A stretch of 64,000 bases of DNA from Fibrobacter sp. (GTDB lineage Bacteria > Fibrobacterota > Fibrobacteria > Fibrobacterales > Fibrobacteraceae): the NCBI GenBank assembly GCA_024399035.1, contig JAKSID010000001.1:1-64000 (forward strand). The letters run 5' to 3'. The position numbers and the translations under genes were made by a program. A model generated the notes under the pieces. The model was not told where the DNA came from. It searched no databases and was given only the letters and a program-made list of their open reading frames with translations. Each line of letters opens with the position of its first letter. Positions within the stretch are counted from its first letter, which is position 1. Below, one piece after another: positions 1 through 64,000 of this stretch.

Positions 1-2
1 AC

Positions 3-137
3 GAGCCTGGCTTTCGTGAGGTTTTCAAGGATGTGAGTTTTGAGTACGAGGATCGTATCAAGTTGCTGCATGAAAATGCAAAAAAATCCCGGCGAATGAA
101 TCGTCGGGAAGTTTTTTTAAGGAGATCCCGGGCCTAG
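3..137 (+). CDS. 3' fragment of an unidentified gene
   Basis: The only frame open from the left edge reads 44 codons to a TAG at 135-137, starting E-P-G-F-R-E-V-F and rich in charged residues. The start lies outside the window, so I cannot name the product. The frame runs through the hairpin at 87-109, so the last part of the protein would be encoded by terminator-like DNA; this is odd and lowers confidence. The true gene could end differently if the assembly edge is shifted. Confidence 0.3.
   Translation, partial: EPGFREVFKDVSFEYEDRIKLLHENAKKSRRMNRREVFLRRSRA
81..118. terminator. bidirectional rho-independent terminator
   Basis: A run of six A, a hairpin TCCCGGCGA / TCGTCGGGA with a 5-nt loop (87-109, one G-U pair), then seven T. 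It sits between the left-edge gene and the convergent parC end and could serve both strands. Confidence 0.7.
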
Positions 138-150
138 CCCGGGATGACAT
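123..150. repeat. REP-like palindrome
   Basis: ATCCCGGG-CCTAG-CCCGGGAT (125-145) followed by GACAT. The same core in the form gtcATCCCGGSnnnnnSCCGGGATctc recurs at 38504-38592, 41471-41491 and 57570-57590, always in 3' intergenic positions. It is a dispersed repetitive extragenic palindrome. Confidence 0.7.
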
Positions 151-174
151 TATGCGCGGGTTGCGACCCTTGTG

Positions 175-2712
175 TTATTTAAACAGGTCGTTGTCGCCGT
201 CATCTTCAGTGCCTTCGTCTTCTACGGAGTCGCAGAAGGGATCGGCGGGGGAGATTCGGCTGGTGCGCTTCACCTTCTTGGCGGTGAACTTGCTGCCCAG
301 AGCCTTATAGCCCTTCACGTCGGCGATTTCGGTCAGGTCCAGTTCTTCCTTCTGGACTTCGCGGCCAACCTGGTATTCCATCAGCTGGCGAGCGTCGTCT
401 GTTGCGAAGAACTCGATCATCTGGGAATCCTTGTGGTCGGAAATCAGGCTGAATTCAGCGGTCATGGGGCAGCCTTCCAGGTTGAAGCGCTTGACCATGT
501 AGTTGAAGTTCCCGCCTTCGAAGTACAGAACGGTAAAGACCTGTGCGGGGTCGAACTTGTGGATGTACTTGATGCCGGTACCGATCAAAATCGGGTCTGC
601 CATGTCGTGGACACGGGCGGTTCCGTTTTCCTTCACGATAAGGATCTTGTCCTTTTCGCCGAATTCACCGATGCGGTCGCCCTTCTTCTGGGTGCTGATG
701 ATGCCGCTGGGGGCGTCGAAGTACAGCACGCGTGCGCCCAAGGTGCTAACGCCCTTCTTGGTGCGCTTGATGCTCTTGATGGGGTACTTGGTGACGATAT
801 TACCGATGGCGCCACGACCCTTCACCTCTACAGAGCTGAAATCCACTTCGAAGTTCAGCTTGGTACGGGGGCGGGGCTTCAGGGTGACTTCCACCACTTC
901 GGCTTCGCCGTTCAGGTTGCTGGACAGGTAAAGAATCTTGCTGCCCGGCTTGCCCTTGCCCATGAAGTAGTCCTTGTCGCGGGTAACGCCACCCACGTTG
1001 AAGCGCTTGATGTAGGCGGTGCCTTCCTTGCCATCCTGGTGGATGACGTTATAGATATGGCGGTCGTCGTCCTTCTTGAACTTTTCAACCAGGATAATGT
1101 CTTTACCGACAAAGTCCTTGTCGCTGACCTTTACCACCTTGAAGCTGCCATCGGCCTTGAACACGATAAGGTCGTCGTACTCGGACACGTCGAAGAGGTA
1201 TTCTTCCTTCTTCATGCCGGTGCCGACGAAGCCTTCCTTGCGGTTCACGTAGAGCTTCTGGTTGGCCAGAGCCACATGGACTGCGCTGACGGTGCCGAAT
1301 TCGCCGATTTCAGTCTTGCGGTCGCGACCTTCGCCGTACTTCTTGAGAATGTTCTTGAAGTAGTTGACGGCGTAGTCGGTCAGGTGTTCCTTGTTGTAGT
1401 TGACTTCTGCGATCTTCTCGTCCAGTTCCTTCAACAGTTCGTCGGCCTTCTTGCGGTCGAAACGGCTGATTCTGCGGACGGGGATTTCTGCCAACTTGAG
1501 AATTTCTTCGCGGGTCACTTCGCGACGGAGCTTGCGCACGTAGGGCTTGAGGCCGTCGTCGATCAACTGCACCATTTCTTCGTGGGTCTTGGCCTGCTTG
1601 ATCACTTCATAGACTTCGTGCTCGATGAAGATCTTTTCGAGGCTGGTCATGTGCCACTGGTCCTGCAGGTGCTTGAGCTGGTTATCCAGTTCCCAGTCCA
1701 GCAGGTGAACGGTGTGGTCTGTAGAAAGCTTCAGAAGTTCGGTAGTGCTACTGAACTTGGGCTTCTTGTCGATAATGACGCAGGAGTTGGCTGCCAAGGT
1801 AGTCTGGCAGTCGGTAAATGCATAGAGGGCATCGATTGCCACCTGGGGGTCGGTACCGGGCTGCAAGTGAACCAGAATTTCCACGTTTTCGGTGGTGTGG
1901 TCCACAATCTGCTTCACCTTGATCTTGCCCTTATCATTGGCCTTGACGATGGAGTCAATCAGGCTGTCCGTAGTGGTTCCGAAGGGAATTTCACGGATGG
2001 CGAGAGTCTTGTTGTCCACCTTTTCGATGCGGGCGCGGACCTTGAGTCGACCGCCGCGACGACCGTCGTCGTATTCGCTGACGTCGATAATGCCGCCGGT
2101 AAAGAAGTCCGGGAAAAGCTGGAACTTACGGCCGCGCAGGTAGTCGATGCTGGCCTGGCAAAGTTCCTTGAAGTTGTGGGGGAGGATGGTGGTGGAAAGG
2201 CCCACGGCAATACCATCGACGCCCTGTGCAAGTACAATGGGGAACTTGGCGGGGAGTGAAACCGGTTCCTTGGAACGACCATCGTAGTTGGGGATCCATT
2301 CCGTAGTTTCCGGGTTGAACATCACCTCGACGGCGAAGTCGGAAAGCTTACCTTCGATGTAACGGGGAGCAGCAGCTTCGTTACCGGTGAGAGGGTTACC
2401 CCAGTTACCCTGCGGCTCGATGAGCAGGTTCTTCTGGCCCATGTTCACCAGGGCGCTGTAGATAGAAGCGTCGCCATGGGGGTGGTAATGCATGGTATCA
2501 CCTACGATACCTGCCACCTTGTGGAAACTGCCATCGTGCATTTCGAAAAGGGTGTGCAGAATGCGGCGCTGCACCGGCTTGAGGCCGTCTTCGAAGTAGG
2601 GCACGGCACGGTCAAGGATGGTGTAGCTTGCGTAGTCCAGGAACCAGCCGTTATACAGCTTTTCCAGATGATTTACGTTGGAGAGGCCTAGTGTTTTCTG
2701 TTCTTCATCCAT
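175..2712 (-). CDS. parC: DNA topoisomerase IV subunit A (ParC)
   Basis: Breakage-reunion subunit of a type IIA topoisomerase that unlinks replicated chromosomes together with ParE. 845 aa. The N-terminal domain carries H-Y-H-P-H-G-D (75-81), the quinolone-pocket region, and A-A-A-P-R-Y with the predicted catalytic Tyr118 that forms the covalent DNA bond. The C-terminal half should be the DNA-wrapping domain, and the protein ends in an acidic tail. It lacks an obvious GyrA box, and its partner next door reads as ParE, so topoisomerase IV is preferred over gyrase. The start ATG follows the parE stop by 2 nt, so the two are cotranscribed. The sequence resembles the GyrA/ParC group of Bacteroidota more than the E. 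coli type (impression from motifs, not a tree). Confidence 0.93.
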   Translation of the reverse strand: MDEEQKTLGLSNVNHLEKLYNGWFLDYASYTILDRAVPYFEDGLKPVQRRILHTLFEMHDGSFHKVAGIVGDTMHYHPHGDASIYSALVNMGQKNLLIEPQGNWGNPLTGNEAAAPRYIEGKLSDFAVEVMFNPETTEWIPNYDGRSKEPVSLPAKFPIVLAQGVDGIAVGLSTTILPHNFKELCQASIDYLRGRKFQLFPDFFTGGIIDVSEYDDGRRGGRLKVRARIEKVDNKTLAIREIPFGTTTDSLIDSIVKANDKGKIKVKQIVDHTTENVEILVHLQPGTDPQVAIDALYAFTDCQTTLAANSCVIIDKKPKFSSTTELLKLSTDHTVHLLDWELDNQLKHLQDQWHMTSLEKIFIEHEVYEVIKQAKTHEEMVQLIDDGLKPYVRKLRREVTREEILKLAEIPVRRISRFDRKKADELLKELDEKIAEVNYNKEHLTDYAVNYFKNILKKYGEGRDRKTEIGEFGTVSAVHVALANQKLYVNRKEGFVGTGMKKEEYLFDVSEYDDLIVFKADGSFKVVKVSDKDFVGKDIILVEKFKKDDDRHIYNVIHQDGKEGTAYIKRFNVGGVTRDKDYFMGKGKPGSKILYLSSNLNGEAEVVEVTLKPRPRTKLNFEVDFSSVEVKGRGAIGNIVTKYPIKSIKRTKKGVSTLGARVLYFDAPSGIISTQKKGDRIGEFGEKDKILIVKENGTARVHDMADPILIGTGIKYIHKFDPAQVFTVLYFEGGNFNYMVKRFNLEGCPMTAEFSLISDHKDSQMIEFFATDDARQLMEYQVGREVQKEELDLTEIADVKGYKALGSKFTAKKVKRTSRISPADPFCDSVEDEGTEDDGDNDLFK

Positions 2713-2714
2713 GA

Positions 2715-4565
2715 TTACAGCTCCTCAACGGCTTCTGTTCTAAGGTTTTCAACAATAAAGTCCTGACGGCTCTGGGTGTTCTTGCCCATGTAATATTCAA
2801 GCATTTTACCCAGGGAAGCGTCGGTAGGCATGGTCACTGTTTCCAGGTGCATGTTTTCGCCGATCAGAAGCTTAAAGTCTTCGGAGTCCATTTCGCCAAG
2901 ACCTTTGAATCGTGTGATTTCCAGGTCCTTCTTGGTGATTTCCTTGGCGGCGCGGTCGCGTTCCTCTTCGTCGTAGCAGTAGAAGGTCTTGGACTTGTCC
3001 TTCTTGTGGCGGACGCGGAACAGGGGAGCCTGCAGAATGTACAGGTGCTTTTCTGCCACCAGTTCCGGGAAGAACTGCAAGAAGAAGGTCATGAGCAGCA
3101 GGCGGATGTGCATACCGTCCACGTCGGCATCGGTTGCGATAATCACCTTGTCGTAGCGCAGGTCTTCCAGACCGTTTTCGATGTTCAAGGCTGCCTGCAG
3201 CAGGTTCCATTCTTCGTTTTCGTAAACAATCTTCTTGCTCAGACCGAAACTGTTCAGCGGCTTACCGCGAAGGCTGAACACTGCCTGGGTCTTGGGGTTA
3301 CGTGCCGTAGTGATGGTACCGGATGCAGAGTTACCTTCGGTAATGAAGATCATGGTTTCGTTCTTCAGCGGGTTCTTTGCATCGGTAAGGTGTACGGAAC
3401 AGTCACGAAGCTTCTTGTTGTTAAGATTTGCCTTCTTGGCGCGTTCGTTGGCCAGTTTCTTTACACCAGCCAGGTCCTTGCGGAGCTTTTCGTTCTGGTT
3501 GATGCGGTCCAGCATTGCCTTGGCAACGGCTTCGTTCTTGTGAAGGTAGTTGTCCAGTTCCTTGGCCACGTAGTCCACAATCCAGGAGCGAAGTGCAGGG
3601 CCGTTGGGAGCGGTAGTGGTGCTGCCCAGCTTGGTCTTGGTCTGGGATTCGAAAACCGGTTCCTGGATACGTACGGAAATGGCGCCGATAATGCAGTTAC
3701 GCACGTCGCTGGCGTCGAATTCCTTCTTGAAATGGTCGCGGATGCCCTTGACCACGCCTTCGCGGAAGGCTGCCTGATGGGTACCACCCTGGGTGGTGTG
3801 CTGGCCGTTCACGAAGCTGAAGTAATGTTCACCTTCCTGGTTGGAATGGGTGATGGCGAACTCGATATCCTTGCTCTTGCAGTGGATGACGTCGTAGCGG
3901 ATGGTATCGTCGGTACGGCTGTGCAAGAGGTCCAAAAGACCGTTGGGGCTTACGTAGGTCTTGTCGTTCATGATGAGTGACAAGCCTGTGTTCAGGTAAG
4001 CGTAGTTCCAGATCTTTTCTTCCATGTAGGCCGGAAGGAATCTGAAGTTCTTGAAAAGGTCGTTGTCGGGCACGAAGTAGATTTCGGTACCGTTCTTTTC
4101 GTTGGTAGCCTCGATCTTGTAGTCCTTGACTAGGATACCCTTGCTGAATTCGGCCTTTTTCACGCGACCGTCGCGAATACTGCGGACAACGAAAGTGGTG
4201 GAGAGGGCGTTTACGGCCTTGGTACCCACACCGTTCATACCCACGGACTTCTGGAAGGCTTCGGAATCGTACTTACCGCCGGTGTTCATCTTGCTGACGC
4301 AGTCGATGACCTTTTCCAGGGGGATGCCACGGCCATAGTCGCGGACGCGGCAGGCGTGGTCTTCCATGGTGATTTCGATTTTTTTGCCGGCACCCATGGC
4401 GAATTCGTCGATGGAGTTGTCGATTACTTCCTTGGCGAGAACGTAGATACCGTCATCGGGGCTCTGGCCGTCGCCCAGCTTACCGATGTACATACCCGGA
4501 CGCATGCGGATATGTTCGTACCAGTCCAATGTCTTAATATTACTTTCGTCGTATTTTACTGCCAT
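2715..4565 (-). CDS. parE: DNA topoisomerase IV subunit B (ParE)
   Basis: ATPase subunit of topoisomerase IV. 616 aa. GHKL ATP-binding motifs are visible: E-V-I-D-N-S (46-51, with the catalytic Glu and Mg-binding Asn), D-Y-G-R-G (76-80) and N-G-V-G-T-K-A (111-117). The TOPRIM domain has E410-G-N-S-A-S-G and the D-A-D-V-D cluster (479-483) that bind the divalent metal. The length suits the short ParE/GyrB class without the E. coli GyrB insert. It is the first gene of the parE-parC operon, 2 nt before parC. A TATATTTG box at 4707-4714 on this strand could be its promoter, but I see no good -35. Confidence 0.93.
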   Translation of the reverse strand: MAVKYDESNIKTLDWYEHIRMRPGMYIGKLGDGQSPDDGIYVLAKEVIDNSIDEFAMGAGKKIEITMEDHACRVRDYGRGIPLEKVIDCVSKMNTGGKYDSEAFQKSVGMNGVGTKAVNALSTTFVVRSIRDGRVKKAEFSKGILVKDYKIEATNEKNGTEIYFVPDNDLFKNFRFLPAYMEEKIWNYAYLNTGLSLIMNDKTYVSPNGLLDLLHSRTDDTIRYDVIHCKSKDIEFAITHSNQEGEHYFSFVNGQHTTQGGTHQAAFREGVVKGIRDHFKKEFDASDVRNCIIGAISVRIQEPVFESQTKTKLGSTTTAPNGPALRSWIVDYVAKELDNYLHKNEAVAKAMLDRINQNEKLRKDLAGVKKLANERAKKANLNNKKLRDCSVHLTDAKNPLKNETMIFITEGNSASGTITTARNPKTQAVFSLRGKPLNSFGLSKKIVYENEEWNLLQAALNIENGLEDLRYDKVIIATDADVDGMHIRLLLMTFFLQFFPELVAEKHLYILQAPLFRVRHKKDKSKTFYCYDEEERDRAAKEITKKDLEITRFKGLGEMDSEDFKLLIGENMHLETVTMPTDASLGKMLEYYMGKNTQSRQDFIVENLRTEAVEEL

Positions 4566-4897
4566 AATCTTAAAGCGCTTTGCAGCGGGTCCTTTATAAG
4601 CGTTTTTTTAAGCGTTTTACGAAAACAAATTGTAGTTCACGGCAATTTTAGGAATTTTTCCGTGTCAAAAATGTGCACTACAGGTTAAAGTTCTGTAAGT
4701 TTTTATCAAATATAGTAAAAATTTTGCCAAAAGAGTGAAAATTTGTGCACTATACTAGCTTTGATATTTTATCAATGGAACTTTCGGCAGGGTTGGTGAT
4801 TTTGCTCACATACCTATTTACTTTATAGAGTGCGCAGCGGAGTGGTGTCCGGTGTGCGGTAATGGTAGGGCGAATCCTACCGAAAAAGGAGTATGGA
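4566..4897. promoter_or_regulatory. divergent intergenic region, parE / esterase
   Basis: AT-rich 332-bp gap without a gene. It holds two direct copies of TGTGCACTA (4672-4680 and 4744-4752), a minus-strand TATATTTG box (4707-4714), a CRP-like dyad GGTGA-N6-TCACA (4795-4810), and a hairpin GGTAGG/CCTACC (4864-4881) just before the esterase ribosome-binding site AAGGAG (4886-4891). A possible esterase promoter is TTGCTC (4802) - 16 nt - TATAGA (4824). The functions are inferred from position. Confidence 0.45.
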
Positions 4898-6430
4898 ATG
4901 TTGGGCAAAAAGTTTGCTACGGGCATAGTGTCCGCACTTTTGGTGGCTGTTTCTGGATGTTTCTCCATGGCGGCCGCAGATAATCTCACTGTAGATGGCA
5001 AAAATCGTACCATGAACGTGTACGCACCCAAAAATATTGAGAAAAACCGCCCCCTTATTATTCAGATGCATGGCATGAACCAGGACGCCCCCTACCAGCA
5101 GAATGCTGCCAAGTGGGAGCCCATTGCCGATACCGCCCGTTTTGTGGTGGTGTTCCCCAATGGCGAAAATAAGGCCTGGGATATTTCCGGCAACAAGGAT
5201 GTGAATTTTTTGAAGGCCATCATCAACGAAATGTACAATAAGTATGGAATCGACAAGAAGCGCGTTTACGTTTCGGGCTTTTCCATGGGAGGCATGATGA
5301 GCTATCACGCTGCCAACAAAATGGGCGACATGATTGCCGCAATCGCTCCCTGCTCTGGCGGCGGTGGCGCATCTACAAGTCGTCCTATGCCCATTATTCA
5401 TACCCACGGCACGACTGATGACGTGGTGAACTATAATGGTACCGTAAATACCTTGAAGGGATGGGTCAGCTACGAAAAGTGCAGTGCCAACTCCACCAAG
5501 TACAGTCAGTATCCTGTAGGCAAGGCTTCTTCTGCAGCTTCCCTCGAAGTGTGGACCGGTTGCCAGGGCAATAGCGAAATCCGCTTGCTTACTATTGCAG
5601 GTAAGGGCCATTGGTATTCCATGGACTTGGCCAGCGTCAATACCTCCGAAGAAATCTGGAATTTCTGTAAGCGATTCTCTCTGGATGGCGCTACTGCCGA
5701 TCCCAACATCGAGCCTCCTTTTGTTGAACCCACCAATCGAGACTCCATATATAATGGTGGTTTCGACTCTACTGCAAACGCCTGGACCTTGCAGAATCAC
5801 GGAGATGCCAAGTCTACCGGCACTGTAAAGAACGGAAAGTACAATCTTGAAATTTCCGCAGTAGGATCCCAGCCTTATACCGTTCAGCTGATCCAGCACA
5901 ATCTCCGCCTGGAAAAGGACCAGTGGTACGAAGTTTCCTTTGATGCAAGTGCTGCAGCTGCCCGCACTCTTGAAGTGAATGTGGAACAGCATGTGGATCC
6001 GTGGGCAAGCTACCTGAAGAATGGTGCCCAGAACTTTGACATCGGAACCACCGCGAAGACTTACACTCTGCAGTTCCAGATGACGGCTGCAACCGATACC
6101 AACAGCCGCTTGAGTTTCAATGCGGGCGGCGCAACAGGCTCCATCACCCTGGATAACGTTTCTATCAAGAAGATTGAAGCTCCCGCCATTCAGGAACCGG
6201 AAAATCCTGAAAATCCGGAAGAACCTGCCGCAATCGGCTTGAATATGAACTGGTCCAATGGCTCTGTTAGAACTTTCGATGTATTTGACTTTGCCGGTTC
6301 CCGCGTGGGCCAGGTGAAGGCAGGCAGTGTTCGTGAAGTTCGTGATCAAGTAAAGATGCTTACTCAACGCGCTGGCGTTTACTTGGTAAAATCCAAGAAT
6401 ATGGTTGCCTACAAGGTGACCGTAAAATAG
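4898..6430 (+). CDS. secreted CE1/PHB-depolymerase-type esterase with CBM
   Basis: Probable acetyl-xylan or feruloyl esterase removing ester substituents from hemicellulose. I chose ATG 4898 (AAGGAG 6 nt before) over ATG 4862, giving 510 aa. The N-terminus is a signal sequence with a possible lipobox V-S-G-C21. The alpha/beta-hydrolase domain (about 35-265) has G-F-S129-M-G, an acid in T-H-G-T-T-D-D (170-175) and H238 in G-K-G-H-W, forming a Ser-Asp-His triad. Residues about 285-415 look like a CBM4/9-type beta-sandwich (starts I-Y-N-G-G-F-D, ends I-T-L-D-N-V-S-I). A P/E/N-rich linker leads to a C-terminal module ending G-V-Y-L-V-K-S...Y-K-V-T-V-K, as in the other secreted enzymes here. Substrate preference cannot be read from the sequence. 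Confidence 0.85.
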   Translation: MLGKKFATGIVSALLVAVSGCFSMAAADNLTVDGKNRTMNVYAPKNIEKNRPLIIQMHGMNQDAPYQQNAAKWEPIADTARFVVVFPNGENKAWDISGNKDVNFLKAIINEMYNKYGIDKKRVYVSGFSMGGMMSYHAANKMGDMIAAIAPCSGGGGASTSRPMPIIHTHGTTDDVVNYNGTVNTLKGWVSYEKCSANSTKYSQYPVGKASSAASLEVWTGCQGNSEIRLLTIAGKGHWYSMDLASVNTSEEIWNFCKRFSLDGATADPNIEPPFVEPTNRDSIYNGGFDSTANAWTLQNHGDAKSTGTVKNGKYNLEISAVGSQPYTVQLIQHNLRLEKDQWYEVSFDASAAAARTLEVNVEQHVDPWASYLKNGAQNFDIGTTAKTYTLQFQMTAATDTNSRLSFNAGGATGSITLDNVSIKKIEAPAIQEPENPENPEEPAAIGLNMNWSNGSVRTFDVFDFAGSRVGQVKAGSVREVRDQVKMLTQRAGVYLVKSKNMVAYKVTVK

Positions 6431-6448
6431 ATCCTCCTACATCCAGAC

Positions 6449-6489
6449 AAAAAAGAGGGGTTCCCGAGCAATTGGGAGCTCCTTTTTTT
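6449..6489 (+). terminator. rho-independent terminator after the esterase gene
   Basis: A-rich stretch, imperfect hairpin AGGGGTTCCC / GGGAGCTCCT, then seven T, starting about 20 nt after the esterase stop. Confidence 0.7.
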
Positions 6490-6623
6490 GTTGCCTAGTG
6501 TGTACTTTTTTTGATAAATAAGGATTGAGAATGTTTTGTGTATAAACTAAATTTATTGTGGATAGGGAAATAACGCACCGATTTGTTTGGTGTCGGCGCA
6601 AAAATCAGGGAAAGGGTTTTAAT

Positions 6624-7697
6624 ATGAAAAAATGCGTTCTTGGAATCGCATCGCTCTTGCTGTTTGCGTTTTTCGCAGCCTGCGATGATACCGCCAGTGC
6701 AAATAGTGAAGCCGCCCCAAATTATGCCAGCAGGGTAGATACCCTTTACGTTAGCTCCAGGGATACCCTGGTGGTGAGCATGCGTGATACGCTTTGGCTT
6801 GTGGATACCACTGTCCGTAGGGATACCTTGGTGATCAAGGAGCAGGAAACGGTTTGGGATACCCTCCATTCCTATGACACATTGTACGTGACGGATACGA
6901 CCTACCGAGTAGATACCTTGTACATTGCCGATACGGCCCATGTGGTGGATACGGTGGTGAGTGTGGATACCCTCTACATGGAAAACTATGTGTATCAGGG
7001 AATGGCCCATGACGCTGTGGGGTATTTTGTTAGAATTCGCGATGTGATGTCTGGTCTTAGGGAAAACGAGAAGGTGGTGTTCTTCATTCGCCATTCCGAA
7101 AGAACTAACGATACCAGCGAAAATGGCGAACTGACTGAAAACGGTAAGAGCCAGGCGAGGGAGTTGGGCGAGGGCTTGAAGGCTTATGGCGAATTCTCCT
7201 TTATCAGTTCCACCTTCAAGCGTGCCGCGGCTACTTGTCAGTTTATTGCAGAAGGAAAGGGACAGGGCGATTTCAAGTTGCAGTCCTATGCCGACTTGAC
7301 GGACTCCTGGTATGTGAAGGATGCAAATCTCTTGGCTCAGTACAAGTCTGAAAACAATAACCAGGGCGGTTGGGCTGTGTTCTCCCGCTGGGCATTTACT
7401 TCCAGGTATTCCGATGCCTTCAAGGATATCGATGAGGCTAGCCAGGAACTGATGGATAAGTACCTGATTCCTGGATACGAAAAAATGCCCAAGTACACCA
7501 TCGCCGTTTCCCACGACCAACTTTTGGTTCCCTTTGTTGCCTGGGCCACCAACCGTCTGGTGGATCTTCGCTACTATGATACCAAGAAATGGCTGAACTA
7601 CATGTCGGGCGTGGCCATGGTGGTCAGCGAAAACGGTCATATCCGTTATATTCCGGTTTACCCCGGGGTGACCAACCTGTATTCCGGCACAATGTAA
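6624..7697 (+). CDS. histidine phosphatase superfamily lipoprotein with DTL-repeat stalk
   Basis: Exported phosphohydrolase of unknown substrate. ATG 6624 is preferred over 6558 because AAAGGG precedes it and it gives a proper lipoprotein signal M-K-K-C...F-F-A-A-C20. Residues about 38-118 are a periodic stalk in which V-D-T-L-Y / R-D-T-L-V / V-D-T-T recur about every 6-12 residues. The catalytic domain (about 125-357) has F-I-R-H157-S-E-R (phospho-acceptor His; the usual RHG is RHS here), and S-H-D-Q near the end supplies the second His. A paralogue with the same plan but a serine stalk is at 23851-24903. Likely anchored in a membrane; which one is not clear. Confidence 0.8.
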   Translation: MKKCVLGIASLLLFAFFAACDDTASANSEAAPNYASRVDTLYVSSRDTLVVSMRDTLWLVDTTVRRDTLVIKEQETVWDTLHSYDTLYVTDTTYRVDTLYIADTAHVVDTVVSVDTLYMENYVYQGMAHDAVGYFVRIRDVMSGLRENEKVVFFIRHSERTNDTSENGELTENGKSQARELGEGLKAYGEFSFISSTFKRAAATCQFIAEGKGQGDFKLQSYADLTDSWYVKDANLLAQYKSENNNQGGWAVFSRWAFTSRYSDAFKDIDEASQELMDKYLIPGYEKMPKYTIAVSHDQLLVPFVAWATNRLVDLRYYDTKKWLNYMSGVAMVVSENGHIRYIPVYPGVTNLYSGTM

Positions 7698-7912
7698 CGT
7701 GCCGTTCTAAAAATGCGGTTTTTAGCGAAAATAGGCCCTTTGGGGGTCTGTTTTTGTTTTACGGGCCGCCCTTGGGTGGTGAATTCTCTCAAAATGTAGA
7801 CCATTTATTACTCAAAATGTCTACGATTTCTTGAAAAATATGTAAAAATATGTGGCAAATGTGGACTTTTTATTGTATATTTGTAGACGTAAAAAAGGAT
7901 GGGAATGTGATT
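7698..7912 (+). promoter_or_regulatory. GH43 upstream region with GTAGAC/GTCTAC motifs
   Basis: The first part has a terminator-like stretch for the upstream gene. CTCAAAATGTAGAC (7788-7801) and CTCAAAATGTCTAC (7811-7824) share a 10-nt direct repeat and end in opposite copies of GTAGAC. A third GTAGAC (7883-7888) sits directly on a TATATTTG -10 box (7876-7883). This looks like an operator set around the GH43 promoter; a good -35 is not visible. Confidence 0.4.
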
Positions 7913-9982
7913 ATGGGTATTAAAAATTTCAGGTCTTTAGCTCTGTCTTTCTGTGCCGCTTTTGCCGCCCAGAATGCTTTCGCTGCCGATTGGTATGCCA
8001 AGGATAATCTCCAGCCGGGCCATGATCCCAGTATGATCCGTTTGGAAGATGGTTACGCTCTCATGAGCACCAATAATCATCTTCAGCTTTGGACTTCCGA
8101 AGACGCCTACACTTGGAAGGATAACGGTCGCACCATGCAGTCGGTGCCGTCCTGGCTTACTCAGTATGCCCCCGGTATGGAAGACGTCTGGGCTCCGGAT
8201 ATTTACAAGTTTGACGACGAGTACCGCGTCTATTACTGCGGTTCTGAATTCGGTAAGCGCAACTCCGCAATCGGCTATACTGCTTCCAAGTCCATGATTC
8301 CGGGCACGGCTGGTTACGGCTGGACCGACAAGGGTCATGTGTTCCACACCAAGGAAGGTACTGATAAGTATAACGCAATCGATGCCGATATTATCAAGAC
8401 TAGCCAGGGTGAGTACTGGATGGCTTTCGGTTCTTTTGGTTTGGGCATTCAGCTGATTAAGATTGATGGCAAGACTGGCTACCAGGCTTCCGATGACAAG
8501 ACTGTCTATAACATTGCCCGTCGCACAAGTACTGCCAGCGGTGGCGCCGAAGAAGGCCCGGCCCTGATTGAACATAATGGCCAGTTCTTCTTGTTTACTG
8601 CGTGGGATAAGTGCTGCCAGCAGGGTAACAACATTGAGCAGACCACTTACAAGACTGCTTACGGACGCGCAGATAAAGTGACCGGTCCTTACAAGGATAG
8701 GGCTGGTTACAACATGGCGACTGGCGGTGGCACTATCTTGCTGGAACGTTATGGCCGTTATGTGGGCCCTGGTGGTGGCGAACCGTTCCAGGATCTGAAC
8801 CGCGTTCGCTTTGTCCATCATTATTATGACAACGCGGGTGACAAGTACAATCATATCCATATTCGTGATGTGGTGTTCACCGACGACAACTGGGCTGAAA
8901 TGGGTCAGCCTTTCTTGGGACGTTACCTGAGTGCCGAAGCGGAACATGGGGCTTTGACCCGTGCGGTAAGTGGCGACTTGGCTATCGCTACCAGTAAGAC
9001 CGCTTCCAATGGCGAGTACCTTTCTTATGTGAATACCGAAGGCTCCAAGATTCGCTTGCCCATGAATATTCCGCAGGCGGGTGAATACTTGTTGCGTTAC
9101 CGTTATGCAAATGGCGGTGACGGTAATGCGACACATGGTGTTTCTGTAAATGGAAAAGAACAGATTATTGAGTTGCCGCCGACCGGTTCTTGGGGGACTT
9201 TCCCTGAGAAGTCCGTGAAACTAATCCCTGTAACCTTGAAGCGGGGCGGCAACTTTATTGACATTCGTCCGGTACCTAACGGATTCTTCTCTGAACTGGA
9301 CCGCATTGATTTCCTCCGCGTGATCCGCGATACCATTCCGGGCAATGGCTTTGACAATGGTATCCGCATTCGTCTGGATGAAAATGACCAGTTGGCTATG
9401 AAGGACGGCGGTTACGCCATTTTCGAAAATGTGGTGACCGATTCCATCAAGAGCACCGATGTTCGCGTCATGGTGAAGGGCTCCGCCGGAAAGCTTTCCC
9501 TGCGTAAGGATTCCAAGTCTGGTACTGTGGTTTCTGAATGTGACTTGAGCAAGGGCACAGCTGCAGAAAATGGTTGGAGCGAAGTGGAATGCTCTACCTT
9601 GGGTGGTACCCAGAAGTTGACAGGTGTTCAGGACTTCTACCTCACTGCAAGCGGCGTGTCTGGCGAAGTGGTGGTGGGCAATATCTTGTTCAAGTCTAAG
9701 GTTGTTCCGGTTTCCAGTTCCAGCGAAGTGGTCGCTGAATCCAGCAGCTCTATCACGGAATCTATTAATCCAGTTGCTGCTGCAAGATCCGCACGTTATT
9801 CTGTAAGCCGTCAGGGCAACGATTATCTGGTGCGCTTGAATTCTGTAGGCAACCATAATGTGTACTTGCTGAATTCCATGGGCCAGGTGGTTGGTGTCCG
9901 CAATGTTCGCGGTGCTATGGCTGGTACGGAAGTTCGCTTTGAAAATTTGCCTAAGGGCAACTTCGTTGTAAGGGTTAGATAA
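7913..9982 (+). CDS. secreted GH43 arabinanase/arabinosidase-like enzyme with CBMs
   Basis: Predicted exo- or endo-acting alpha-L-arabinanase. Start ATG 7913 with AAGGATGGG upstream and a signal peptide M-G-I-K-N-F...A-F-A-A-D. 689 aa. The five-bladed propeller (about 27-340) has the GH43 triad in order: D38 (G-H-D-P-S, general base), D157 (N-A-I-D-A-D, pKa modulator) and E214 (E-E-G-P-A, acid). The V-W-A-P-D-I and N-A-I-D motifs favour arabinan-type enzymes. Residues about 350-480 resemble a CBM35/6 sandwich and 490-610 a second CBM6-like unit. A serine-rich linker and the shared C-terminal module (N-S-M-G-Q-V...N-F-V-V-R-V-R) follow. The next GH43 gene begins right after it but is broken. 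Confidence 0.85.
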   Translation: MGIKNFRSLALSFCAAFAAQNAFAADWYAKDNLQPGHDPSMIRLEDGYALMSTNNHLQLWTSEDAYTWKDNGRTMQSVPSWLTQYAPGMEDVWAPDIYKFDDEYRVYYCGSEFGKRNSAIGYTASKSMIPGTAGYGWTDKGHVFHTKEGTDKYNAIDADIIKTSQGEYWMAFGSFGLGIQLIKIDGKTGYQASDDKTVYNIARRTSTASGGAEEGPALIEHNGQFFLFTAWDKCCQQGNNIEQTTYKTAYGRADKVTGPYKDRAGYNMATGGGTILLERYGRYVGPGGGEPFQDLNRVRFVHHYYDNAGDKYNHIHIRDVVFTDDNWAEMGQPFLGRYLSAEAEHGALTRAVSGDLAIATSKTASNGEYLSYVNTEGSKIRLPMNIPQAGEYLLRYRYANGGDGNATHGVSVNGKEQIIELPPTGSWGTFPEKSVKLIPVTLKRGGNFIDIRPVPNGFFSELDRIDFLRVIRDTIPGNGFDNGIRIRLDENDQLAMKDGGYAIFENVVTDSIKSTDVRVMVKGSAGKLSLRKDSKSGTVVSECDLSKGTAAENGWSEVECSTLGGTQKLTGVQDFYLTASGVSGEVVVGNILFKSKVVPVSSSSEVVAESSSSITESINPVAAARSARYSVSRQGNDYLVRLNSVGNHNVYLLNSMGQVVGVRNVRGAMAGTEVRFENLPKGNFVVRVR

Positions 9983-11095
9983 ATGAAGGGTATAAAGGGG
10001 GTTTTGGGTGTTGCTGCTTGTGCGACTTTGTTCGTGTTTTCTGTTGCACAAGCGGCTAACCCTTTGACAACAAGTTCTTCTTGATGAACGATTGGCATGT
10101 GATGGTGACCGACGATATGGAAAACTATCACGATTACGGTGCCGTTCTCAGCTACAAGACTTTCAAGTGGGCAGATGCCAGCGCCTTTGCAGGGCACTGC
10201 GAATATCGTAATGGAAAGTTCTACTGGTATGTGGCCGTTCATCACGGCTCCATCAAGCAGGACGAAGGCTTTGCCATTGGTGTGGCCGTAGCCGATCACC
10301 CATCGGGCCCGTGGACAGATGCCCTTGGTCATGCGCTCATTACGGACCTTACTGAAAACGATGTCAAGTTGAATATTGATCCCGCTATTTTCTATGATGG
10401 CGATGACATCTGGCTGTATTGGGGTTCTTGGAGCGCCGGCCGCCGTGTAAAGCTGAAAGAGAACATGATTGAGCTTGCCAGCAAGCCCGAAGACATTGGC
10501 ATTAAGGATTTCTTCGAAGCTCCCTGGATGCACAAGTTCCGTGGCAACTACTACTTCAGCTATGCTTCCGGTTATCCTTCTACCACCAACTACTCCATGG
10601 CTCCCACCATTAACGGACCTTGGACCCAGAAGGGTGTCATCAACGCCCTGCGAAATCCGCATCGAGAACGCTTCCGAAAATAAGGGCTACTACCTGTTTG
10701 CCAATTATGACGATGACTATCTGGGTGATATCCTGAATATTTCTAAGGAACCCGGCATGCCTATCATTACCTGGGTCCGCTCCGGAACAGATAACCAGAA
10801 AATCCAGTTTGCTGCAGCGACTTTGCCTGAATCGGTATCCTCTAGTTCTGTCGAAGAATCTTCCAGTAGTACCGAAGTTTTGGCAACGCAGGTTGAAGGC
10901 CCCGTGTCTGTGAAGGTTTTGCATGCTTCCCGTTCTGTAGGAATCATCCTGTCCAGGCCGGCCGATTTTATGATGATGGATGTTCAGGGAAATGTGATAA
11001 ATAAGGGCTTTGGTTCCAGAATTTCTGCAGAAAAGGCTCGCCCTGGGCTCTATTTGCTGAAAATGAACGGTAAAATTCAAAAGATCCGACTGTAG
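9983..11095 (+). pseudogene. GH43 gene remnant with two internal deletions
   Basis: Three pieces of one secreted GH43 protein are left in alternating frames. Piece 1 (9983-10065) encodes a signal peptide ending A-Q-A-A-N-P-L, then runs into a TGA at 10082. Piece 2 (about 10066-10650, frame shifted by one) continues D-N-K-F-F-L-M-N-D-W-H-V and carries blades including N-I-D-P-A-I-F and E-A-P-W-M-H-K before a stop at 10681. Piece 3 (about 10649-11095, frame of piece 1) holds E-I-R-I-E-N, a trailing lectin-like segment (D-N-Q-K-I-Q-F), a serine linker and the C-terminal module. In related GH43 proteins the segment lost at junction 1 carries the catalytic base Asp, so no active enzyme can result. 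An assembly error at both junctions is the alternative. Confidence 0.8.
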
Positions 11096-11132
11096 TTTTG
11101 TATATTAAGGGCGTTAAATAAGAGAGGCTTAT

Positions 11133-11609
11133 ATGAATTTTTCCCATGTAATTGCAAGTTCTATGATTGCCCTTGGCATGTTTGCTTTTGTCGCTTGTGA
11201 CGATAGCAGCTCCGCTAGTTCTTCCGACAAGAACGGTTCCAAGGATGATGTGTGCGCAGAAAAGGTTAAGTATGACTGTTCTGTGTCCAAGGGTACTGTG
11301 GTCGTAGCGCCGAATGGCTGTGACTCTTACAAGGTCGGTGACAAGATTACCGTCGTGTTCGGTACTGATGTTGTGGACGTTTCCTACAGAATCATGTATC
11401 GTGCAAACGACGAAGAAGAAGGCTGGGACTTGACAGAAAGCAATTCGATTCCTGCAAGTGAAGTTGTTGTTGACGGTAAGACTTGCAATACCTTTGAAGT
11501 TGTCTTGAATCCGGATGATGTTGAACCTTCTGATGAAGCCTTGATTGTTGTACGTCCGTATAACAAGTCTGGTCTGGGCAAGTCTAAGACTTTCAAGGTC
11601 GAAGAATAA
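11133..11609 (+). CDS. small hypothetical lipoprotein
   Basis: 158 aa with a lipoprotein signal ending F-V-A-C followed by D-D-S-S-S-A-S-S-S-D. The rest has paired cysteines (C-A-E-K-V-K-Y-D-C, N-G-C, T-C) and alternating beta-prone stretches, suggesting a small disulfide-linked beta domain. I do not recognise a family. GAGAGG precedes the ATG and TATATT at 11101-11106 may be its -10 box. Its stop is directly followed by the TTG start of the next gene, so they may be cotranscribed. Confidence 0.75.
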   Translation: MNFSHVIASSMIALGMFAFVACDDSSSASSSDKNGSKDDVCAEKVKYDCSVSKGTVVVAPNGCDSYKVGDKITVVFGTDVVDVSYRIMYRANDEEEGWDLTESNSIPASEVVVDGKTCNTFEVVLNPDDVEPSDEALIVVRPYNKSGLGKSKTFKVEE

Positions 11610-12662
11610 TTGCTCTCTACAGTTAAATTCGAAGATTCTTCTATCACCGTGGCTCTTGTGGGCTGCGGTGGTTTTATTGGTAGTCATTTGCTTAAGGCAA
11701 TCCTGGAACGTACCCAGTGGCGTGTGTTCGGGGTTGATTTGGATTCCTATAGAATCCAGGAGCATTTGACCAACGAACGCTTTGAATTTATGTGCGCTGA
11801 TTTGTCGGAACCTAGTGTGGTGAAGCGAATTGCGCAGTACCCTGTGGTGGTGAATCTTGCTGCTATTTGCACGCCAAGCCGTTATATGGCCGAGGCGGCT
11901 ACAGTTATCCGTAGCAATTACGATCATCCTGCACGTTTGGCGGATGCTTGCGCAAAAAGCGGTGCTTGGCTGATTCATTTCTCCACTTCGGAAATTTACG
12001 GAAAGACTTCTGCAGATTCGGGCTTGCTTGACGAGGATTCTACTGAAATTACCTTGGGCCCGGTGCCGGCTAGTCGCTGGAGTTACGCTACCGCAAAGCT
12101 TTTGACGGAACGTTATTTGTTCGCCCTGCAAAACCTCCGTTGGACTGTGGTTCGGCCATTCAATTTTGTGGGCCCTTATATGGATTTTATGCCGGGTGTC
12201 GATGGGGAAGGTATCCCTCGCGTGTTGGCGAATTTCTCCACTGCGTTGGTCCGCGGTGAGGCCATGAAGTTGGTGAACGGCGGCTTGGCAAAACGCAGTT
12301 TTACCTCGGTTCATGATGCGGTGAACTTTATGTTCTGCCTTTTCAAGAACGCAGAAAATGGCGTTGGACAGGCTTTCAATATCGGTAATCCGAATAATGA
12401 ATTGACCATTGCGGAACTTGCCGGAAAAATGCGCTCCATCTATGCAGACGTCAAGGGCGTAGATGTTGAAACTGTGCCGCAGCCGGTTGCTGTGGATGGT
12501 GAAGAATATTACGGCAAGGGTTACGAGGATTCCTTGCGCCGTATGCCTTCTGTAGCCAAGGCCGAAAAGCTCCTGGGCTTCAAGGCTGCTACTCCTTTGG
12601 ATGATGTTCTGAGGGAATCCTTGAGTTGGTTTGTGGAACATTACCAGACAGCGGCGGAATAA
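11610..12662 (+). CDS. NAD-dependent epimerase/dehydratase (ArnA-dehydrogenase-like)
   Basis: Extended short-chain dehydrogenase acting on a nucleotide sugar. 350 aa. Rossmann motif V-G-C-G-G-F-I-G-S-H near the N-terminus, S-T-S-E-I-Y-G (Ser of the triad) and Y-A-T-A-K (Tyr/Lys). R-P-F-N-F-V-G-P-Y-M-D resembles the C-terminal ArnA domain and UDP-glucuronate decarboxylases, so a UDP-sugar decarboxylase or UDP-4-keto-pentose activity is the best guess. The start is TTG at 11610, immediately after the TAA of the upstream lipoprotein gene. The stop overlaps the next ATG (TAATG), which couples it to the glycosyltransferase; the pair probably modifies a lipid or surface glycan. Confidence 0.8.
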   Translation: MLSTVKFEDSSITVALVGCGGFIGSHLLKAILERTQWRVFGVDLDSYRIQEHLTNERFEFMCADLSEPSVVKRIAQYPVVVNLAAICTPSRYMAEAATVIRSNYDHPARLADACAKSGAWLIHFSTSEIYGKTSADSGLLDEDSTEITLGPVPASRWSYATAKLLTERYLFALQNLRWTVVRPFNFVGPYMDFMPGVDGEGIPRVLANFSTALVRGEAMKLVNGGLAKRSFTSVHDAVNFMFCLFKNAENGVGQAFNIGNPNNELTIAELAGKMRSIYADVKGVDVETVPQPVAVDGEEYYGKGYEDSLRRMPSVAKAEKLLGFKAATPLDDVLRESLSWFVEHYQTAAE

Positions 12663-13489
12663 TGTCCGCACAAAACTTCGATACATTTATTTTCGTTCCC
12701 GCCTATAATGTGGAAAAGACTTTGGCGGGAGTGCTGGATAAGATCCCTGAATCCGTTTGGGAACGTTCTCGGGTTCTAGTTATCAATGATGGATCCAAGG
12801 ATGGGACCGCTATCGTTGCTAAAGAGTATTGCGAGGCTTGTGCTGGCCAAGAACATCGCGCAGGTCAAGAACGTCGCGTGGAGTATTTTGCCTTTGAGAA
12901 AAACAGTGGCTATGGTGCTGTGGTAAAGAAAGGAATTTCGGAGGCTGTAGCCTCGGGTGCCAAGTACGCTGTTTGCCTTCATGGGGATGGTCAGTATCCT
13001 GCAGATTTGCTGGACAAGTTCCTAGATCATCTGGAAAATTTTCAGGAGCCGGATGGTTGCGAGAATGTGCGCCGGCTTGCGTTGCTCCAGGGCAGCCGCC
13101 ATGCGGTTTCCGGCGGTGCAAAGGCTGGCAATATGCCTTTGTACAAACGCCTGGGTGGAACCTTTTTGACTGCTCTTGAAAATACGGTGTTTAAGTACAA
13201 ATTAACAGACCGCCACAGCGGATTTATTCTTTATCGCACTGAGTTTTTGAAGCGTGTCGATTTGGAAAAATTGAGCCCCAGTTTTGACATTGACTTGGAA
13301 CTGATTTCCATTGCGGACGCTATGGCTGCTAGGGTTGCTGCAGGGACCTCTGTTGAGACTGCACCGCGATTTGCCTTGGGTGAATTGCCTATTCCCACGG
13401 TTTACGCCGATGAAAAATCAAATTTGAACGTGGTGAATTACGGGTTGCGCTGCTTAAAACAAATTTTGCGCCGATTGATGCGAAAATAA
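12662..13489 (+). CDS. glycosyltransferase family 2 (dolichyl-phosphate-mannose-synthase-like)
   Basis: 275-aa GT-A fold enzyme. V-P-A-Y-N-V (start of GT2), V-I-N-D-G-S-K-D-G-T, and H-G-D-G-Q-Y in place of the usual D-x-D motif are visible. No trans-membrane tail is present, so it should act at the cytoplasmic face, perhaps loading sugar on a polyprenyl phosphate. ATG 12662 overlaps the upstream stop by one base. An 18-nt near-perfect duplication (12845-12878) encodes G-Q-E-H-R-A / G-Q-E-R-R-V in a surface loop. Followed by a terminator, so the epimerase-GT2 unit ends here. Confidence 0.8.
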   Translation: MSAQNFDTFIFVPAYNVEKTLAGVLDKIPESVWERSRVLVINDGSKDGTAIVAKEYCEACAGQEHRAGQERRVEYFAFEKNSGYGAVVKKGISEAVASGAKYAVCLHGDGQYPADLLDKFLDHLENFQEPDGCENVRRLALLQGSRHAVSGGAKAGNMPLYKRLGGTFLTALENTVFKYKLTDRHSGFILYRTEFLKRVDLEKLSPSFDIDLELISIADAMAARVAAGTSVETAPRFALGELPIPTVYADEKSNLNVVNYGLRCLKQILRRLMRK

Positions 13490-13518
13490 TCGTGCTTTAA
13501 TACAAGTTGTACTTAAAA

Positions 13519-13550
13519 TCCGCCTGGTTCCTTGAACTAGGCCGTTTTTT
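13519..13550 (+). terminator. rho-independent terminator after GT2
   Basis: Hairpin GCCTGGTTC / GAACTAGGC (one G-U pair, 2-nt loop plus flank) followed by eight T. Confidence 0.8.
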
Positions 13551-13569
13551 TTGATTATATATTTAACGT

Positions 13570-14481
13570 ATGATTAAGTCTTTAACCGCTGAATTGAATA
13601 AGGTTCTTCTTGGCAAGAACGATACCGTTGAACTTTTGCTGATGGCACTGCTGGCTGACGGCCATGTGCTGATTGAGGATGTTCCTGGTACAGGTAAAAC
13701 CACCTTGAGCAAGGCCCTTGCTGCGGCAGTGGGGGCGGACTTTGCCCGTATCCAGTTTACGCCGGATTTGCTGCCTGCTGATGTGACCGGCGGTGCGGTG
13801 TATAACGCGAAGACAGGCGAGTTTGATATTAAGAAGGGGCCTGTCTTTACACAGATTCTTTTGGCAGATGAAATTAATCGTGCGTCGCCCCGAACCCAGA
13901 GCTCCCTGCTGGAAGCAATGGAAGAACGTCAGGTTTCTCTTGAAGGGGAACGCCATAAGCTGCCTGCATTGTTCATGGTGCTGGCAACGGAAAACCCGGT
14001 GGAGTTCCACGGCGTGTTCCCGCTGCCCGAAGCCCAGATGGACCGATTCATGGTCCGAATCGCTGTGGGGTATCCGAGCGCAGAAACGGAACTGGATATT
14101 TTACGCGCCCATCGCGAAGGGCGGCCTGTGGATAAGGTGGTTGCGGTGACTTCGCCGGACCAGATTTTGGAAGCACGGAAACAGGTTGCGAAAATTCACG
14201 TGGACGAATCCCTGGAGCGCTATGTGGTTTCCTTGGTGCAGGCAACAAGAAACGATGGCGGTGTCCGTTTGGCGGCGAGTCCGCGTGCAGGCCTTAACCT
14301 GATTCGTATGGCTCAGGCTTGCGCTTATATGAATGGCAGGGACTTTGTGAATCCCGATGACATCCAGCGTGTTTTCTATCCGGTAATGGAACATCGCGTT
14401 TTCGCCAAGGACAGCGCCAATCCCGAGGCGTCCCGCAATATTTTGCAGAGCATCCTGAAAAAGGTGAACATTCCCAAGTAA
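13570..14481 (+). CDS. MoxR-family AAA+ ATPase
   Basis: 303 aa. Walker A E-D-V-P-G-T-G-K-T-T, Walker B I-L-L-A-D-E-I-N-R-A, sensor 1 L-A-T-E-N-P and the MoxR hallmark H-G-V-F-P-L-P-E-A-Q-M-D-R-F. MoxR proteins act as chaperone-like ATPases that mature partner complexes, usually encoded next to DUF58 and VWA or transglutaminase genes, as here. TATATTTA just before the ATG (about 13556) and only a short leader suggest transcription starts close to the gene. First gene of a four-gene run with the DUF58, transglutaminase-like and FISUMP genes. Confidence 0.92.
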   Translation: MIKSLTAELNKVLLGKNDTVELLLMALLADGHVLIEDVPGTGKTTLSKALAAAVGADFARIQFTPDLLPADVTGGAVYNAKTGEFDIKKGPVFTQILLADEINRASPRTQSSLLEAMEERQVSLEGERHKLPALFMVLATENPVEFHGVFPLPEAQMDRFMVRIAVGYPSAETELDILRAHREGRPVDKVVAVTSPDQILEARKQVAKIHVDESLERYVVSLVQATRNDGGVRLAASPRAGLNLIRMAQACAYMNGRDFVNPDDIQRVFYPVMEHRVFAKDSANPEASRNILQSILKKVNIPK

Positions 14482-14499
14482 TGTCATTGCGAGGATCCC

Positions 14500-15825
14500 T
14501 TGCAAAATAAGTTCTTCTCATGGTTTGTAAATAGCGTTCCTCGTGCGCCAAGGCGTGCGGGACTTTTAATGCATGTTTACTACCTGTGGCAAGAATATTT
14601 TACTCCTGCGGGGAAAGCGGCTGCGGCCTTGTTCCCGTTGGCTATGGCTGTGGGCATGGTGCCCGGCTTTTGGGCTGCCTGGATTTTTTGCGGACTGGAC
14701 TTTCTACTCTTTTTGGGAATGATTCTTTCCCTGTTTACCGCCTGCAAACTGAATTACGTGTCTATCGAAAACGTGGTGGTAACTTCAGTTTTCGAAGGCG
14801 AGGTGGCTAAGATTTCCGCGGATGTGGCGGTTGGTTCCGACGACGCCTTGAACGCCGCTGGCAAAAGACGTTCTGCAAAACGTTTGGCAAAGATTGCCCA
14901 ACGCCGTGGCCTGTTGCAAAAGCTTGGTACAGAACGCTTGGATTCTGTTCAGTTGGCTTCTTATAGAATGGATCCTAGCCTTACATACGAATCCTTAGGC
15001 CTTGCACAAATTTCTAAAGCAGACGGATTCAAGAAACTGGAATGCGAAATTCAGACCAAGTTCCGCGGGGCTTATCCTTTAAACAAGGTTGCTGTAAACG
15101 TTCCCGAAATCATGGGCCTTATGCAGTGGCCGTTCCCGTACCAAGGTACCGCAGAACTCCTTGTACATCCCCGCCCCATTAAGGTGGGGGAGTTTCCGTT
15201 CTTGACATCAGGCGCCTGCGGTATGGTATTCGCGCCCTTGCTTATGCCAAGCCTGACTCGCGGAATGAATTTCGTAGGCGTCCGCGAATACCGCGAAGGC
15301 GATGCCCTGCGCGACTTGCACCATAAGGCTTTTGCCCGATATGGCCGCCCCTTCACCAAGGAATTTGAAACAGAACGTGGGGCTGGCGCAATTCTTGTTT
15401 TGGACACTGCTGCACCGACCTTCACGGAGCGTCAGCACTTGGAAACAGCCATCCGCTTGACGGCGGGAATCGGCCTGTGGCTCTTGGAAAGGAATATCTT
15501 GGGACGATTCTTTATTGATGACGAAGAGATTTCCTTGGCTGGTAGCGGTGCTGCGGAAAATGAACGTCGCAAAAATTTACTGGACGCCCTAGCCCGAATT
15601 CCTGCGGCAAATCTTCTTGCTGCAAAAAAGCCTAGTCCTTGGTCACCGGCGGCTCGCCCCATGGATCCTGTTCTTCGTGTAGGCTTGTTTGAAAAGGATG
15701 AGCCTTTAGTTCATAAGCACATTGTGGTGGGCCGCTTCAGGCGCGCTGGCTCCGCCGTAGGTGCTGCAAGTTCTGATAAAACGCTCTTTGTTGATCCTAA
15801 AATTACTGGCGGGGTGTCTCTATGA
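14500..15825 (+). CDS. DUF58 protein
   Basis: 441 aa, two hydrophobic segments near the N-terminus (about 40-85), then a cytoplasmic part carrying the DUF58 signature V-R-E-Y-R-E-G-D-A-L-R-D-L-H-H-K-A-F-A-R. The start is uncertain: TTG 14500 keeps the longest frame, while ATG 14568 is the first in-frame ATG and would remove 22 residues before the first membrane segment. An ATG overlapping the moxR stop (14481) opens only nine codons in another frame. DUF58 proteins are the usual partners of MoxR ATPases; the molecular role is unknown. Its stop overlaps the next start (ATGA). Confidence 0.87.
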   Translation: MQNKFFSWFVNSVPRAPRRAGLLMHVYYLWQEYFTPAGKAAAALFPLAMAVGMVPGFWAAWIFCGLDFLLFLGMILSLFTACKLNYVSIENVVVTSVFEGEVAKISADVAVGSDDALNAAGKRRSAKRLAKIAQRRGLLQKLGTERLDSVQLASYRMDPSLTYESLGLAQISKADGFKKLECEIQTKFRGAYPLNKVAVNVPEIMGLMQWPFPYQGTAELLVHPRPIKVGEFPFLTSGACGMVFAPLLMPSLTRGMNFVGVREYREGDALRDLHHKAFARYGRPFTKEFETERGAGAILVLDTAAPTFTERQHLETAIRLTAGIGLWLLERNILGRFFIDDEEISLAGSGAAENERRKNLLDALARIPAANLLAAKKPSPWSPAARPMDPVLRVGLFEKDEPLVHKHIVVGRFRRAGSAVGAASSDKTLFVDPKITGGVSL

Positions 15826-17825
15826 AAAAAGAAATCGTAGACATCCGCTATGTGGCGAAAATCCTGTTCCTGGTTATTGCCTCGGTAAACCTTGGTCACA
15901 CCTTTGACGTGACTTGGCTAGGCTTACTTTTTGCCACGTATTTTGCAGTGATTGGATACCTGAATGGAACCCGCCGCCGTGAATTTTCTGCTCGCCCAAA
16001 GTACAATAAGATTCCTGCCTACGGCGCCATTGTGCCTTTGGCGCTTTACTGGGTCGTGACTCCCGGTGTAGAAAATGGCGTGAATCCGGTAATGGTTTTC
16101 TTGCCGGGTTTGTATTTGCTTTTCTTGGCTGCGCTTCAGGAACGTAGCCGCGGTAACGGAGGCTTCGAAGCCTTTGTCGCTTTTGATGGCGTGGCCGCAT
16201 TGCTATTCAGCATGTTTGCTGTTCCCAAGGGATGGTCCCCTGTGGGGTTTGCGGGCTTGTTGCTTGCCCTGTTCGCCTACAGCCGTCGCGGAACCGCCTG
16301 GTACAAGTATTTGTTGTTTGTTCTGTTGATTATTCTTCTCAGTGGCATTTCCTATGGTGGCTGGCTTTACTGGCGAGCCCATCGAGGCGAGTATGGTGCC
16401 CGCATGGCCGATGATTACTACCAGCGGGAACGTGTCCTTGGATTTGATCCGGTGAACGCCCTGGGAAGCTTTGGCAGTAATTATCAATCCAAGTACAACA
16501 ATCAGGTTGTGTTGCGAGTCTGGGATTCTATTCCCTCCAAGTATCTAAAGGCCGCCAGCTACGAAAAATATGTGGCTGGTATTTGGAAGCCTCCTGTCAA
16601 GCCTTTAAAGACTTTGATTCCTTCCTACTATCAGGTGGACTACGCTGTTCTTGAAACTTCTGATTCTGTCACTTACAAGGCCCGCCAGGTTTGGATCCAG
16701 TCCACGTTGAAAACCTTCGGCTTTGTCTTTGCTCCTTATGGATCTGTGGGCTTTGCCGCAAAGGATCTTGACTCGCTGCAGTATTTTGCTGGCGGTACCA
16801 TCAAGGGGCTCGATGGAAACGGCAAGCGTTCGGACTGGTACTATTTTACCTGCGATTTTTGTTCTGTTCCCAAATCCCTGTTGGCATATACTGAGGGTGA
16901 TTTGCTGGTTGGTAAGTCCTACGAACCGTTGCTGGATACCATTGTGACTGCCATGGGGCTAGTGCGTCGCGACAGTCTCGATTCTACGCAGATCTTGGAT
17001 TCGACGCGGTCCTTTGACTCCGAAAATCTTCAACGCATTCTTTCGTACTTCAAGGAAAACTTTACTTACTCTCTCAAGGTTCCTGGACTTGGACGTAAGT
17101 TCGGCGGAAAGTCGAATGTATCCCGAGATCCCTTGTCCGTGTTCTGGCACGCCAAGCAGGGTTATTGCGAATACTATGCCACCTTGTCTGTCCTTGCCCT
17201 TCGTCGCGTAGGTATTCCTGCCCGCTATGCTACAGGCTTTGCTAATCCCGAAGTGGTGGAGGGACGGCCTTACGCCATCTTCCGTCGAAAGCATTCCCAT
17301 TCCTGGGTGGAAGCCTTTGTGGATGGTCACTGGGTGATCTTTGATCCTACGCCTCCAATGCTTACGTCTCTCGGTAACGAACCGAATTTGTTTGCCGTAA
17401 AGTGGGAAGGCCTGCAGGGACGTTTTGCTCGTGCAATGCATTTCCTCAAGGAGGGGGAATGGCGTCGTACGGTGGATTCTTGGCAGAACTACACACAAAA
17501 GATTACGGATGGTGTTGCTATTTACGTGGCTCTGGTAATTGCAATCCTCGCCTTTGTGGGGCTTAAGATTCGCAGATACATAAAGGGCCGCCGTCGCAAC
17601 ATCATTACCCCGAAGAATGCCGCCGCTATCGAATGGGCCCGTAGGCTGACCAAGGCTGAACTAACCCTAGCGACCCTGGGTTTCCATCGAGAAGATGGAG
17701 AAACCGTAGGTGCGTTTGTTAAACGATTGCTGAAGGTAAATGTCGTAGACTCTACGTCGAAAGAAAAGTTACAACAGTCCATATCGGTTCTTCAAGACTA
17801 CGAAGAACAAAGATGGATGAAATAG
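15822..17825 (+). CDS. TgpA-like membrane transglutaminase-domain protein
   Basis: 667 aa. Five to six predicted membrane helices (about 10-185), a long extracytoplasmic region, and a transglutaminase-like cysteine-protease fold with all three catalytic residues: C449 (Q-G-Y-C-E-Y-Y), H493 (H-S-H-S-W-V-E-A-F) and D508 (V-I-F-D-P-T-P-P). A final membrane helix lies near 560-580, followed by a short cytoplasmic tail. It overlaps the DUF58 gene by 4 nt, so the two are translationally coupled. In other bacteria this trio sits with MoxR in cell-envelope or stress loci; the substrate is unknown. Confidence 0.88.
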   Translation: MKKEIVDIRYVAKILFLVIASVNLGHTFDVTWLGLLFATYFAVIGYLNGTRRREFSARPKYNKIPAYGAIVPLALYWVVTPGVENGVNPVMVFLPGLYLLFLAALQERSRGNGGFEAFVAFDGVAALLFSMFAVPKGWSPVGFAGLLLALFAYSRRGTAWYKYLLFVLLIILLSGISYGGWLYWRAHRGEYGARMADDYYQRERVLGFDPVNALGSFGSNYQSKYNNQVVLRVWDSIPSKYLKAASYEKYVAGIWKPPVKPLKTLIPSYYQVDYAVLETSDSVTYKARQVWIQSTLKTFGFVFAPYGSVGFAAKDLDSLQYFAGGTIKGLDGNGKRSDWYYFTCDFCSVPKSLLAYTEGDLLVGKSYEPLLDTIVTAMGLVRRDSLDSTQILDSTRSFDSENLQRILSYFKENFTYSLKVPGLGRKFGGKSNVSRDPLSVFWHAKQGYCEYYATLSVLALRRVGIPARYATGFANPEVVEGRPYAIFRRKHSHSWVEAFVDGHWVIFDPTPPMLTSLGNEPNLFAVKWEGLQGRFARAMHFLKEGEWRRTVDSWQNYTQKITDGVAIYVALVIAILAFVGLKIRRYIKGRRRNIITPKNAAAIEWARRLTKAELTLATLGFHREDGETVGAFVKRLLKVNVVDSTSKEKLQQSISVLQDYEEQRWMK

Positions 17826-17833
17826 GAGGAAAC

Positions 17834-19147
17834 ATGAAATATTTATGGAGCTCAATTGCTGTCGCCGCGGTTCTTGTTGCTTGCGGTGAAGAATCTACGA
17901 ATAATGTGTCGAATGCGGAAGATGTAGAATCATCCTCGTCTATATCTAAGGTGGATTCTGTAGAATCTTCTTCTTCAATATCTAAGGTTGATTCTACGGC
18001 AAAGTCTTCGTCAAGTAAAGGAACGAAGTATGAAACAGTTGTTTCCTACGGTGAAATGACTGACCCGCGAGACTCAAAAACATATAAGACCATTACCTTG
18101 AAATATTTTGATGGCAAGGATTCTATAACCAGCGATACCTGGATGGCCGAAGACCTTGCGTACAATGCTGAATATGCCGATCAAGTAATTGTTGAAAATG
18201 ACGTACATCTTTACGGCATGCCTGCTGCAATGGATTCCTTAAAATCTGGCTGCGGATATTGGGATTTGGACAATATTTGGTATTGCGGACTTCCCGAAAA
18301 TTTCCAGGGTATTTGCCCCGACGGGTGGCGTATGCCTTCCTTTAAAGAGGCTAGTCGATTTGCTTCCATACTGAAAGGTAATGGTGATGCCGAAACTGCT
18401 TTTTACCATTCCTCCCGTACGGACGAATGCGAAGATAGTGATTATATCTGGACAAGCACAGAATTGGGCTTTGGTCTTTTTTCTGGATCCGGTGTTCGCA
18501 AAGAATGTGTGAGTTCGTTTGATTACCCTATTGAATCCTTTGCACCGGTTCGTTGTTTGAAGGGCGAGGGTGTTCATGTGGAACCGGTGATTCCCACGCC
18601 TGAGAAATATAAAGGTAATTTTGGGACTTTGACTGATTCTCGCGATGATAAAACTTACAAGACCGTGAAAATTGGTGAACAGACCTGGATGGCCGAGAAC
18701 CTGGACTACTATATGTCCGATTCAACCAGCATTTGCAACGATTTTGACGAGGATTGCTCCAAGTACCACAGGTTTTATACTTGGGAAGCTGCAAAGGAAG
18801 CATGCCCGACAGGATGGCATTTGCCGACAGAGGCTGAATTTACAACATTGAAGAACTTTGTATTGAAGGATTGGCCCGACTATAGTGTGCTGAGCTTGTT
18901 GGGTGAACAATATGGCTGGGAAACTGATACCTATGATGCCTATGGATTTAATGCCAAGTATGATTATTCGCCTTTTGATAATCCTAGAGGTGAATTCACT
19001 TACAAAGGATCCTCTGCATATTGGTCCTCTACCGAAGGTTCTGATGGCTCCAGTGTTAAAGCCCTTTGGCTGCAACTTGATTCCGGTTCCGAAATCGAAA
19101 GCATCGATAAGAACTATTATGCAGGAGTTCGTTGCTTGAAGGACTAA
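17834..19147 (+). CDS. lipoprotein with two FISUMP domains
   Basis: 437 aa. ATG 17834 has an ideal AGGAGG 5 nt upstream, 9 nt after the TgpA-like stop, so it is the last gene of the moxR run. Lipoprotein signal ending V-L-V-A-C-G-E-E, then a repeated serine linker (S-S-S-S-I-S-K-V-D-S twice). Two copies of the Fibrobacter succinogenes major paralogous domain follow (about 80-245 and 255-437): each has D-S/D-K-T-Y-K-T-x-x-x, T-W-M-A-E-D/N-L, C-P-x-G-W-x-x-P and a final V-R-C-L-K. The function of FISUMP domains is unknown; they are exported and expanded in this lineage. Confidence 0.9.
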   Translation: MKYLWSSIAVAAVLVACGEESTNNVSNAEDVESSSSISKVDSVESSSSISKVDSTAKSSSSKGTKYETVVSYGEMTDPRDSKTYKTITLKYFDGKDSITSDTWMAEDLAYNAEYADQVIVENDVHLYGMPAAMDSLKSGCGYWDLDNIWYCGLPENFQGICPDGWRMPSFKEASRFASILKGNGDAETAFYHSSRTDECEDSDYIWTSTELGFGLFSGSGVRKECVSSFDYPIESFAPVRCLKGEGVHVEPVIPTPEKYKGNFGTLTDSRDDKTYKTVKIGEQTWMAENLDYYMSDSTSICNDFDEDCSKYHRFYTWEAAKEACPTGWHLPTEAEFTTLKNFVLKDWPDYSVLSLLGEQYGWETDTYDAYGFNAKYDYSPFDNPRGEFTYKGSSAYWSSTEGSDGSSVKALWLQLDSGSEIESIDKNYYAGVRCLKD

Positions 19148-19173
19148 AAAATCCTGTTGCAAAAATGGTAATA

Positions 19174-19208
19174 AAAGAAACCCGAACCATGATGGTCCGG
19201 GTTTTCTT
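19174..19208. terminator. terminator between FISUMP gene and putP
   Basis: Hairpin CCCG-A-ACCAT / ATGGT-C-CGGG (19181-19201) with A-rich 5' and T-rich 3' flanks. It lies between convergent genes and can work on both strands. Confidence 0.75.
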
Positions 19209-19273
19209 GTTTAAAATTCTCGTCAATTACAAACTATAAATCGTAATTCATAATTCATAATTGCGCGAAGCGC

Positions 19274-20815
19274 TTACAGCTTCATGTCGGAAAGGCGGGT
19301 GTGTTCCACAGCGTCGAATTCGTCCTGGATTTCCTTGGACGGAGCCTTGGTCAGGAGGCTAACCACGATGATGGTGATCATGCTGAATACGAAACCCGGA
19401 ACCAGTTCGTAAATCTGGAAGATTTCGCCTTCGAGGCCGGAGAGGTAGAACTTCCAGACGAAGGTGGTGATACCGCCAACCAGCATACCGGCAACGGCTG
19501 CGGGCAGGGTGGTGCGCTTCCAGAAGAGGGCCAACAGAACCAGCGGACCGAAGGTTGCACCGAAGCCACCCCAGGCGAAGCTGACCAGACTCATGACCAC
19601 GTCAAGGAAGCTCTTGCCTTCCTTAGCGGCACCAGCGGAAGGTGCGCCCTGGAGTGCCACGAGAACAGCGATAATAGCGATAACGGCAACCACAACGCGG
19701 CTCACCCACATCAGTTCCTTGTTGGAGGCGTTCTTGCGGAAGAGGTGCTTGTACATGTCGTTACTGAAAGCGGAAGCAGAAACCAGGAGCTGGGAGTCTG
19801 CGGTACTCATGATAGCGGCGAGAATGGCGGCCATGAGGATAGAGGCGATAGCCGGATGGCAGAGGGCCTGGCAGAGGACCATGAAGATTCTTTCAGGGTC
19901 CTGGACAGTGAGACCGTTAGCGCTTACATAATAGCGGCCAAGGAGACCGATCATGATCACAGCACCGAGGCAGATGATGACCCAAGTCATGGCGATGCGG
20001 CGAGAATGCTTGATTTCTTCAGCGTTCTTGATGGACATGAAACGGACCAGGATGTGGGGCATACCGAAGTAGCCGAGACCCCAGGCCAGGCTGGAAATCA
20101 GGGAGATGAAACCGATGGCCTTGCCGGTAGAGGCGTTGGTGAAGAGGCTCATGAGGTAGGGATTCTGTACGTTCACTGCATCCATGGTTGCAGCGAAGCC
20201 GCCACCGGAAACGCAGATGATGGTGGGAATCACCAGCACGGCAATGAGCATCATGGAAGCCTGGATGAAGTCGGTCCAGCAAACAGCGAAGAAGCCGCCC
20301 ATGAAGGTGTAGCTCACAACAACCACGGCGCCAATGATAAGGCCGGTGGTGTAGTCCAGGCCGAAGATGGTACCGAAGAGCTTTGCGGAAGCTACAAAGC
20401 CGGACACGGTGTAGAACAGGAAGAATGCCAAGATGAAGAAGGAAGCGATAACGCGGATAATGCCCTTGTTGTCGCGGAAACGGTTGGAGAGGAAGTCGGG
20501 GAGAGTAATGGAGTCGCCGCAGAAGTGAGAGTACTTACGGAGACGACGGCCCACGATTTTCCAGTTGAAATAAGTACCGATCACAAGACCGATACCGATC
20601 CAAGCTTCGGAGAAACCGCTGAGGTAGATAGCGCCGGGAAGACCCATGAGCATCCAGCCACTCATATCGGAAGCCTGGGCGGACATAGCCACTACCCACT
20701 TGTTCATGCCACGGTCGCCCAGGTAGTAGGCGTTGAGGCTGTTTGCCTTGCGAGAGAAGTAGGCACCGATGCCTAACATCATCAACAAGTAAAGAATAAA
20801 GACAACTACGGTCAT
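19274..20815 (-). CDS. putP: sodium/proline symporter (SSS family, PutP-like)
   Basis: 513 aa with about 13 hydrophobic segments, the expected size for the solute:sodium symporter family. N-terminal Y-Y-L-G-D-R-G-M-N-K-W-V-V-A-M-S-A-Q-A-S-D-M-S-G-W is typical of PutP (Na-site region), and G-G-F-x-A-V-x-W-T-D-F-x-Q is also present. Proline is the best substrate guess, but related members carry other amino acids, pantothenate or sugars. It is transcribed alone, divergently from trmO across a 92-bp gap. Confidence 0.85.
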   Translation of the reverse strand: MTVVVFILYLLMMLGIGAYFSRKANSLNAYYLGDRGMNKWVVAMSAQASDMSGWMLMGLPGAIYLSGFSEAWIGIGLVIGTYFNWKIVGRRLRKYSHFCGDSITLPDFLSNRFRDNKGIIRVIASFFILAFFLFYTVSGFVASAKLFGTIFGLDYTTGLIIGAVVVVSYTFMGGFFAVCWTDFIQASMMLIAVLVIPTIICVSGGGFAATMDAVNVQNPYLMSLFTNASTGKAIGFISLISSLAWGLGYFGMPHILVRFMSIKNAEEIKHSRRIAMTWVIICLGAVIMIGLLGRYYVSANGLTVQDPERIFMVLCQALCHPAIASILMAAILAAIMSTADSQLLVSASAFSNDMYKHLFRKNASNKELMWVSRVVVAVIAIIAVLVALQGAPSAGAAKEGKSFLDVVMSLVSFAWGGFGATFGPLVLLALFWKRTTLPAAVAGMLVGGITTFVWKFYLSGLEGEIFQIYELVPGFVFSMITIIVVSLLTKAPSKEIQDEFDAVEHTRLSDMKL

Positions 20816-20907
20816 TTGTTCCTCTTCTTTGTTACGGCGGCTTTAAAAAGACCGGCCTGTGTTAATCTAATCCGTGGGTGAAGATAGAAATTTCTATATA
20901 GTTCGTT

Positions 20908-21639
20908 GTGAACGAATCCTTTGAAACACCATCTGTTTACCCTTTCAAGGTCATCGGAAAAATCAAGAGCGATTTTCCCGACAAGTTCGGCATTCCCCGC
21001 CAGTCGGGATTGCTTAAGAACTTGCGTTCCGCTATCCGTTTCGAACCGGAGTTCCGCGTGGCCGACGCCCTGCGAGGCCTGGAGGGCTTTAGCCATCTCT
21101 GGATCCTCTGGATTTTTTCAGAAAATGTAAGACCCGACGAAAACGGAAACAATCGCTGGAGCCCCACCGTGCGCCCGCCCCGCCTTGGGGGCAACAAGCG
21201 CCTGGGCGTGTTCGCTACCCGCAGCAGTTTCCGCCCCAATCCTCTGGCTATGAGCTGCGTCAAGATAGAGGAAATCCACCTGAATACTGTGGACGGGGAT
21301 TATAACGGCCCGGAGATTGTTGTCAGCGGCGCCGATCTTATGGACGGCACACCTATTGTGGATATCAAGCCCTACTTGCCCTACGCGGATTCTCAGCCCG
21401 ACGCCTTGGGCGGTTTCGCCGAGAAAGCTCGGGAGAAGTCCCTGCAGGTGGTGTTCCCCGAGGCGGTGAAATTTCCGCCCGAAAAGCTAGACGCACTTAT
21501 AGAGCTTCTTTCAGAAGACCCGCGCCCCGCTTACCAGAGGGACCCCGAGCGTGTCTACGGTTTCAAGTTCGCAGGCTTCGAAGTCAAATTCCAAGTCGTT
21601 GGCGACGTTCTCACGGTTACCGACCTGATCCGCCTTTAG
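20908..21639 (+). CDS. trmO: tRNA t6A37 methyltransferase TrmO (TsaA-like)
   Basis: 243 aa. N6-methylates threonylcarbamoyl-adenosine 37 in tRNA using S-adenosylmethionine. Motifs: F-G-I-P-R-Q-S-G-L, L-E-G-F-S-H-L-W-I-L-W, R-P-P-R-L-G-G-N-K-R-L-G-V-F-A-T-R-S-S-F-R-P-N-P-L and D-L-M-D-G-T-P-I-V-D-I-K-P-Y. The start is GTG at 20908; no other in-frame start lies before the conserved P-F-K-V-I-G-K-I. The C-terminal part (about 175-243) matches the usual extension of bacterial TrmO. Confidence 0.9.
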   Translation: MNESFETPSVYPFKVIGKIKSDFPDKFGIPRQSGLLKNLRSAIRFEPEFRVADALRGLEGFSHLWILWIFSENVRPDENGNNRWSPTVRPPRLGGNKRLGVFATRSSFRPNPLAMSCVKIEEIHLNTVDGDYNGPEIVVSGADLMDGTPIVDIKPYLPYADSQPDALGGFAEKAREKSLQVVFPEAVKFPPEKLDALIELLSEDPRPAYQRDPERVYGFKFAGFEVKFQVVGDVLTVTDLIRL

Positions 21640-21718
21640 CGCGACGTTTAAAAAGCCCCCAAGAAAAAATCTTGGAGGACTTTTGTTCGTTAGGAGTAAG
21701 TTTTTTAGCGCCGGCGCG

Positions 21719-21783
21719 GTGTCCGGCTGCGTTTTTGCGCGGTTTAGTGTCCGGCTGCGTTTTTGCGCGGTTTAGTGTCCGGC
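21719..21783. repeat. 28-bp tandem repeat, 2.3 copies
   Basis: Two perfect 28-bp units (21719-21746, 21747-21774) beginning GTGTCCGGCTGCG and a third partial copy GTGTCCGGC (21775-21783), ending 4 nt before the CE6 stop codon. A weak hairpin/terminator (CCAAGA/TCTTGG, about 21653-21680) after trmO precedes it. Confidence 0.85.
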
Positions 21784-21787
21784 AGAT

Positions 21788-22993
21788 TTATTTGTTCACG
21801 TGCAGCGGCACAGTTTTGCTTAAGCCTGCACCCTGAATGCGCACAATGTAGTTGCCGGCGGGTAACTTCTGGCGGCAAAGCTGCAATGCCTCGGCGTAGC
21901 CTGCGTGCGCATGGTTGAATCTTGCCACTTCCTGACCCAGGGAGGAGTAAACCTCAACCAGCCTGATGTCTGTAATGCCGCCCAGAGAAAGCTCTAGGGA
22001 CTGGATTGCAGAAGACGACAAAGCATCCTGGCTAGAGGAGCTGGAGACGGTCGCGATATCACTACTAGAAGTAGGCGCGACAACACTGCTGCTGCTGGAC
22101 GCCGGCGCTTGAACAGAACTGGAGGATTCTGCAACTGCGGTGATAGGGCCGATGGCCTTCAGCATCTGCTTTGCGTATTCCTTTCCCAGGGTGCGGTAGC
22201 CGGCTGCGTCAAAGTGGACGTTCTGGCCGTCCTGCAGCATGCCGGTGATTCCCTGTGCCGAGGCTACATAGAAGTTCTTGGACTGCTGGGGCAACTGGGC
22301 GATAATGCTGTTCATGCCCTTGCAGCTGCCGTTAGGATGCACTTCGCCAGCGACGAGGGGCGTGTTGGCGTCCAGACCAAGGTCTTTCACCAGGTTGTCG
22401 TAAATGCCCTTGACTCGGCTGGGCCAGTTGTTCTGACCGCTATTGGTTTCGCCCTGATGCAACAGAATTCCCTTGATAACGCCTTCTTGCTGGGCGGCCT
22501 TTGCCAGATCAACAAGACGACCATAGGGATTTCCGCCGTAGTTATTGATTCTGCTGGTCATCCAGGATTGTGCAGAACTAACGTAGCTCTTGTAGTTATC
22601 TTTTTCGAAAAGCTGGATGTCGCAACCGGCCACTGCAACGACAATCACGCCGATGCGTACGCCTTCAGGTGCGGATTCCACCATGGAACGTCCGAAATAG
22701 TCTGCAGGGCCAAGTTTTCCGTCGCAGCTTGCCAGAGGCGGGACTGCATCGTACCAAGAACCCTTGGTTCTGTTGGCGCAGTAGCCATTGTCGCCGGACC
22801 ACATGACCTGGAATCGGGAATCCACGGTCTTGTCTTGTTGCTCAATGGTTCCTTGTCCTTCCATGTTGGATTGGCCAAAGGCGAGGTAAATGTGAAAATT
22901 GGGGTCTGGGGCTGCGAAACTTGCCGTTGCAAGTGCTGCCGAGACTATAACCGAAAGGACAAGAGCCTTTCCGGTTCTCTTCTTGTAATCCAT
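21788..22993 (-). CDS. carbohydrate esterase family 6 acetyl-xylan esterase
   Basis: 401 aa from ATG 22993, which has GGAG 7 nt upstream. Signal peptide ending A-S-F-A-A-P-D. SGNH-like SASA domain: nucleophile S42 in F-G-Q-S-N-M-E-G, H-Q-G-E-T-N-S-G in the middle, and V-H-F-D-A-A-G-Y carrying the late Asp/His. Predicted to deacetylate xylan outside the cell. A long serine/alanine linker (about 285-330) joins the shared C-terminal module (V-Y-S-S-L-G-Q-E-V...G-N-Y-I-V-R-I-Q). A perfect 16-nt dyad lies in its leader. Confidence 0.85.
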   Translation of the reverse strand: MDYKKRTGKALVLSVIVSAALATASFAAPDPNFHIYLAFGQSNMEGQGTIEQQDKTVDSRFQVMWSGDNGYCANRTKGSWYDAVPPLASCDGKLGPADYFGRSMVESAPEGVRIGVIVVAVAGCDIQLFEKDNYKSYVSSAQSWMTSRINNYGGNPYGRLVDLAKAAQQEGVIKGILLHQGETNSGQNNWPSRVKGIYDNLVKDLGLDANTPLVAGEVHPNGSCKGMNSIIAQLPQQSKNFYVASAQGITGMLQDGQNVHFDAAGYRTLGKEYAKQMLKAIGPITAVAESSSSVQAPASSSSSVVAPTSSSDIATVSSSSSQDALSSSAIQSLELSLGGITDIRLVEVYSSLGQEVARFNHAHAGYAEALQLCRQKLPAGNYIVRIQGAGLSKTVPLHVNK

Positions 22994-23011
22994 GATTGTT
23001 CTCCAAAAACA

Positions 23012-23027
23012 GGTGGAACATTCCACC
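23012..23027 (-). promoter_or_regulatory. inverted repeat in CE6 leader
   Basis: GGTGGAA-CA-TTCCACC, a perfect 7-bp dyad with a 2-nt centre, 19 nt before the CE6 start codon. Such short spacing suits a protein operator better than an RNA hairpin. Confidence 0.45.
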
Positions 23028-23203
23028 AAACACGTTTTAAAAATACGTCGCTTTTTGGGGATAAATCATTTGGACAACGATTTATGTTGTTGCTTTTTAC
23101 AACAAAACCGCTTATTTAGGCGAATTTGCGTAAAATAATTTCAATAACAAGCCCATGTTTTAAAGTTTTTCTTATATTCCGTAGAAAATAACGAGGTTTT
23201 ATA

Positions 23204-23734
23204 ATGAAAAAGATTTCTCTGGCTCTTGCAATTGCTGGTCTTGGTGCTGCAGCTTTGATGTGCGCTTGCACCGATAGTGGCACCAGCGCAAAGAAACCCA
23301 CCAAGGCTCAGGAATGTGCCAATGGTCTTACCACCGAATGCTTGATCGGTACTTGGAATGTGAATGGCTTTGCAAATCGTACCACTGGCGAAATGAACCC
23401 GACCATCGACTATTCTGCCAATCCGGGTAAGCTTACCTTCGATGAAAACGGCAAATATGAGTTTAGTGTTCCTGCTGGCGTAACCAACCCCTCGGTTACC
23501 GCTTGTAACCCGGTTTATGGTACATATTCCGTGGATGCAGGTTCTTTGACCCTTAAGGGTACTGTTCGCAACGAATGCTTGGCAAAAAACACCTACGTTG
23601 GTACACCCAAGCTTGAAGTTGGTGATGCCACTGTCAAGTTGACTTTGGATACCTTGTACTTTATGTTTAACGTTACCGACGAATCCGCTAACCGCGTTGG
23701 ATTTGGCGAAACTTTCTCCATTAGCGCTCAGTAA
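23204..23734 (+). CDS. hypothetical lipoprotein
   Basis: 176 aa, lipoprotein signal A-A-A-L-M-C-A-C with the second Cys as likely lipid site, then T-D-S-G. The body has L-I-G-T-W-N-V-N-G, F-D-E-N-G-K-Y-E-F and G-T-Y-S-V-D-A-G-S-L-T-L, which resembles a small lipocalin-like beta-barrel (as in Bacteroidota lipocalin-like proteins). The ligand is unknown. TATATT at 23173-23178 is a possible -10 box. A terminator follows. Confidence 0.75.
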   Translation: MKKISLALAIAGLGAAALMCACTDSGTSAKKPTKAQECANGLTTECLIGTWNVNGFANRTTGEMNPTIDYSANPGKLTFDENGKYEFSVPAGVTNPSVTACNPVYGTYSVDAGSLTLKGTVRNECLAKNTYVGTPKLEVGDATVKLTLDTLYFMFNVTDESANRVGFGETFSISAQ

Positions 23735-23767
23735 TTTTACTGCGTTCTAAAAAGGTCAAGACCTTAA

Positions 23768-23802
23768 AACGAAAACCCTGGTTGTTGAACCAGGGCTTTT
23801 TT
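23768..23802. terminator. bidirectional terminator
   Basis: CCCTGG-N8-CCAGGG (23776-23795) flanked by AAAA and TTTTTT, between two convergent genes. Confidence 0.85.
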
Positions 23803-23850
23803 GTTTTCTTAATTCGCGACTAATTTGATCTGAAACGTCAAAACGTGAGA

Positions 23851-24903
23851 TTATTGGACACCGCCATCGTAGACTGTGCCGTCTGCCATTACCTTGTCGT
23901 TCATACCCTTGATTGCGGCATAGCGAAGTTCGTTTTTGTCGTTGATGATGATTGCAAGACCTGCCAGGAAGTTTAACCATTTCAGGGAGTTGGGGTCGTG
24001 AAGCTTGATGTCAATTTTCTTTTCGGTTGCCCAAATGGTAAGAGGAGTCAAAACCTGGTCATGGGAGGCAGCCAGAGTGTACTTAGGCATAGCACTGTAG
24101 TCCGTAATGATGAGCTTGAGAAACTCTTCGCTACGTTCCTTCAAATCGTAGAACGCGTCTGCGTAAGTACCGTCGTAAGCCCATGCGGTAATTGCGGGAT
24201 TAGGGCTGCTTTTAATCGTACCGGTGGTGTCGGCTTCCTGGTATGCTTTAAGGATGTCCTTGTCCTTTACATACCATCCATCTTTGAGCTGAGTCAAAGT
24301 GTCTGCCTTGAATTCTGGGCAGTTGACCACAACTTGATCGTTCTCGTCGTAGCTTGCAACACATGCAGCGTCTCCGCGACCGGTGGCAATTCCGGCTGCA
24401 GTCTGGTAGGTTCTGAGCATTCCGGAGAAGATGTATTTAAACTGTCCGTCGCCTACCATTTTTTGTCCAGCGGCAACAGACGCTTCGTAGCCTTCCATCA
24501 GCAAGGGTGTTTCGCCAGAGTAGTTGTTTAAATCACGGTCGGCATGGCGGACGATGAAAACAACCTTTTCGTTGCACTGGATATTCTTATAGACTTCGCC
24601 GATGTCGTTGAACTTGTCCTGGGGGAACGCAACAGGGGAGGGTACCTGGCCAGCGGCACAACCGTTGCTTGTTTCGGTTGCAGGTTCGCCGATGCTGGAA
24701 CTAGAGCTGGGGCTGGAACTAGAGTTGGAGACAACGCCTTCGCTTACCGGGGGCGTTGCAATAGAGCTAGAAGAAACTGCAGCCGGGTTTTCATCGACGG
24801 GGCTTGCGGAATTGGATTCTTCTCCACAGGCGGTAAGGCCGAATGCTGCGGCCATGGTCAGTGCTGCCGCTACGGATTTATATGCGAAAATCTTGGACTT
24901 CAT
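23851..24903 (-). CDS. histidine phosphatase superfamily lipoprotein, serine-stalk paralogue
   Basis: 350 aa, lipoprotein signal F-G-L-T-A-C26-G-E-E. Residues about 40-75 are a serine stalk. The catalytic domain starts near 95 with V-V-F-I-V-R-H120-A-D-R-D, has M-L-R-T-Y-Q-T-A in the position of the second conserved Arg, and A-A-S-H-D-Q-V-L supplies the late His. W-Y-V-K-D and Y-A-D-A-F also match the protein at 6624-7697, so they are paralogues with different stalks. A surface phosphatase of unknown substrate; phytate or sugar phosphates are possible but unproven. Confidence 0.8.
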   Translation of the reverse strand: MKSKIFAYKSVAAALTMAAAFGLTACGEESNSASPVDENPAAVSSSSIATPPVSEGVVSNSSSSPSSSSSIGEPATETSNGCAAGQVPSPVAFPQDKFNDIGEVYKNIQCNEKVVFIVRHADRDLNNYSGETPLLMEGYEASVAAGQKMVGDGQFKYIFSGMLRTYQTAAGIATGRGDAACVASYDENDQVVVNCPEFKADTLTQLKDGWYVKDKDILKAYQEADTTGTIKSSPNPAITAWAYDGTYADAFYDLKERSEEFLKLIITDYSAMPKYTLAASHDQVLTPLTIWATEKKIDIKLHDPNSLKWLNFLAGLAIIINDKNELRYAAIKGMNDKVMADGTVYDGGVQ

Positions 24904-24979
24904 AGGTCGTTCCTTATATTACGCCCTTTAATATAAATATTGAAGCCCCGAAGATGTTGTAAACTAATGTTAAAGGGGG

Positions 24980-25753
24980 TTAATCCTGCTTGTTATTATA
25001 GTTGCAGGCGTTTCTGCGCTTCAGTTCGTTGTTCAGGGGAACGTAGATCAGGCTGAATAGGATATATCCCGAAAGCAACACGAGCCAGTGGTTCCAGCCA
25101 AGGCGGGTCTCGATAAAGTGCATCTCGATGAACATGAAGGGGGCTGCAATCAGGAATAGGGGCAGTTGGCGGCACTGGTCTCCCAGGGAGTATCGGCTCT
25201 CGTAGCTGACGATGGAGTTCATCATGGGGAAACTTGTGCAGAAACCGCCCATAAGGCGCTTGATGAACATAAGTCCGCTCACGACGCAGGCAATGGCCGG
25301 TGCCTTAATATATATAGGCAGGGGAGTCTTGTATCGAACGCCGGACTTGTACTTTTGTTTTTGGAACATGACCACGCCCACCACAAAGTCGAATGCGCAC
25401 ACGCCGATAAAGAAAGCTTCGCCATCGGGAAGTCGTGGCATTAAAAAGGTTCCCATGGCAACAAAGCATGCCAGTCCGATAATGATGGCTGGAACGATAG
25501 GGATCTTCACTCTGTAATGCAGCACTCGGACAATGTTGGCATAGAGCATGCACATGAATCCGGAAATGGCGTTTGCTGCTCCGATGGGCAGTCCTACGGC
25601 GATGTAGGCAAATCCGAAGGGAATTGGGATGGTGGCCGTCACCGCTTTCAGCTGGGGGTCCTTCAGATAGGCGCTGAGGGTGCCCAGGGCTGTGACCATA
25701 AAGACCAGCAGCCAGTCATAAAAGGAAAAGTGAAAGTTAAGGGTTTCCAACAT
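24980..25753 (-). CDS. integral membrane protein of unknown function
   Basis: 257 aa with about seven hydrophobic segments, the first at 12-28 and the last at 222-240, ending in a basic cytoplasmic tail. Glycine-rich helix pairs (P-I-P-F-G-F-A-Y-I-A-V-G-L-P-I-G-A-A-N-A-I-S-G) hint at a packed channel or carrier. No family recognised. It stands alone, between the phosphatase lipoprotein and rpsO. Confidence 0.65.
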   Translation of the reverse strand: MLETLNFHFSFYDWLLVFMVTALGTLSAYLKDPQLKAVTATIPIPFGFAYIAVGLPIGAANAISGFMCMLYANIVRVLHYRVKIPIVPAIIIGLACFVAMGTFLMPRLPDGEAFFIGVCAFDFVVGVVMFQKQKYKSGVRYKTPLPIYIKAPAIACVVSGLMFIKRLMGGFCTSFPMMNSIVSYESRYSLGDQCRQLPLFLIAAPFMFIEMHFIETRLGWNHWLVLLSGYILFSLIYVPLNNELKRRNACNYNNKQD

Positions 25754-26017
25754 TTGGTGCCAAATTTAGTTAGTTTGCCAAGAATTTGCCACTATTAGCC
25801 CTTACTTCGTTGTTTTCTCCCGAAAACACCCCGTTTTTACCCTAATCTCACTAACCACTAACCACTAATCACTAACCACTTTATTATATTTATCATCAAC
25901 GTCATTTCACCTTGGTATTCCCGACCAGTTAAATTCCACTGGGAGTGCAAGTAGAATACTCGGGTGTAAACGTGTTAAAACGAAAAAACAATCAAACCAA
26001 AAGGAAATGGTATAAAT
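25754..26017. promoter_or_regulatory. rpsO upstream region with heptamer repeat
   Basis: 264 bp without a gene. 25849-25880 is a tandem array of the 7-mer CTAACCA (with one T variant). TATATT at 25885-25890 may be the -10 box of rpsO. The ~125-nt leader up to ATG 26018 would be the place for S15 autoregulation known in other bacteria, but I cannot show the fold. AAGGAAA precedes the start. Confidence 0.4.
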
Positions 26018-26290
26018 ATGGCTTCTATCACTAAAGAAAAGGCTGCAGAAATCACCGCTAAGTTTGGCGCAAACGAAAAGGACACCGGTAACGTCCGCGT
26101 TCAGATCGCTCTCTTGACCGAAAAGATCAAGAACCTCACTGAACATGCCAAGCAGCACAAGAAGGACCACCACTCCCTCCGTGGCTTGACCGCCATGGTT
26201 GCAAAGCGCAAGAACCTCCTGAAGTACTACGGCGAAAAGGACATCGTCGCACAGCGCGCTCTCATCAAGGAACTTGGTCTTCGCGGCTAA
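26018..26290 (+). CDS. rpsO: 30S ribosomal protein S15
   Basis: 90 aa, standard length. T-G-N-V-R-V-Q-I-A-L-L-T-E-K-I-K-N-L-T-E-H and H-S-L-R-G-L-T-A-M-V-A-K-R-K-N-L-L-K-Y are the S15 signature helices that bind 16S rRNA. It is followed by pnp after 24 nt, the classical rpsO-pnp operon order. Confidence 0.97.
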   Translation: MASITKEKAAEITAKFGANEKDTGNVRVQIALLTEKIKNLTEHAKQHKKDHHSLRGLTAMVAKRKNLLKYYGEKDIVAQRALIKELGLRG

Positions 26291-26314
26291 TATCTGCAGA
26301 CTGGAGATTAATCT

Positions 26315-28582
26315 ATGTCTATTGACGCATATCAAGCCAAGTACGGCAAGATGCTCGATCCCAAGGAAGAGTCCGTTACTCTTCCCGACGGTCGTGTCAT
26401 TACGTTCGAAACTGGCCGACTGGCAAAGCAGGCTCGCGGTTCTGCTGTTGCTAAGATGGGGGATGCTTTCCTCCTTTCCACCGTTTGCTACGGCGAAGAA
26501 AAGGATGGCGACTTCTTCCCTCTGACTGTTGAATATCGCGAAAAGTCTTACGCTGCTGGTCGCCTCCCGGGCGGCTACAGCAAGCGCGAACCGGGCCGTC
26601 CGTCCGACGAAGAAATCCTCTCCGCTCGTATTATCGACCGCCCGATCCGCCCGATGTTCCCGGAAAACTTCACTCGTGAAGTCCAGGTCATCGTTCAGGT
26701 TCTCTCCGCAGACAAGAAGTTCGCACCGGACGTCCTCGGCGTTTCCGCAGCTTCCTTGTCTATCGGCCTCTCCGAACTCCCGTTCGAACAGCAGGTTGCT
26801 GCAGTTCGCGTGGCAGTCGTTGATGGTCAGAACGTTGTGATGCCTACTTACGATCAGCTGGCTGTGGCCGATCTGGACCTGGTGGTCGCCGGTACAGAAG
26901 ACTCTGTTTGCATGGTCGAAGGTGGTGCTTACGAAGTTTCCGAAGACACCATGATCGGCGCTATCCTTGCTGGTCACGAAGCCATCAAGGAAATGTGCAA
27001 GGCCCAGCAGAAGCTGGTTGACCGTTGCGCAAAGCCCAAGATGGAACTGAAGCCCCAGCATGTTGGCGAAGAACACGAAAAACTCCTCGCTGCTGTTAAG
27101 GAAGTCGTTTGGGAAGAACTGAACAAGGATGTTCATTCCAACATGGTCAAAACCGACTTCTATCCGGCAATGGCAGACCTCTGCAAGCGCATGCTCGAAG
27201 ACGAACGTATTACCGCTATTACCGGTGCTGGTGACGAAGCTGACGCAAAGCTCGTTGCTGACGCTAAGGCAATCTTCAGCGATTACGAACGTACCGCAAT
27301 GCGCGAAATGATCCTGAACGAACACGTCCGCTTGGACGGCCGTACCACTACCGAAGTCCGTCCTATCGAAATTGAAATGGGCGTGCTCCCGCGTGCTCAC
27401 GGTTCCGCTATCTTCCAGCGTGGTGAAACCCAGGGTCTCGTTATCTGTACTCTCGGCACCAAGGCCGACGAACAGCGTTACGAAAGCCTCCAGGGCGAAG
27501 GCTCCAAGAGCTACATGCTTCATTACAACTTCCCGCCGTACTCCGTCGGTGAATGCAAGAAGCTTGGTCTCTCCCGCCGCGAAATCGGTCACGGTCACTT
27601 GGCCGAACGCTCTCTCGCTGCAGTCCTTCCGCTTCCGGATGACTTCCCGTACACTATCCGCGTTTGCTCCGAAATCGAAGAATCCAACGGTTCTTCTTCC
27701 ATGGCATCCGTTTGCGGTGGCTGCCTTAGCTTGATGGACGCTGGCGTTCCTATCAAGGCTCCGGTTGCTGGTATCGCAATGGGCCTCATCTCCGAAAAGG
27801 GTTCCGTGAAGGAAGGCGGCAAGATCGAAATCTTGTCCGACATTACCGGCACTGAAGACCACCTCGGCGATATGGACTTCAAGGTGACTGGTACCGCTGA
27901 AGGTATCACTGCCTTCCAGATGGATATCAAGATCCGTGGTATCACTCCGGAACTGATGCGTCAGGCATTGGAACAGGCCAAGCAGGGCCGTCTCCACATT
28001 CTCGGCCGCATGGCTGAACTTGGCCTGGCTGCACCCCGTCCCAAGGTTTCCGAAAAGGCTCCGACCATGATCAAGATGAAGGTGCCCACCAACAAGATCC
28101 GTGACGTTATCGGTTCTGGTGGCTCCGTCATTAAGGGCATGCAGGCTCAGACTGGCTGTACCATTAATATCGACGACAACGGTAACGTTGACATCGCCGC
28201 TCCCAGTGGTAAGGCTGCTGCAGTTTGCCGCCGCATGATCGAAGAACTCACTGCAGAACCGGAACCGGGCCGCAAGTACAAGGGCAAGGTTAAGACGATC
28301 CAGCCGTTCGGCGCATTCGTCGAAATCCTCCCGGGTCGCGATGGCCTCGTGCACATCTCCGAACTTGCTGACCACCGCGTCGACAAGGTTGAAGACGTCG
28401 TTCACGTCGGTGACGAAGTTGAAGTTCTCTGCCTCGGTGTTGACCCGAAGGGTAAGGTGAAGCTTTCCATGAAGGCTCTGCTCCCCCCGAAGGCCGCTGA
28501 AGAAGCTCCCGCCGCTGAAGCTCCGGCTGTAGAAGCCCCTGCCGAAGCACCTGCTGCTCCCGAAGCACCTGCAGAAGCATAA
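26315..28582 (+). CDS. pnp: polyribonucleotide nucleotidyltransferase (PNPase)
   Basis: 755 aa phosphorolytic 3'-5' exoribonuclease. Two RNase PH-like domains (about 10-225 and 325-550) around a helical linker, then a KH domain (I-R-D-V-I-G-S-G-G-S-V-I-K-G, about 595-650) and an S1 domain (K-G-K-V-K-T-I-Q-P-F-G-A-F-V-E, about 660-725). The last 30 residues are an unusual alanine/proline/glutamate tail (repeated A-P-A-E/V-E-A), probably unstructured; an RNase or helicase docking role would be guesswork. GGAG lies 9 nt before the ATG. A terminator follows. Confidence 0.97.
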   Translation: MSIDAYQAKYGKMLDPKEESVTLPDGRVITFETGRLAKQARGSAVAKMGDAFLLSTVCYGEEKDGDFFPLTVEYREKSYAAGRLPGGYSKREPGRPSDEEILSARIIDRPIRPMFPENFTREVQVIVQVLSADKKFAPDVLGVSAASLSIGLSELPFEQQVAAVRVAVVDGQNVVMPTYDQLAVADLDLVVAGTEDSVCMVEGGAYEVSEDTMIGAILAGHEAIKEMCKAQQKLVDRCAKPKMELKPQHVGEEHEKLLAAVKEVVWEELNKDVHSNMVKTDFYPAMADLCKRMLEDERITAITGAGDEADAKLVADAKAIFSDYERTAMREMILNEHVRLDGRTTTEVRPIEIEMGVLPRAHGSAIFQRGETQGLVICTLGTKADEQRYESLQGEGSKSYMLHYNFPPYSVGECKKLGLSRREIGHGHLAERSLAAVLPLPDDFPYTIRVCSEIEESNGSSSMASVCGGCLSLMDAGVPIKAPVAGIAMGLISEKGSVKEGGKIEILSDITGTEDHLGDMDFKVTGTAEGITAFQMDIKIRGITPELMRQALEQAKQGRLHILGRMAELGLAAPRPKVSEKAPTMIKMKVPTNKIRDVIGSGGSVIKGMQAQTGCTINIDDNGNVDIAAPSGKAAAVCRRMIEELTAEPEPGRKYKGKVKTIQPFGAFVEILPGRDGLVHISELADHRVDKVEDVVHVGDEVEVLCLGVDPKGKVKLSMKALLPPKAAEEAPAAEAPAVEAPAEAPAAPEAPAEA

Positions 28583-28603
28583 GCTTACTTAGACAACTAA
28601 GTT

Positions 28604-28649
28604 GAAAACGACCGCTCTGGCACTTCGTCGGGCGGCCGTTTTTGTTTTT
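28604..28649 (+). terminator. terminator of the rpsO-pnp operon
   Basis: Hairpin between CGACCGC and GCGGCCG (28609-28639) followed by five T, G and five T. Confidence 0.75.
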
Positions 28650-28786
28650 AATGCCGTTTTTTTGTTGAAAACGCCATTTTTTTAAGAAAAAAAAGTGATG
28701 AGAACATATAAACATTTTTTTTTAGACAAAAATGTTAAAAATCGGTTACGTGTTATTATATTATTTGTATTGGTTATTGGTTGTTT

Positions 28787-28800
28787 GTGACCTAGGTCAC
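28787..28800. promoter_or_regulatory. perfect palindrome, CRP/FNR-type site
   Basis: GTGACCTAGGTCAC is a 14-bp perfect palindrome; with flanks it reads TGTGA-N6-TCACG, one base from the CRP consensus. It lies 16 nt before the start codon of the HD-GYP gene, in an otherwise AT-rich 234-bp gap. The position would fit repression, or the real start codon may be further downstream. Confidence 0.55.
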
Positions 28801-28816
28801 GTAAGTACATGAGAAA

Positions 28817-30523
28817 ATGGTGGTTTTAGGATATTTATTTGCGATGTGCGTTGTCTCGGCTATAAATGTAGCCTTGCTTTCTCGCATCAATTCAAACTAC
28901 ACCCAACGCGGGCCTTACTCCGCAATCTTCTTTGCAGCATTCTTCTCTTGTGTAGGGTATTTCTTCTTGGGCATGTCCACCAATGTGGATCAGGCGATTC
29001 TGGCCAACAAGATTTGCTACCTGGGCGCTTCGTTTATGCCCATGTTTACTTTCCATGCCATTCTCCTGGTATGTGAAATTAAGGCTCCGCCAGCGTTGAA
29101 TTCCTTGCTGGGTATTCTTGCTTTTACTGTTTTCGGATTGTCTTCCACTGTTGGTTATAACCAGATCTACTACACCTCTGTGGAGTGGGAGGAACTCTAC
29201 GGCGTAGGAAACTATGTGGCTACGTTTGGTCCAGGACATATGGTTTTCAACTTCATGTTGGTGTTCTACCTGGTCGCCAATATTAGCGTGATTGTCTATT
29301 CGTTCCTGAAAAAGAACAATGTATCCTACAAGCATCTGATTGCCCTGGCCTTGATTGAAATGGCCAGCATCCTCTCTTTCCTTGTGGCTCGTATCATGGG
29401 CACGGATACACTGATCATGCCTGCGGTTTATGTGTTTGACCAGTTCGCCTTGCTTTATATTTGCAGCCGTGTTCGTTTCTATGATATTACCCAGGCCTTT
29501 ACGAAGGCCATGGAAGAAAATAATACCGACGGGTATATTTCTATTCTGGGCAACAAGACATTCCTTTGCTGCAATAGGATTGCCTATGAGTTCTTTGGGG
29601 ACTTGAGGAATTGCCGCGTTGATACTGTCCTAAGTGGTGAATCTGAAATCGTCTCGTTTTTGACGACCTGGGTGGATGAATGTCTTGACGCGCATGTTGA
29701 ACAAAGTAAGGAATTCCACTACGGAGAAAAACACTACAAGTTTACGCTTAAGATTTTGCATACCTCCAGAAGGAACGATGTTTACCTATTCAATGTAAGC
29801 GACAATACTGAATTGCACAATTACGTGCAGATGCTGGGTTCCAGCAACCTTAAGCTAGAAAGCAAGATCAAGTCCAACGTAACCCATATTCACGCAATTC
29901 AGGAACAGATGATTATCGGCATGGCTAACATGGTGGAAAGCCGTGATAGCAATACGGGTGGCCATATCAAGCGCACCAGCCAGGTGGTTGCCATACTTGT
30001 GGAAGAATTGCAAAAAGAGAATATCCTGGATTGCGACGATGAATTCTATAAGGCTTTGGTCAGGAGTGCTCCGATGCATGACCTGGGTAAGATTGCAGTG
30101 GACGACGCAATCCTTCGTAAGCCCGGTCGTTTTACACCGGAAGAGTACGAGATGATGAAGACTCATCCGGTCAAGGGCGCTGTCATTGTAGAAAACCTTC
30201 TGTCCTCCTTGGAATCTCCAGAGTTTGTCCAGATAGCAAAGAATGTGGCCTTGTCTCATCACGAACGCTTTGATGGCAAGGGATACCCCAATGGCCTTAA
30301 GGGCGAAGAAATCCCCGTGGAAGCCCGTATTATGGCTGTAGCCGATGTGTACGACGCTCTGGTCAGCCGCCGTTGCTATAAGGAGAAGTTTTCCTTTGAT
30401 ACGGCCTACGAGATTGTTTACGGTGGAATGGGGTCCCAGTTCGATCCTAGCTTGAAGGAATGTTTCGAGAACTGTCGCGAACGCCTGGAAGAGTATTACT
30501 CTAGCTTGATCGTTGCAGAGTAG
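28817..30523 (+). CDS. membrane HD-GYP domain protein (c-di-GMP phosphodiesterase-like)
   Basis: 568 aa. Seven hydrophobic helices (1-218) resemble the 7TM sensor module found on some histidine kinases. A PAS-like segment (about 228-335), a short coiled linker (about 340-370) and an HD-GYP domain follow: G-H-I-K-R-T-S, H421-D422-L-G-K, S-H-H-E-R-F-D-G-K-G-Y490-P-N-G-L-K-G. All metal ligands of the family are present, so it should be able to hydrolyse cyclic di-GMP or a related dinucleotide in response to a membrane or cell-state signal. Start ATG 28817 has a poor ribosome-binding site; ATG 28844 is possible but would cut helix 1. Confidence 0.88.
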   Translation: MVVLGYLFAMCVVSAINVALLSRINSNYTQRGPYSAIFFAAFFSCVGYFFLGMSTNVDQAILANKICYLGASFMPMFTFHAILLVCEIKAPPALNSLLGILAFTVFGLSSTVGYNQIYYTSVEWEELYGVGNYVATFGPGHMVFNFMLVFYLVANISVIVYSFLKKNNVSYKHLIALALIEMASILSFLVARIMGTDTLIMPAVYVFDQFALLYICSRVRFYDITQAFTKAMEENNTDGYISILGNKTFLCCNRIAYEFFGDLRNCRVDTVLSGESEIVSFLTTWVDECLDAHVEQSKEFHYGEKHYKFTLKILHTSRRNDVYLFNVSDNTELHNYVQMLGSSNLKLESKIKSNVTHIHAIQEQMIIGMANMVESRDSNTGGHIKRTSQVVAILVEELQKENILDCDDEFYKALVRSAPMHDLGKIAVDDAILRKPGRFTPEEYEMMKTHPVKGAVIVENLLSSLESPEFVQIAKNVALSHHERFDGKGYPNGLKGEEIPVEARIMAVADVYDALVSRRCYKEKFSFDTAYEIVYGGMGSQFDPSLKECFENCRERLEEYYSSLIVAE

Positions 30524-30544
30524 TTAAATCGAAAAACTCGGTGG

Positions 30545-30571
30545 CAAATTTGGGGAAATTTCCTAAATTTG
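30545..30571 (+). promoter_or_regulatory. hairpin upstream of ispG start
   Basis: CAAATTTGGG / CCTAAATTTG with a 7-nt loop, ten pairs with one G-U, just before ATG 30577 and after the HD-GYP stop. It argues against the alternative GTG start at 30541 and could influence ispG translation. Confidence 0.4.
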
Positions 30572-30576
30572 TCGCT

Positions 30577-32328
30577 ATGACAAAGTTTTCTGAATTCCCG
30601 TATGTTGCCGACCGTTTGAACGCAGTCCGCAGGGAAACTGTACAGGTTCGCGTTGGCGATGCCTTGATTGGGGGCGGTGCCCCTATTCTCGTTCAATCCA
30701 TGACTACCACCAAGCCCAAGGACGTTGAAAAGACCGTCCAGGAAACCTTGGATTTGGCAAAGGCCGGTTGCGGCTTGGTCCGTATTACTACGCCCACTTT
30801 TGCTGATGCCGCTGGCTTGGAAGAAGTCATGAAGCGCATCCGCGCCGCAGGCTGCAAGGTGCCGGTTTCCGCCGACATCCACTTCCAGCCCAAGGCAGCC
30901 TTCGAAGCCCTCAAGTGGGTGGAAAAGGTCCGCATCAATCCGGGTAACTTTGTGGACACAGGCATCCTCACTCTGGAAAACCAGACCGATGCCATGTTCG
31001 AAGAAGGCAAGGAAAAGGTTGCCGAACAGTTCACTCCCTTTGTCCAGGAAGCTAAGCGCCTTGGCCGCGCTATCCGTATTGGCGTGAACCATGGTTCTCT
31101 TTCTGCCCGTATGATTTATCGCTATGGCGACACCGTGGAAGGCATGGTGGAAAGCGCCATCGAATACTTGGCTGTTTGCGAAGCCGAACATTTTGACCAG
31201 GTGGTCCTGTCTCTTAAGTCCAGCAATCCTCGTGTGGCAATTGCCGCTTACCGTATGCTGGCTGCACGCATTAAGCAGGAAGGCTTCAAGCCTTATCCGT
31301 TCCACGTTGGCGTTACTGAAGCCGGCGCTGGTGCCGATGGCCGTATGAAGTCCGCCGCAGGTATCGGTGCTCTCCTTCTGGATGGCCTTGCCGATACGAT
31401 CCGCGTTTCCCTTACGGAAGATCCCGTTGCCGAAGTCCCTGTGGCTCACGACTTGATCAAGGCCTGTGCATTGCCCGCAGCTCCCGTAAGCTACGCTGTT
31501 CCCATTTTTGAAAAGGACCCGTATCACTACGAACGTCGCGAAACCACACCCGTCGTTTTGAACGGTGTAGAAATCGGCGGCGCACGACCGGTGATGGTAG
31601 GTGTCCGCTCTGATGCTGCAAGCCTGACTGGCGAACGTCGCTCTCCGGAATTCGCTCTGGCTAGCCTGGACGTAAAGCCTTTGGTGACTTTCAAGGACGA
31701 AATGGATATTGCAGGCTTTGCCGCAAATCCTGATTCTGTTCCTGCAAATTCCATCTTCTGCTATACCGGCAAACAAATGGTGATGGGCACTCGCGCCATG
31801 GCTTCTGCTTTGGATGCCGCTGGCCGCAAGGATCCCATCTTGCTGTATGCAAAGATTTCTGATTCCGACAACGATATGCTCCGCGTATCCGCTGACATCG
31901 GTAGCTTGGTTACCGATGGTCTCGGTGACGCTGTCGTCATCGAAGGTTACAAGAGCGCCAAGGACTCTGTGCTCCTCGCTTTCGATATTCTCCAGGCAGC
32001 CTACTGCCGTCGCAGTAAGACCAACTTCATTAGCTGCCCCAGTTGCGGCCGTACCCTCTACAACATCCAGGAAGTCATGGGCAAGATCAAGGCCCGCTTC
32101 GGTCACCTGTCCGATATTTCCATCGGCATTATGGGCTGCATCGTGAACGGCCCTGGTGAAATGGCTGACGCAGACTTCGGTTACGTTGGTGGCGGTCCGG
32201 GTCGTATTACCTTGTTCGAAGGCAAGACTGCTGTGAAGAAGAATATTCCGGAAGCAGACGCCATCGAAGAATTGGTGGCCCTCATCAAGGAACGCGGCCG
32301 CTGGGTGGATGCGCCAGAAGCGAAGTAG
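30577..32328 (+). CDS. ispG: 4-hydroxy-3-methylbut-2-enyl diphosphate synthase (IspG/GcpE)
   Basis: Penultimate enzyme of the MEP isoprenoid pathway, a [4Fe-4S] reductase in the cytoplasm. 583 aa from ATG 30577, far longer than the ~370-aa E. coli form: it is the large type with an inserted middle domain, as in Chlamydia, Bacteroidota and plants. N-terminal TIM-barrel part V-Q-S-M-T-T-T-K-P and R-I-N-P-G-N-F; C-terminal cluster domain with C-P-S-C-G-R-T and G-I-M-G-C-I-V-N-G-P-G-E, giving the three Cys and the Glu that bind the cluster. No ribosome-binding site is obvious for either possible start. Confidence 0.93.
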   Translation: MTKFSEFPYVADRLNAVRRETVQVRVGDALIGGGAPILVQSMTTTKPKDVEKTVQETLDLAKAGCGLVRITTPTFADAAGLEEVMKRIRAAGCKVPVSADIHFQPKAAFEALKWVEKVRINPGNFVDTGILTLENQTDAMFEEGKEKVAEQFTPFVQEAKRLGRAIRIGVNHGSLSARMIYRYGDTVEGMVESAIEYLAVCEAEHFDQVVLSLKSSNPRVAIAAYRMLAARIKQEGFKPYPFHVGVTEAGAGADGRMKSAAGIGALLLDGLADTIRVSLTEDPVAEVPVAHDLIKACALPAAPVSYAVPIFEKDPYHYERRETTPVVLNGVEIGGARPVMVGVRSDAASLTGERRSPEFALASLDVKPLVTFKDEMDIAGFAANPDSVPANSIFCYTGKQMVMGTRAMASALDAAGRKDPILLYAKISDSDNDMLRVSADIGSLVTDGLGDAVVIEGYKSAKDSVLLAFDILQAAYCRRSKTNFISCPSCGRTLYNIQEVMGKIKARFGHLSDISIGIMGCIVNGPGEMADADFGYVGGGPGRITLFEGKTAVKKNIPEADAIEELVALIKERGRWVDAPEAK

Positions 32329-32440
32329 TTAGTAGACAGTGGTTAGTAGACAGTAAAAGTAAGGCGGCTACGCCGCGATTATAAAACTAACCACTAACTA
32401 CTAACCACTAACCACTAACCACCAGCCACTAAGAATTTTT
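32329..32440. repeat. heptamer repeat arms around a hairpin
   Basis: GTTAGTAGACAGTG occurs twice right after the ispG stop. After a GC hairpin (GCGGC-TAC-GCCGC) comes an array of CTAACCA heptamers (about 32386-32430) in the opposite sense, so GTGGTTAGTAG pairs with CTACTAACCAC. The same heptamer array stands before rpsO. Confidence 0.7.
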
Positions 32441-32466
32441 AACATAAACTACAAGGAATAAAAATC

Positions 32467-33633
32467 ATGGCAACTATTAAGACTATGAACAACATCTCCA
32501 AAAAGGGCCTCAGCCTTTTCGGAGCATACTATCAGGTTTCTGATACCATCGAAAATCCGGATGCAATCCTGGTCCGTTCCGCTCAGGTTGATACCGACAA
32601 CTTTGATGGCCTTCTGGCTGTAGCACGTGCTGGTGCTGGTGTTAACAACATCACCATCGACAAGGCTTCCGCTAAGGGTGTTTGCGTGTTCAATACTCCG
32701 GGTGCCAATGCTAACGCTGTTGCAGAACTGGTCATGACCGTTCTCGGTATGGCTGTTCGTAACGTTGGTCAGGCTGCAAACTGGGTCAAGGCTCTGGACA
32801 TCAACGATCCGGATATGGCTAAGACTGTTGAAAGCGGCAAGAAGAAGTTTGCTGGTTCCGAACTGGCTGGCAAGACTCTCGGCGTTATCGGCCTTGGCAA
32901 GATCGGTGTTCTGGTTGCTAACTATGCTCGTTGGAAGAACATGCGCGTTATCGCTTACGAACCGTATCCTAACGCTCTCAACATGCACGAACTTTCCAAC
33001 AAGGTTGAAATTGCTGATCTCGACACCGTGATCGCAAACTCCGACTTCCTCACCGTTCACGTTCCGTTCATCAAGGGTGTTACCGAAAACCTCCTGAACC
33101 GCAAGAACCTGGCTAACTTCAAGGGTACTCATGTCTTGAACTTCGCCCGTAACGGTCTGGTCGAAATGGATCCGATTTACGAAATGCTGGACAATGGTAC
33201 TCTCCAGGGTTACCTCAGCGACTTCCCGGATGCAAAGCAGATTCAGCACGACAAGATCCAGTGCTTCCCGCACCTGGGCGCTTCTACCGAAGAAGCTGAA
33301 GAAAACTGCGCAGTCATGGCTGTTGAAGAACTGAAGGACTACATCGAATTCGGTTGCGTCCGTAACTCCGTGAACTTCCCGGCTCTCAACGACAAGCCTC
33401 ACATGGGCATCAAGACCCGCGTTGTGGTGATCAACCAGGACGTTCCCAACATGATCGCTGAAATCACCAAGGTGTTCGGTGCAGAAAACATCAACATTGC
33501 CTCCTTCTCTAACAAGAGCAACGGCAAGATTGGTTACAACCTGATCGACATCGAATCCACCATCGACGACTCCATCAAGGACAAGCTGGCAAAGCTTGAC
33601 AAGGTCGTCAAGGTTCGCGTCATCCACTTCTAA
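32467..33633 (+). CDS. serA: D-3-phosphoglycerate dehydrogenase
   Basis: 388 aa. First step of serine synthesis, 3-phosphoglycerate to phosphohydroxypyruvate with NAD. N-terminal substrate domain R-A-G-A-G-V-N-N-I, Rossmann motif G-V-I-G-L-G-K-I-G, R in N-F-A-R-N-G-L-V, and H-L-G-A-S-T-E-E-A-E-E-N with the catalytic His. A C-terminal ACT domain (about 315-388, V-V-I-N-Q-D-V-P-N-M-I-A-E-I) should allow serine feedback. Transcribed alone; ispG lies upstream after the repeat region. Confidence 0.92.
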   Translation: MATIKTMNNISKKGLSLFGAYYQVSDTIENPDAILVRSAQVDTDNFDGLLAVARAGAGVNNITIDKASAKGVCVFNTPGANANAVAELVMTVLGMAVRNVGQAANWVKALDINDPDMAKTVESGKKKFAGSELAGKTLGVIGLGKIGVLVANYARWKNMRVIAYEPYPNALNMHELSNKVEIADLDTVIANSDFLTVHVPFIKGVTENLLNRKNLANFKGTHVLNFARNGLVEMDPIYEMLDNGTLQGYLSDFPDAKQIQHDKIQCFPHLGASTEEAEENCAVMAVEELKDYIEFGCVRNSVNFPALNDKPHMGIKTRVVVINQDVPNMIAEITKVFGAENINIASFSNKSNGKIGYNLIDIESTIDDSIKDKLAKLDKVVKVRVIHF

Positions 33634-33636
33634 CCG

Positions 33637-33753
33637 CGCTGATCGTTCGTTAGGTAAGTAACCTCCGATCATCAGCGCTATGCTAGGGATAGGAGTGCGT
33701 ACTTTCGGGACGATTTGATTGCAAAGGCCCCTGGTTAATACCAGGGGCTTTTT
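33637..33753 (+). terminator. serA 3' hairpins
   Basis: An imperfect long hairpin GCGCTGATCG...CGATCATCAGCGC (33637-33681) is followed by a strong one, GCCCCTGG-TTAATA-CCAGGGGC (33727-33748), with five T. Confidence 0.75.
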
Positions 33754-33790
33754 GCTCACGGGATGACTGCTCGCGCTAAAGCGAATTGAA

Positions 33791-33830
33791 ATTAAAAGTC
33801 CGACGATGTTTAATCGTCGGACTTTTTGTA
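33791..33830. terminator. bidirectional terminator before acyl-CoA synthetase 3' end
   Basis: AGTCCGACGA-N7-TCGTCGGACT (33797-33823), ten perfect pairs, with A-run on one side and T-run on the other. Serves the minus-strand acyl-CoA synthetase gene and possibly serA read-through. Confidence 0.85.
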
Positions 33831-33859
33831 ATTGATGAAAACGGAGGCTTGACTAACGC

Positions 33860-35632
33860 TTACTTGTACATTCTCTCGATCTGCTCGGCGTACTTTTCTT
33901 CGGCAGCCTTGCGACGAATCTTGAGGGTCGGGGTAAGCAGGCCGGATTCAACGGAGAGGCTGTCGCCAATGAGGGTCCACTTGCGGATCTGTTCCCAATG
34001 GTTCAGCTTCTTGTTGATGCGCATAATGTGGCGCTGCAATGCTTCGTTGATGCGGGTAGATTCCATTGCCTTGTTGACGTCGAAATCGAACTTGTCGCGC
34101 TGCAAGAAACGGCGTGCGTTCACCGGGTTCAAGAAGATAAGCACAGAAGCGAACTTGCGGTCGTTAGCGATGACCAAGGCCTGTTCTACCAGCGGGTGGC
34201 GGCTGATTTCAAGTTCGATGGGGTTGGGGCTTACGTACTTGCCTGTGCTGGTCTTCAGCAATTCCTTGATTCGGCCGGTGAGGTGCAGGAATCCGTCTTC
34301 GTCGATGCTGCCCTGGTCGCCGGTTCTAAAGAATCCGTCGTCGGTAAAGCTTTCGCGGTTGGTCTCGGGCAGGTTGTGGTAGCCCTTGAAAACGCTGTCG
34401 CCCTTCACCTGGACTTCACTGTTTTCTCCGATGCGAACTTCCAAGTGGGGAAGGGGAATGCCTACGCTGCCGGGGCGTACGGAACCAGGCATGTTGACGC
34501 TAACCACAGGAGAGCATTCGGTAAGGCCGTAGCCTTCGCAAACCATGACGCCTACGTTCAGCAAAAAGCGGCAAATGGACTTGTTCAATGCGCCACCGCC
34601 AGAAACGATAATGCGGATTCGGCCGCCGATTGCGTCGCGCATCTTGCTGTAAACCAGCTTGTCGTAAATGCGCTTGCCGATGCTTGCTCGCTTGGTGGGG
34701 TCTTCGATCTTGGCCAACTTGATGGCGCGATTCAGGAGCCAGCGCTTGGGACCAAAGAGCTTGTCTGCGGCGCCGGTCATGCTTTCGTACATGCGTTCCA
34801 AAATGCGGGGCACCACCATCATCACGGTGGGGCGAACTTCCACCATCAGCTTGGAGGTGTTCTTCGGAGTATCGCCGAAGTAAACCTTGGTTCCGTTGAT
34901 GATGTAGAAATAAATAGTCATGCGTTCCAGTACGTGTGCCACCGGCAGGATCACCAAGGCCACGTCGGTCTTGCGATTCAAGTGGATGTAGTCGCGCTTA
35001 ATCACCTGGATCTGGCTCAGCATGTTGCGGTGAGTCAGTTCAACACCCTTGGGGCGACCGGTAGAGCCGCTGGTGTAGATAATACTGAACGGCATGTCCG
35101 GAGTGATGTTTTGAATCTGGGTGACCAACCACAGGGTGGACTTTTCGTCCTTAGACAAAGCTTCGCCTTCCTTAAGAAGGTCTTCCCAGTAAACGCCGTT
35201 GGCGGGCAGTTCAGACTTGGGATCGATGCAGATGACAGCCTTGAAACGGGGGAGGCTTTCTTTTAAAGGCTGGTCCAAATCCTTTACGTTGTTCAAAAGA
35301 AGAATCTGAACGTCGGAATCATCGCACTGGAAGTTGAAATTCTCGGAAGAGATGTTGGGGAACAGGGGAACAACCTTAGCGTGGTTGATCTGGGAGGCGA
35401 TATCGGCCATAATCCATTCGGGGCAGCTGTTTGCCACGATGCCGATGCTCTGACCCGGATTGATTCCGTGGTTCTTAAAAGCCAGCGCCAAAAAACGGGT
35501 CTTGTCGCGGAGGTAAGTTCTGGGGAAGTGTACCCATTGTTCGTTCTTACGGTGATACCATCCGGCAAAGTCCTCTCGTTCGCAATTAGAAAAGAAAAGA
35601 TGGACGAGAGAAGGAGTCTGTAGTGGTTCCAT
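33860..35632 (-). CDS. AMP-dependent long-chain fatty acid-CoA ligase
   Basis: 590 aa from ATG 35632, chosen for GGAGAA 6 nt upstream; an upstream in-frame start would add 15 basic residues. ANL-superfamily adenylate-forming enzyme: I-I-Y-T-S-G-S-T-G-R-P-K-G (P-loop), E-G-Y-G-L-T-E-C-S-P-V and F-F-R-T-G-D-Q-G-S-I-D-E-D-G, then the C-terminal G-R-I-K-E-L hinge. It fits the FadD15/FAA1-type ligases that activate fatty acids with ATP and CoA, probably recycling membrane fatty acids. Stands alone, divergent from the pectate lyase gene. Confidence 0.88.
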   Translation of the reverse strand: MEPLQTPSLVHLFFSNCEREDFAGWYHRKNEQWVHFPRTYLRDKTRFLALAFKNHGINPGQSIGIVANSCPEWIMADIASQINHAKVVPLFPNISSENFNFQCDDSDVQILLLNNVKDLDQPLKESLPRFKAVICIDPKSELPANGVYWEDLLKEGEALSKDEKSTLWLVTQIQNITPDMPFSIIYTSGSTGRPKGVELTHRNMLSQIQVIKRDYIHLNRKTDVALVILPVAHVLERMTIYFYIINGTKVYFGDTPKNTSKLMVEVRPTVMMVVPRILERMYESMTGAADKLFGPKRWLLNRAIKLAKIEDPTKRASIGKRIYDKLVYSKMRDAIGGRIRIIVSGGGALNKSICRFLLNVGVMVCEGYGLTECSPVVSVNMPGSVRPGSVGIPLPHLEVRIGENSEVQVKGDSVFKGYHNLPETNRESFTDDGFFRTGDQGSIDEDGFLHLTGRIKELLKTSTGKYVSPNPIELEISRHPLVEQALVIANDRKFASVLIFLNPVNARRFLQRDKFDFDVNKAMESTRINEALQRHIMRINKKLNHWEQIRKWTLIGDSLSVESGLLTPTLKIRRKAAEEKYAEQIERMYK

Positions 35633-35718
35633 TAAAATTCTCCGAATTTCGGACTTTGTTTGTTTTTTCCGATACAAGATAGCTTAAAAATGCTACAAAA
35701 GTGGAACTTTTTACCAAA

Positions 35719-35734
35719 GTGAGTATTAAGTCAC
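35719..35734. promoter_or_regulatory. dyad between acyl-CoA ligase and pectate lyase genes
   Basis: GTGA-N8-TCAC. It has the half-sites of a CRP-like site, but the spacer is 8 rather than 6 nt, so identity is doubtful. Confidence 0.25.
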
Positions 35735-35861
35735 AAGAATAAAAGTTTTGATTTTTGGTCTGGACAGAAATTTTGAGAACTTTTTGGAAATTTTGAGAAC
35801 ATTTTAATGTGGTGAAGTCTGGTTAAATTGTGAAAAACTTGAAAATATTAGAAAAATATGC

Positions 35862-35892
35862 TTGACTTTTTGAGAAAACGGGTTTATATTTG
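35862..35892 (+). promoter_or_regulatory. promoter of the pectate lyase gene
   Basis: TTGACT (35862-35867), 17 nt, TATATT (35885-35890, in TATATTTG). Near-consensus sigma-70-type spacing. It predicts a leader of about 65 nt before ATG 35961. Confidence 0.75.
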
Positions 35893-35960
35893 AGAAAGAA
35901 AATGAGAACAAATGGCCGTGGCCGGTTCTTATGGTGTTTTAAACAAAGTAGGGATGTATT

Positions 35961-38486
35961 ATGAACTTCGTTAAATCCGCTCTCGTGGCTGCAGCTTCCT
36001 TCGGTTTGGTGTCCGTTGCTTCTGCAGCAGTGACCGTTAACAAGGCTGAAGGCTGGTTGGAATCCGCTTACATTGAATGGGCTCCCGTTTCTGGCGCCTC
36101 CAGCTACAACGTCTATGCAGACGGCAACAAGATCGACAATCAGCTGATCCGCAGCTACGGCTCCTACATGCGTGCGGACGTGGTTGGCCTTAAGGCCGGC
36201 TCCCACACCCTGAAGGTGGAAGCAAGCAACGGCGAAACCTCCGCCGAAAAGACCGTGACCGTCAAGGCTCACGATCGCGCAGGCTTTGCTTTCAGTAACA
36301 ACCGCGTTCCCGGCGCTTACAATGCCGATGGCACCCTCAAGAGCGGTGCAGTGATCATCTACGTTTCCAACAATACCAAGAACAAGGTGACTGCCGACGT
36401 GGTGACCAATTCCAAGGGCACAAAGACTTCTTGCCTTAGCTTCCAGGGTATTCTGAACTGCATGAAAAAGGGCTACGAAACCCGCCCCTTCGACTTCCGC
36501 TTTATCGGTAACGTGACTGACTCCGATTCCTTGGTTGCGGGCGACATGCTTATTGACTTGGGCTCCTCCGAGAACTCCTACGTTACTGTGGAAGGTATCG
36601 GTGAAGACGCTACCGCTAATGGCTGGGGTATCCGCATTAAGAACGCCCAGAACGTTGAAGTTCGCAACATGGGCATCATGAATGTGAATAGCTCCGAAGG
36701 CGATAACATCGGCCTTCAGCAGAACGATCAGCACATCTGGATTCATAACAATGACTTCTTCTACGGTGATGCCGGTTCCGACGCCGACCAGGTCAAGGGC
36801 GATGGCGCCTTGGACTGCAAAAAGTCTACCTATGTAACCTTCAGTTACAACCACTTCTTCGATAACGGCAAGTCCAATTTGCTGGGTCTTTCCGAAGCTA
36901 CTACCGAAGGCCTCTACATCACTTATCATCACAACTGGTACGACCATTCCGATAGCCGTCATCCTCGCGTTCGTTACTACAGCGCTCACGTTTACAACAA
37001 CTACTACGATGGCAATGCCAAGTACGGTGCAGGCTCTACCTTGGGCTCCTCCGTATTTATGGAAAGCAACTACTTCCGTAACTGCAAGTTCCCCATGCTC
37101 ACTTCTATGCAGGGCTCTGACCTTTACGCAGGCACCACCACCAGCACCACCGATAACGCAACCTTCAGTAAGGAAGCCGGCGGTACTATCAAGGCTTACA
37201 ACAACAAGTTCGCAGAAGGCGGAACCTTCATTGCCTATGGCGCAACCACTTATCGCTTGAAGGGTGTAGACGGAACTTCCGTTGGCTCCATCGATACCAA
37301 GACTGACTTTGACGCCTATGTGGTAAGCTCCCGCAACGAACAGGTTCCTGCAACCGTTGTTTCTAAGTCCGGCAGCAACAAGTACAATAACTTCGACGTG
37401 AATTCTTCTATCATGTATTCTTACACCGCCGACGCTCCGGATGTTGCAAAGACTAACGTGATGACTTACGCAGGCCGCATTAACGGTGGTGATTTCAAGT
37501 GGGAATTTACTAGCGCTGACGACGAACTTTACGCTGTGAATCAGCCCCTGAAGAACAAGCTGGTTGCTTATACCGGTAGCCTCAAGTCCATCCAGGGCGA
37601 TGGCGACATCACTCCGATTATCACTCCGACTGTTTCTAGCAGCTCCGTTGCAAGCTCCAGTTCCGCAAAGTCCAGCTCCAGCGTTGCTTCTAGCTCCAGT
37701 GTAAAGCCGACCTCCTCCAGTTCCGTAGGCGGCAATGCAGGCTCCATCGACGGCGATATCGTTCACAACTTCACCGAAGATGGCGTTGAAAGCAGCGTAT
37801 TTGAAATCACTGGTACTCTTTCTACCAGCAAGGGCGACGTAAGCTACGGTGGCGAAACTCTTTCCCGCTGCCTTAAGATGGAATCTTCTACCAACGTTGC
37901 TTTCTCTCTTTCCAAGGCCGGAACTATGACCCTGGTCTTTAACGGAGATTTTGCTGGCGCAATCAAGATTGACGGCGAAAAGGTGACTGCCGCAAACGGC
38001 GTCGTGACTGTGGATCTTGCCGCAGGCTCCCACACCATTACCAAGGGCGACGTGGCCAACCTTTACCTGATTGTCATCAAGCTTTCCGGTGGTGCGGAAG
38101 TTTCCTCCTCCAGCTCCAGCGTGGTGAATCCGCCTTCTAGCTCCAGTTCTGTGGATGGCGGCGAAAGTTCCTCCAGCAGCGAAGTCGGTGGCAAGGATGA
38201 ACCGGCCTCTTCCAGCAGCGAAAATGGCGACAAGCAGGGTTTCTCTGCCTCTGTGGCCGGCAATGCAAAGGCTCTGTTCTACAATGCCCGCGACTGCCGC
38301 CTGGAAATTGGCGCCGAAAACCTCCGCCGCCTGGACGTGGTCCACATGAACGGCCGCAAGGTCTCCCTGGGTGTTGCTTCTGGAGTAAATTCCAGCTACG
38401 ATCTCGGTAGCCTCCAGCCGGGCGTTTATCTGGTTCGCGCCGTGTTCGGAAACCAGGTCATAACTCAGAAAATCGTGAAAAAGTAG
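35961..38486 (+). CDS. secreted pectate lyase, PL1 family, multidomain
   Basis: 841 aa. Signal peptide ending S-V-A-S-A-A. An N-terminal FN3-like domain (about 25-108) precedes the right-handed beta-helix (about 110-440). The PL1 hallmark Y-H-H-N-W-Y-D-H-S-D-S-R-H-P-R-V-R-Y contains the catalytic Arg, and W-I-H-N-N-D-F-F...D-A-D-Q-V-K-G-D-G-A-L-D has the Ca-binding Asp residues. A serine linker (about 555-595), a small beta domain (about 600-715) that may be a CBM, a second serine linker and the shared C-terminal module ending P-G-V-Y-L-V-R-A...I-T-Q-K-I-V-K-K follow. Cleaves de-esterified homogalacturonan by beta-elimination outside the cell. Confidence 0.93.
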   Translation: MNFVKSALVAAASFGLVSVASAAVTVNKAEGWLESAYIEWAPVSGASSYNVYADGNKIDNQLIRSYGSYMRADVVGLKAGSHTLKVEASNGETSAEKTVTVKAHDRAGFAFSNNRVPGAYNADGTLKSGAVIIYVSNNTKNKVTADVVTNSKGTKTSCLSFQGILNCMKKGYETRPFDFRFIGNVTDSDSLVAGDMLIDLGSSENSYVTVEGIGEDATANGWGIRIKNAQNVEVRNMGIMNVNSSEGDNIGLQQNDQHIWIHNNDFFYGDAGSDADQVKGDGALDCKKSTYVTFSYNHFFDNGKSNLLGLSEATTEGLYITYHHNWYDHSDSRHPRVRYYSAHVYNNYYDGNAKYGAGSTLGSSVFMESNYFRNCKFPMLTSMQGSDLYAGTTTSTTDNATFSKEAGGTIKAYNNKFAEGGTFIAYGATTYRLKGVDGTSVGSIDTKTDFDAYVVSSRNEQVPATVVSKSGSNKYNNFDVNSSIMYSYTADAPDVAKTNVMTYAGRINGGDFKWEFTSADDELYAVNQPLKNKLVAYTGSLKSIQGDGDITPIITPTVSSSSVASSSSAKSSSSVASSSSVKPTSSSSVGGNAGSIDGDIVHNFTEDGVESSVFEITGTLSTSKGDVSYGGETLSRCLKMESSTNVAFSLSKAGTMTLVFNGDFAGAIKIDGEKVTAANGVVTVDLAAGSHTITKGDVANLYLIVIKLSGGAEVSSSSSSVVNPPSSSSSVDGGESSSSSEVGGKDEPASSSSENGDKQGFSASVAGNAKALFYNARDCRLEIGAENLRRLDVVHMNGRKVSLGVASGVNSSYDLGSLQPGVYLVRAVFGNQVITQKIVKK

Positions 38487-38503
38487 ACTCGTTTAGATTT
38501 AGG

Positions 38504-38603
38504 TCCCGGGCTCGCCCCGGTCAATAAAAGAATGTCATCCCGGGCTCGCCCCGGTCAATAAAAGAATGTCATCCCGGGCTTGACCCGGGATCTCTTTTTT
38601 TTA
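38504..38603. repeat. REP-like cluster, 34-bp unit in tandem
   Basis: Two perfect 34-bp copies (38504-38537, 38538-38571) of a unit starting TCCCGGGCTCGCCCCGG and ending GAATGTCA, then a third, more symmetrical copy TCCCGGG-CTTGA-CCCGGGA (38572-38590) followed by TCTC and a T-run. The last copy can serve as the pectate lyase terminator. Confidence 0.85.
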
Positions 38604-38785
38604 CGAGATCCGCGGTGATTTATGAAATTCCTTGTAAAAATCTGTTATCGAAATCGCGTTTTTTGCGTGTTCTCGCTGGTTTTCCAAATAGTTACATCTA
38701 TATGGAAAACTCTAAGCTATTTTTACGCCGGGTAATTTGGGAAATTTCCACGGGATTGGAAAAAACACCTACTATGAGGATGTAC

Positions 38786-41458
38786 ATGAAGAAACTTATT
38801 CTCGGTCTGACTCTGGCTGCTGCAACTTCTGCAATGGCCGTGAGTGCAACTCGTATCGGCCCTGTCAGCACCTACGGTGAATTGAAGGCCAATGGCGGTA
38901 AATTGTCTGGCTCTTGCCCCGCTTATGCAAATAAGGCTGTCCAGGTGAAGGGCATGAGCCTTTTCTGGAGCTCGGGTAACACCTATTCCACCGACTTCTA
39001 CTCTGAAAAGGGCATCAACCGCCTGGTTGACGATATGGGCGTTGAAGTGGTCCGCTTTGCAATGGGTGCAGCTGATGATAAGTTCAACAGCTCTGGCCGT
39101 TCTTACACTACCGGTGGTGAAGGCTTCCAGAAGGCTTTGCTCAAGTCCGTGGTTAACGCCGCTATTGAAAAGGACATTTACGTCATTATCGACTGGCATA
39201 TTGAAAGCTCTACCGGTTTTACCGATGACGCTGTAAGCTTCTTTGAATATGCCGCTAAGGAATACGGTTCCTACAACAATGTGATTTTTGAAATTTGGAA
39301 CGAACCTACCGGTGACATGGGAACTGTTAAGTCACACGCAGACCGCGTGATTCCCGCAATCCGTAAGTACTCTGACAACCTGATCCTCGTGGGTAGCCCG
39401 GGATGGTCCAGCCAGCCCGATGCTTGTGCTAATGCTGGTATTTCTGATAAGAACTACGGCTGTACGCTCCACTTCTACGCTGCATCCCACTACATGGGTG
39501 GCTACGACAAGGCTGCAGAAACCGCAATGAGCAAGGGTGTTCCTGTGTTCGCAACGGAATGGGGTACCGTTAATGCCAATGGCGATGGCCAGCCTGATGA
39601 AAATTCCAGTAACCAGTGGATCCAGTGGATGGCTCAGAAGGGCGTTTCCTGGACAAACTGGAACGCTTCTGCCATGAGCGAAACTTCCGCAGCTTTCGCC
39701 AATGCTTCTTTTGACAATGGCTTCACCTACACCAATTCTGGTAAGTATGTCAAGAGCAAGTTGGGTGGTGCAACCTACAGCGATTGTGGCCTCCAGAATG
39801 GTAATGCCAGCGCAAGTTCTGGTTTCTCTACCGGTATTGCCAACGGCACCAAGACTTCCATGATCGATGATATGGAAGACGGCGACCGTTACAACTACAT
39901 CGGTGGTGCATGGAGCGCTATCGAAGACCAGGAAAATGGTGGTGCTACCACGATTTCCAACAGCAAGATTACCGATGACTTCGGTAAGGAAACCTACAAT
40001 GTTATCTATCCTTCTGATGGTGGCAAGAATACTTCCAAGTACATGGCTGCCCTTAAGGATGTGAAGATTGGTAAGGGTTCTCTTTCCTATGGTCCCTACA
40101 CTGCTCTTATCTTGAACCTTAAGAAGGATACTACGGTTTATGCTGATTTTGCAAACTGCAAGACCATCAAGTATAAGTATAAGGGTGCTAGCCATAACTT
40201 CCGTATCGAAACTACCGACGTTACTGACTATAACTATCATCGCGTGAATAAGGATGCTTCCGGAGATTGGAAGGAAGTTGAAATCACCATCGATATGTTG
40301 AAGCAGGAAACTTGGGGTAACGACGCTGCTCCTCAGAAGGCAATCAACCTGGCTCATGCAAACCGTATTGCTTGGGAAATCAAGGGCCTTGAAAAAATTC
40401 CGGATGATCAGAACCAGCCCAAGTATCCGTATCTCTACGTGGACGATGTTAGCTGCGATGGTCTCTCCTTCACTGCAAGCACCGAAGGTGCAAGCGCTCA
40501 GCCCGCATCTAGCTCTTCCGTTGTGACTGGAAAGTCCTCCTCTAGCTCTGTTGTTGCTTCTTCCAGCTCTGTGGTTCCGGCATCCTCTGCTTCCGTTAAG
40601 ACTCTCATCCTCATTGACGATGTTGAAGATGGTGACGAAGTTCTGAAGACTACCGGTACTTGGTACGCTTATACCGACAACGGCTCTAAGGGCCAGTCCT
40701 CTTTCACCAATGCTTATGATGCAACCCTCGGTGGCTACGTTGTTACCTTCCCGGGTACAACCGATCCGACTAACGGTACTCAGGGTTTTGTTGGCCTTAC
40801 AGGCATTGTTTGGAACCAGGGCCAGTATACTGAAGCTCCGTTCGTAGCTATTGGCTTTAACGTAAAGGCTGATACCCTTTTGGGTCTCGATATGAGCCAG
40901 TGCTCCGGCATTTCCTATCGCTATAAGGGTGCTGAACATCTCTTCAAGGTTCAGGATGGCAATGTAACAGACTGGGCATTCCATGAATCTCTCCAGTATG
41001 ATTCTGAAAATTGGAAAACTGTCGTTCTTGAATGGGACGAAATTGCTCAGCCGACTTGGACCCAGGATCCTAAGGATCTGGACAAGACCTCCATCAAGAA
41101 GATGTCTTGGGACGTAGTTGGCTACAAGGGCTTTGACATTCAGCCGAAGTACAACTACCTCTATGTTGATGACGTCGTTTGCTTTGTCAAGGACCAGCAG
41201 TCCATCAAGGCTAGCGTTGCTGTCGCAAGCTCCATCAAGATCTCCGCTCAGGGCACCAACCTCAATGTTACCATTGCTAAGGCTGGCATGACTCGCGTTC
41301 AGGTCTTCGACATGATGGGTCACGTTGTTGCTAACATCAGCGAAAACATGACTGCCGGTACTCATCAGGTTTCTCTCGACAACCTGAGCCGTGGCAACTA
41401 CATGGTTCGCGTGATGAGCGGTAGCGAAGTCAAGACTTCTCGCATTGCAATAAAGTAA
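38786..41458 (+). CDS. GH5 endoglucanase with two CBM11-like domains
   Basis: 890 aa from ATG 38786 (GAGGA 5 nt upstream, followed by the signal peptide M-K-K-L-I-L-G...A-M-A). The GH5 barrel (about 25-330) has R90 in V-V-R-F, D-W-H138, acid/base E173 in F-E-I-W-N-E-P, H229, Y231 and nucleophile E258 in F-A-T-E-W-G-T; the pattern fits subfamily 2 endo-beta-1,4-glucanases. Two related modules follow (about 365-590 and 620-800), both starting I-D-D-x-E-D-G-D and ending Y-L-Y-V-D-D-V-x-C, resembling CBM11/CBM30 binding domains. A serine linker separates them, and the shared C-terminal module ends G-N-Y-M-V-R-V...S-R-I-A-I-K. A duplicated binding domain suits attachment to mixed glucans or cellulose. 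Confidence 0.9.
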   Translation: MKKLILGLTLAAATSAMAVSATRIGPVSTYGELKANGGKLSGSCPAYANKAVQVKGMSLFWSSGNTYSTDFYSEKGINRLVDDMGVEVVRFAMGAADDKFNSSGRSYTTGGEGFQKALLKSVVNAAIEKDIYVIIDWHIESSTGFTDDAVSFFEYAAKEYGSYNNVIFEIWNEPTGDMGTVKSHADRVIPAIRKYSDNLILVGSPGWSSQPDACANAGISDKNYGCTLHFYAASHYMGGYDKAAETAMSKGVPVFATEWGTVNANGDGQPDENSSNQWIQWMAQKGVSWTNWNASAMSETSAAFANASFDNGFTYTNSGKYVKSKLGGATYSDCGLQNGNASASSGFSTGIANGTKTSMIDDMEDGDRYNYIGGAWSAIEDQENGGATTISNSKITDDFGKETYNVIYPSDGGKNTSKYMAALKDVKIGKGSLSYGPYTALILNLKKDTTVYADFANCKTIKYKYKGASHNFRIETTDVTDYNYHRVNKDASGDWKEVEITIDMLKQETWGNDAAPQKAINLAHANRIAWEIKGLEKIPDDQNQPKYPYLYVDDVSCDGLSFTASTEGASAQPASSSSVVTGKSSSSSVVASSSSVVPASSASVKTLILIDDVEDGDEVLKTTGTWYAYTDNGSKGQSSFTNAYDATLGGYVVTFPGTTDPTNGTQGFVGLTGIVWNQGQYTEAPFVAIGFNVKADTLLGLDMSQCSGISYRYKGAEHLFKVQDGNVTDWAFHESLQYDSENWKTVVLEWDEIAQPTWTQDPKDLDKTSIKKMSWDVVGYKGFDIQPKYNYLYVDDVVCFVKDQQSIKASVAVASSIKISAQGTNLNVTIAKAGMTRVQVFDMMGHVVANISENMTAGTHQVSLDNLSRGNYMVRVMSGSEVKTSRIAIK

Positions 41459-41470
41459 TGTCGGCTTGTC

Positions 41471-41491
41471 ATCCCGGCCTTGAGCCGGGAT
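41471..41491. repeat. REP-like palindrome
   Basis: ATCCCGGC-CTTGA-GCCGGGAT preceded by TTGTC and followed by CTCCC, 12 nt after the GH5 stop. Same family as the copies near 125, 38504 and 57570. Confidence 0.8.
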
Positions 41492-41510
41492 CTCCCGAAC
41501 TTTAGAAACT

Positions 41511-41587
41511 AAAAAATCCCTCGGCTTGGTGGCCGGGGGATTTTTTTGCAAAAAAAAAGTCCTCGGGGTTACCTCGAGGACTTTTAT
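41511..41587. terminator. two back-to-back terminators, GH5 and tgt
   Basis: First hairpin ATCCC-T-CGGC / GCCGGGGGAT with seven T (plus strand, for the GH5 gene). Second hairpin AGTCCTCG / CGAGGACT (41558-41582) with eight A on its left, which reads as a T-run for tgt on the minus strand. Confidence 0.8.
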
Positions 41588-41605
41588 ACTTGATTTAGGC
41601 TTCGA

Positions 41606-42844
<1,239 letters not shown>

Positions 42845-42881
42845 TTATCCATGGCACTTGATTTCCGTCATGATTTTTTCT

Positions 42882-42893
42882 CCATATATATGG
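42882..42893. promoter_or_regulatory. CCATATATATGG palindrome upstream of GH43 gene
   Basis: A 12-bp perfect palindrome 55 nt before the GH43 start; its TATATA half with the following TGGATATG could hold a -10 box. Operator or promoter role is inferred. Confidence 0.35.
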
Positions 42894-42947
42894 ATATGTT
42901 TAGGATGGGTGAGTTCGCACGTTGCGAATAACCCAATGGAGTGATGT

Positions 42948-45257
42948 ATGAAAAAGACAATTAAGGGCTGTCTTGTCCTTACTGCTGCTTTTGGGCTGGG
43001 TACTTCTGCTTTTGCGGATAATCCGATTTCAAGTTATCATTATCTGGCAGACCCTTCTGCTGCCGCTGATGACTCTACCTTTTACATTTTGACCGATGTC
43101 GACGACTATAACAACCAGACCAACTGGAACTACGACATTATCGGTCTTTACGCCTTTTCTTCCAAGGATATGAAGAACTGGACCGATCACGGCATGATCT
43201 TTAGGAGCAAGCGTGAATTCGGTACCTATCCTAACAATACCTGGGCTTCTGGCATTGCCGTGAAGAACGGTAGAATCTTTATTGTGTACCCCGACGGCGC
43301 TAGCGGCGTGGGCATGATTACCGCTCCGGCTATCGATGGCCCTTATACTGACCCCATTATGGAGGCTTATGGTAAGCCGCGAATTGCCGGTGGTAATAGT
43401 TTCTTGGGTAACTGCGATGACATTGACCATTGCTTTGACCCGGGCATTTTATTCGATGACGATGGTACGGGCTATGTGATTTTCGGTGGTGGTTCTACTT
43501 CTTCTGTAAAGCGTCCCATTGGTAATAATTTTGACATTATCAAATTTACCGAAAATAATGGCAAGGTAACCTTGGACAAGAACTCTCTTACCCGAGTTCA
43601 GTTGCCCAATTCCTTTGAGGCTCCATATCTGCATAAGAGAAACGGTACTTATTATCTGAGTTTCAATAACAAAAGCCAGGTCATTGACTATGGTATGTCC
43701 AAGAATGTTATGGGCCCCTACACTTACGTAGGAGAAGTGATTCCTGGAATCTACAGCGTGCCCGACGCTCACAATGAGGGCGGTAACAATCATCAGGGCT
43801 TTGCAGAATTCCAGGGCAAATGGTACGCAGTTTACCACGACCGCCGTTTGGTGACTTCCAGCAATCATCCTGCTGCAACTACCCAGGCTGGCGTCCGTTC
43901 CGAAAATCCCAACTACGAAAACCACAGAAGCGTATCTATCGATGAACTGACCTGGAATGGCGACAAGATGAACAAATTGACCTTCACCCGTGAAGGACCT
44001 AAGCAGATCAGAAACTTCGACCCGTTTAACACCTACAAGGCTACCACTAGCTCCAAGCAGATGAACATCCGTAGCCGTACCGATTGGACCAAGGGGCAGC
44101 CGGTAAAGCATGTGTTGCTGCCTTTGACCAGCAGAAGCGAATCCTGGATCCGCGTTTCTGGTGTGGACTTCGGCAATGGCGCTGAAAACCTTCGCATCAA
44201 GGCTGCAAACGTTGGCTCCGACAACAAGGTTGAAATCCGCAAGGGTAGCGCAACTGGTACTTTGGCTGGTACTTGTACCTTGGCGAAGACTAGCAACAAC
44301 AAGGATTTTGTGGACAACGATTGTGCAATGTCTGGCTTGACTGGCGTTGTAGACCAGCTGTTCTTCGTGTTCAAGGGTTCCAGTGACTCCACTATGGGCC
44401 TTCTGGAATGGGAATTCCAGGGCCAGAAGCGTGAACCTGAACCCCAGACTGCTCACAACGATACCAAGACTCCTTGGGCTGTTCCGGGCGTTGTCCAGGC
44501 CGAAGACTTCGACGATCCGGGCTACGGCGCAGGTAATGATTCCTACTATGAAGATGATGCAGACAACCATTCTTGTACCGACTCTGGCAAGGAAGCTGAA
44601 TGCTCCAAGTATCGCGACGGCACTGGCGTTGACATCTACAAGAAGAGCGAAACCAAGCTTGTTGTTGGCTACATCAAGAATGGTGAATGGCTTGAATATT
44701 CTGTGAATGCTGCTGAAGCTGGCGATTACACCATGTACGTTGCTGCTGCTTCTAATGGCGGTGCAAGCTTTGTCGTGTCCGTCAATGGTACTGAAGCTGG
44801 TTCCGTTGAAGTTCCTGCTGCAACTGCCTCTGGTTCCGATGAACAGAACTTTGATGACTACAACAAGGTCAAAACCAATGTAACCCTGAAGGCTGGCGTG
44901 AATATCATCCGCATTACCGCTACCGCAGACTGGTTCGACCTCGATTACTTCAACCTGGTGAAGGGCAAGGATTCTGCTGATGACAACGCACTTGGCGAAG
45001 CCACTCCCGTTGTTCCTGCAGACACCTCTAAGACAGACACCGATCCTGCTGCAATTGGACTTTCTAACCTCCGTCTGGATATGACCACAGGCGCAGAATA
45101 CCATGTGTTCGATCTCCAGGGCCAAAAGGTCGGTACCGTTCGCTTTGATGGTACTGGCGCTGTTCAGGCTCTCAAGGCCGCCGGCTTTGCGAAGGGCGTT
45201 TACATGCTCAGACAGGTCAACGGCACCAATCAGATGATGGTGAGCACTAATAAGTAG
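42948..45257 (+). CDS. secreted GH43 enzyme with CBM6-like domains (tandem copy A)
   Basis: 769 aa, signal peptide ending S-A-F-A-D. GH43 propeller (about 25-330): general base D35 in L-A-D-P-S-A, C-F-D-P-G-I-L-F-D-D-D-G-T (pKa Asp) and F-E-A-P-Y-L-H-K with the acid Glu. Best guess xylosidase or arabinofuranosidase. Next a CBM6-like module with S-R-S-E-S-W-I-R-V-S-G-V-D-F-G and K-V-E-I-R-K-G-S (about 355-490), then a second, complete CBM6 (about 500-665) with N-G-E-W-L-E-Y and D-W-F-D-L-D-Y-F, and the shared C-terminal module. Closely related in every domain to the following gene, so the two arose by tandem duplication. Confidence 0.88.
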   Translation: MKKTIKGCLVLTAAFGLGTSAFADNPISSYHYLADPSAAADDSTFYILTDVDDYNNQTNWNYDIIGLYAFSSKDMKNWTDHGMIFRSKREFGTYPNNTWASGIAVKNGRIFIVYPDGASGVGMITAPAIDGPYTDPIMEAYGKPRIAGGNSFLGNCDDIDHCFDPGILFDDDGTGYVIFGGGSTSSVKRPIGNNFDIIKFTENNGKVTLDKNSLTRVQLPNSFEAPYLHKRNGTYYLSFNNKSQVIDYGMSKNVMGPYTYVGEVIPGIYSVPDAHNEGGNNHQGFAEFQGKWYAVYHDRRLVTSSNHPAATTQAGVRSENPNYENHRSVSIDELTWNGDKMNKLTFTREGPKQIRNFDPFNTYKATTSSKQMNIRSRTDWTKGQPVKHVLLPLTSRSESWIRVSGVDFGNGAENLRIKAANVGSDNKVEIRKGSATGTLAGTCTLAKTSNNKDFVDNDCAMSGLTGVVDQLFFVFKGSSDSTMGLLEWEFQGQKREPEPQTAHNDTKTPWAVPGVVQAEDFDDPGYGAGNDSYYEDDADNHSCTDSGKEAECSKYRDGTGVDIYKKSETKLVVGYIKNGEWLEYSVNAAEAGDYTMYVAAASNGGASFVVSVNGTEAGSVEVPAATASGSDEQNFDDYNKVKTNVTLKAGVNIIRITATADWFDLDYFNLVKGKDSADDNALGEATPVVPADTSKTDTDPAAIGLSNLRLDMTTGAEYHVFDLQGQKVGTVRFDGTGAVQALKAAGFAKGVYMLRQVNGTNQMMVSTNK

Positions 45258-45280
45258 ATAATCCCTCGCATTTAGCATAG

Positions 45281-45317
45281 AACCTCCCGATTTTCGTCGG
45301 GAGGTTTCTTTTTTTTT
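45281..45317 (+). terminator. terminator of GH43 copy A
   Basis: AACCTCCCGA-N6-TCGGGAGGTT (45281-45306) then a T-run. The stem matches the one behind copy B (47804-47822). Confidence 0.85.
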
Positions 45318-45329
45318 GGGGGGGGGGGG
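45309..45329. repeat. T9G12 homopolymer tract
   Basis: Nine T (45309-45317) immediately followed by twelve G (45318-45329), then C and further G-rich sequence to about 45349. It directly abuts the copy A terminator and lies 132 nt before the copy B start codon. Such runs are prone to slippage in replication and sequencing. Confidence 0.9.
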
Positions 45330-45461
45330 CGGTTGGGGAGGGGGTGGCGTTGTCAAATTGTCCATGATAAGTGTACTCCAACTAGGAATAATTTGTGAGT
45401 ATTTGGGTAACTTTATAGTGGGTGGTTCTACATGTGTAGGGCTCTCTGTATGGGATGTAAT

Positions 45462-47756
45462 ATGAAAAAGAATTTTAAAAGAATGCTGTTCTTGACAGCA
45501 GCCTTTGGTTTGGGTTCCGCATTTGCCTATAACCCAATTTCTACTTACCACTACTTGGCTGACCCCGGTGCAGCTGCAGATGATGAATACTTCTACATCA
45601 TTACGGACTCCGATGACCCGGCTGCATACAATGCCACCGGTTATAACATTAAGGCTCTTTACGGTTTCCGCAGTAAGGATATGCAGAACTGGACTGACTT
45701 CGGCATCATCTACGATGCTCGTCAGGTAAGCGGTATTAACGACATTTGGGCTTCCGGCATTGCTGCTGATCCCAAGACTGGCAAGCTGTATATCGTGTTC
45801 CCCGATGGCGGTGGCGGCGGTATTGGCTACATCAAGGCCGACAGTATTGCAGGCCCCTGGTCCAACGCAGTAGGCCAGGGCAAGGATAAGCTTGTTGGTG
45901 GCCGTGGCATTATCGGCTGCGATGGCGTTTCCTGGTGCTTTGACCCGGGCATCTTCATCGATGACGATGGTACTACCTACGTAACATGGGGTGGTGGCGA
46001 AAGCACTAGCCGCCCCAATACAGATAACTTTGACGTGGTCAAGCTGAATGATGCCAAGGATGCTCCGGTGGGCAATGGCTCTCACGTGAAGGTGAACGGC
46101 CTTTCTACCCGTAAGATGCTGGAAGCGTCCTACATCCACAAGCACAACAAGAAATATTATTTCTCCTACAGTACTGGCTGGCAGCAGGGTGCTCCCACCA
46201 TCGACTACGGTATTGGTGATAGCCCCATGGGTCCCTTTACCTGGAAGGGTACCATTCTTGGCGACCCCAGCATGAATGGCAAGAGCATTAACGGCAACAA
46301 CAACCATCATGGTATTGCCGAATTCAAGGGCCATTCCTACGTAGTTTACCATGACCGCCGTATTGCCAAGGGGCATGATGGTCTAGAAATCATTCCTGCA
46401 GATGATGGTAAGCCGAATCCGGATCCGGGATACCATCGTAGTGTTTCCGTGGATGAAATGTTCTACAATGCTGACGGTACCATCAAGCAGGTGGTTTGCA
46501 CCAATGAAGGACCTAAGCAGATTGAAAATTTTGACCCGTATGACTGGTATCCGGCTCTCACCAGCTCCAAGCAGAAGGGTGTTCGCAGCCGTTCTCTCTA
46601 TGCTCCGGGCAAGGTTGCTGGAAGCCTCTTGTTGCCGCTCGCTAGCCGCAGCGAATCCTGGATCCGCGTTTCTGGCGTAGACTTCGGCAAGGGTGCAACT
46701 GGCTTCTCTGTAGAAGCTGCAAGTACTGCTGACAATAACAAGATTGAAATCCGCAAGGGCTCCGCAACGGGTACCTTGGCTGGCACCTGTACCCTCAAGA
46801 AGACCGGTTCCAAGAACACCTTCGCAGAAACTTCCTGCGATGTGGATGGCCTCTCCGGCATCGTAGAACAGCTGTTCCTGGTGTTCAAGGGTTCTCAGGA
46901 CTCTACCATGGCCATCAAGGGCTGGGGCTTCGAAGGTAGCGGCAAGACTCCTCCGGAACCGCAGAAGGCCTTCAATGATGGCAACAAGCCGTGGGCAATT
47001 CCTGGCACCATCCAGATGGAAGACTTCGACATTCCGGGCACTGGCCGCGGCGATGAATACGCTTCCTACAGCGATAACGATGCAGAAAACCACGGCGACA
47101 GCGATTACCGCAAGGATACCGGCGTTGATCTGTACAAGAAGTCCAACAACCGCGTTGTTGTGGGCTACAACCAGAAGGACGAATGGCTGGAATACACCGT
47201 TAACGTAGCTAAGGCTGGCGACTACACCATGTACGCTGCAGTTGCTTCTGCAAATTCCACCTCTGGGTTCAAGCTTTCCTTGGATGGTAAGGATATCACC
47301 GAAAATATCGCGGTTCCGGCAGCTAAGGCTGGTGACGATAATTACGATGATTACAACAAGGTTTCTGCAAATGTGACCTTGCCGGCTGGTGAACATGTTC
47401 TTCGCTTCACCGTTACCGGTGACTGGATGGACATTGACTACATTAACTTCGTAGAAGGTAAGGATAGCGATGATGATGCTCCCATTCCTGGAGCTACTGT
47501 CGAACCGGTATCCAGTTCTTCTGTAGAAACCGAACCTGGTAGTTCTTCTTCTGTCCAGTCCATTATGGATGTTAACTTTGCTACAGCATCCAGCGCAGAA
47601 TACCATGTCTTTGATCCTCAGGGTCATCGTTTGGGCTCTGTGAAGTTGGTTGGCAGCGTATCTGAATCTTTGAAGGCTGCAGGCTATGCTAAGGGCATTT
47701 ACATGCTTAAGCAGGTCAACGGTTCCAGGAAGATGATGGTAAATATCGCCAAGTAA
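45462..47756 (+). CDS. secreted GH43 enzyme with CBM6-like domains (tandem copy B)
   Basis: 764 aa. ATG 45462 is preferred over 45432 because it starts a normal signal peptide M-K-K-N-F-K-R...A-F-A-Y, as in copy A. GH43 triad: D34 in L-A-D-P-G-A, C-F-D-P-G-I-F-I-D-D-D-G and L-E-A-S-Y-I-H-K (acid Glu; copy A has E-A-P). Same CBM6-like pair as copy A, S-R-S-E-S-W-I-R-V-S-G and N-x-K-D-E-W-L-E-Y, then a serine linker absent from copy A and the shared C-terminal module ending G-I-Y-M-L-K-Q-V-N-G. The changed A-P to A-S next to the acid Glu may shift specificity. Upstream are the copy A terminator and a poly-G tract. Confidence 0.88.
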   Translation: MKKNFKRMLFLTAAFGLGSAFAYNPISTYHYLADPGAAADDEYFYIITDSDDPAAYNATGYNIKALYGFRSKDMQNWTDFGIIYDARQVSGINDIWASGIAADPKTGKLYIVFPDGGGGGIGYIKADSIAGPWSNAVGQGKDKLVGGRGIIGCDGVSWCFDPGIFIDDDGTTYVTWGGGESTSRPNTDNFDVVKLNDAKDAPVGNGSHVKVNGLSTRKMLEASYIHKHNKKYYFSYSTGWQQGAPTIDYGIGDSPMGPFTWKGTILGDPSMNGKSINGNNNHHGIAEFKGHSYVVYHDRRIAKGHDGLEIIPADDGKPNPDPGYHRSVSVDEMFYNADGTIKQVVCTNEGPKQIENFDPYDWYPALTSSKQKGVRSRSLYAPGKVAGSLLLPLASRSESWIRVSGVDFGKGATGFSVEAASTADNNKIEIRKGSATGTLAGTCTLKKTGSKNTFAETSCDVDGLSGIVEQLFLVFKGSQDSTMAIKGWGFEGSGKTPPEPQKAFNDGNKPWAIPGTIQMEDFDIPGTGRGDEYASYSDNDAENHGDSDYRKDTGVDLYKKSNNRVVVGYNQKDEWLEYTVNVAKAGDYTMYAAVASANSTSGFKLSLDGKDITENIAVPAAKAGDDNYDDYNKVSANVTLPAGEHVLRFTVTGDWMDIDYINFVEGKDSDDDAPIPGATVEPVSSSSVETEPGSSSSVQSIMDVNFATASSAEYHVFDPQGHRLGSVKLVGSVSESLKAAGYAKGIYMLKQVNGSRKMMVNIAK

Positions 47757-47799
47757 TAAGAAACTCCATACACAAAGGGTCTTGATCCTTAAAAACAAG

Positions 47800-47832
47800 G
47801 AATCCTCCCGAGTCGTCGGGAGGTTTCCTGTT
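47800..47832 (+). terminator. terminator of GH43 copy B
   Basis: CCTCCCGA-GTCG-TCGGGAGG (47804-47822) followed by a short, interrupted T stretch. Confidence 0.7.
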
Positions 47833-47947
47833 TACGAAAGGTTTTGTCAAGAAAGCGGAGATGTTGCTTGTCATTTGTCTCACAGTTGTATTCGTTTTTC
47901 TTGAACTATTTTAATTTTGTAAGAAATGTAAACATAAGGAGTATCAA

Positions 47948-48382
47948 ATGAAAAAGATTTTATTTGCAATAGTTTGTGCAACATTACTTTTCATGACGGG
48001 CTGTGTTTCTTTAGCGTCTCGTCCCGCAGGGTCTGGATCCTTTGCTGTTGCGGCAACGAATGCTAATCAGACTAATATCGTGGCCTATAAGAATGTTGAA
48101 TCTGATTGGATGCGTTGTGATGTCGTTGAGTTCGTTGCAAACTATACATCTGGTGACTTTGATAACGTTATTGATGTTTCGATGACTGTTAGACAAAAAG
48201 GCTTTGGCGGATTTTTGTTCTCCACGAAGTGCAAGTTTGCTGGCGTAGCTGTAAAGTATGGTTTAGATGATCGACGAGAAAAATCAAAGTCTTCTTCCAA
48301 AAAGTCTTCATCCAAAAAGACTTCAAAGAAGAAGGCTAAGAAGAATGTTGATGAAGAAGTGGATGAATACGAAGAAGAATAA
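47948..48382 (+). CDS. small lipoprotein with lysine/serine tail
   Basis: 144 aa. Lipoprotein signal ending L-F-M-T-G-C-V-S. The middle (about 25-105) is beta-prone and of no family I recognise. The last 35 residues are S-K-S-S-S-K-K repeats followed by an acidic end, likely disordered and able to bind polyanions or peptidoglycan (speculation). AAGGAG lies 6 nt before the ATG. A terminator follows at 48409-48436. Confidence 0.7.
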   Translation: MKKILFAIVCATLLFMTGCVSLASRPAGSGSFAVAATNANQTNIVAYKNVESDWMRCDVVEFVANYTSGDFDNVIDVSMTVRQKGFGGFLFSTKCKFAGVAVKYGLDDRREKSKSSSKKSSSKKTSKKKAKKNVDEEVDEYEEE

Positions 48383-48408
48383 AAGCCGTTCTTTCACATA
48401 TTTTGAAG

Positions 48409-48436
48409 AGCCAGCCTGTAAGGGCGGGCTTTTTTA
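48409..48436 (+). terminator. terminator after small lipoprotein gene
   Basis: AGCC-A-GCC...GGGC-GGGCT hairpin followed by six T. Confidence 0.65.
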
Positions 48437-48490
48437 TGTATGAGAACTGTCTCGCATTATTGTTGTGCGCACGATTCTGAAAGTTGAATA

Positions 48491-48521
48491 AAAAAAGAAA
48501 AGACCCGGTTTAACCAGGTCT
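48491..48521 (-). terminator. terminator of tRNA-Leu copy 1
   Basis: On the minus strand GACCTGG-TTAAA-CCGGGTC (about 48502-48520, with one G-U pair) is followed by TTTTCTTTTTTT. Confidence 0.75.
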
Positions 48522-48528
48522 CTTCTAC

Positions 48529-48612
48529 TGCGGTCGGACAGACTTGAACTGTCATGGGATCGCTCCCACTAGCACCTCAAGCTAGCGTGTCTACCAATTC
48601 CACCACGACCGC
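48529..48612 (-). tRNA. tRNA-Leu (anticodon GAG), copy 1
   Basis: Class II tRNA, 84 nt with discriminator A. Acceptor GCGGTCG/CGACCGC, anticodon stem CTAGC/GCTAG with loop TTGAGGT (anticodon GAG, reads CUC/CUU), long variable arm with GGGA/TCCC, T-arm GACAG-TTCAAGT-CTGTC. CCA is not encoded. Identical in sequence to the copy at 50670-50753. Confidence 0.95.
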
Positions 48613-49064
48613 ATGATCCTTAATGGAACACCCTCTTGCGAGAGCGACACAAAGATATAAATACTTTTGACTCTTGTAAAGGGTTTTGGGGTGTTTTTTT
48701 TTGAAAAAAGTAAAGGATTCCTACGTAAATTTAGCTCGCACGCTCACTACTTACGTCGCTACGCTCCTTTATAGTTCACTTAGCGACTAAATTTCCTTCG
48801 GAATCCAATGCGTTTTGACTTCAAAAAAACAAGTGATTTTAGCTGAAATGCTGAAGGCTTCCACCGAAGCGTTGCTCGCACGCTCACTACTTACGTCGCT
48901 ACGCTCCTTTATAGTTCACTTAGCGACTAAATTTCCTTCGGAATCCAATGCGTTTTGACTTCAAAAAAACAAGTGATTTTAGCTGAAATGCTGAAGGCTT
49001 CCACCGAAGCGTTGCTCGCTCGCTCACTACTTACGTCGCTACGCTCCTTTATAATTCACTAATG
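48613..49064. repeat. 140-bp tandem repeat array, 2.3 copies
   Basis: Two perfect or near-perfect 140-bp units (48734-48873 and 48874-49013) and a third partial unit (49014-49061). Each starts GCTCGCNCGCTCACTAC. In each unit GTCGCTA and TAGCGAC pair around a 19-nt loop. Before unit 1, GGATTCC (48715-48721) and AAATTTAG (48727-48734) pair with CTAAATTT (48787-48794) and GGAATCC (48800-48806), making a long interrupted hairpin. No open frame or RNA family is recognised. It lies between tRNA-Leu copy 1 and the murD terminator. Confidence 0.9.
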
Positions 49065-49065
49065 C

Positions 49066-49096
49066 AAAAAAAGACGGCCTTGGGGAGGTCGTCTTT
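49066..49096 (-). terminator. murD terminator
   Basis: Hairpin GACGACC / GGCCGTC (one mismatch) with seven A on its left, reading as a T-run on the minus strand. Confidence 0.7.
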
Positions 49097-49132
49097 TGTG
49101 AATCTTTGAACTCGCGAGGCTTATGCGTCGGC

Positions 49133-50476
49133 TTATACGTCGGCGACAAGCTTGTCGAAGACTTGGCCGCGGACCTTGTAGTTCTTGAACAGACCAAAAC
49201 TTGCGCAGGCGGGGCTCATAATGACGGTGCCGCCCTGACCGATGGCGAGGCTGTCGGCGAAGGCTTCTTCCAGGGTGGGGAAGATGGCGGTCTTGATGCC
49301 TGCGGCGTCTACACCGGCCTTTTTAAGGTCTTCCAGCATGCGTTCTGCAGTGGCGCCGATCAAAGCGATGCGCTTCAGGTTGGGGCGTTCCTTCACCAGG
49401 ATTTCGCTGAGTTCCGTAAAGTCTGCGTTCTTTTCGGAACCGCCCAGAATCAGGGCGAAGGGGCGCTTCATGCTGCCTGTTGCTGCGATGGTAGCGTCGG
49501 GGCGTGTGGCGTAGCTGTCGTTGTAAAATTCGATGCCGTTCTTTTCTCCCTTGAATTCCATACGGAAGGGGAGGGTTTCGTAGCTCTTCAAAGCTTCGAA
49601 TGCGTCTGCGACCTTGACACCGAGAGCAGTACAAGCCAATGTAGCTGCAGCCATGTTTTCAAGCTGGTAAATGCCGCGGACCTTGCAGTCGCTCAAGTAC
49701 AACTTGTCGTTACCGATAGTCAAAACAGAGCCGTCGATGTTTGCGTCGCCGTCGCCGAAGCTTACTGCCAGCTTATTGCGGGCCGGGCTTTCGCTTGCAA
49801 TCTTTGCGGTAGGTGCCGCGTCCTTCAGGTACACGCAAGTGCTGGCGGACTTCTGCCAACGCACCAGGTTGGCCTTGGCGTCGCGGTATTCCTCGACAGT
49901 CTTGTGCCAGTCCAAGTGCTCGGTGCTTACACGGAGAACCACACCCACATCCGGAGACAAGGACAACGTCATCAGCTGGAAACTGGACAATTCCAGAATG
50001 CTTACGCGGTCGGCGGTTTCGTCTTCCAGCAGGTCCAGTGCCGGCACGCCAAAGTTACCGCCGATGATGTTTGCCTTGCCGCACTTGTCGAGAATGTGGC
50101 TGATCATGCTCACGGTACTGCCCTTGCCCAAGGTGCCGGTAACGCCAAGGGTCTTTGCGGACTTAGTTTGTTCTAAAAACAGTTGAATCTGGCTGGTCAT
50201 CATGCCGCCGTTCATCTGGAACTTGAACAGTTCCTGGCTCATAGGATAGACGCCTGCGGAACGAACCACGGTCACGCAATCCTTAAGGCCGTCCAGGTAG
50301 CTCTCGCCGCTGCAAACCTTCACGTTCACGCCGGCAGGAACTTCCGGCAAGTTCACCGGATTTTTGTCCATCACCACAATGTCCTTGACGCCTTCACGGA
50401 ACAGGTAACGCAAAGTGCTCTGGCCTTCAACGCCAAAGCCGAGAATACCAACAGGAGAAACCAAATTGTTGTTCAT
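49133..50476 (-). CDS. murD: UDP-N-acetylmuramoyl-L-alanine--D-glutamate ligase
   Basis: 447 aa. Adds D-Glu to UDP-MurNAc-L-Ala in the cytoplasm during peptidoglycan synthesis. N-terminal G-I-L-G-F-G-V-E-G-Q-S, central ATP site G-V-T-G-T-L-G-K-G-S-T (the family usually has G-T-N-G-K-S-T, so there is one extra residue and Leu for Asn), S-T-E-H-L-D-W-H, N-D-S-Y-A-T-R-P-D-A (usual N-D-S-K-A-T), and C-terminal L-I-G-A-T-A-E-R and L-S/M-S-P-A-C-A-S-F. The P-loop change and Tyr for Lys in the N-D-S-K motif are noteworthy. It stands apart from a dcw cluster, between two tRNA-Leu genes. Confidence 0.9.
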   Translation of the reverse strand: MNNNLVSPVGILGFGVEGQSTLRYLFREGVKDIVVMDKNPVNLPEVPAGVNVKVCSGESYLDGLKDCVTVVRSAGVYPMSQELFKFQMNGGMMTSQIQLFLEQTKSAKTLGVTGTLGKGSTVSMISHILDKCGKANIIGGNFGVPALDLLEDETADRVSILELSSFQLMTLSLSPDVGVVLRVSTEHLDWHKTVEEYRDAKANLVRWQKSASTCVYLKDAAPTAKIASESPARNKLAVSFGDGDANIDGSVLTIGNDKLYLSDCKVRGIYQLENMAAATLACTALGVKVADAFEALKSYETLPFRMEFKGEKNGIEFYNDSYATRPDATIAATGSMKRPFALILGGSEKNADFTELSEILVKERPNLKRIALIGATAERMLEDLKKAGVDAAGIKTAIFPTLEEAFADSLAIGQGGTVIMSPACASFGLFKNYKVRGQVFDKLVADV

Positions 50477-50633
50477 ATAAAACCTTTATTTGCGCGTGGT
50501 TCAAATTCGCAATTCTGTGCGGATCTTTGCCTCGAATTTCAAAGAGAAATTTAGCAATCAGAATGCAATTCGGTGCGACTTGTTCGCGTAATCTCGAAAC
50601 GGGAATAGCTACTGCTTGAATAGTCTTTCGAAA

Positions 50634-50663
50634 CAAAAAAGGCCCGCCCCAAAGGGACGGACC
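50634..50663 (-). terminator. terminator of tRNA-Leu copy 2
   Basis: Minus-strand hairpin GGTCCGTCCC / GGGGCGGGCC (50641-50663) followed by six T. Confidence 0.75.
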
Positions 50664-50669
50664 TTTTAC

Positions 50670-50753
50670 TGCGGTCGGACAGACTTGAACTGTCATGGGA
50701 TCGCTCCCACTAGCACCTCAAGCTAGCGTGTCTACCAATTCCACCACGACCGC
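50670..50753 (-). tRNA. tRNA-Leu (anticodon GAG), copy 2
   Basis: Same 84-nt class II tRNA as copy 1, with loop TTGAGGT. It sits 66 nt behind secG in the same direction and may be processed from a tpiA-secG-tRNA transcript. Identity ends at the gene borders, apart from a short shared flank on one side. Confidence 0.95.
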
Positions 50754-50819
50754 GAGTTTGCGCTGCAGCCCTACGAATAAATCCGTACGCTTACGCGCAA
50801 AAACCTTTTACTCAGGTAA

Positions 50820-51218
50820 TTATTCTGCGGCAGGTGCTGCTGCGGGAGCTTCTGCTGCCGGAGCTGCTTCGATTGCTGCGGGTGCGCCGAAGTCAGCGGG
50901 GAGGGCCGGTGCGGCCGGTGCCTGCTGGGCGGCGTTTTCGCGAGTAGCCTTCTGCATTGCGGATTCTTCTACAGTCTGATCCTGCTTAGCAACGATCAGG
51001 CCGAGACCAATCACGACGATGAAGAAAATCACAGCGACCACGCGGGTCAACTTCTGGATGAAGGTTGCTGCACCTGCGGTGGAGAAAGCAGACTGAGAAG
51101 TCATGCCACCGAGACCTGCCAGGCCGCCCATCTTATCGTTCTGAATGAGAACGAGGAGCATGAGGAACAAGCAGAGAAACACGTGAAGGACGATGCCGAT
51201 CCAAAAGAGAGTTGTCAT
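50820..51218 (-). CDS. secG: preprotein translocase subunit SecG
   Basis: 132 aa. Two membrane helices (about 4-24 and 55-76) around the conserved loop Q-N-D-K-M-G-G-L-A-G-L-G-G...F-S-T-A-G-A-A-T-F-I-Q-K-L-T. After residue 90 comes an alanine/proline/glutamate-rich cytoplasmic tail, longer than usual for SecG (E. coli 110 aa). Part of the SecYEG channel. It lies 47 nt behind tpiA, a common bacterial neighbour pair. Confidence 0.93.
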   Translation of the reverse strand: MTTLFWIGIVLHVFLCLFLMLLVLIQNDKMGGLAGLGGMTSQSAFSTAGAATFIQKLTRVVAVIFFIVVIGLGLIVAKQDQTVEESAMQKATRENAAQQAPAAPALPADFGAPAAIEAAPAAEAPAAAPAAE

Positions 51219-51265
51219 AGTCGTTTTTTACCTTGAGTAGTTTAAAGTTTTTATATGGCTGGAAA

Positions 51266-52027
51266 TTACTTAGCTTCTGCAGCTGCGATGATTTCCATGA
51301 AGGTGTTAGCCTTGAGGCCTGCACCACCAATCAAACCGCCGTCGATGTCCTTCTGAGCGAGGAGGCCAGCAGCGTTTGCGCCCTTCATAGAGCCACCGTA
51401 CTGGATGCGCATGCCTTCGGCAATTGCTTCGCCGTAGATTTCCTTAACAACGGAACGTACGAAAGCCTGGGTGTCCTGAGCCTGTTCGTCGGTAGCGGTA
51501 ACGCCAGTACCGATTGCCCAAACCGGTTCGTATGCGAGAACGCACTTAGCAGCGTCTTCAGCGGAAACGTCCTTGAAAGCACCCTTAACCTGGAGACCGA
51601 GAACTTCCTTCAGGATGCCACCGTTACGCTGGTCGAGAGTTTCGCCAATGCAGATGATGGGCTTCAGACCGGCTTCGAGAGTCTTCTTAACCTTCAGGTT
51701 AACAGTTTCTTCGGTTTCGCCGAAGTACTGACGCTGTTCGGAGTGACCGATGATCACGTATTCTGCACCGATTTCCTTAACCATGTCGATGGAAACCTTA
51801 CCGGTGTATGCGCCCTGGTCCTTCCAGTGGATGTCCTGGATAGCGAGCTTCACGTTGGTGCCCTTAACGACGTCTGCAACCTTAGCTGCGGCGAGGTAGG
51901 TCGGAGCGATGACCACTTCGGTCTTCTTCACGTCCTTGACGGCTTCAACGATGTCCTTAGCGAGCTGAACGGATTCGCTAACGGTCTTGTTCATCTTCCA
52001 GTTACCAGCAATGATATACTGACGCAT
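51266..52027 (-). CDS. tpiA: triose-phosphate isomerase
   Basis: 253 aa glycolytic TIM barrel. N-W-K-M-N-K at the N-terminus (Lys), I-I-G-H-S-E-Q-R (catalytic His95 equivalent), V-L-A-Y-E-P-V-W-A-I-G-T-G (catalytic Glu), and Y-G-G-S-M-K with the phosphate-gripping G-G-A-G-L near the end. First gene of the tpiA-secG-tRNA-Leu run on the minus strand. Confidence 0.96.
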   Translation of the reverse strand: MRQYIIAGNWKMNKTVSESVQLAKDIVEAVKDVKKTEVVIAPTYLAAAKVADVVKGTNVKLAIQDIHWKDQGAYTGKVSIDMVKEIGAEYVIIGHSEQRQYFGETEETVNLKVKKTLEAGLKPIICIGETLDQRNGGILKEVLGLQVKGAFKDVSAEDAAKCVLAYEPVWAIGTGVTATDEQAQDTQAFVRSVVKEIYGEAIAEGMRIQYGGSMKGANAAGLLAQKDIDGGLIGGAGLKANTFMEIIAAAEAK

Positions 52028-52073
52028 AATTAACTCCTTGGTGGGTTTAAAATTTAACGAGCGAAAATTTAGT

Positions 52074-52112
52074 AAAAAAAAGACCGCCAGGGGAGGTCCG
52101 GGCGGCTTTTTC
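52074..52112 (-). terminator. terminator of BamE-like lipoprotein gene
   Basis: Minus-strand hairpin GCCGCCCGGACC / GGCGGTC region with a T7 run, between the lipoprotein stop and the tpiA start. Confidence 0.7.
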
Positions 52113-52127
52113 TTCTAATAAAGTCTA

Positions 52128-52568
52128 TTAGTAGTTGCTGGAGTGCTTGGACTGGGGTGCCGGAGAGCCACCGTAACGGTCGCCTTCGATCTTTTCCAGG
52201 ATCCATTCTTCTTCGTAACCCTTCAGGCGGGCCTGGTCGGGGTGCTTCCAGTAGAGGCGGGTAATGAGCTTACCTTCGCGGGTGAAGTATTCCCAGACGC
52301 TGCTGGTTTCGGTGGAAGTTTCGTGGTCGGGAGGTCCCCAGAGCAGGTTGACCATGTCGTTGGTCATGCCTTCTTCAATATAACCCTGCTTGAAAACGTC
52401 CTTGAGACGCTTGTCAATGCCCATACTTTCCTTGATGGCGAAGTATTCGCGTTCGTATTCCTTACGGCCTTCACCACGTTCGATAAGAATCGGGGAAGAA
52501 TAACGGCTGGCGCAAGCCCAGAACATAAGGGCGCTAACGCCAAGCAAGCACAAATGAGAAAGCTTCAT
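52128..52568 (-). CDS. BamE/SmpA-like lipoprotein
   Basis: 146 aa from ATG 52568 (AGGAAA upstream). Lipoprotein signal ending M-F-W-A-C19. The central motif I-E-E-G-M-T-N-D-M-V-N-L-L-W-G-P-P-D followed by V-W-E-Y-F matches the SmpA/OmlA fold, in which G-M-T-x-x-x-V-x-x-L-x-G-x-P and W-x-Y are conserved. It may help outer-membrane protein assembly, but many such small lipoproteins have other roles. The C-terminal R-Y-G-G-S-P-A-P-Q-S tail is likely loose. Confidence 0.65.
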   Translation of the reverse strand: MKLSHLCLLGVSALMFWACASRYSSPILIERGEGRKEYEREYFAIKESMGIDKRLKDVFKQGYIEEGMTNDMVNLLWGPPDHETSTETSSVWEYFTREGKLITRLYWKHPDQARLKGYEEEWILEKIEGDRYGGSPAPQSKHSSNY

Positions 52569-52650
52569 AGTGTTTCCTTTAAAATTTGATGACCACAAAA
52601 TAAGAATTATCTAGCCCAATAGTTGAAAATATTTTTAATTTTACATTGAA

Positions 52651-53631
52651 ATGATGAGTATTAAGGGCATTTTCAAGAGTTTTTTGCTTTCTATGGCGCT
52701 GCTGACCGCGGGTGCCGGTGCAAACGGCTACGACGACCTTGCCCAAAACGGCTTAAGATACGGCCCAAACTTGTCTGCAAGCTTTACGGGAAACACCCCC
52801 TTCGTGTGGGGCCAGTGGCTTCCGCAGGCTGTTGGCGAGGTTCATTATACCTGGCTCGAGCCTATGGGCGAACTGATGTATGGCGATAAACTTGGCCGTG
52901 AAGCCTCCTATTGGCGCCTGGATGCTGCTTTAGAACTGACTCCCTTTACTGGTGGCTACAAACTTGGACTTGGACTGCGCCCCGTCAATAGCCGCTGGCA
53001 GTTCGAGGTGAACGCCACCTACGAAAGCTACCTTTATTTCCGCTCCAATGTTCAGATGGTGACTGCCGAAGTGGAAGGTAGCGGCGAAATTGCCCGTACC
53101 TGGAACGCCGACCACATTACCGACAATGTGTGGAGCGACTCGGCAAAATGGGATTATTCCCAGCTTATGGATTTTTGTGTTCACTTTGGGTATATGTTCG
53201 AGAAGGGCTCGAATATTGGGTTGAACATCCATTACATAGTGACCGACGTCAGTACGGATTTTGATGGCAAGAGCTACGATTACAAACTGAACATGCCCGT
53301 GTTCAGTCGCGATTTCTTGATTATTACCGAATGCTTTGGTCGAATTCCCTTTACGGAACATTTTGCCGCAGTCTTTGAAACCGACTACTACAGGACCGGC
53401 AACCTGCGCAGTGATAATACGGTTCAGAAGGAATCTTTGGGCTATGGTAAGATGTTGGTCGGTCCCCATCTTTCATGGAACGACGGACTGCAGAATCTTT
53501 TCCTTAAGTTGGGTGCTTGGCGCCGAATCGGCAAGACCTTCTACAACGGATCACTCTCTCAGCAATTCCTGGTTCAGCTTGAGTATCAGGGGTATTTTGC
53601 GTTCCCCTCTCACAGGGATCTTTCTGAATAA
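52651..53631 (+). CDS. probable outer-membrane beta-barrel protein
   Basis: 326 aa with a signal peptide ending A-G-A-N-G. The rest is made of alternating, aromatic-rich strands (for example W-Q-F-E-V-N-A-T-Y-E-S-Y-L-Y-F, G-L-N-I-H-Y-I-V-T-D-V, F-L-V-Q-L-E-Y-Q-G-Y-F-A-F near the end), as expected for a barrel. No family recognised. Its last 81 bp overlap the 3' end of the convergent gene at 53551-54321. Confidence 0.6.
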   Translation: MMSIKGIFKSFLLSMALLTAGAGANGYDDLAQNGLRYGPNLSASFTGNTPFVWGQWLPQAVGEVHYTWLEPMGELMYGDKLGREASYWRLDAALELTPFTGGYKLGLGLRPVNSRWQFEVNATYESYLYFRSNVQMVTAEVEGSGEIARTWNADHITDNVWSDSAKWDYSQLMDFCVHFGYMFEKGSNIGLNIHYIVTDVSTDFDGKSYDYKLNMPVFSRDFLIITECFGRIPFTEHFAAVFETDYYRTGNLRSDNTVQKESLGYGKMLVGPHLSWNDGLQNLFLKLGAWRRIGKTFYNGSLSQQFLVQLEYQGYFAFPSHRDLSE

Positions 53632-54321
53632 GTCCGGCTCCTCGAACTTGGGGCGCTTTTCCACATTTTTCTTGAGCGGGTCTGATTCAAGGGCCTGGAT
53701 GGGGTAGGCGGAGCGAATCCAGAGCTCGCCGCTGTACTGTTCGCTTTCCAACTTCACGAGAGTGGGCAGCGGTTCGTTGGCGTAAATCTTCCACTGCCTA
53801 ATGGTGAAGGTTCGGGCTTCCTTGCGGGCGCCGCGCATAGTGACTGTGTTGGGTTGCGGCAGAGAATCAGCCACAAGGCTCCACCACATGTTGCTGAAAG
53901 CGGTAGAAAGAATATTGGGTTTCTGCTCGGAAGGATCCTTGCACAGGAACTGCCCGTTTGCCAGAAGTTCCATATCGTCAAGTTTAAGCGGAGTCTCGCC
54001 GATGGTTTCCTTCAGGTGGTGCAGACCAAGCTGGCGCTTGATCTTTGCTTCGGGGAAAACGATGTAGCGGTAAGCCCCTGCAGTCACGAAGTTAAACTGG
54101 GGGCGGTCCGGCAGATGCACGAAAAACGTATCCAGGCTTTCGGGATGGTGGCGCCATTCCGTGTAGAGGCTGGAGCGGGAGTTCTTTGCGTTAACGAAAT
54201 GGCCTTCGATATTTACAACCATAGGGGAGGTCAGCAGAAAATGAGGGCAAGAACTTTGCCCCATGGCTGCTGTTGCGACAAACGCGCTGAATATGGCTGA
54301 AACGGTAAAACCCCTAAGCAT
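53551..54321 (-). CDS. hypothetical exported protein
   Basis: 256 aa from ATG 54321, the first start giving a signal peptide (M-L-R-G-F-T-V...A-A-M-G-Q-S-S). The open frame continues upstream, but that part is basic, repetitive and not protein-like. The pattern L-P-D-R-P-Q-F-N-F-V-T-A-G-A-Y-R-Y-I-V-F-P...L-K-L-D-D-M-E-L-L-A-N-G-Q vaguely recalls LolA/LolB-type lipid-binding sheets; I would not assign it. It overlaps the outer-membrane protein gene tail to tail by 81 bp. Confidence 0.55.
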   Translation of the reverse strand: MLRGFTVSAIFSAFVATAAMGQSSCPHFLLTSPMVVNIEGHFVNAKNSRSSLYTEWRHHPESLDTFFVHLPDRPQFNFVTAGAYRYIVFPEAKIKRQLGLHHLKETIGETPLKLDDMELLANGQFLCKDPSEQKPNILSTAFSNMWWSLVADSLPQPNTVTMRGARKEARTFTIRQWKIYANEPLPTLVKLESEQYSGELWIRSAYPIQALESDPLKKNVEKRPKFEEPDLFRKIPVRGERKIPLILKLNQELLRE

Positions 54322-54747
54322 GGCGCACAAGATAGAAAAAATTAAGACCCCGAAATGATAAAAAAAAGAAACCCCAAGGAATAAAAAGAAACCCCGGCTG
54401 CACCCAATGGCTAAAAGGAACAACCGGAGTTTGTTTGTCTTTAGGAAGAAATTTTTTCTCTGCGAGAGAGGCTTAGTTCTAAAGAACTTAAAGAAGATTT
54501 CTTTTTGCGGGGAGGAGGCCCAGCTCGGAGTTGCGAAGGCCGCAGGGCCTCGCTCCCCTGCACCCCTCCTCCATCTGGCACAAGTGCCAACTTCTCGGCT
54601 CGGCAATATCTATGCAAGCATGGATGCTGCACTCGCCTTACTAAGTTGTGGCCATCGCGCAAGCGGGGATAGAACCTTAAAGCAGGATTGTTCCGCTCTT
54701 AAGAACAGAAATCTTGCTCGAGAGATCTTCTTTACGGCAGGTAAAAA
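54322..54747 (-). other. structured non-coding gap behind recA
   Basis: 426 bp without a credible gene. It contains hairpins GCGA-AGGCC/GGGCC-TCGC (about 54532-54552) nested inside GGAGGAGG/CCTCCTCC (about 54511-54572) and TGGCAC-AA-GTGCCA (54576-54589). A minus-strand terminator follows (AAACTCCGGTTG ... CAGCCGGGGTTT, then T5, about 54381-54433). So on the minus strand a transcript would run ~310 nt past recA and then stop: either a long recA 3' UTR or a separate RNA. I cannot match it to RNase P RNA, tmRNA or 6S RNA. Confidence 0.45.
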
Positions 54748-55842
54748 CTATGCTTCGTCGGCGCTGAGTTCAATTTCGTCGTCGGCGGAGAGAGCATCGC
54801 CTTCGTTAAGCTTGAAGAGTTCCACATCCTTCATGCTTTCGCGGATCTTGGTTTCGATCTCGTTGCAGAGTTCTGCGTTATCCTTCAGGAACAAGCGAGC
54901 GTTTTCGCGGCCCTGGCCGATGCGTTCGTTGTTGTAGCTGAACCAGGAACCGCTCTTCTGGATGATGTCCATTTCGGTAGCGAGATCCAGGATGGAAGCT
55001 TCGCGAGAAATGCCGCAACCATAGAGAATGTCGAATTCGCACTGGGTGAAGGGTGCTGCCACCTTGTTCTTAACAATCTTGACGCGGGTACGGTTGCCGA
55101 TAACGTCTTCACCGTCCTTGATAGCAGCAATGCGGCGGATGTCGATACGCTGGGTGGCGTAGAACTTAAGTGCGTTACCACCGGTGGTGGTTTCGGGGTT
55201 GCCGAACATAACGCCAATCTTCATACGCAGCTGGTTGATGAACAGCATGCAAGTGTTGGACTTGGAGAGAATGCCGGTGAGCTTACGCAGAGCCTGGCTC
55301 ATAAGGCGAGCCTGCAGGCCAACGTGGTTGTCGCCCATTTCGCCGTTGATTTCGGCCTGGGGAACGAGAGCTGCCACAGAGTCGATCACGATGATGTCGA
55401 TGGCGCCGGAACGCACGAGGGTTTCGGCAATGTCCAAGGCCTGTTCACCGGTATCGGGCTGGGAAACCAGGAGGGATTCGATATCCACGCCCAGCTTGCG
55501 GGCATAGACTGCGTCAAATGCGTGTTCTGCATCGATGAAGGCTGCGACACCACCCAACTTCTGGGCTTCGGCGATGGCATGGAGGGTGAGGGTTGTCTTA
55601 CCGGAGGATTCGGGTCCGTAAATTTCGATGATACGGCCGCGGGGGAAACCGCCTACGCCCAGTGCCATGTCGAGCTGGATACAGCCGGACGGGATGACCG
55701 GGATGTCTTCGATGGGCTGCTGGCCGAGAGCCATAATAGAACCTTTACCATAATTCTTTTCAATCTGTGCAATTGCAGCTTCTACTGCTTTTGCCTTGTC
55801 TGCGGAAAGGTTACCTGTTGCGCTGTTTGTCTTCTTAGTCAT
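54748..55842 (-). CDS. recA: recombinase RecA
   Basis: 364 aa from ATG 55842, chosen because GGAG lies 7 nt upstream; an upstream in-frame start would add 13 residues inside the leader. G-P-E-S-S-G-K-T-T Walker [11 protein letters not shown] Walker [14 protein letters not shown] loop 1 and [16 protein letters not shown] loop 2. Strand exchange in homologous repair and co-protease for LexA. The C-terminus is acidic as usual. Controlled by a LexA-type operator on its own promoter. Confidence 0.98.
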
Positions 55843-55878
55843 AATTGACTCCGTTTTGTTTTTTTGTTTTTCTGTACT

Positions 55879-55909
55879 CAAATATATAAACTAGTGCTCA
55901 ATAGTGCAA
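55879..55909 (-). promoter_or_regulatory. recA promoter with Fibrobacter-type LexA box
   Basis: On the minus strand TTGCAC (55904-55909), 17 nt, TATATT (55881-55886). The operator TGCTCAATAGTGCA (55895-55908, read on plus) matches TGC-N-C-N4-GTGCA exactly and covers the -35 and upper spacer, so LexA would block RNA polymerase. The operator also lies inside the 3' end of pncC. Confidence 0.85.
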
Positions 55910-56439
55910 GTGCTTTTTCGTGTAATTATTTCAAAAAAAAGTTTGCATAGCACTCTATACACGCTTTTTTCACGAATTTGGGAACGGTTTCCAGAAAAAA
56001 TTTCACAAAAAGTTTCAGTTTTCTGGCTGTTGGCCACTGCCATCCATACCGTACCCACGGGTTTGCCGGGTACCGCACCGCCTGGGCCTGCGATTCCGGA
56101 GGTTGCCACTGCCCATTCGCAATTGAACTTTTGGCGGGCGCCCTCGGCCATGGCCTTGACGGTTTCGGCGCTGACTGCACCTACTGTATTGAGAATTTCG
56201 GAGGGAACCCCAAGCATTTTTTCCTTGACCTCGTTCTGGTAGGCGACAATGCCGCCGGCAAGCACTGCCGAAGAACCGGGAATGTCCACCATGTGGCTTG
56301 CAACCAGGCCCCCTGTGCAGGATTCTGCGGTAGCGAGCATTTCGCCGCGCTTGATCAGGGAGTCCTTGATATCGCTTGCCAACTTCTGGATTTCGATCTG
56401 GAGTTCGGCCAGTGTGAAAGAATCAAGTTTGTTTAGCAT
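55891..56439 (-). CDS. pncC: CinA C-terminal-domain nicotinamide-nucleotide amidase
   Basis: 182 aa, stand-alone CinA C-terminal domain. Converts NMN to nicotinate mononucleotide in the pyridine nucleotide cycle. T-A-E-S-C-T-G-G-L, I-P-G-S-S-A-V-L-A-G-G-I-V-A-Y, and A-T-S-G-I-A-G-P-G-G-A-V-P-G-K-P-V-G-T-V are the family signature. 48 nt before recA, as cinA is in many bacteria. TATATTTG at 56459-56466 (minus) is a likely -10 box. The last ten residues (T-R-K-S-T-C-T-I-E-H) are encoded by the recA operator/-35 region. Confidence 0.9.
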   Translation of the reverse strand: MLNKLDSFTLAELQIEIQKLASDIKDSLIKRGEMLATAESCTGGLVASHMVDIPGSSAVLAGGIVAYQNEVKEKMLGVPSEILNTVGAVSAETVKAMAEGARQKFNCEWAVATSGIAGPGGAVPGKPVGTVWMAVANSQKTETFCEIFSGNRSQIREKSVYRVLCKLFFEIITRKSTCTIEH

Positions 56440-56567
56440 TTCAGTTCCTTTGATGACTCAAATATACAAATAGCTTGCGACAAAAAATGACACAAAATAA
56501 TTTTCTTTGAAAAAATTAAAAATGCCTCTTTTGCGCTGGTGTAAAAATAGTTCTGTCTGGAGTTTTA

Positions 56568-56575
56568 TATATTTG
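56568..56575 (+). promoter_or_regulatory. -10 box very close to DUF5683 gene start
   Basis: TATATTTG ends 5 nt before ATG 56581. If used, transcription would begin at or next to the start codon (leaderless mRNA); no ribosome-binding site is seen. No good -35 is visible. Confidence 0.4.
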
Positions 56576-56580
56576 CCTTG

Positions 56581-57543
56581 ATGAAATCTCGCTCCTTTAT
56601 AGTCGGTTTAATGATGGCATTGTTGCTGTCCGTGTCCGCTTTTGCCGGTTCTCCGTTGCAAAAGGGCGTTACGGGCGTCGAAGCCATCGACACTCTGAAG
56701 GTAAACGAGTGGGATATTCCTACGGAACACAATTCCCTCTTGGCTACCATGCTGTTCAGTATTCTGCCCGGCGGCGGCCAGTATTATACGGGGCACTATG
56801 TTCGTGGCGGCTTTATTACGGCCATTGAACTGGGCCTTGTGTACGAAGTTTTCTTTAACAAGTCCTATCAGTACGACCGCGTGCTTGAGCAGGCCAAGCC
56901 TTTCCAGGATTCCGTATCGCACTACACCAAGCTGATTATGGATACGCCCTCCCGCGATAGCCTTTTGGTTTATCAGAACCGACGCCTGGATTACTTGAAT
57001 CGTGTTCGTTTCTACAGCGACAAGAAAATGGAACAGGAAGACTTGCGCAAGGCCGAAATGGCCTGGCTGTACGGTGTGCAGGTTTACGGCATGTTCGATG
57101 CCTTCGGTATTTGGTACAACAATAATCATCGCAGCGTGGAACTGCGCAGCATGAAAAAGGCTTTGCTGTGGGGCTTGATCCCTGGCTTTGGTCAGATGTA
57201 CAATGGTGAGTTCGGTAAGGCTGGCCTTTTGTACATGAGCTTTATCGGTGCAAGTGTCAGTGTGTGGACTTCCCAGAACATGGTGAATTATTATCTGGAT
57301 CGCAAGCATCTGCTGGCTGCGGAAGCATCCAACGATACGGAACTGGATCGCGTTACGGAGCGTGTTACGTATTACAGAAAAAACAGAAACCAGTATATCT
57401 GGGCGACGGCGTTACTTTATCTGTATTCCCTTGGGGATGCTGTGGTGGATGCTTTGCTTAGCGACTTCGACAATCCCATACACATGGCCTTGGCTCCGAG
57501 GCTAGATGGTGGCGCCCAGGCCGTATTTACCTTTGATTTCTAA
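56581..57543 (+). CDS. DUF5683-type membrane protein
   Basis: 320 aa with a signal peptide (M-K-S-R-S-F...A-F-A-G). Two copies of the DUF5683 type signature are visible: L-P-G-G-G-Q-Y-Y-T-G-H-Y-V-R-G-G-F (about 63-80) and I-P-G-F-G-Q-M-Y-N-G-E-F-G-K-A-G (about 201-216), each followed by a hydrophobic helix. The middle (about 110-160) is charged and probably coiled. Common in Bacteroidota; function unknown. The last residues F-T-F-D-F end with an aromatic strand. Confidence 0.8.
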   Translation: MKSRSFIVGLMMALLLSVSAFAGSPLQKGVTGVEAIDTLKVNEWDIPTEHNSLLATMLFSILPGGGQYYTGHYVRGGFITAIELGLVYEVFFNKSYQYDRVLEQAKPFQDSVSHYTKLIMDTPSRDSLLVYQNRRLDYLNRVRFYSDKKMEQEDLRKAEMAWLYGVQVYGMFDAFGIWYNNNHRSVELRSMKKALLWGLIPGFGQMYNGEFGKAGLLYMSFIGASVSVWTSQNMVNYYLDRKHLLAAEASNDTELDRVTERVTYYRKNRNQYIWATALLYLYSLGDAVVDALLSDFDNPIHMALAPRLDGGAQAVFTFDF

Positions 57544-57569
57544 CACAAATTTAGACACCATTGATTGTC

Positions 57570-57590
57570 ATCCCGGCCTCGGGCCGGGAT
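57570..57590. repeat. REP-like palindrome
   Basis: ATCCCGGC-CTCGG-GCCGGGAT preceded by TGTC and followed by CTCCC, between two convergent gene ends. Confidence 0.8.
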
Positions 57591-57597
57591 CTCCCTT

Positions 57598-58215
57598 TTA
57601 CCCGATCTTCAACGGAACCATCTGGATTCCGTCGTGAATCTTCGTGTAGGTTCCGCGGAAGTGCCCTTCGGCGTCGCGTTTGAATTCGAACTTGGTGACC
57701 ATGGTGTAGCTAAATGCGCCCTCTACGAAAATCTCGTCGGGGAGATTGCAGGCGAAGTGCTGCAGTGCAGCGATAACGCCTGCGTGGCTGATCCATAGGA
57801 ATTCTCCATCGTCGTCCAGGGAGTCTAGCAGCTTCTGTACGCGCTTGTCGATGTCGTGGAAGCATTCTCCGTTGGGGAACCTGAAGCCGCGGAGGTCTGC
57901 GGCCCAGCCTGCCATTTCTTCCCTGGGGACAGCGTCCATCTTTTGGCCTTCCCAGTCGCCAAAGTTGATCTCGATGATCTCGTCGCGCTTTTCCATAGGG
58001 AGACCTGTGGCCTCGGAAGCCTTTTCGGCCAGGCGGAGGCAACGCAACAGGGGGCTAGTGAACATACGGGTTGGCTTTGCACCAGCTGCCATAAGGGCCT
58101 TGATGGCTCCTTCACTTTCTTCGGGGAAGGAGGGGGAGACGTCGAAATCCATGCGTCCATAGCAGACGTCGTTGGGATTGTAGGGCTTGGAATGGCGGAT
58201 GGTCCAAAGAATCAT
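57598..58215 (-). CDS. histidine phosphatase family protein (phosphoglycerate-mutase-like)
   Basis: 205 aa cytoplasmic. T-I-R-H9-S-K-P at the N-terminus (catalytic His; usual RHG is RHS), Y-G-R-M-D, T-S-P-L-L-R-C-L-R-L-A-E (second Arg), I-N-F-G-D-W-E-G (acid Glu) and I-S-H-A-G-V-I-A-A-L (second His). It resembles alpha-ribazole phosphatase CobC and related sugar phosphatases. No cobalamin genes are nearby, so the substrate is open. No signal peptide, unlike the two lipoprotein relatives in this window. Confidence 0.85.
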   Translation of the reverse strand: MILWTIRHSKPYNPNDVCYGRMDFDVSPSFPEESEGAIKALMAAGAKPTRMFTSPLLRCLRLAEKASEATGLPMEKRDEIIEINFGDWEGQKMDAVPREEMAGWAADLRGFRFPNGECFHDIDKRVQKLLDSLDDDGEFLWISHAGVIAALQHFACNLPDEIFVEGAFSYTMVTKFEFKRDAEGHFRGTYTKIHDGIQMVPLKIG

Positions 58216-58363
58216 AGATTAGACGAAAGAACGGTGCTTCGCACCTACAGACGAAAGACGAGAGGGGTGCGGGTTAAAGGTTTGCGGTGATGGACTTTTT
58301 TTTGCATGTCATCCTGTACTGGCATGTCATCCTGAACGTAGTGAAGGATCTAGCAAAAAAAAT
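58216..58363. repeat. gap with TGTCATCCTGAACG-type repeats
   Basis: GCATGTCATCCTG occurs twice in 20-nt spacing (about 58304 and 58324); the second is extended as TGTCATCCTGAACG-TAGTGAAGGATC, a form of intergenic repeat known from many bacterial genomes. AGACGAAAGA also occurs twice (about 58220-58260). No gene. Confidence 0.55.
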
Positions 58364-58388
58364 AACCCGTGGTTTTATCCGTCGGGTT
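58355..58388 (-). terminator. terminator of the SRP RNA gene
   Basis: Minus-strand AACCCG-N13-CGGGTT (58364-58388) followed by eight T. A second T7 run lies at the mature 3' end. Confidence 0.7.
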
Positions 58389-58397
58389 AATAAAAAA

Positions 58398-58492
58398 ATC
58401 CTAGGCTACCTGAGCACATAAAAATTCGCAAGTCCGTTGCTGCTTTCGCCCTGGCGATTTGCCCACAAATAGTCATTGCGCAGGGCCTAGGA
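58398..58492 (-). ncRNA. ffs: signal recognition particle RNA (small bacterial 4.5S type)
   Basis: About 95 nt, ends pair as UCCUAGGC/GCCUAGGA, continued by CCUG/CAGG and CGCA/UGUG. The tip has the SRP domain IV pattern: CAGG and AGCA strands of the symmetric loop on either side of a GC-GAAA-GC cap, then ACGGACUUGC pairing with GCAAAUC. The GNRA tetraloop is GAAA with a 2-bp cap stem; E. coli has GGAA. Binds Ffh and targets nascent membrane proteins. It has its own consensus promoter and a T-run at the 3' end. Identified by eye, not by covariance model. Confidence 0.9.
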
Positions 58493-58498
58493 CTGCGA

Positions 58499-58527
58499 AT
58501 TATAGTTTTTTTTCGGGAATTTGCCAA
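58499..58527 (-). promoter_or_regulatory. ffs promoter
   Basis: Minus strand TTGGCA (58522-58527), exactly 17 nt, TATAAT (58499-58504). The predicted start lands at about 58492, the first base of the terminal RNA helix. Confidence 0.88.
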
Positions 58528-58733
58528 GGGATAGCCCGGAAAAGGGTGGTAAAACAAAAAAGTGTTGTAAAAGGGTGGCTAATTATATATTCTGGGGGTA
58601 GTGATTCGAAGTAAACTTTCGTAAACGATTTTGACAATAAAGCGTAAAAAACTGAAAAAGTTGCAAAAATCCGTGCTTTATGTCATTCTGTTGAGAAAAA
58701 ACAACGTTTTGTTAACAGATTGTTAACGAATGA

Positions 58734-58764
58734 TTGAAGATGTAAGTTTATTTTAGTATATTTG
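58734..58764 (+). promoter_or_regulatory. promoter of the cadherin-repeat gene
   Basis: TTGAAG (58734-58739), 17 nt, TATATT (58757-58762, in TATATTTG). Leader of about 75 nt to ATG 58844, containing the inverted pair ATTCCAAATTGGAAT (about 58787-58801). Confidence 0.7.
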
Positions 58765-58843
58765 AATATTGAAATTTACATAAGGTATTCCAAATTGGAA
58801 TACCAAACGGAATACATGAAGCCATCAATCAGGGAGATGGATT

Positions 58844-61800
58844 ATGTTGGTTGGTAAGAATTTGATTAAGAAGTTGGTTGGCTCCTTGGCCACCGTGTTG
58901 GCTTTTGCAGTTCCTTCTTTGGCTGCAGACGTAAGGCCGTTGCATTTTGAAGGAATTAGTACAGATCCTAAGGTTCAACAGGACTTCTGGGATTCCTTGA
59001 TGCAGTTCAAGATGTATGGCGCTGAAGGCATTGAATTCGTTGAGGGTGGTAATATCCATATTACCGACACCCTAGGTCGCTTTGGTACATCTAGAGGTGA
59101 CTTCGTTATCATTGGCGATAACAACGAAGTGGGTGGTCCAATTCTTGTTGGCGGTGATATCCAAATCAATGGTGGTGGTAAGGACGTTTTCATGACTGGT
59201 CCTACCCGTGTTTCTAAAAGCATTATTGTCAAGAACAACCAGTTGAACAGCGTTGGACAGAATTTTTTCCATGGCCCTACATGCGTTAGCGGAAGTGTTA
59301 GTTCTGCTTTTAGCGACGGGGTTGCGCCGCAGAATCAGTTCTTTGGGGCTAATTACGCTAGTTGCCCTGATTCGGTACCGAACTTTATGGATGGTCTGAA
59401 GGTTCCGTCTTCTCCGGATGCGGTACCGGCTGGCAAGCCCGTCCTTTCGGACATTAACGAAAGCAATAAAGTATTTAACATTGACATTCCCGCAGAAACT
59501 CCGGGTGACTCGGGCTTGTATGACATTTACATCAATAACATTACCTTGACCAACCAGGGTGCCCTGGCAATTCGTATGCCAGAAGGCGGACGTTTGACCC
59601 GTATTTTCGTTAATTCCTTGTCTATTGGATCTCAGTCTACAATTCAGGTGTACTATAAGAATAAGACTGGCGAGAACGGTGGTTATACCGCGGTTGAAAA
59701 CGAAAAGTATGCCGGCGACCTGCTCTTCTATGTAAACAGCGACCTTAATTTGACCGCTCGCGACAATGGCAAGACCATTCAGGGAACATTCATTTCTAGC
59801 GGTACAATCAGCGTGAAACAGCAGCTGACCCTCGCTGGCCAGTTGCTTGCTAAGAAACTGCTCATTGCTGCAAACTTTGATGGCTCTAGTTTCTTCTTCA
59901 AGTCTTTCGATTCTCAAACTTTCAAGGTCCCGGAGACTAGCGTTCTCGATACTCTTTATGAATCTAAAATATGGGATAACGTGGAACAGCGCATAGACGT
60001 GCGATTGACCGGTGCTCCCTCGAATCCAGTTACTTTCCATTACTGCTTCGTCTTCCCTGGCAAGGCCGATGCCGATATGTCTACTGGCAATTTTGAAGCA
60101 AGTGAAGAAGATATTTACACATCCAATGTTCCTTTGTGCAATCGTGGTGGTACCCCTGGTTCTGCAAGGTTCCTTGCTGGTAGGGATACCTTGGAAAATC
60201 CCATTACATTGAAGATCAAGGATGATATTCTTCTTGAAAATGAGGAATACTTCTATATTCGAATTTTCGATGTTGCCGGTGCACGAGTTTCCAAGGATTC
60301 TCTGGTGACATCAATGGACTTTAAACTTCTTATTGTGGATGACGATAAGACTCCTGTTTGCCATGACACCACTATTACTATGCTGGAAGATGATACCGTC
60401 TTCCTTGCAGGCGAGGGCTTCAACTATATCGCAGCTTACGCCCATGATGGTGAAACTCCTCTTGACATGTACTATCAGGTCCCGATTCTTGAAACCCCGG
60501 CCTATAAATTGTATATCGGCGAAGAAGCTGTAAAACCGGAAGCTGAACTGTATAGGCCTATTCCTAACTACATCTTGACTTCAACCCGTTATACTCCGGG
60601 AAAGAACGAAAATAATTCTACTGTAACTGGTTCTCATTTCGACTCATTGACTTTTGCTATTGAGGTGAATGCTGCCAATGGTAGAAAGGGAACTTATTCT
60701 GATCCCTGTAAACTTTACATTGATGTGATGCCGGTGAACGACAAGCCGGTGCTGAATGATACCACCATTACCATCCGCGAAAATACTCCGGTGGATTCTG
60801 TTCTGTTGCAGCTGGTTGCAACCGACGTTGAAAACGATAAGCTGACTTACGCCATCGATTCTGGTGATGTAGCCCTGTTTACCCTGAAGGGTGCTGTAAA
60901 GGATTCCCTGGTCCTTAAGGGCGCCCTGGACTACGAAACTCAGAAGGTTCACGTGCTTAAGGTTGTCGTGACCGACGATGGGGAAGGTAACCTGAAGGAT
61001 ACCGCCTACGTTACCATCAAGCTTATTGATGAAAACGAAACGCCGAAGTTTGACAAGAGTTCTTATGAATTTACCGTGAGGGAGCATGCTCCCTACGACT
61101 CTATTTTCGGTACCATTCACGCTACCGATCCTGATGCAAATTCTGAACAGGCCTCTTTTAAGGAACTCAGCTACACTTACAAGCTTATCACTCCCACTAA
61201 GGATAACTCAGCTTTCAAACTCTTTGAAAAAGAAGGTAACTTTGCTGTTTTGAATTCGGATTCCTTGAACTATGAATCCTTTGACAAGTATGAACTCTGG
61301 GCTTATGCTACCGACGCAGAAGACTTGAAAGACTCTGCAAAGGTAATCATCAATGTTACCGACATTAACGAAGAACCTGCTTTCGAAAAGGAACCCTTGT
61401 ACTACCAGGCAAACTTTGTTGAAGTTCCGGAAATCACTACCAATCACGATTTGTTGACTTTCAACTTCAGCGATCCTGATATTAAGAGCCTGTGGGCAAC
61501 CAACGGCTTCCATAAGCTGAATTTGGAACTTTTGGAATGTACCCTGGACGCTTGCCAGCTGGGTAACGAAAAAGAAATTGACACAGACGTGAACACCCTC
61601 TTTGCTATTAAGATGAATTCCGATAGCACAAGCGGTGTGCTGAGCCTTAAGGGCGCATCTAGCCTTGACTACGAAAAGGATTCCACCTACAATATGATGG
61701 TGAGGGTCTACGACAATAAGGGCTCTGCTCCGAGCTATGCCGACACTATCGTGATTCGCGTTCGCATTACTAACGTGAATGAAAAACCGAAGTTCGATAG

Positions 61801-64000
61801 CACCAAGTATACCTTTAGCGTAAAGGAACACCAGGTTGATATTGTGGAACTTGGTAAGGTTCACGCTTCTGATCCGGATTCCAACACTACCCTCAAGTAC
61901 AGCTTTGCAAATGGTGCCTTGACCGATGCATCCGGCAAGTTCTCCATTGATGCTTCGACCGGTCTTATCGCTACCACCGAATCCCTGGATTACGAAACTC
62001 AGGATTCTTACTCCATGAAGGTTTATGTAACCGATAACGATGTAGACAATCCGCTCCAGGATTCTGTGCCGGTGACCATTAATGTGATTGACATTAATGA
62101 AACTCCGTGGGCAGATGCTATAACTTGTAAGATTAAGGAAACCGCAGCCAAGAATACCGCTCCGAATTTGAACGGTTCTACCACTGAAAAGTGCGTTGTG
62201 AAGGGACAAGATCCTGATATCAAGAATATTAATTTCAACCAGTTGACCTACACATGGGCTGATGCAACAGAAAAGGGTGCAGATATCTTTGCTATCAATG
62301 CTACTACCGGTGCAGTAACTCTGGTTAAGGAAAACGTGCTTGATTACGATGCTGGAGATCGATCCTATACATTGACCGTAAAGATTGCGGATAATGGTGG
62401 CTTGGATTCTACTACCACAGTACTTATTAACATTGAAAATGTTAACGAGCCTCCGTTCCTTGACGACGTGACAATTTCTATCCCGGAAAATACTGAGACG
62501 GCTGTTGCAATCTATACATTGGTTGCTACTGATCCTGAACCGGGTGCGTTGGATTTTGAAATTACTTCGATTACTCCTGAAGAAGATTTTGAAGTAGTTC
62601 CTTTGGGCAATAAGAAAGGCGTCTTGGTTGTCGTCGATGATTTGGACCATGAGACAAAGCCGACTTATACTTTGAAGGTAAAGGTAACTGATGCTGGCGA
62701 TTTGTCTTACGTCGCAACGGTCACTATTATTGTTACCGATGTGAATGAACCGCCGTACTTTAAGAAGAAGGTTAATACCTTCCATGTAAAGGAACATAAT
62801 GATGCCGACGCCTATGTTGGTCAGGTGTATGGCTATGATGACGATAAGGACGAACGTTACAATCAGCTGACTTACTCTTTGGTAAGTGATCCCAGTGGCC
62901 TTTTTGCCGTAAGCAAAGATGGCGTGATTACTGTGCCCGAAGAGAATGTTCTGAATTTCGAATCCCTTGCTGAAGATTTCATGTATCAGTTGAAGGTTAA
63001 GGTTTCCGATGGATATCTTGATGCAACGACGACTGTTTATGTTATTGTTGATGACGTAAATGAAAAACCCGAACTGAAGGATACAACATTCAGCGTGAAG
63101 GAACATGCTTCTTCTGGCACGGTTGTTGGCACTGTTGTTGCCACGGATAAGGACAAGGGTCAAAGATTGTCTTATCAATTGTTGACCACGTCTGCTGAAT
63201 TCACTGTAAGCAATGAAGGTAAAATCACCACACGTAAGAATTTGAATTTCGAAACAAAACAACAGTACACCATTGATGTTCTGGTTACGGATGATGGTGA
63301 AAATCTCCCGAATGACTCGAACTTGACGGATACCGCCACCATTACTATCAATATCATTGATATTAATGAAAAGCCTGTTGTTGGTGATCAGTCCTTCACT
63401 ATCCTGGAAACCGCTGAGTATCCTGATATTGTGGGCACCTTTAAGAATGCTACGGATAAGGACACCTTGAACGATTACTTCAAAGATCTGTCCTTCTTTA
63501 TCTCTGACACCATTGTCGACGGTGTAGAAACCAATGCTGCCCAGTACTTTACGATCAACGAATCTACGGGTGAAATTTCTGTAAAACAGGGCGCAACCTT
63601 TGATTACGAAACCAAGAGCAAGGTTTACTACCTGAAGTTGAAAGTAAGAGACCATGAAGATCCGGATTATGATGATCCTGCTTTGGAAGCTTACGCATTG
63701 ATCACCATCAATATCGAAAACGTGCCCGAACCGCCGACCTTCGAACCGAAGTTCCGCGACTACGACGTGGATGAAAATTCCCCGAAGGGTACTGTGGTCG
63801 GTGAATTGGCTGCAAGCGACAATGACGAAGACGAAACCTTGGTCTACACCTTGAAGAATCCTGATGGCTCTGAAAGCAAGGAATTCCAGGTGTTCTATGA
63901 CGATGATAAGGCTACTATCAAGGTCAGGGAAAATGCAAACCTTGACTACGAAACCAATGCCGAATACAAGGTTATTGTGATTGTTACCGACAAGACCAAC
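58844..64000 (+). CDS. giant secreted cadherin-repeat protein, N-terminal 1719 codons (partial)
   Basis: Open from ATG 58844 (AGGGAG upstream) to the right edge without a stop. Signal peptide ending P-S-L-A-A-D. Residues about 30-390 are a unique head region with repeated G-G and N-N strands, perhaps a beta-helix (I-I-G-D-N-N-E-V-G-G-P-I-L-V-G-G-D-I-Q-I-N-G-G-G). About 390-510 resembles a Calx-beta domain (L-L-E-N-E-E-Y-F-Y-I-R-I-F-D). From about residue 630 on there are nine full cadherin-type repeats and a tenth that is cut; each has L-D-Y-E-T, V-T-D and a final D-x-N-E-x-P, the calcium ligands between domains. One repeat is irregular (ends N-V-P-E-P-P). Likely a calcium-stiffened surface adhesin; anchor and C-terminus are outside the window. 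Confidence 0.9.
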   Translation, partial: MLVGKNLIKKLVGSLATVLAFAVPSLAADVRPLHFEGISTDPKVQQDFWDSLMQFKMYGAEGIEFVEGGNIHITDTLGRFGTSRGDFVIIGDNNEVGGPILVGGDIQINGGGKDVFMTGPTRVSKSIIVKNNQLNSVGQNFFHGPTCVSGSVSSAFSDGVAPQNQFFGANYASCPDSVPNFMDGLKVPSSPDAVPAGKPVLSDINESNKVFNIDIPAETPGDSGLYDIYINNITLTNQGALAIRMPEGGRLTRIFVNSLSIGSQSTIQVYYKNKTGENGGYTAVENEKYAGDLLFYVNSDLNLTARDNGKTIQGTFISSGTISVKQQLTLAGQLLAKKLLIAANFDGSSFFFKSFDSQTFKVPETSVLDTLYESKIWDNVEQRIDVRLTGAPSNPVTFHYCFVFPGKADADMSTGNFEASEEDIYTSNVPLCNRGGTPGSARFLAGRDTLENPITLKIKDDILLENEEYFYIRIFDVAGARVSKDSLVTSMDFKLLIVDDDKTPVCHDTTITMLEDDTVFLAGEGFNYIAAYAHDGETPLDMYYQVPILETPAYKLYIGEEAVKPEAELYRPIPNYILTSTRYTPGKNENNSTVTGSHFDSLTFAIEVNAANGRKGTYSDPCKLYIDVMPVNDKPVLNDTTITIRENTPVDSVLLQLVATDVENDKLTYAIDSGDVALFTLKGAVKDSLVLKGALDYETQKVHVLKVVVTDDGEGNLKDTAYVTIKLIDENETPKFDKSSYEFTVREHAPYDSIFGTIHATDPDANSEQASFKELSYTYKLITPTKDNSAFKLFEKEGNFAVLNSDSLNYESFDKYELWAYATDAEDLKDSAKVIINVTDINEEPAFEKEPLYYQANFVEVPEITTNHDLLTFNFSDPDIKSLWATNGFHKLNLELLECTLDACQLGNEKEIDTDVNTLFAIKMNSDSTSGVLSLKGASSLDYEKDSTYNMMVRVYDNKGSAPSYADTIVIRVRITNVNEKPKFDSTKYTFSVKEHQVDIVELGKVHASDPDSNTTLKYSFANGALTDASGKFSIDASTGLIATTESLDYETQDSYSMKVYVTDNDVDNPLQDSVPVTINVIDINETPWADAITCKIKETAAKNTAPNLNGSTTEKCVVKGQDPDIKNINFNQLTYTWADATEKGADIFAINATTGAVTLVKENVLDYDAGDRSYTLTVKIADNGGLDSTTTVLINIENVNEPPFLDDVTISIPENTETAVAIYTLVATDPEPGALDFEITSITPEEDFEVVPLGNKKGVLVVVDDLDHETKPTYTLKVKVTDAGDLSYVATVTIIVTDVNEPPYFKKKVNTFHVKEHNDADAYVGQVYGYDDDKDERYNQLTYSLVSDPSGLFAVSKDGVITVPEENVLNFESLAEDFMYQLKVKVSDGYLDATTTVYVIVDDVNEKPELKDTTFSVKEHASSGTVVGTVVATDKDKGQRLSYQLLTTSAEFTVSNEGKITTRKNLNFETKQQYTIDVLVTDDGENLPNDSNLTDTATITINIIDINEKPVVGDQSFTILETAEYPDIVGTFKNATDKDTLNDYFKDLSFFISDTIVDGVETNAAQYFTINESTGEISVKQGATFDYETKSKVYYLKLKVRDHEDPDYDDPALEAYALITINIENVPEPPTFEPKFRDYDVDENSPKGTVVGELAASDNDEDETLVYTLKNPDGSESKEFQVFYDDDKATIKVRENANLDYETNAEYKVIVIVTDKTN

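Follow-up and report, generated by a model that had tools for sequence, protein, structure and literature searches.

The LexA box of Gram-positive bacteria is CGAACRNRYGTTCG, and that of Fibrobacter succinogenes was reportedly defined in 2004, by Mazon et al., as TGCNCN4GTGCAT. Both can be compared with the sites found at the recA promoter of a 64 kb stretch from a Fibrobacter genome (the window) and at related promoters of the family. As in the Gram-positive box, these sites consist of a half-site, N4 and a second half-site, and GTTC occurs in the uvrA sites and in several recA sites. However, the outer T and A and a 3' nTA are nearly invariant here, and the halves of the lexA sites are GTGCA. 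With regard to the F. succinogenes box, the recA site of the window fits the fixed bases TGCNCN4GTGCA and the lexA promoters of the genus contain TGCCCAGTTGTGCAT-type sites, whereas the right halves of the recA and uvrA sites of the family are mostly GAACA, GTTCA or GTACA, and the lexA site of this genome has GTACA.

Control of topoisomerases by the SOS response is precedented outside Fibrobacter. In Bacteroidetes parCE belongs to the SOS regulon, with confirmed induction, a non-canonical repressor and a CTAA-N5-TTAG motif (PMC8565304). Fibrobacter resembles this case in its topoisomerase IV genes, which are here putative SOS targets, and differs from it in having a canonical LexA and another motif. 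In Streptomyces venezuelae parE is listed among the LexA targets (PMC9380542), but the box is TCGAAC...GTnC-like and this parE is an additional gene.

The recA promoter

We consider it very probable, from sequence comparison, that the element before recA (Table 1) is a LexA operator that represses this gene. The first-pass annotation had predicted such an operator over the -35, and this prediction is supported by the family-wide footprint, by the class of sites at lexA and uvrA and by an intact LexA gene, all described below.

Table 1. Features of the window around recA and around the topoisomerase IV genes
Feature	Position	Strand	Remarks
Predicted LexA operator core, recA	55895..55908	-	TGCAC-TATT-GAGCA; = TGCACTATTGAGCA
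Predicted extended operator (18 bp), TTGCACTATTGAGCACTA	55892..55909	-	takes in the conserved 3' CTA
-35 hexamer of recA, TTGCAC	55904..55909	-	within the operator
-10 hexamer of recA, TATATT	55881..55886	-	position and sequence conserved
recA (364 aa)	54748..55842	-	TIGR02012, 581.9 bits (cut-off 325.3)
pncC/cinA-C-like gene	55891..56439	-	PncC_domain TIGR00199 over cut-off, PF02464
Second LexA-type site	about 4735..4752	+	upstream of parE-parC; on the gene strand TAGTGCAC-AAAT-TTTCAC
B subunit of a type IIA topoisomerase (parE-like, 616 aa); a putative target of LexA	2715..4565	-	
A subunit of a type IIA topoisomerase (parC-like, 845 aa)	175..2712	-	2 nt downstream of parE

On the recA strand the region reads AAAAAGCACTTGCACTATTGAGCACTAGTTTATATATTTG ... 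ATG, that is, TTGCAC, 17 nt, TATATT and then the recA ATG at 55842 on the minus strand. On the plus strand the core (55895-55908) is TGCTCAATAGTGCA, or TGCTC-AATA-GTGCA, and it is the match to TGCNCN4GTGCA that had been noticed earlier and the sole exact one in the window. The TTGCAC-17-TATATT promoter described under the operator was also found, with its hexamers and gap conserved in relatives; the 17 nt between TTGCnC and TATATT are kept in eight genera, and a spacing of 15 obtained for some recA promoters comes from reading these promoters at the TATATA of TATATATT. A generic sigma-70 promoter scan did not call the recA promoter, because TTGCAC matches TTGACA at only 3 of the 6 positions. 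A reading of the -10 as a Bacteroidetes-type TAnnTTTG was dropped; relatives have TATATTA or TATATTTA.

From what is known of LexA in general, a dimer of this repressor on the recA site would cover the -35 and block RNA polymerase. When the DNA is damaged, filaments of RecA would trigger the self-cleavage of LexA and the block would be lifted. Control of recA by LexA is the expected kind of switch, the topoisomerase IV site being the less expected one.

Background frequency of the literal motif

The recA match might be a chance match to a degenerate 14-mer, recA being constitutive or controlled in some other way, and the counts of the literal motif agree with this. TGCNCN4GTGCA occurs once in the window versus 0.50 expected by shuffling, and at least one match was found in 40 of the 100 shuffled windows; therefore, the literal match carries no significance by itself. 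In the genome, which is 88% complete at 2.94 Mb, there are 13 strand hits at 10 places versus 8 for the reversed control, recA is the sole repair gene among these 10 places, and the genome scan gave no enrichment of the motif upstream of repair genes. At lexA this genome has TGCCCTATTGTACA, with a GTACA half, and the promoter lacks the literal motif. A relaxed form, TGCNCN4GNNCANTA, was not enriched in the genome scan (14 versus 13 in the control); single-genome motif scans lack statistical power. Furthermore, there are bacteria, for example Geobacter sulfurreducens, whose recA promoter is not bound by LexA, according to the title of a work cited in PMC8565304.

Within the genus, the literal motif fits the recA operator in 1 of the 30 members, the GAGCA half being found in this genome only. 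The recA operators of the genus are mostly TGCACAAnnGAACA or TGCACAAAAGTTCA, with GAACA, GTTCA or GTACA as the right half, and since this half varies, the affinity of LexA at recA is not predictable. The first-pass annotation had relied on an exact Fibrobacter-type motif, and this argument is not supported: the motif has background frequency genome-wide, is absent at lexA and fits one recA operator in 30.

A probable family-wide operator

What speaks against a chance match is the conservation of position throughout the family, together with an independent matrix derived from lexA. TTGCnC-N4-GnnCA-n-TA or a near relative stands at a fixed place in 50 of the 52 recA upstream regions (11 genera), and the recA promoters of two named Fibrobacter both carry the operator. 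In a scan of named genomes for RecA, the records most similar to that of the window are from Fibrobacter MAGs. The remaining two regions are off the relaxed pattern and have degenerate sites, TTGCTTTTTTGTGCAGTA in genome G007 and CTGCTTTTTTGTTCAGTG in genome G035. Across 47 operators of recA, lexA and uvrA, T2, C6, A15 and T17 are invariant.

A matrix built from lexA sites only gives the recA site the highest score of the window, and one built from lexA and uvrA sites, with no recA data, places it at the top of about 128,000 strand positions. With either matrix the recA site scores 19-20 bits, and with the lexA and uvrA matrix such a score is expected by chance 0.03 times per window, or about 9e-5 times per 200 nt. 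The sites of the matrices were partly picked by eye from aligned promoters, and it is the lexA-only test that frees recA and parE of circularity. A search with a model made from sequence only, in which few top sites reach E<10, is informative only by cross-genome comparison. Taking these results together, we regard a chance match as highly improbable.

The predicted Fibrobacteraceae operator is TnnnC-N4-GnnCA-n-TA, with GTGCA, GTTCA and variants as half-sites, and it is wider than TGCNCN4GTGCA. The genome scan that had been proposed as a refutation test goes against the literal motif, but the family-derived motif passes it. The literal consensus misses most of the presumed true sites, namely those of uvrA and most of those of recA, and one motif match is here replaced by a family-wide definition of the Fibrobacter operator, in a phylum that has been little studied.

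The same conservation could also reflect promoter strength alone, that is, the binding of a sigma factor to the -35 and its flanks, with no repressor. TTGCAC does overlap the -35, and the codons AAA AGC ACT, outside the operator, are conserved too. Nevertheless, the conserved GnnCA-n-TA half lies in the spacer, which is little read by the sigma-70 holoenzyme; the operator of lexA lies in the spacer behind a separate TTGACA; and the same code is found before uvrA, parE and parC at other distances. We give this explanation no more credit than the chance match and keep the LexA operator as the preferred reading.

The predicted operator and the end of pncC

The stop codon of pncC is at 55891-55893, and the operator spans the last codons of this gene, TGC ACT ATT GAG CAC. 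That the conserved sequence is only the C-terminal tail of PncC (KSTCTxEH), with no regulatory site, is the least probable of the explanations considered. In its favour, the operator of most genera falls within the reading frame of pncC, and the residues of the tail are conserved. Against it, synonymous positions are frozen, Thr is fixed as ACA, an uncommon codon, one codon inside the operator is free, the operator is retained in one genus (g5) behind another gene, and sites of this class stand in the promoters of lexA and uvrA, where there is no tail of this kind.

The Thr over the operator is encoded by ACA in 29 of the 30 genomes versus 36 of the 202 Thr codons in the body of pncC, and the Cys by TGC in 30 of the 30 versus 58 of the 96; the genomes are related, hence these counts are not independent events. 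The codon at the N4 spacer is variable (Asn, Ser, Lys or Ile) and the following one is Glu or Val. In genus g5 an alkyltransferase-like gene with an IIPCHRI motif replaces pncC upstream of recA and ends before the operator, which is kept without any overlap. The evidence says that the operator constrains the pncC tail and that the constraint is one on the DNA, because synonymous positions of pncC are frozen and g5 retains the operator downstream of a gene other than pncC. The operator had been described as being under a coding constraint as well; the overlap with pncC is real, but the frozen synonymous sites, the free spacer codon and g5 turn the direction of the constraint around.

The IIPCHRI gene of g5 was seen upstream of recA at loci L082, L083, L085, L091 and L092. 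The codons AAA AGC ACT (55909-55917), outside the 14-bp core, are nearly invariant in the 30 genomes of the genus.

lexA, uvrA and the LexA protein

Sites of the operator class stand at lexA, uvrA and recA, as in an SOS regulon. The lexA promoters of the family have TTGACA and then, in the spacer, TGCCCAATTGTGCATTATATT and variants. An invariant TGTGCAGTG (here L011:1363-1371) precedes the lexA operator by 31 bp, about three helical turns, and may be a half or degenerate second operator. The operator of lexA would fill the promoter spacer and that of recA would cover the -35, so the geometry appears to depend on the gene. The uvrA promoters of the genus carry a site of the same class, for example TATTCAAATGTTCACTATATTTG, and in this genome CTATTCAAATGTTCACTATATTTG. 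Throughout the family, uvrA consists of a single open frame, about 1,780 codons long, with two UvrA units in tandem (here L164, C12:55383-60752).

The genome has a single intact LexA, above the TIGR00498 cut-off, with the PF01726 DNA-binding domain and PF00717 (S24 protease). Its cleavage and catalytic motifs can be read in the sequence: VAAGTP (AG site), GDSM (Ser) and TVK (Lys).

The Y-family polymerase was rejected as a member of the regulon: among 11 loci of the genus, one promoter scores 12 and the rest 1.2 or less, with no consistent operator. Since this gene is without a consistent operator, the regulon is unlike the textbook SOS response.

Topoisomerase IV genes

The site upstream of parE-parC has the second-best matrix score in the window. 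A score of at least 12 was found upstream of parE in 15 of the 18 genomes of the genus and in 4 of the 7 genomes of other genera, and a separate site precedes parC in 8 of the 9 genus genomes in which the two genes lie apart. As a control, 1 of 402 pieces of 260 nt from the recA and parC loci reaches a score of 12. It is therefore likely, although less so than for recA, that LexA directly controls parE-parC in Fibrobacteraceae, through one operator before parE where the operon is intact and usually through one each where it is split.

The parE protein matches the gyrB and parE models alike, in both cases below the cut-off, and it is therefore mainly the A subunit and the gene pairing that support the identity as topoisomerase IV; the parC orthologue in genome G044 passes NCBIfam NF009397.

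As recA, lexA, uvrA and parE/parC share one operator class, we propose that they form a single LexA regulon, which is what recA, lexA, uvrA and topoisomerase IV look like from their promoters. After damage recA, lexA and uvrA would be derepressed, and parE-parC very probably too. In the literature searched we found no report of SOS control of topoisomerase IV in Fibrobacter. If true, this case and that of Bacteroidetes would be instances of separately wired SOS control of chromosome decatenation, with a different repressor and operator. If confirmed, SOS control of parE-parC under different repressors would allow comparative tests of whether decatenation plays a part in recovery from damage.

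Other LexA-like sites

LexA-like sites were also seen beside accessory genes. In this genome they stand beside a BrnT toxin gene and beside a gene of unknown product that has a YhcG-like gene nearby (L119 on C13 and L120 on C15), and in relatives they adjoin AbiEi-like, AAA ATPase, RhuM and HigB-like genes (among L129, L136, L139 and L186). These are single-genome hits and may be due to chance. In two members of the genus (L125 and L184), an AIPR-domain gene and a leucine-rich-repeat gene divergent from it have a further LexA-like site between them.
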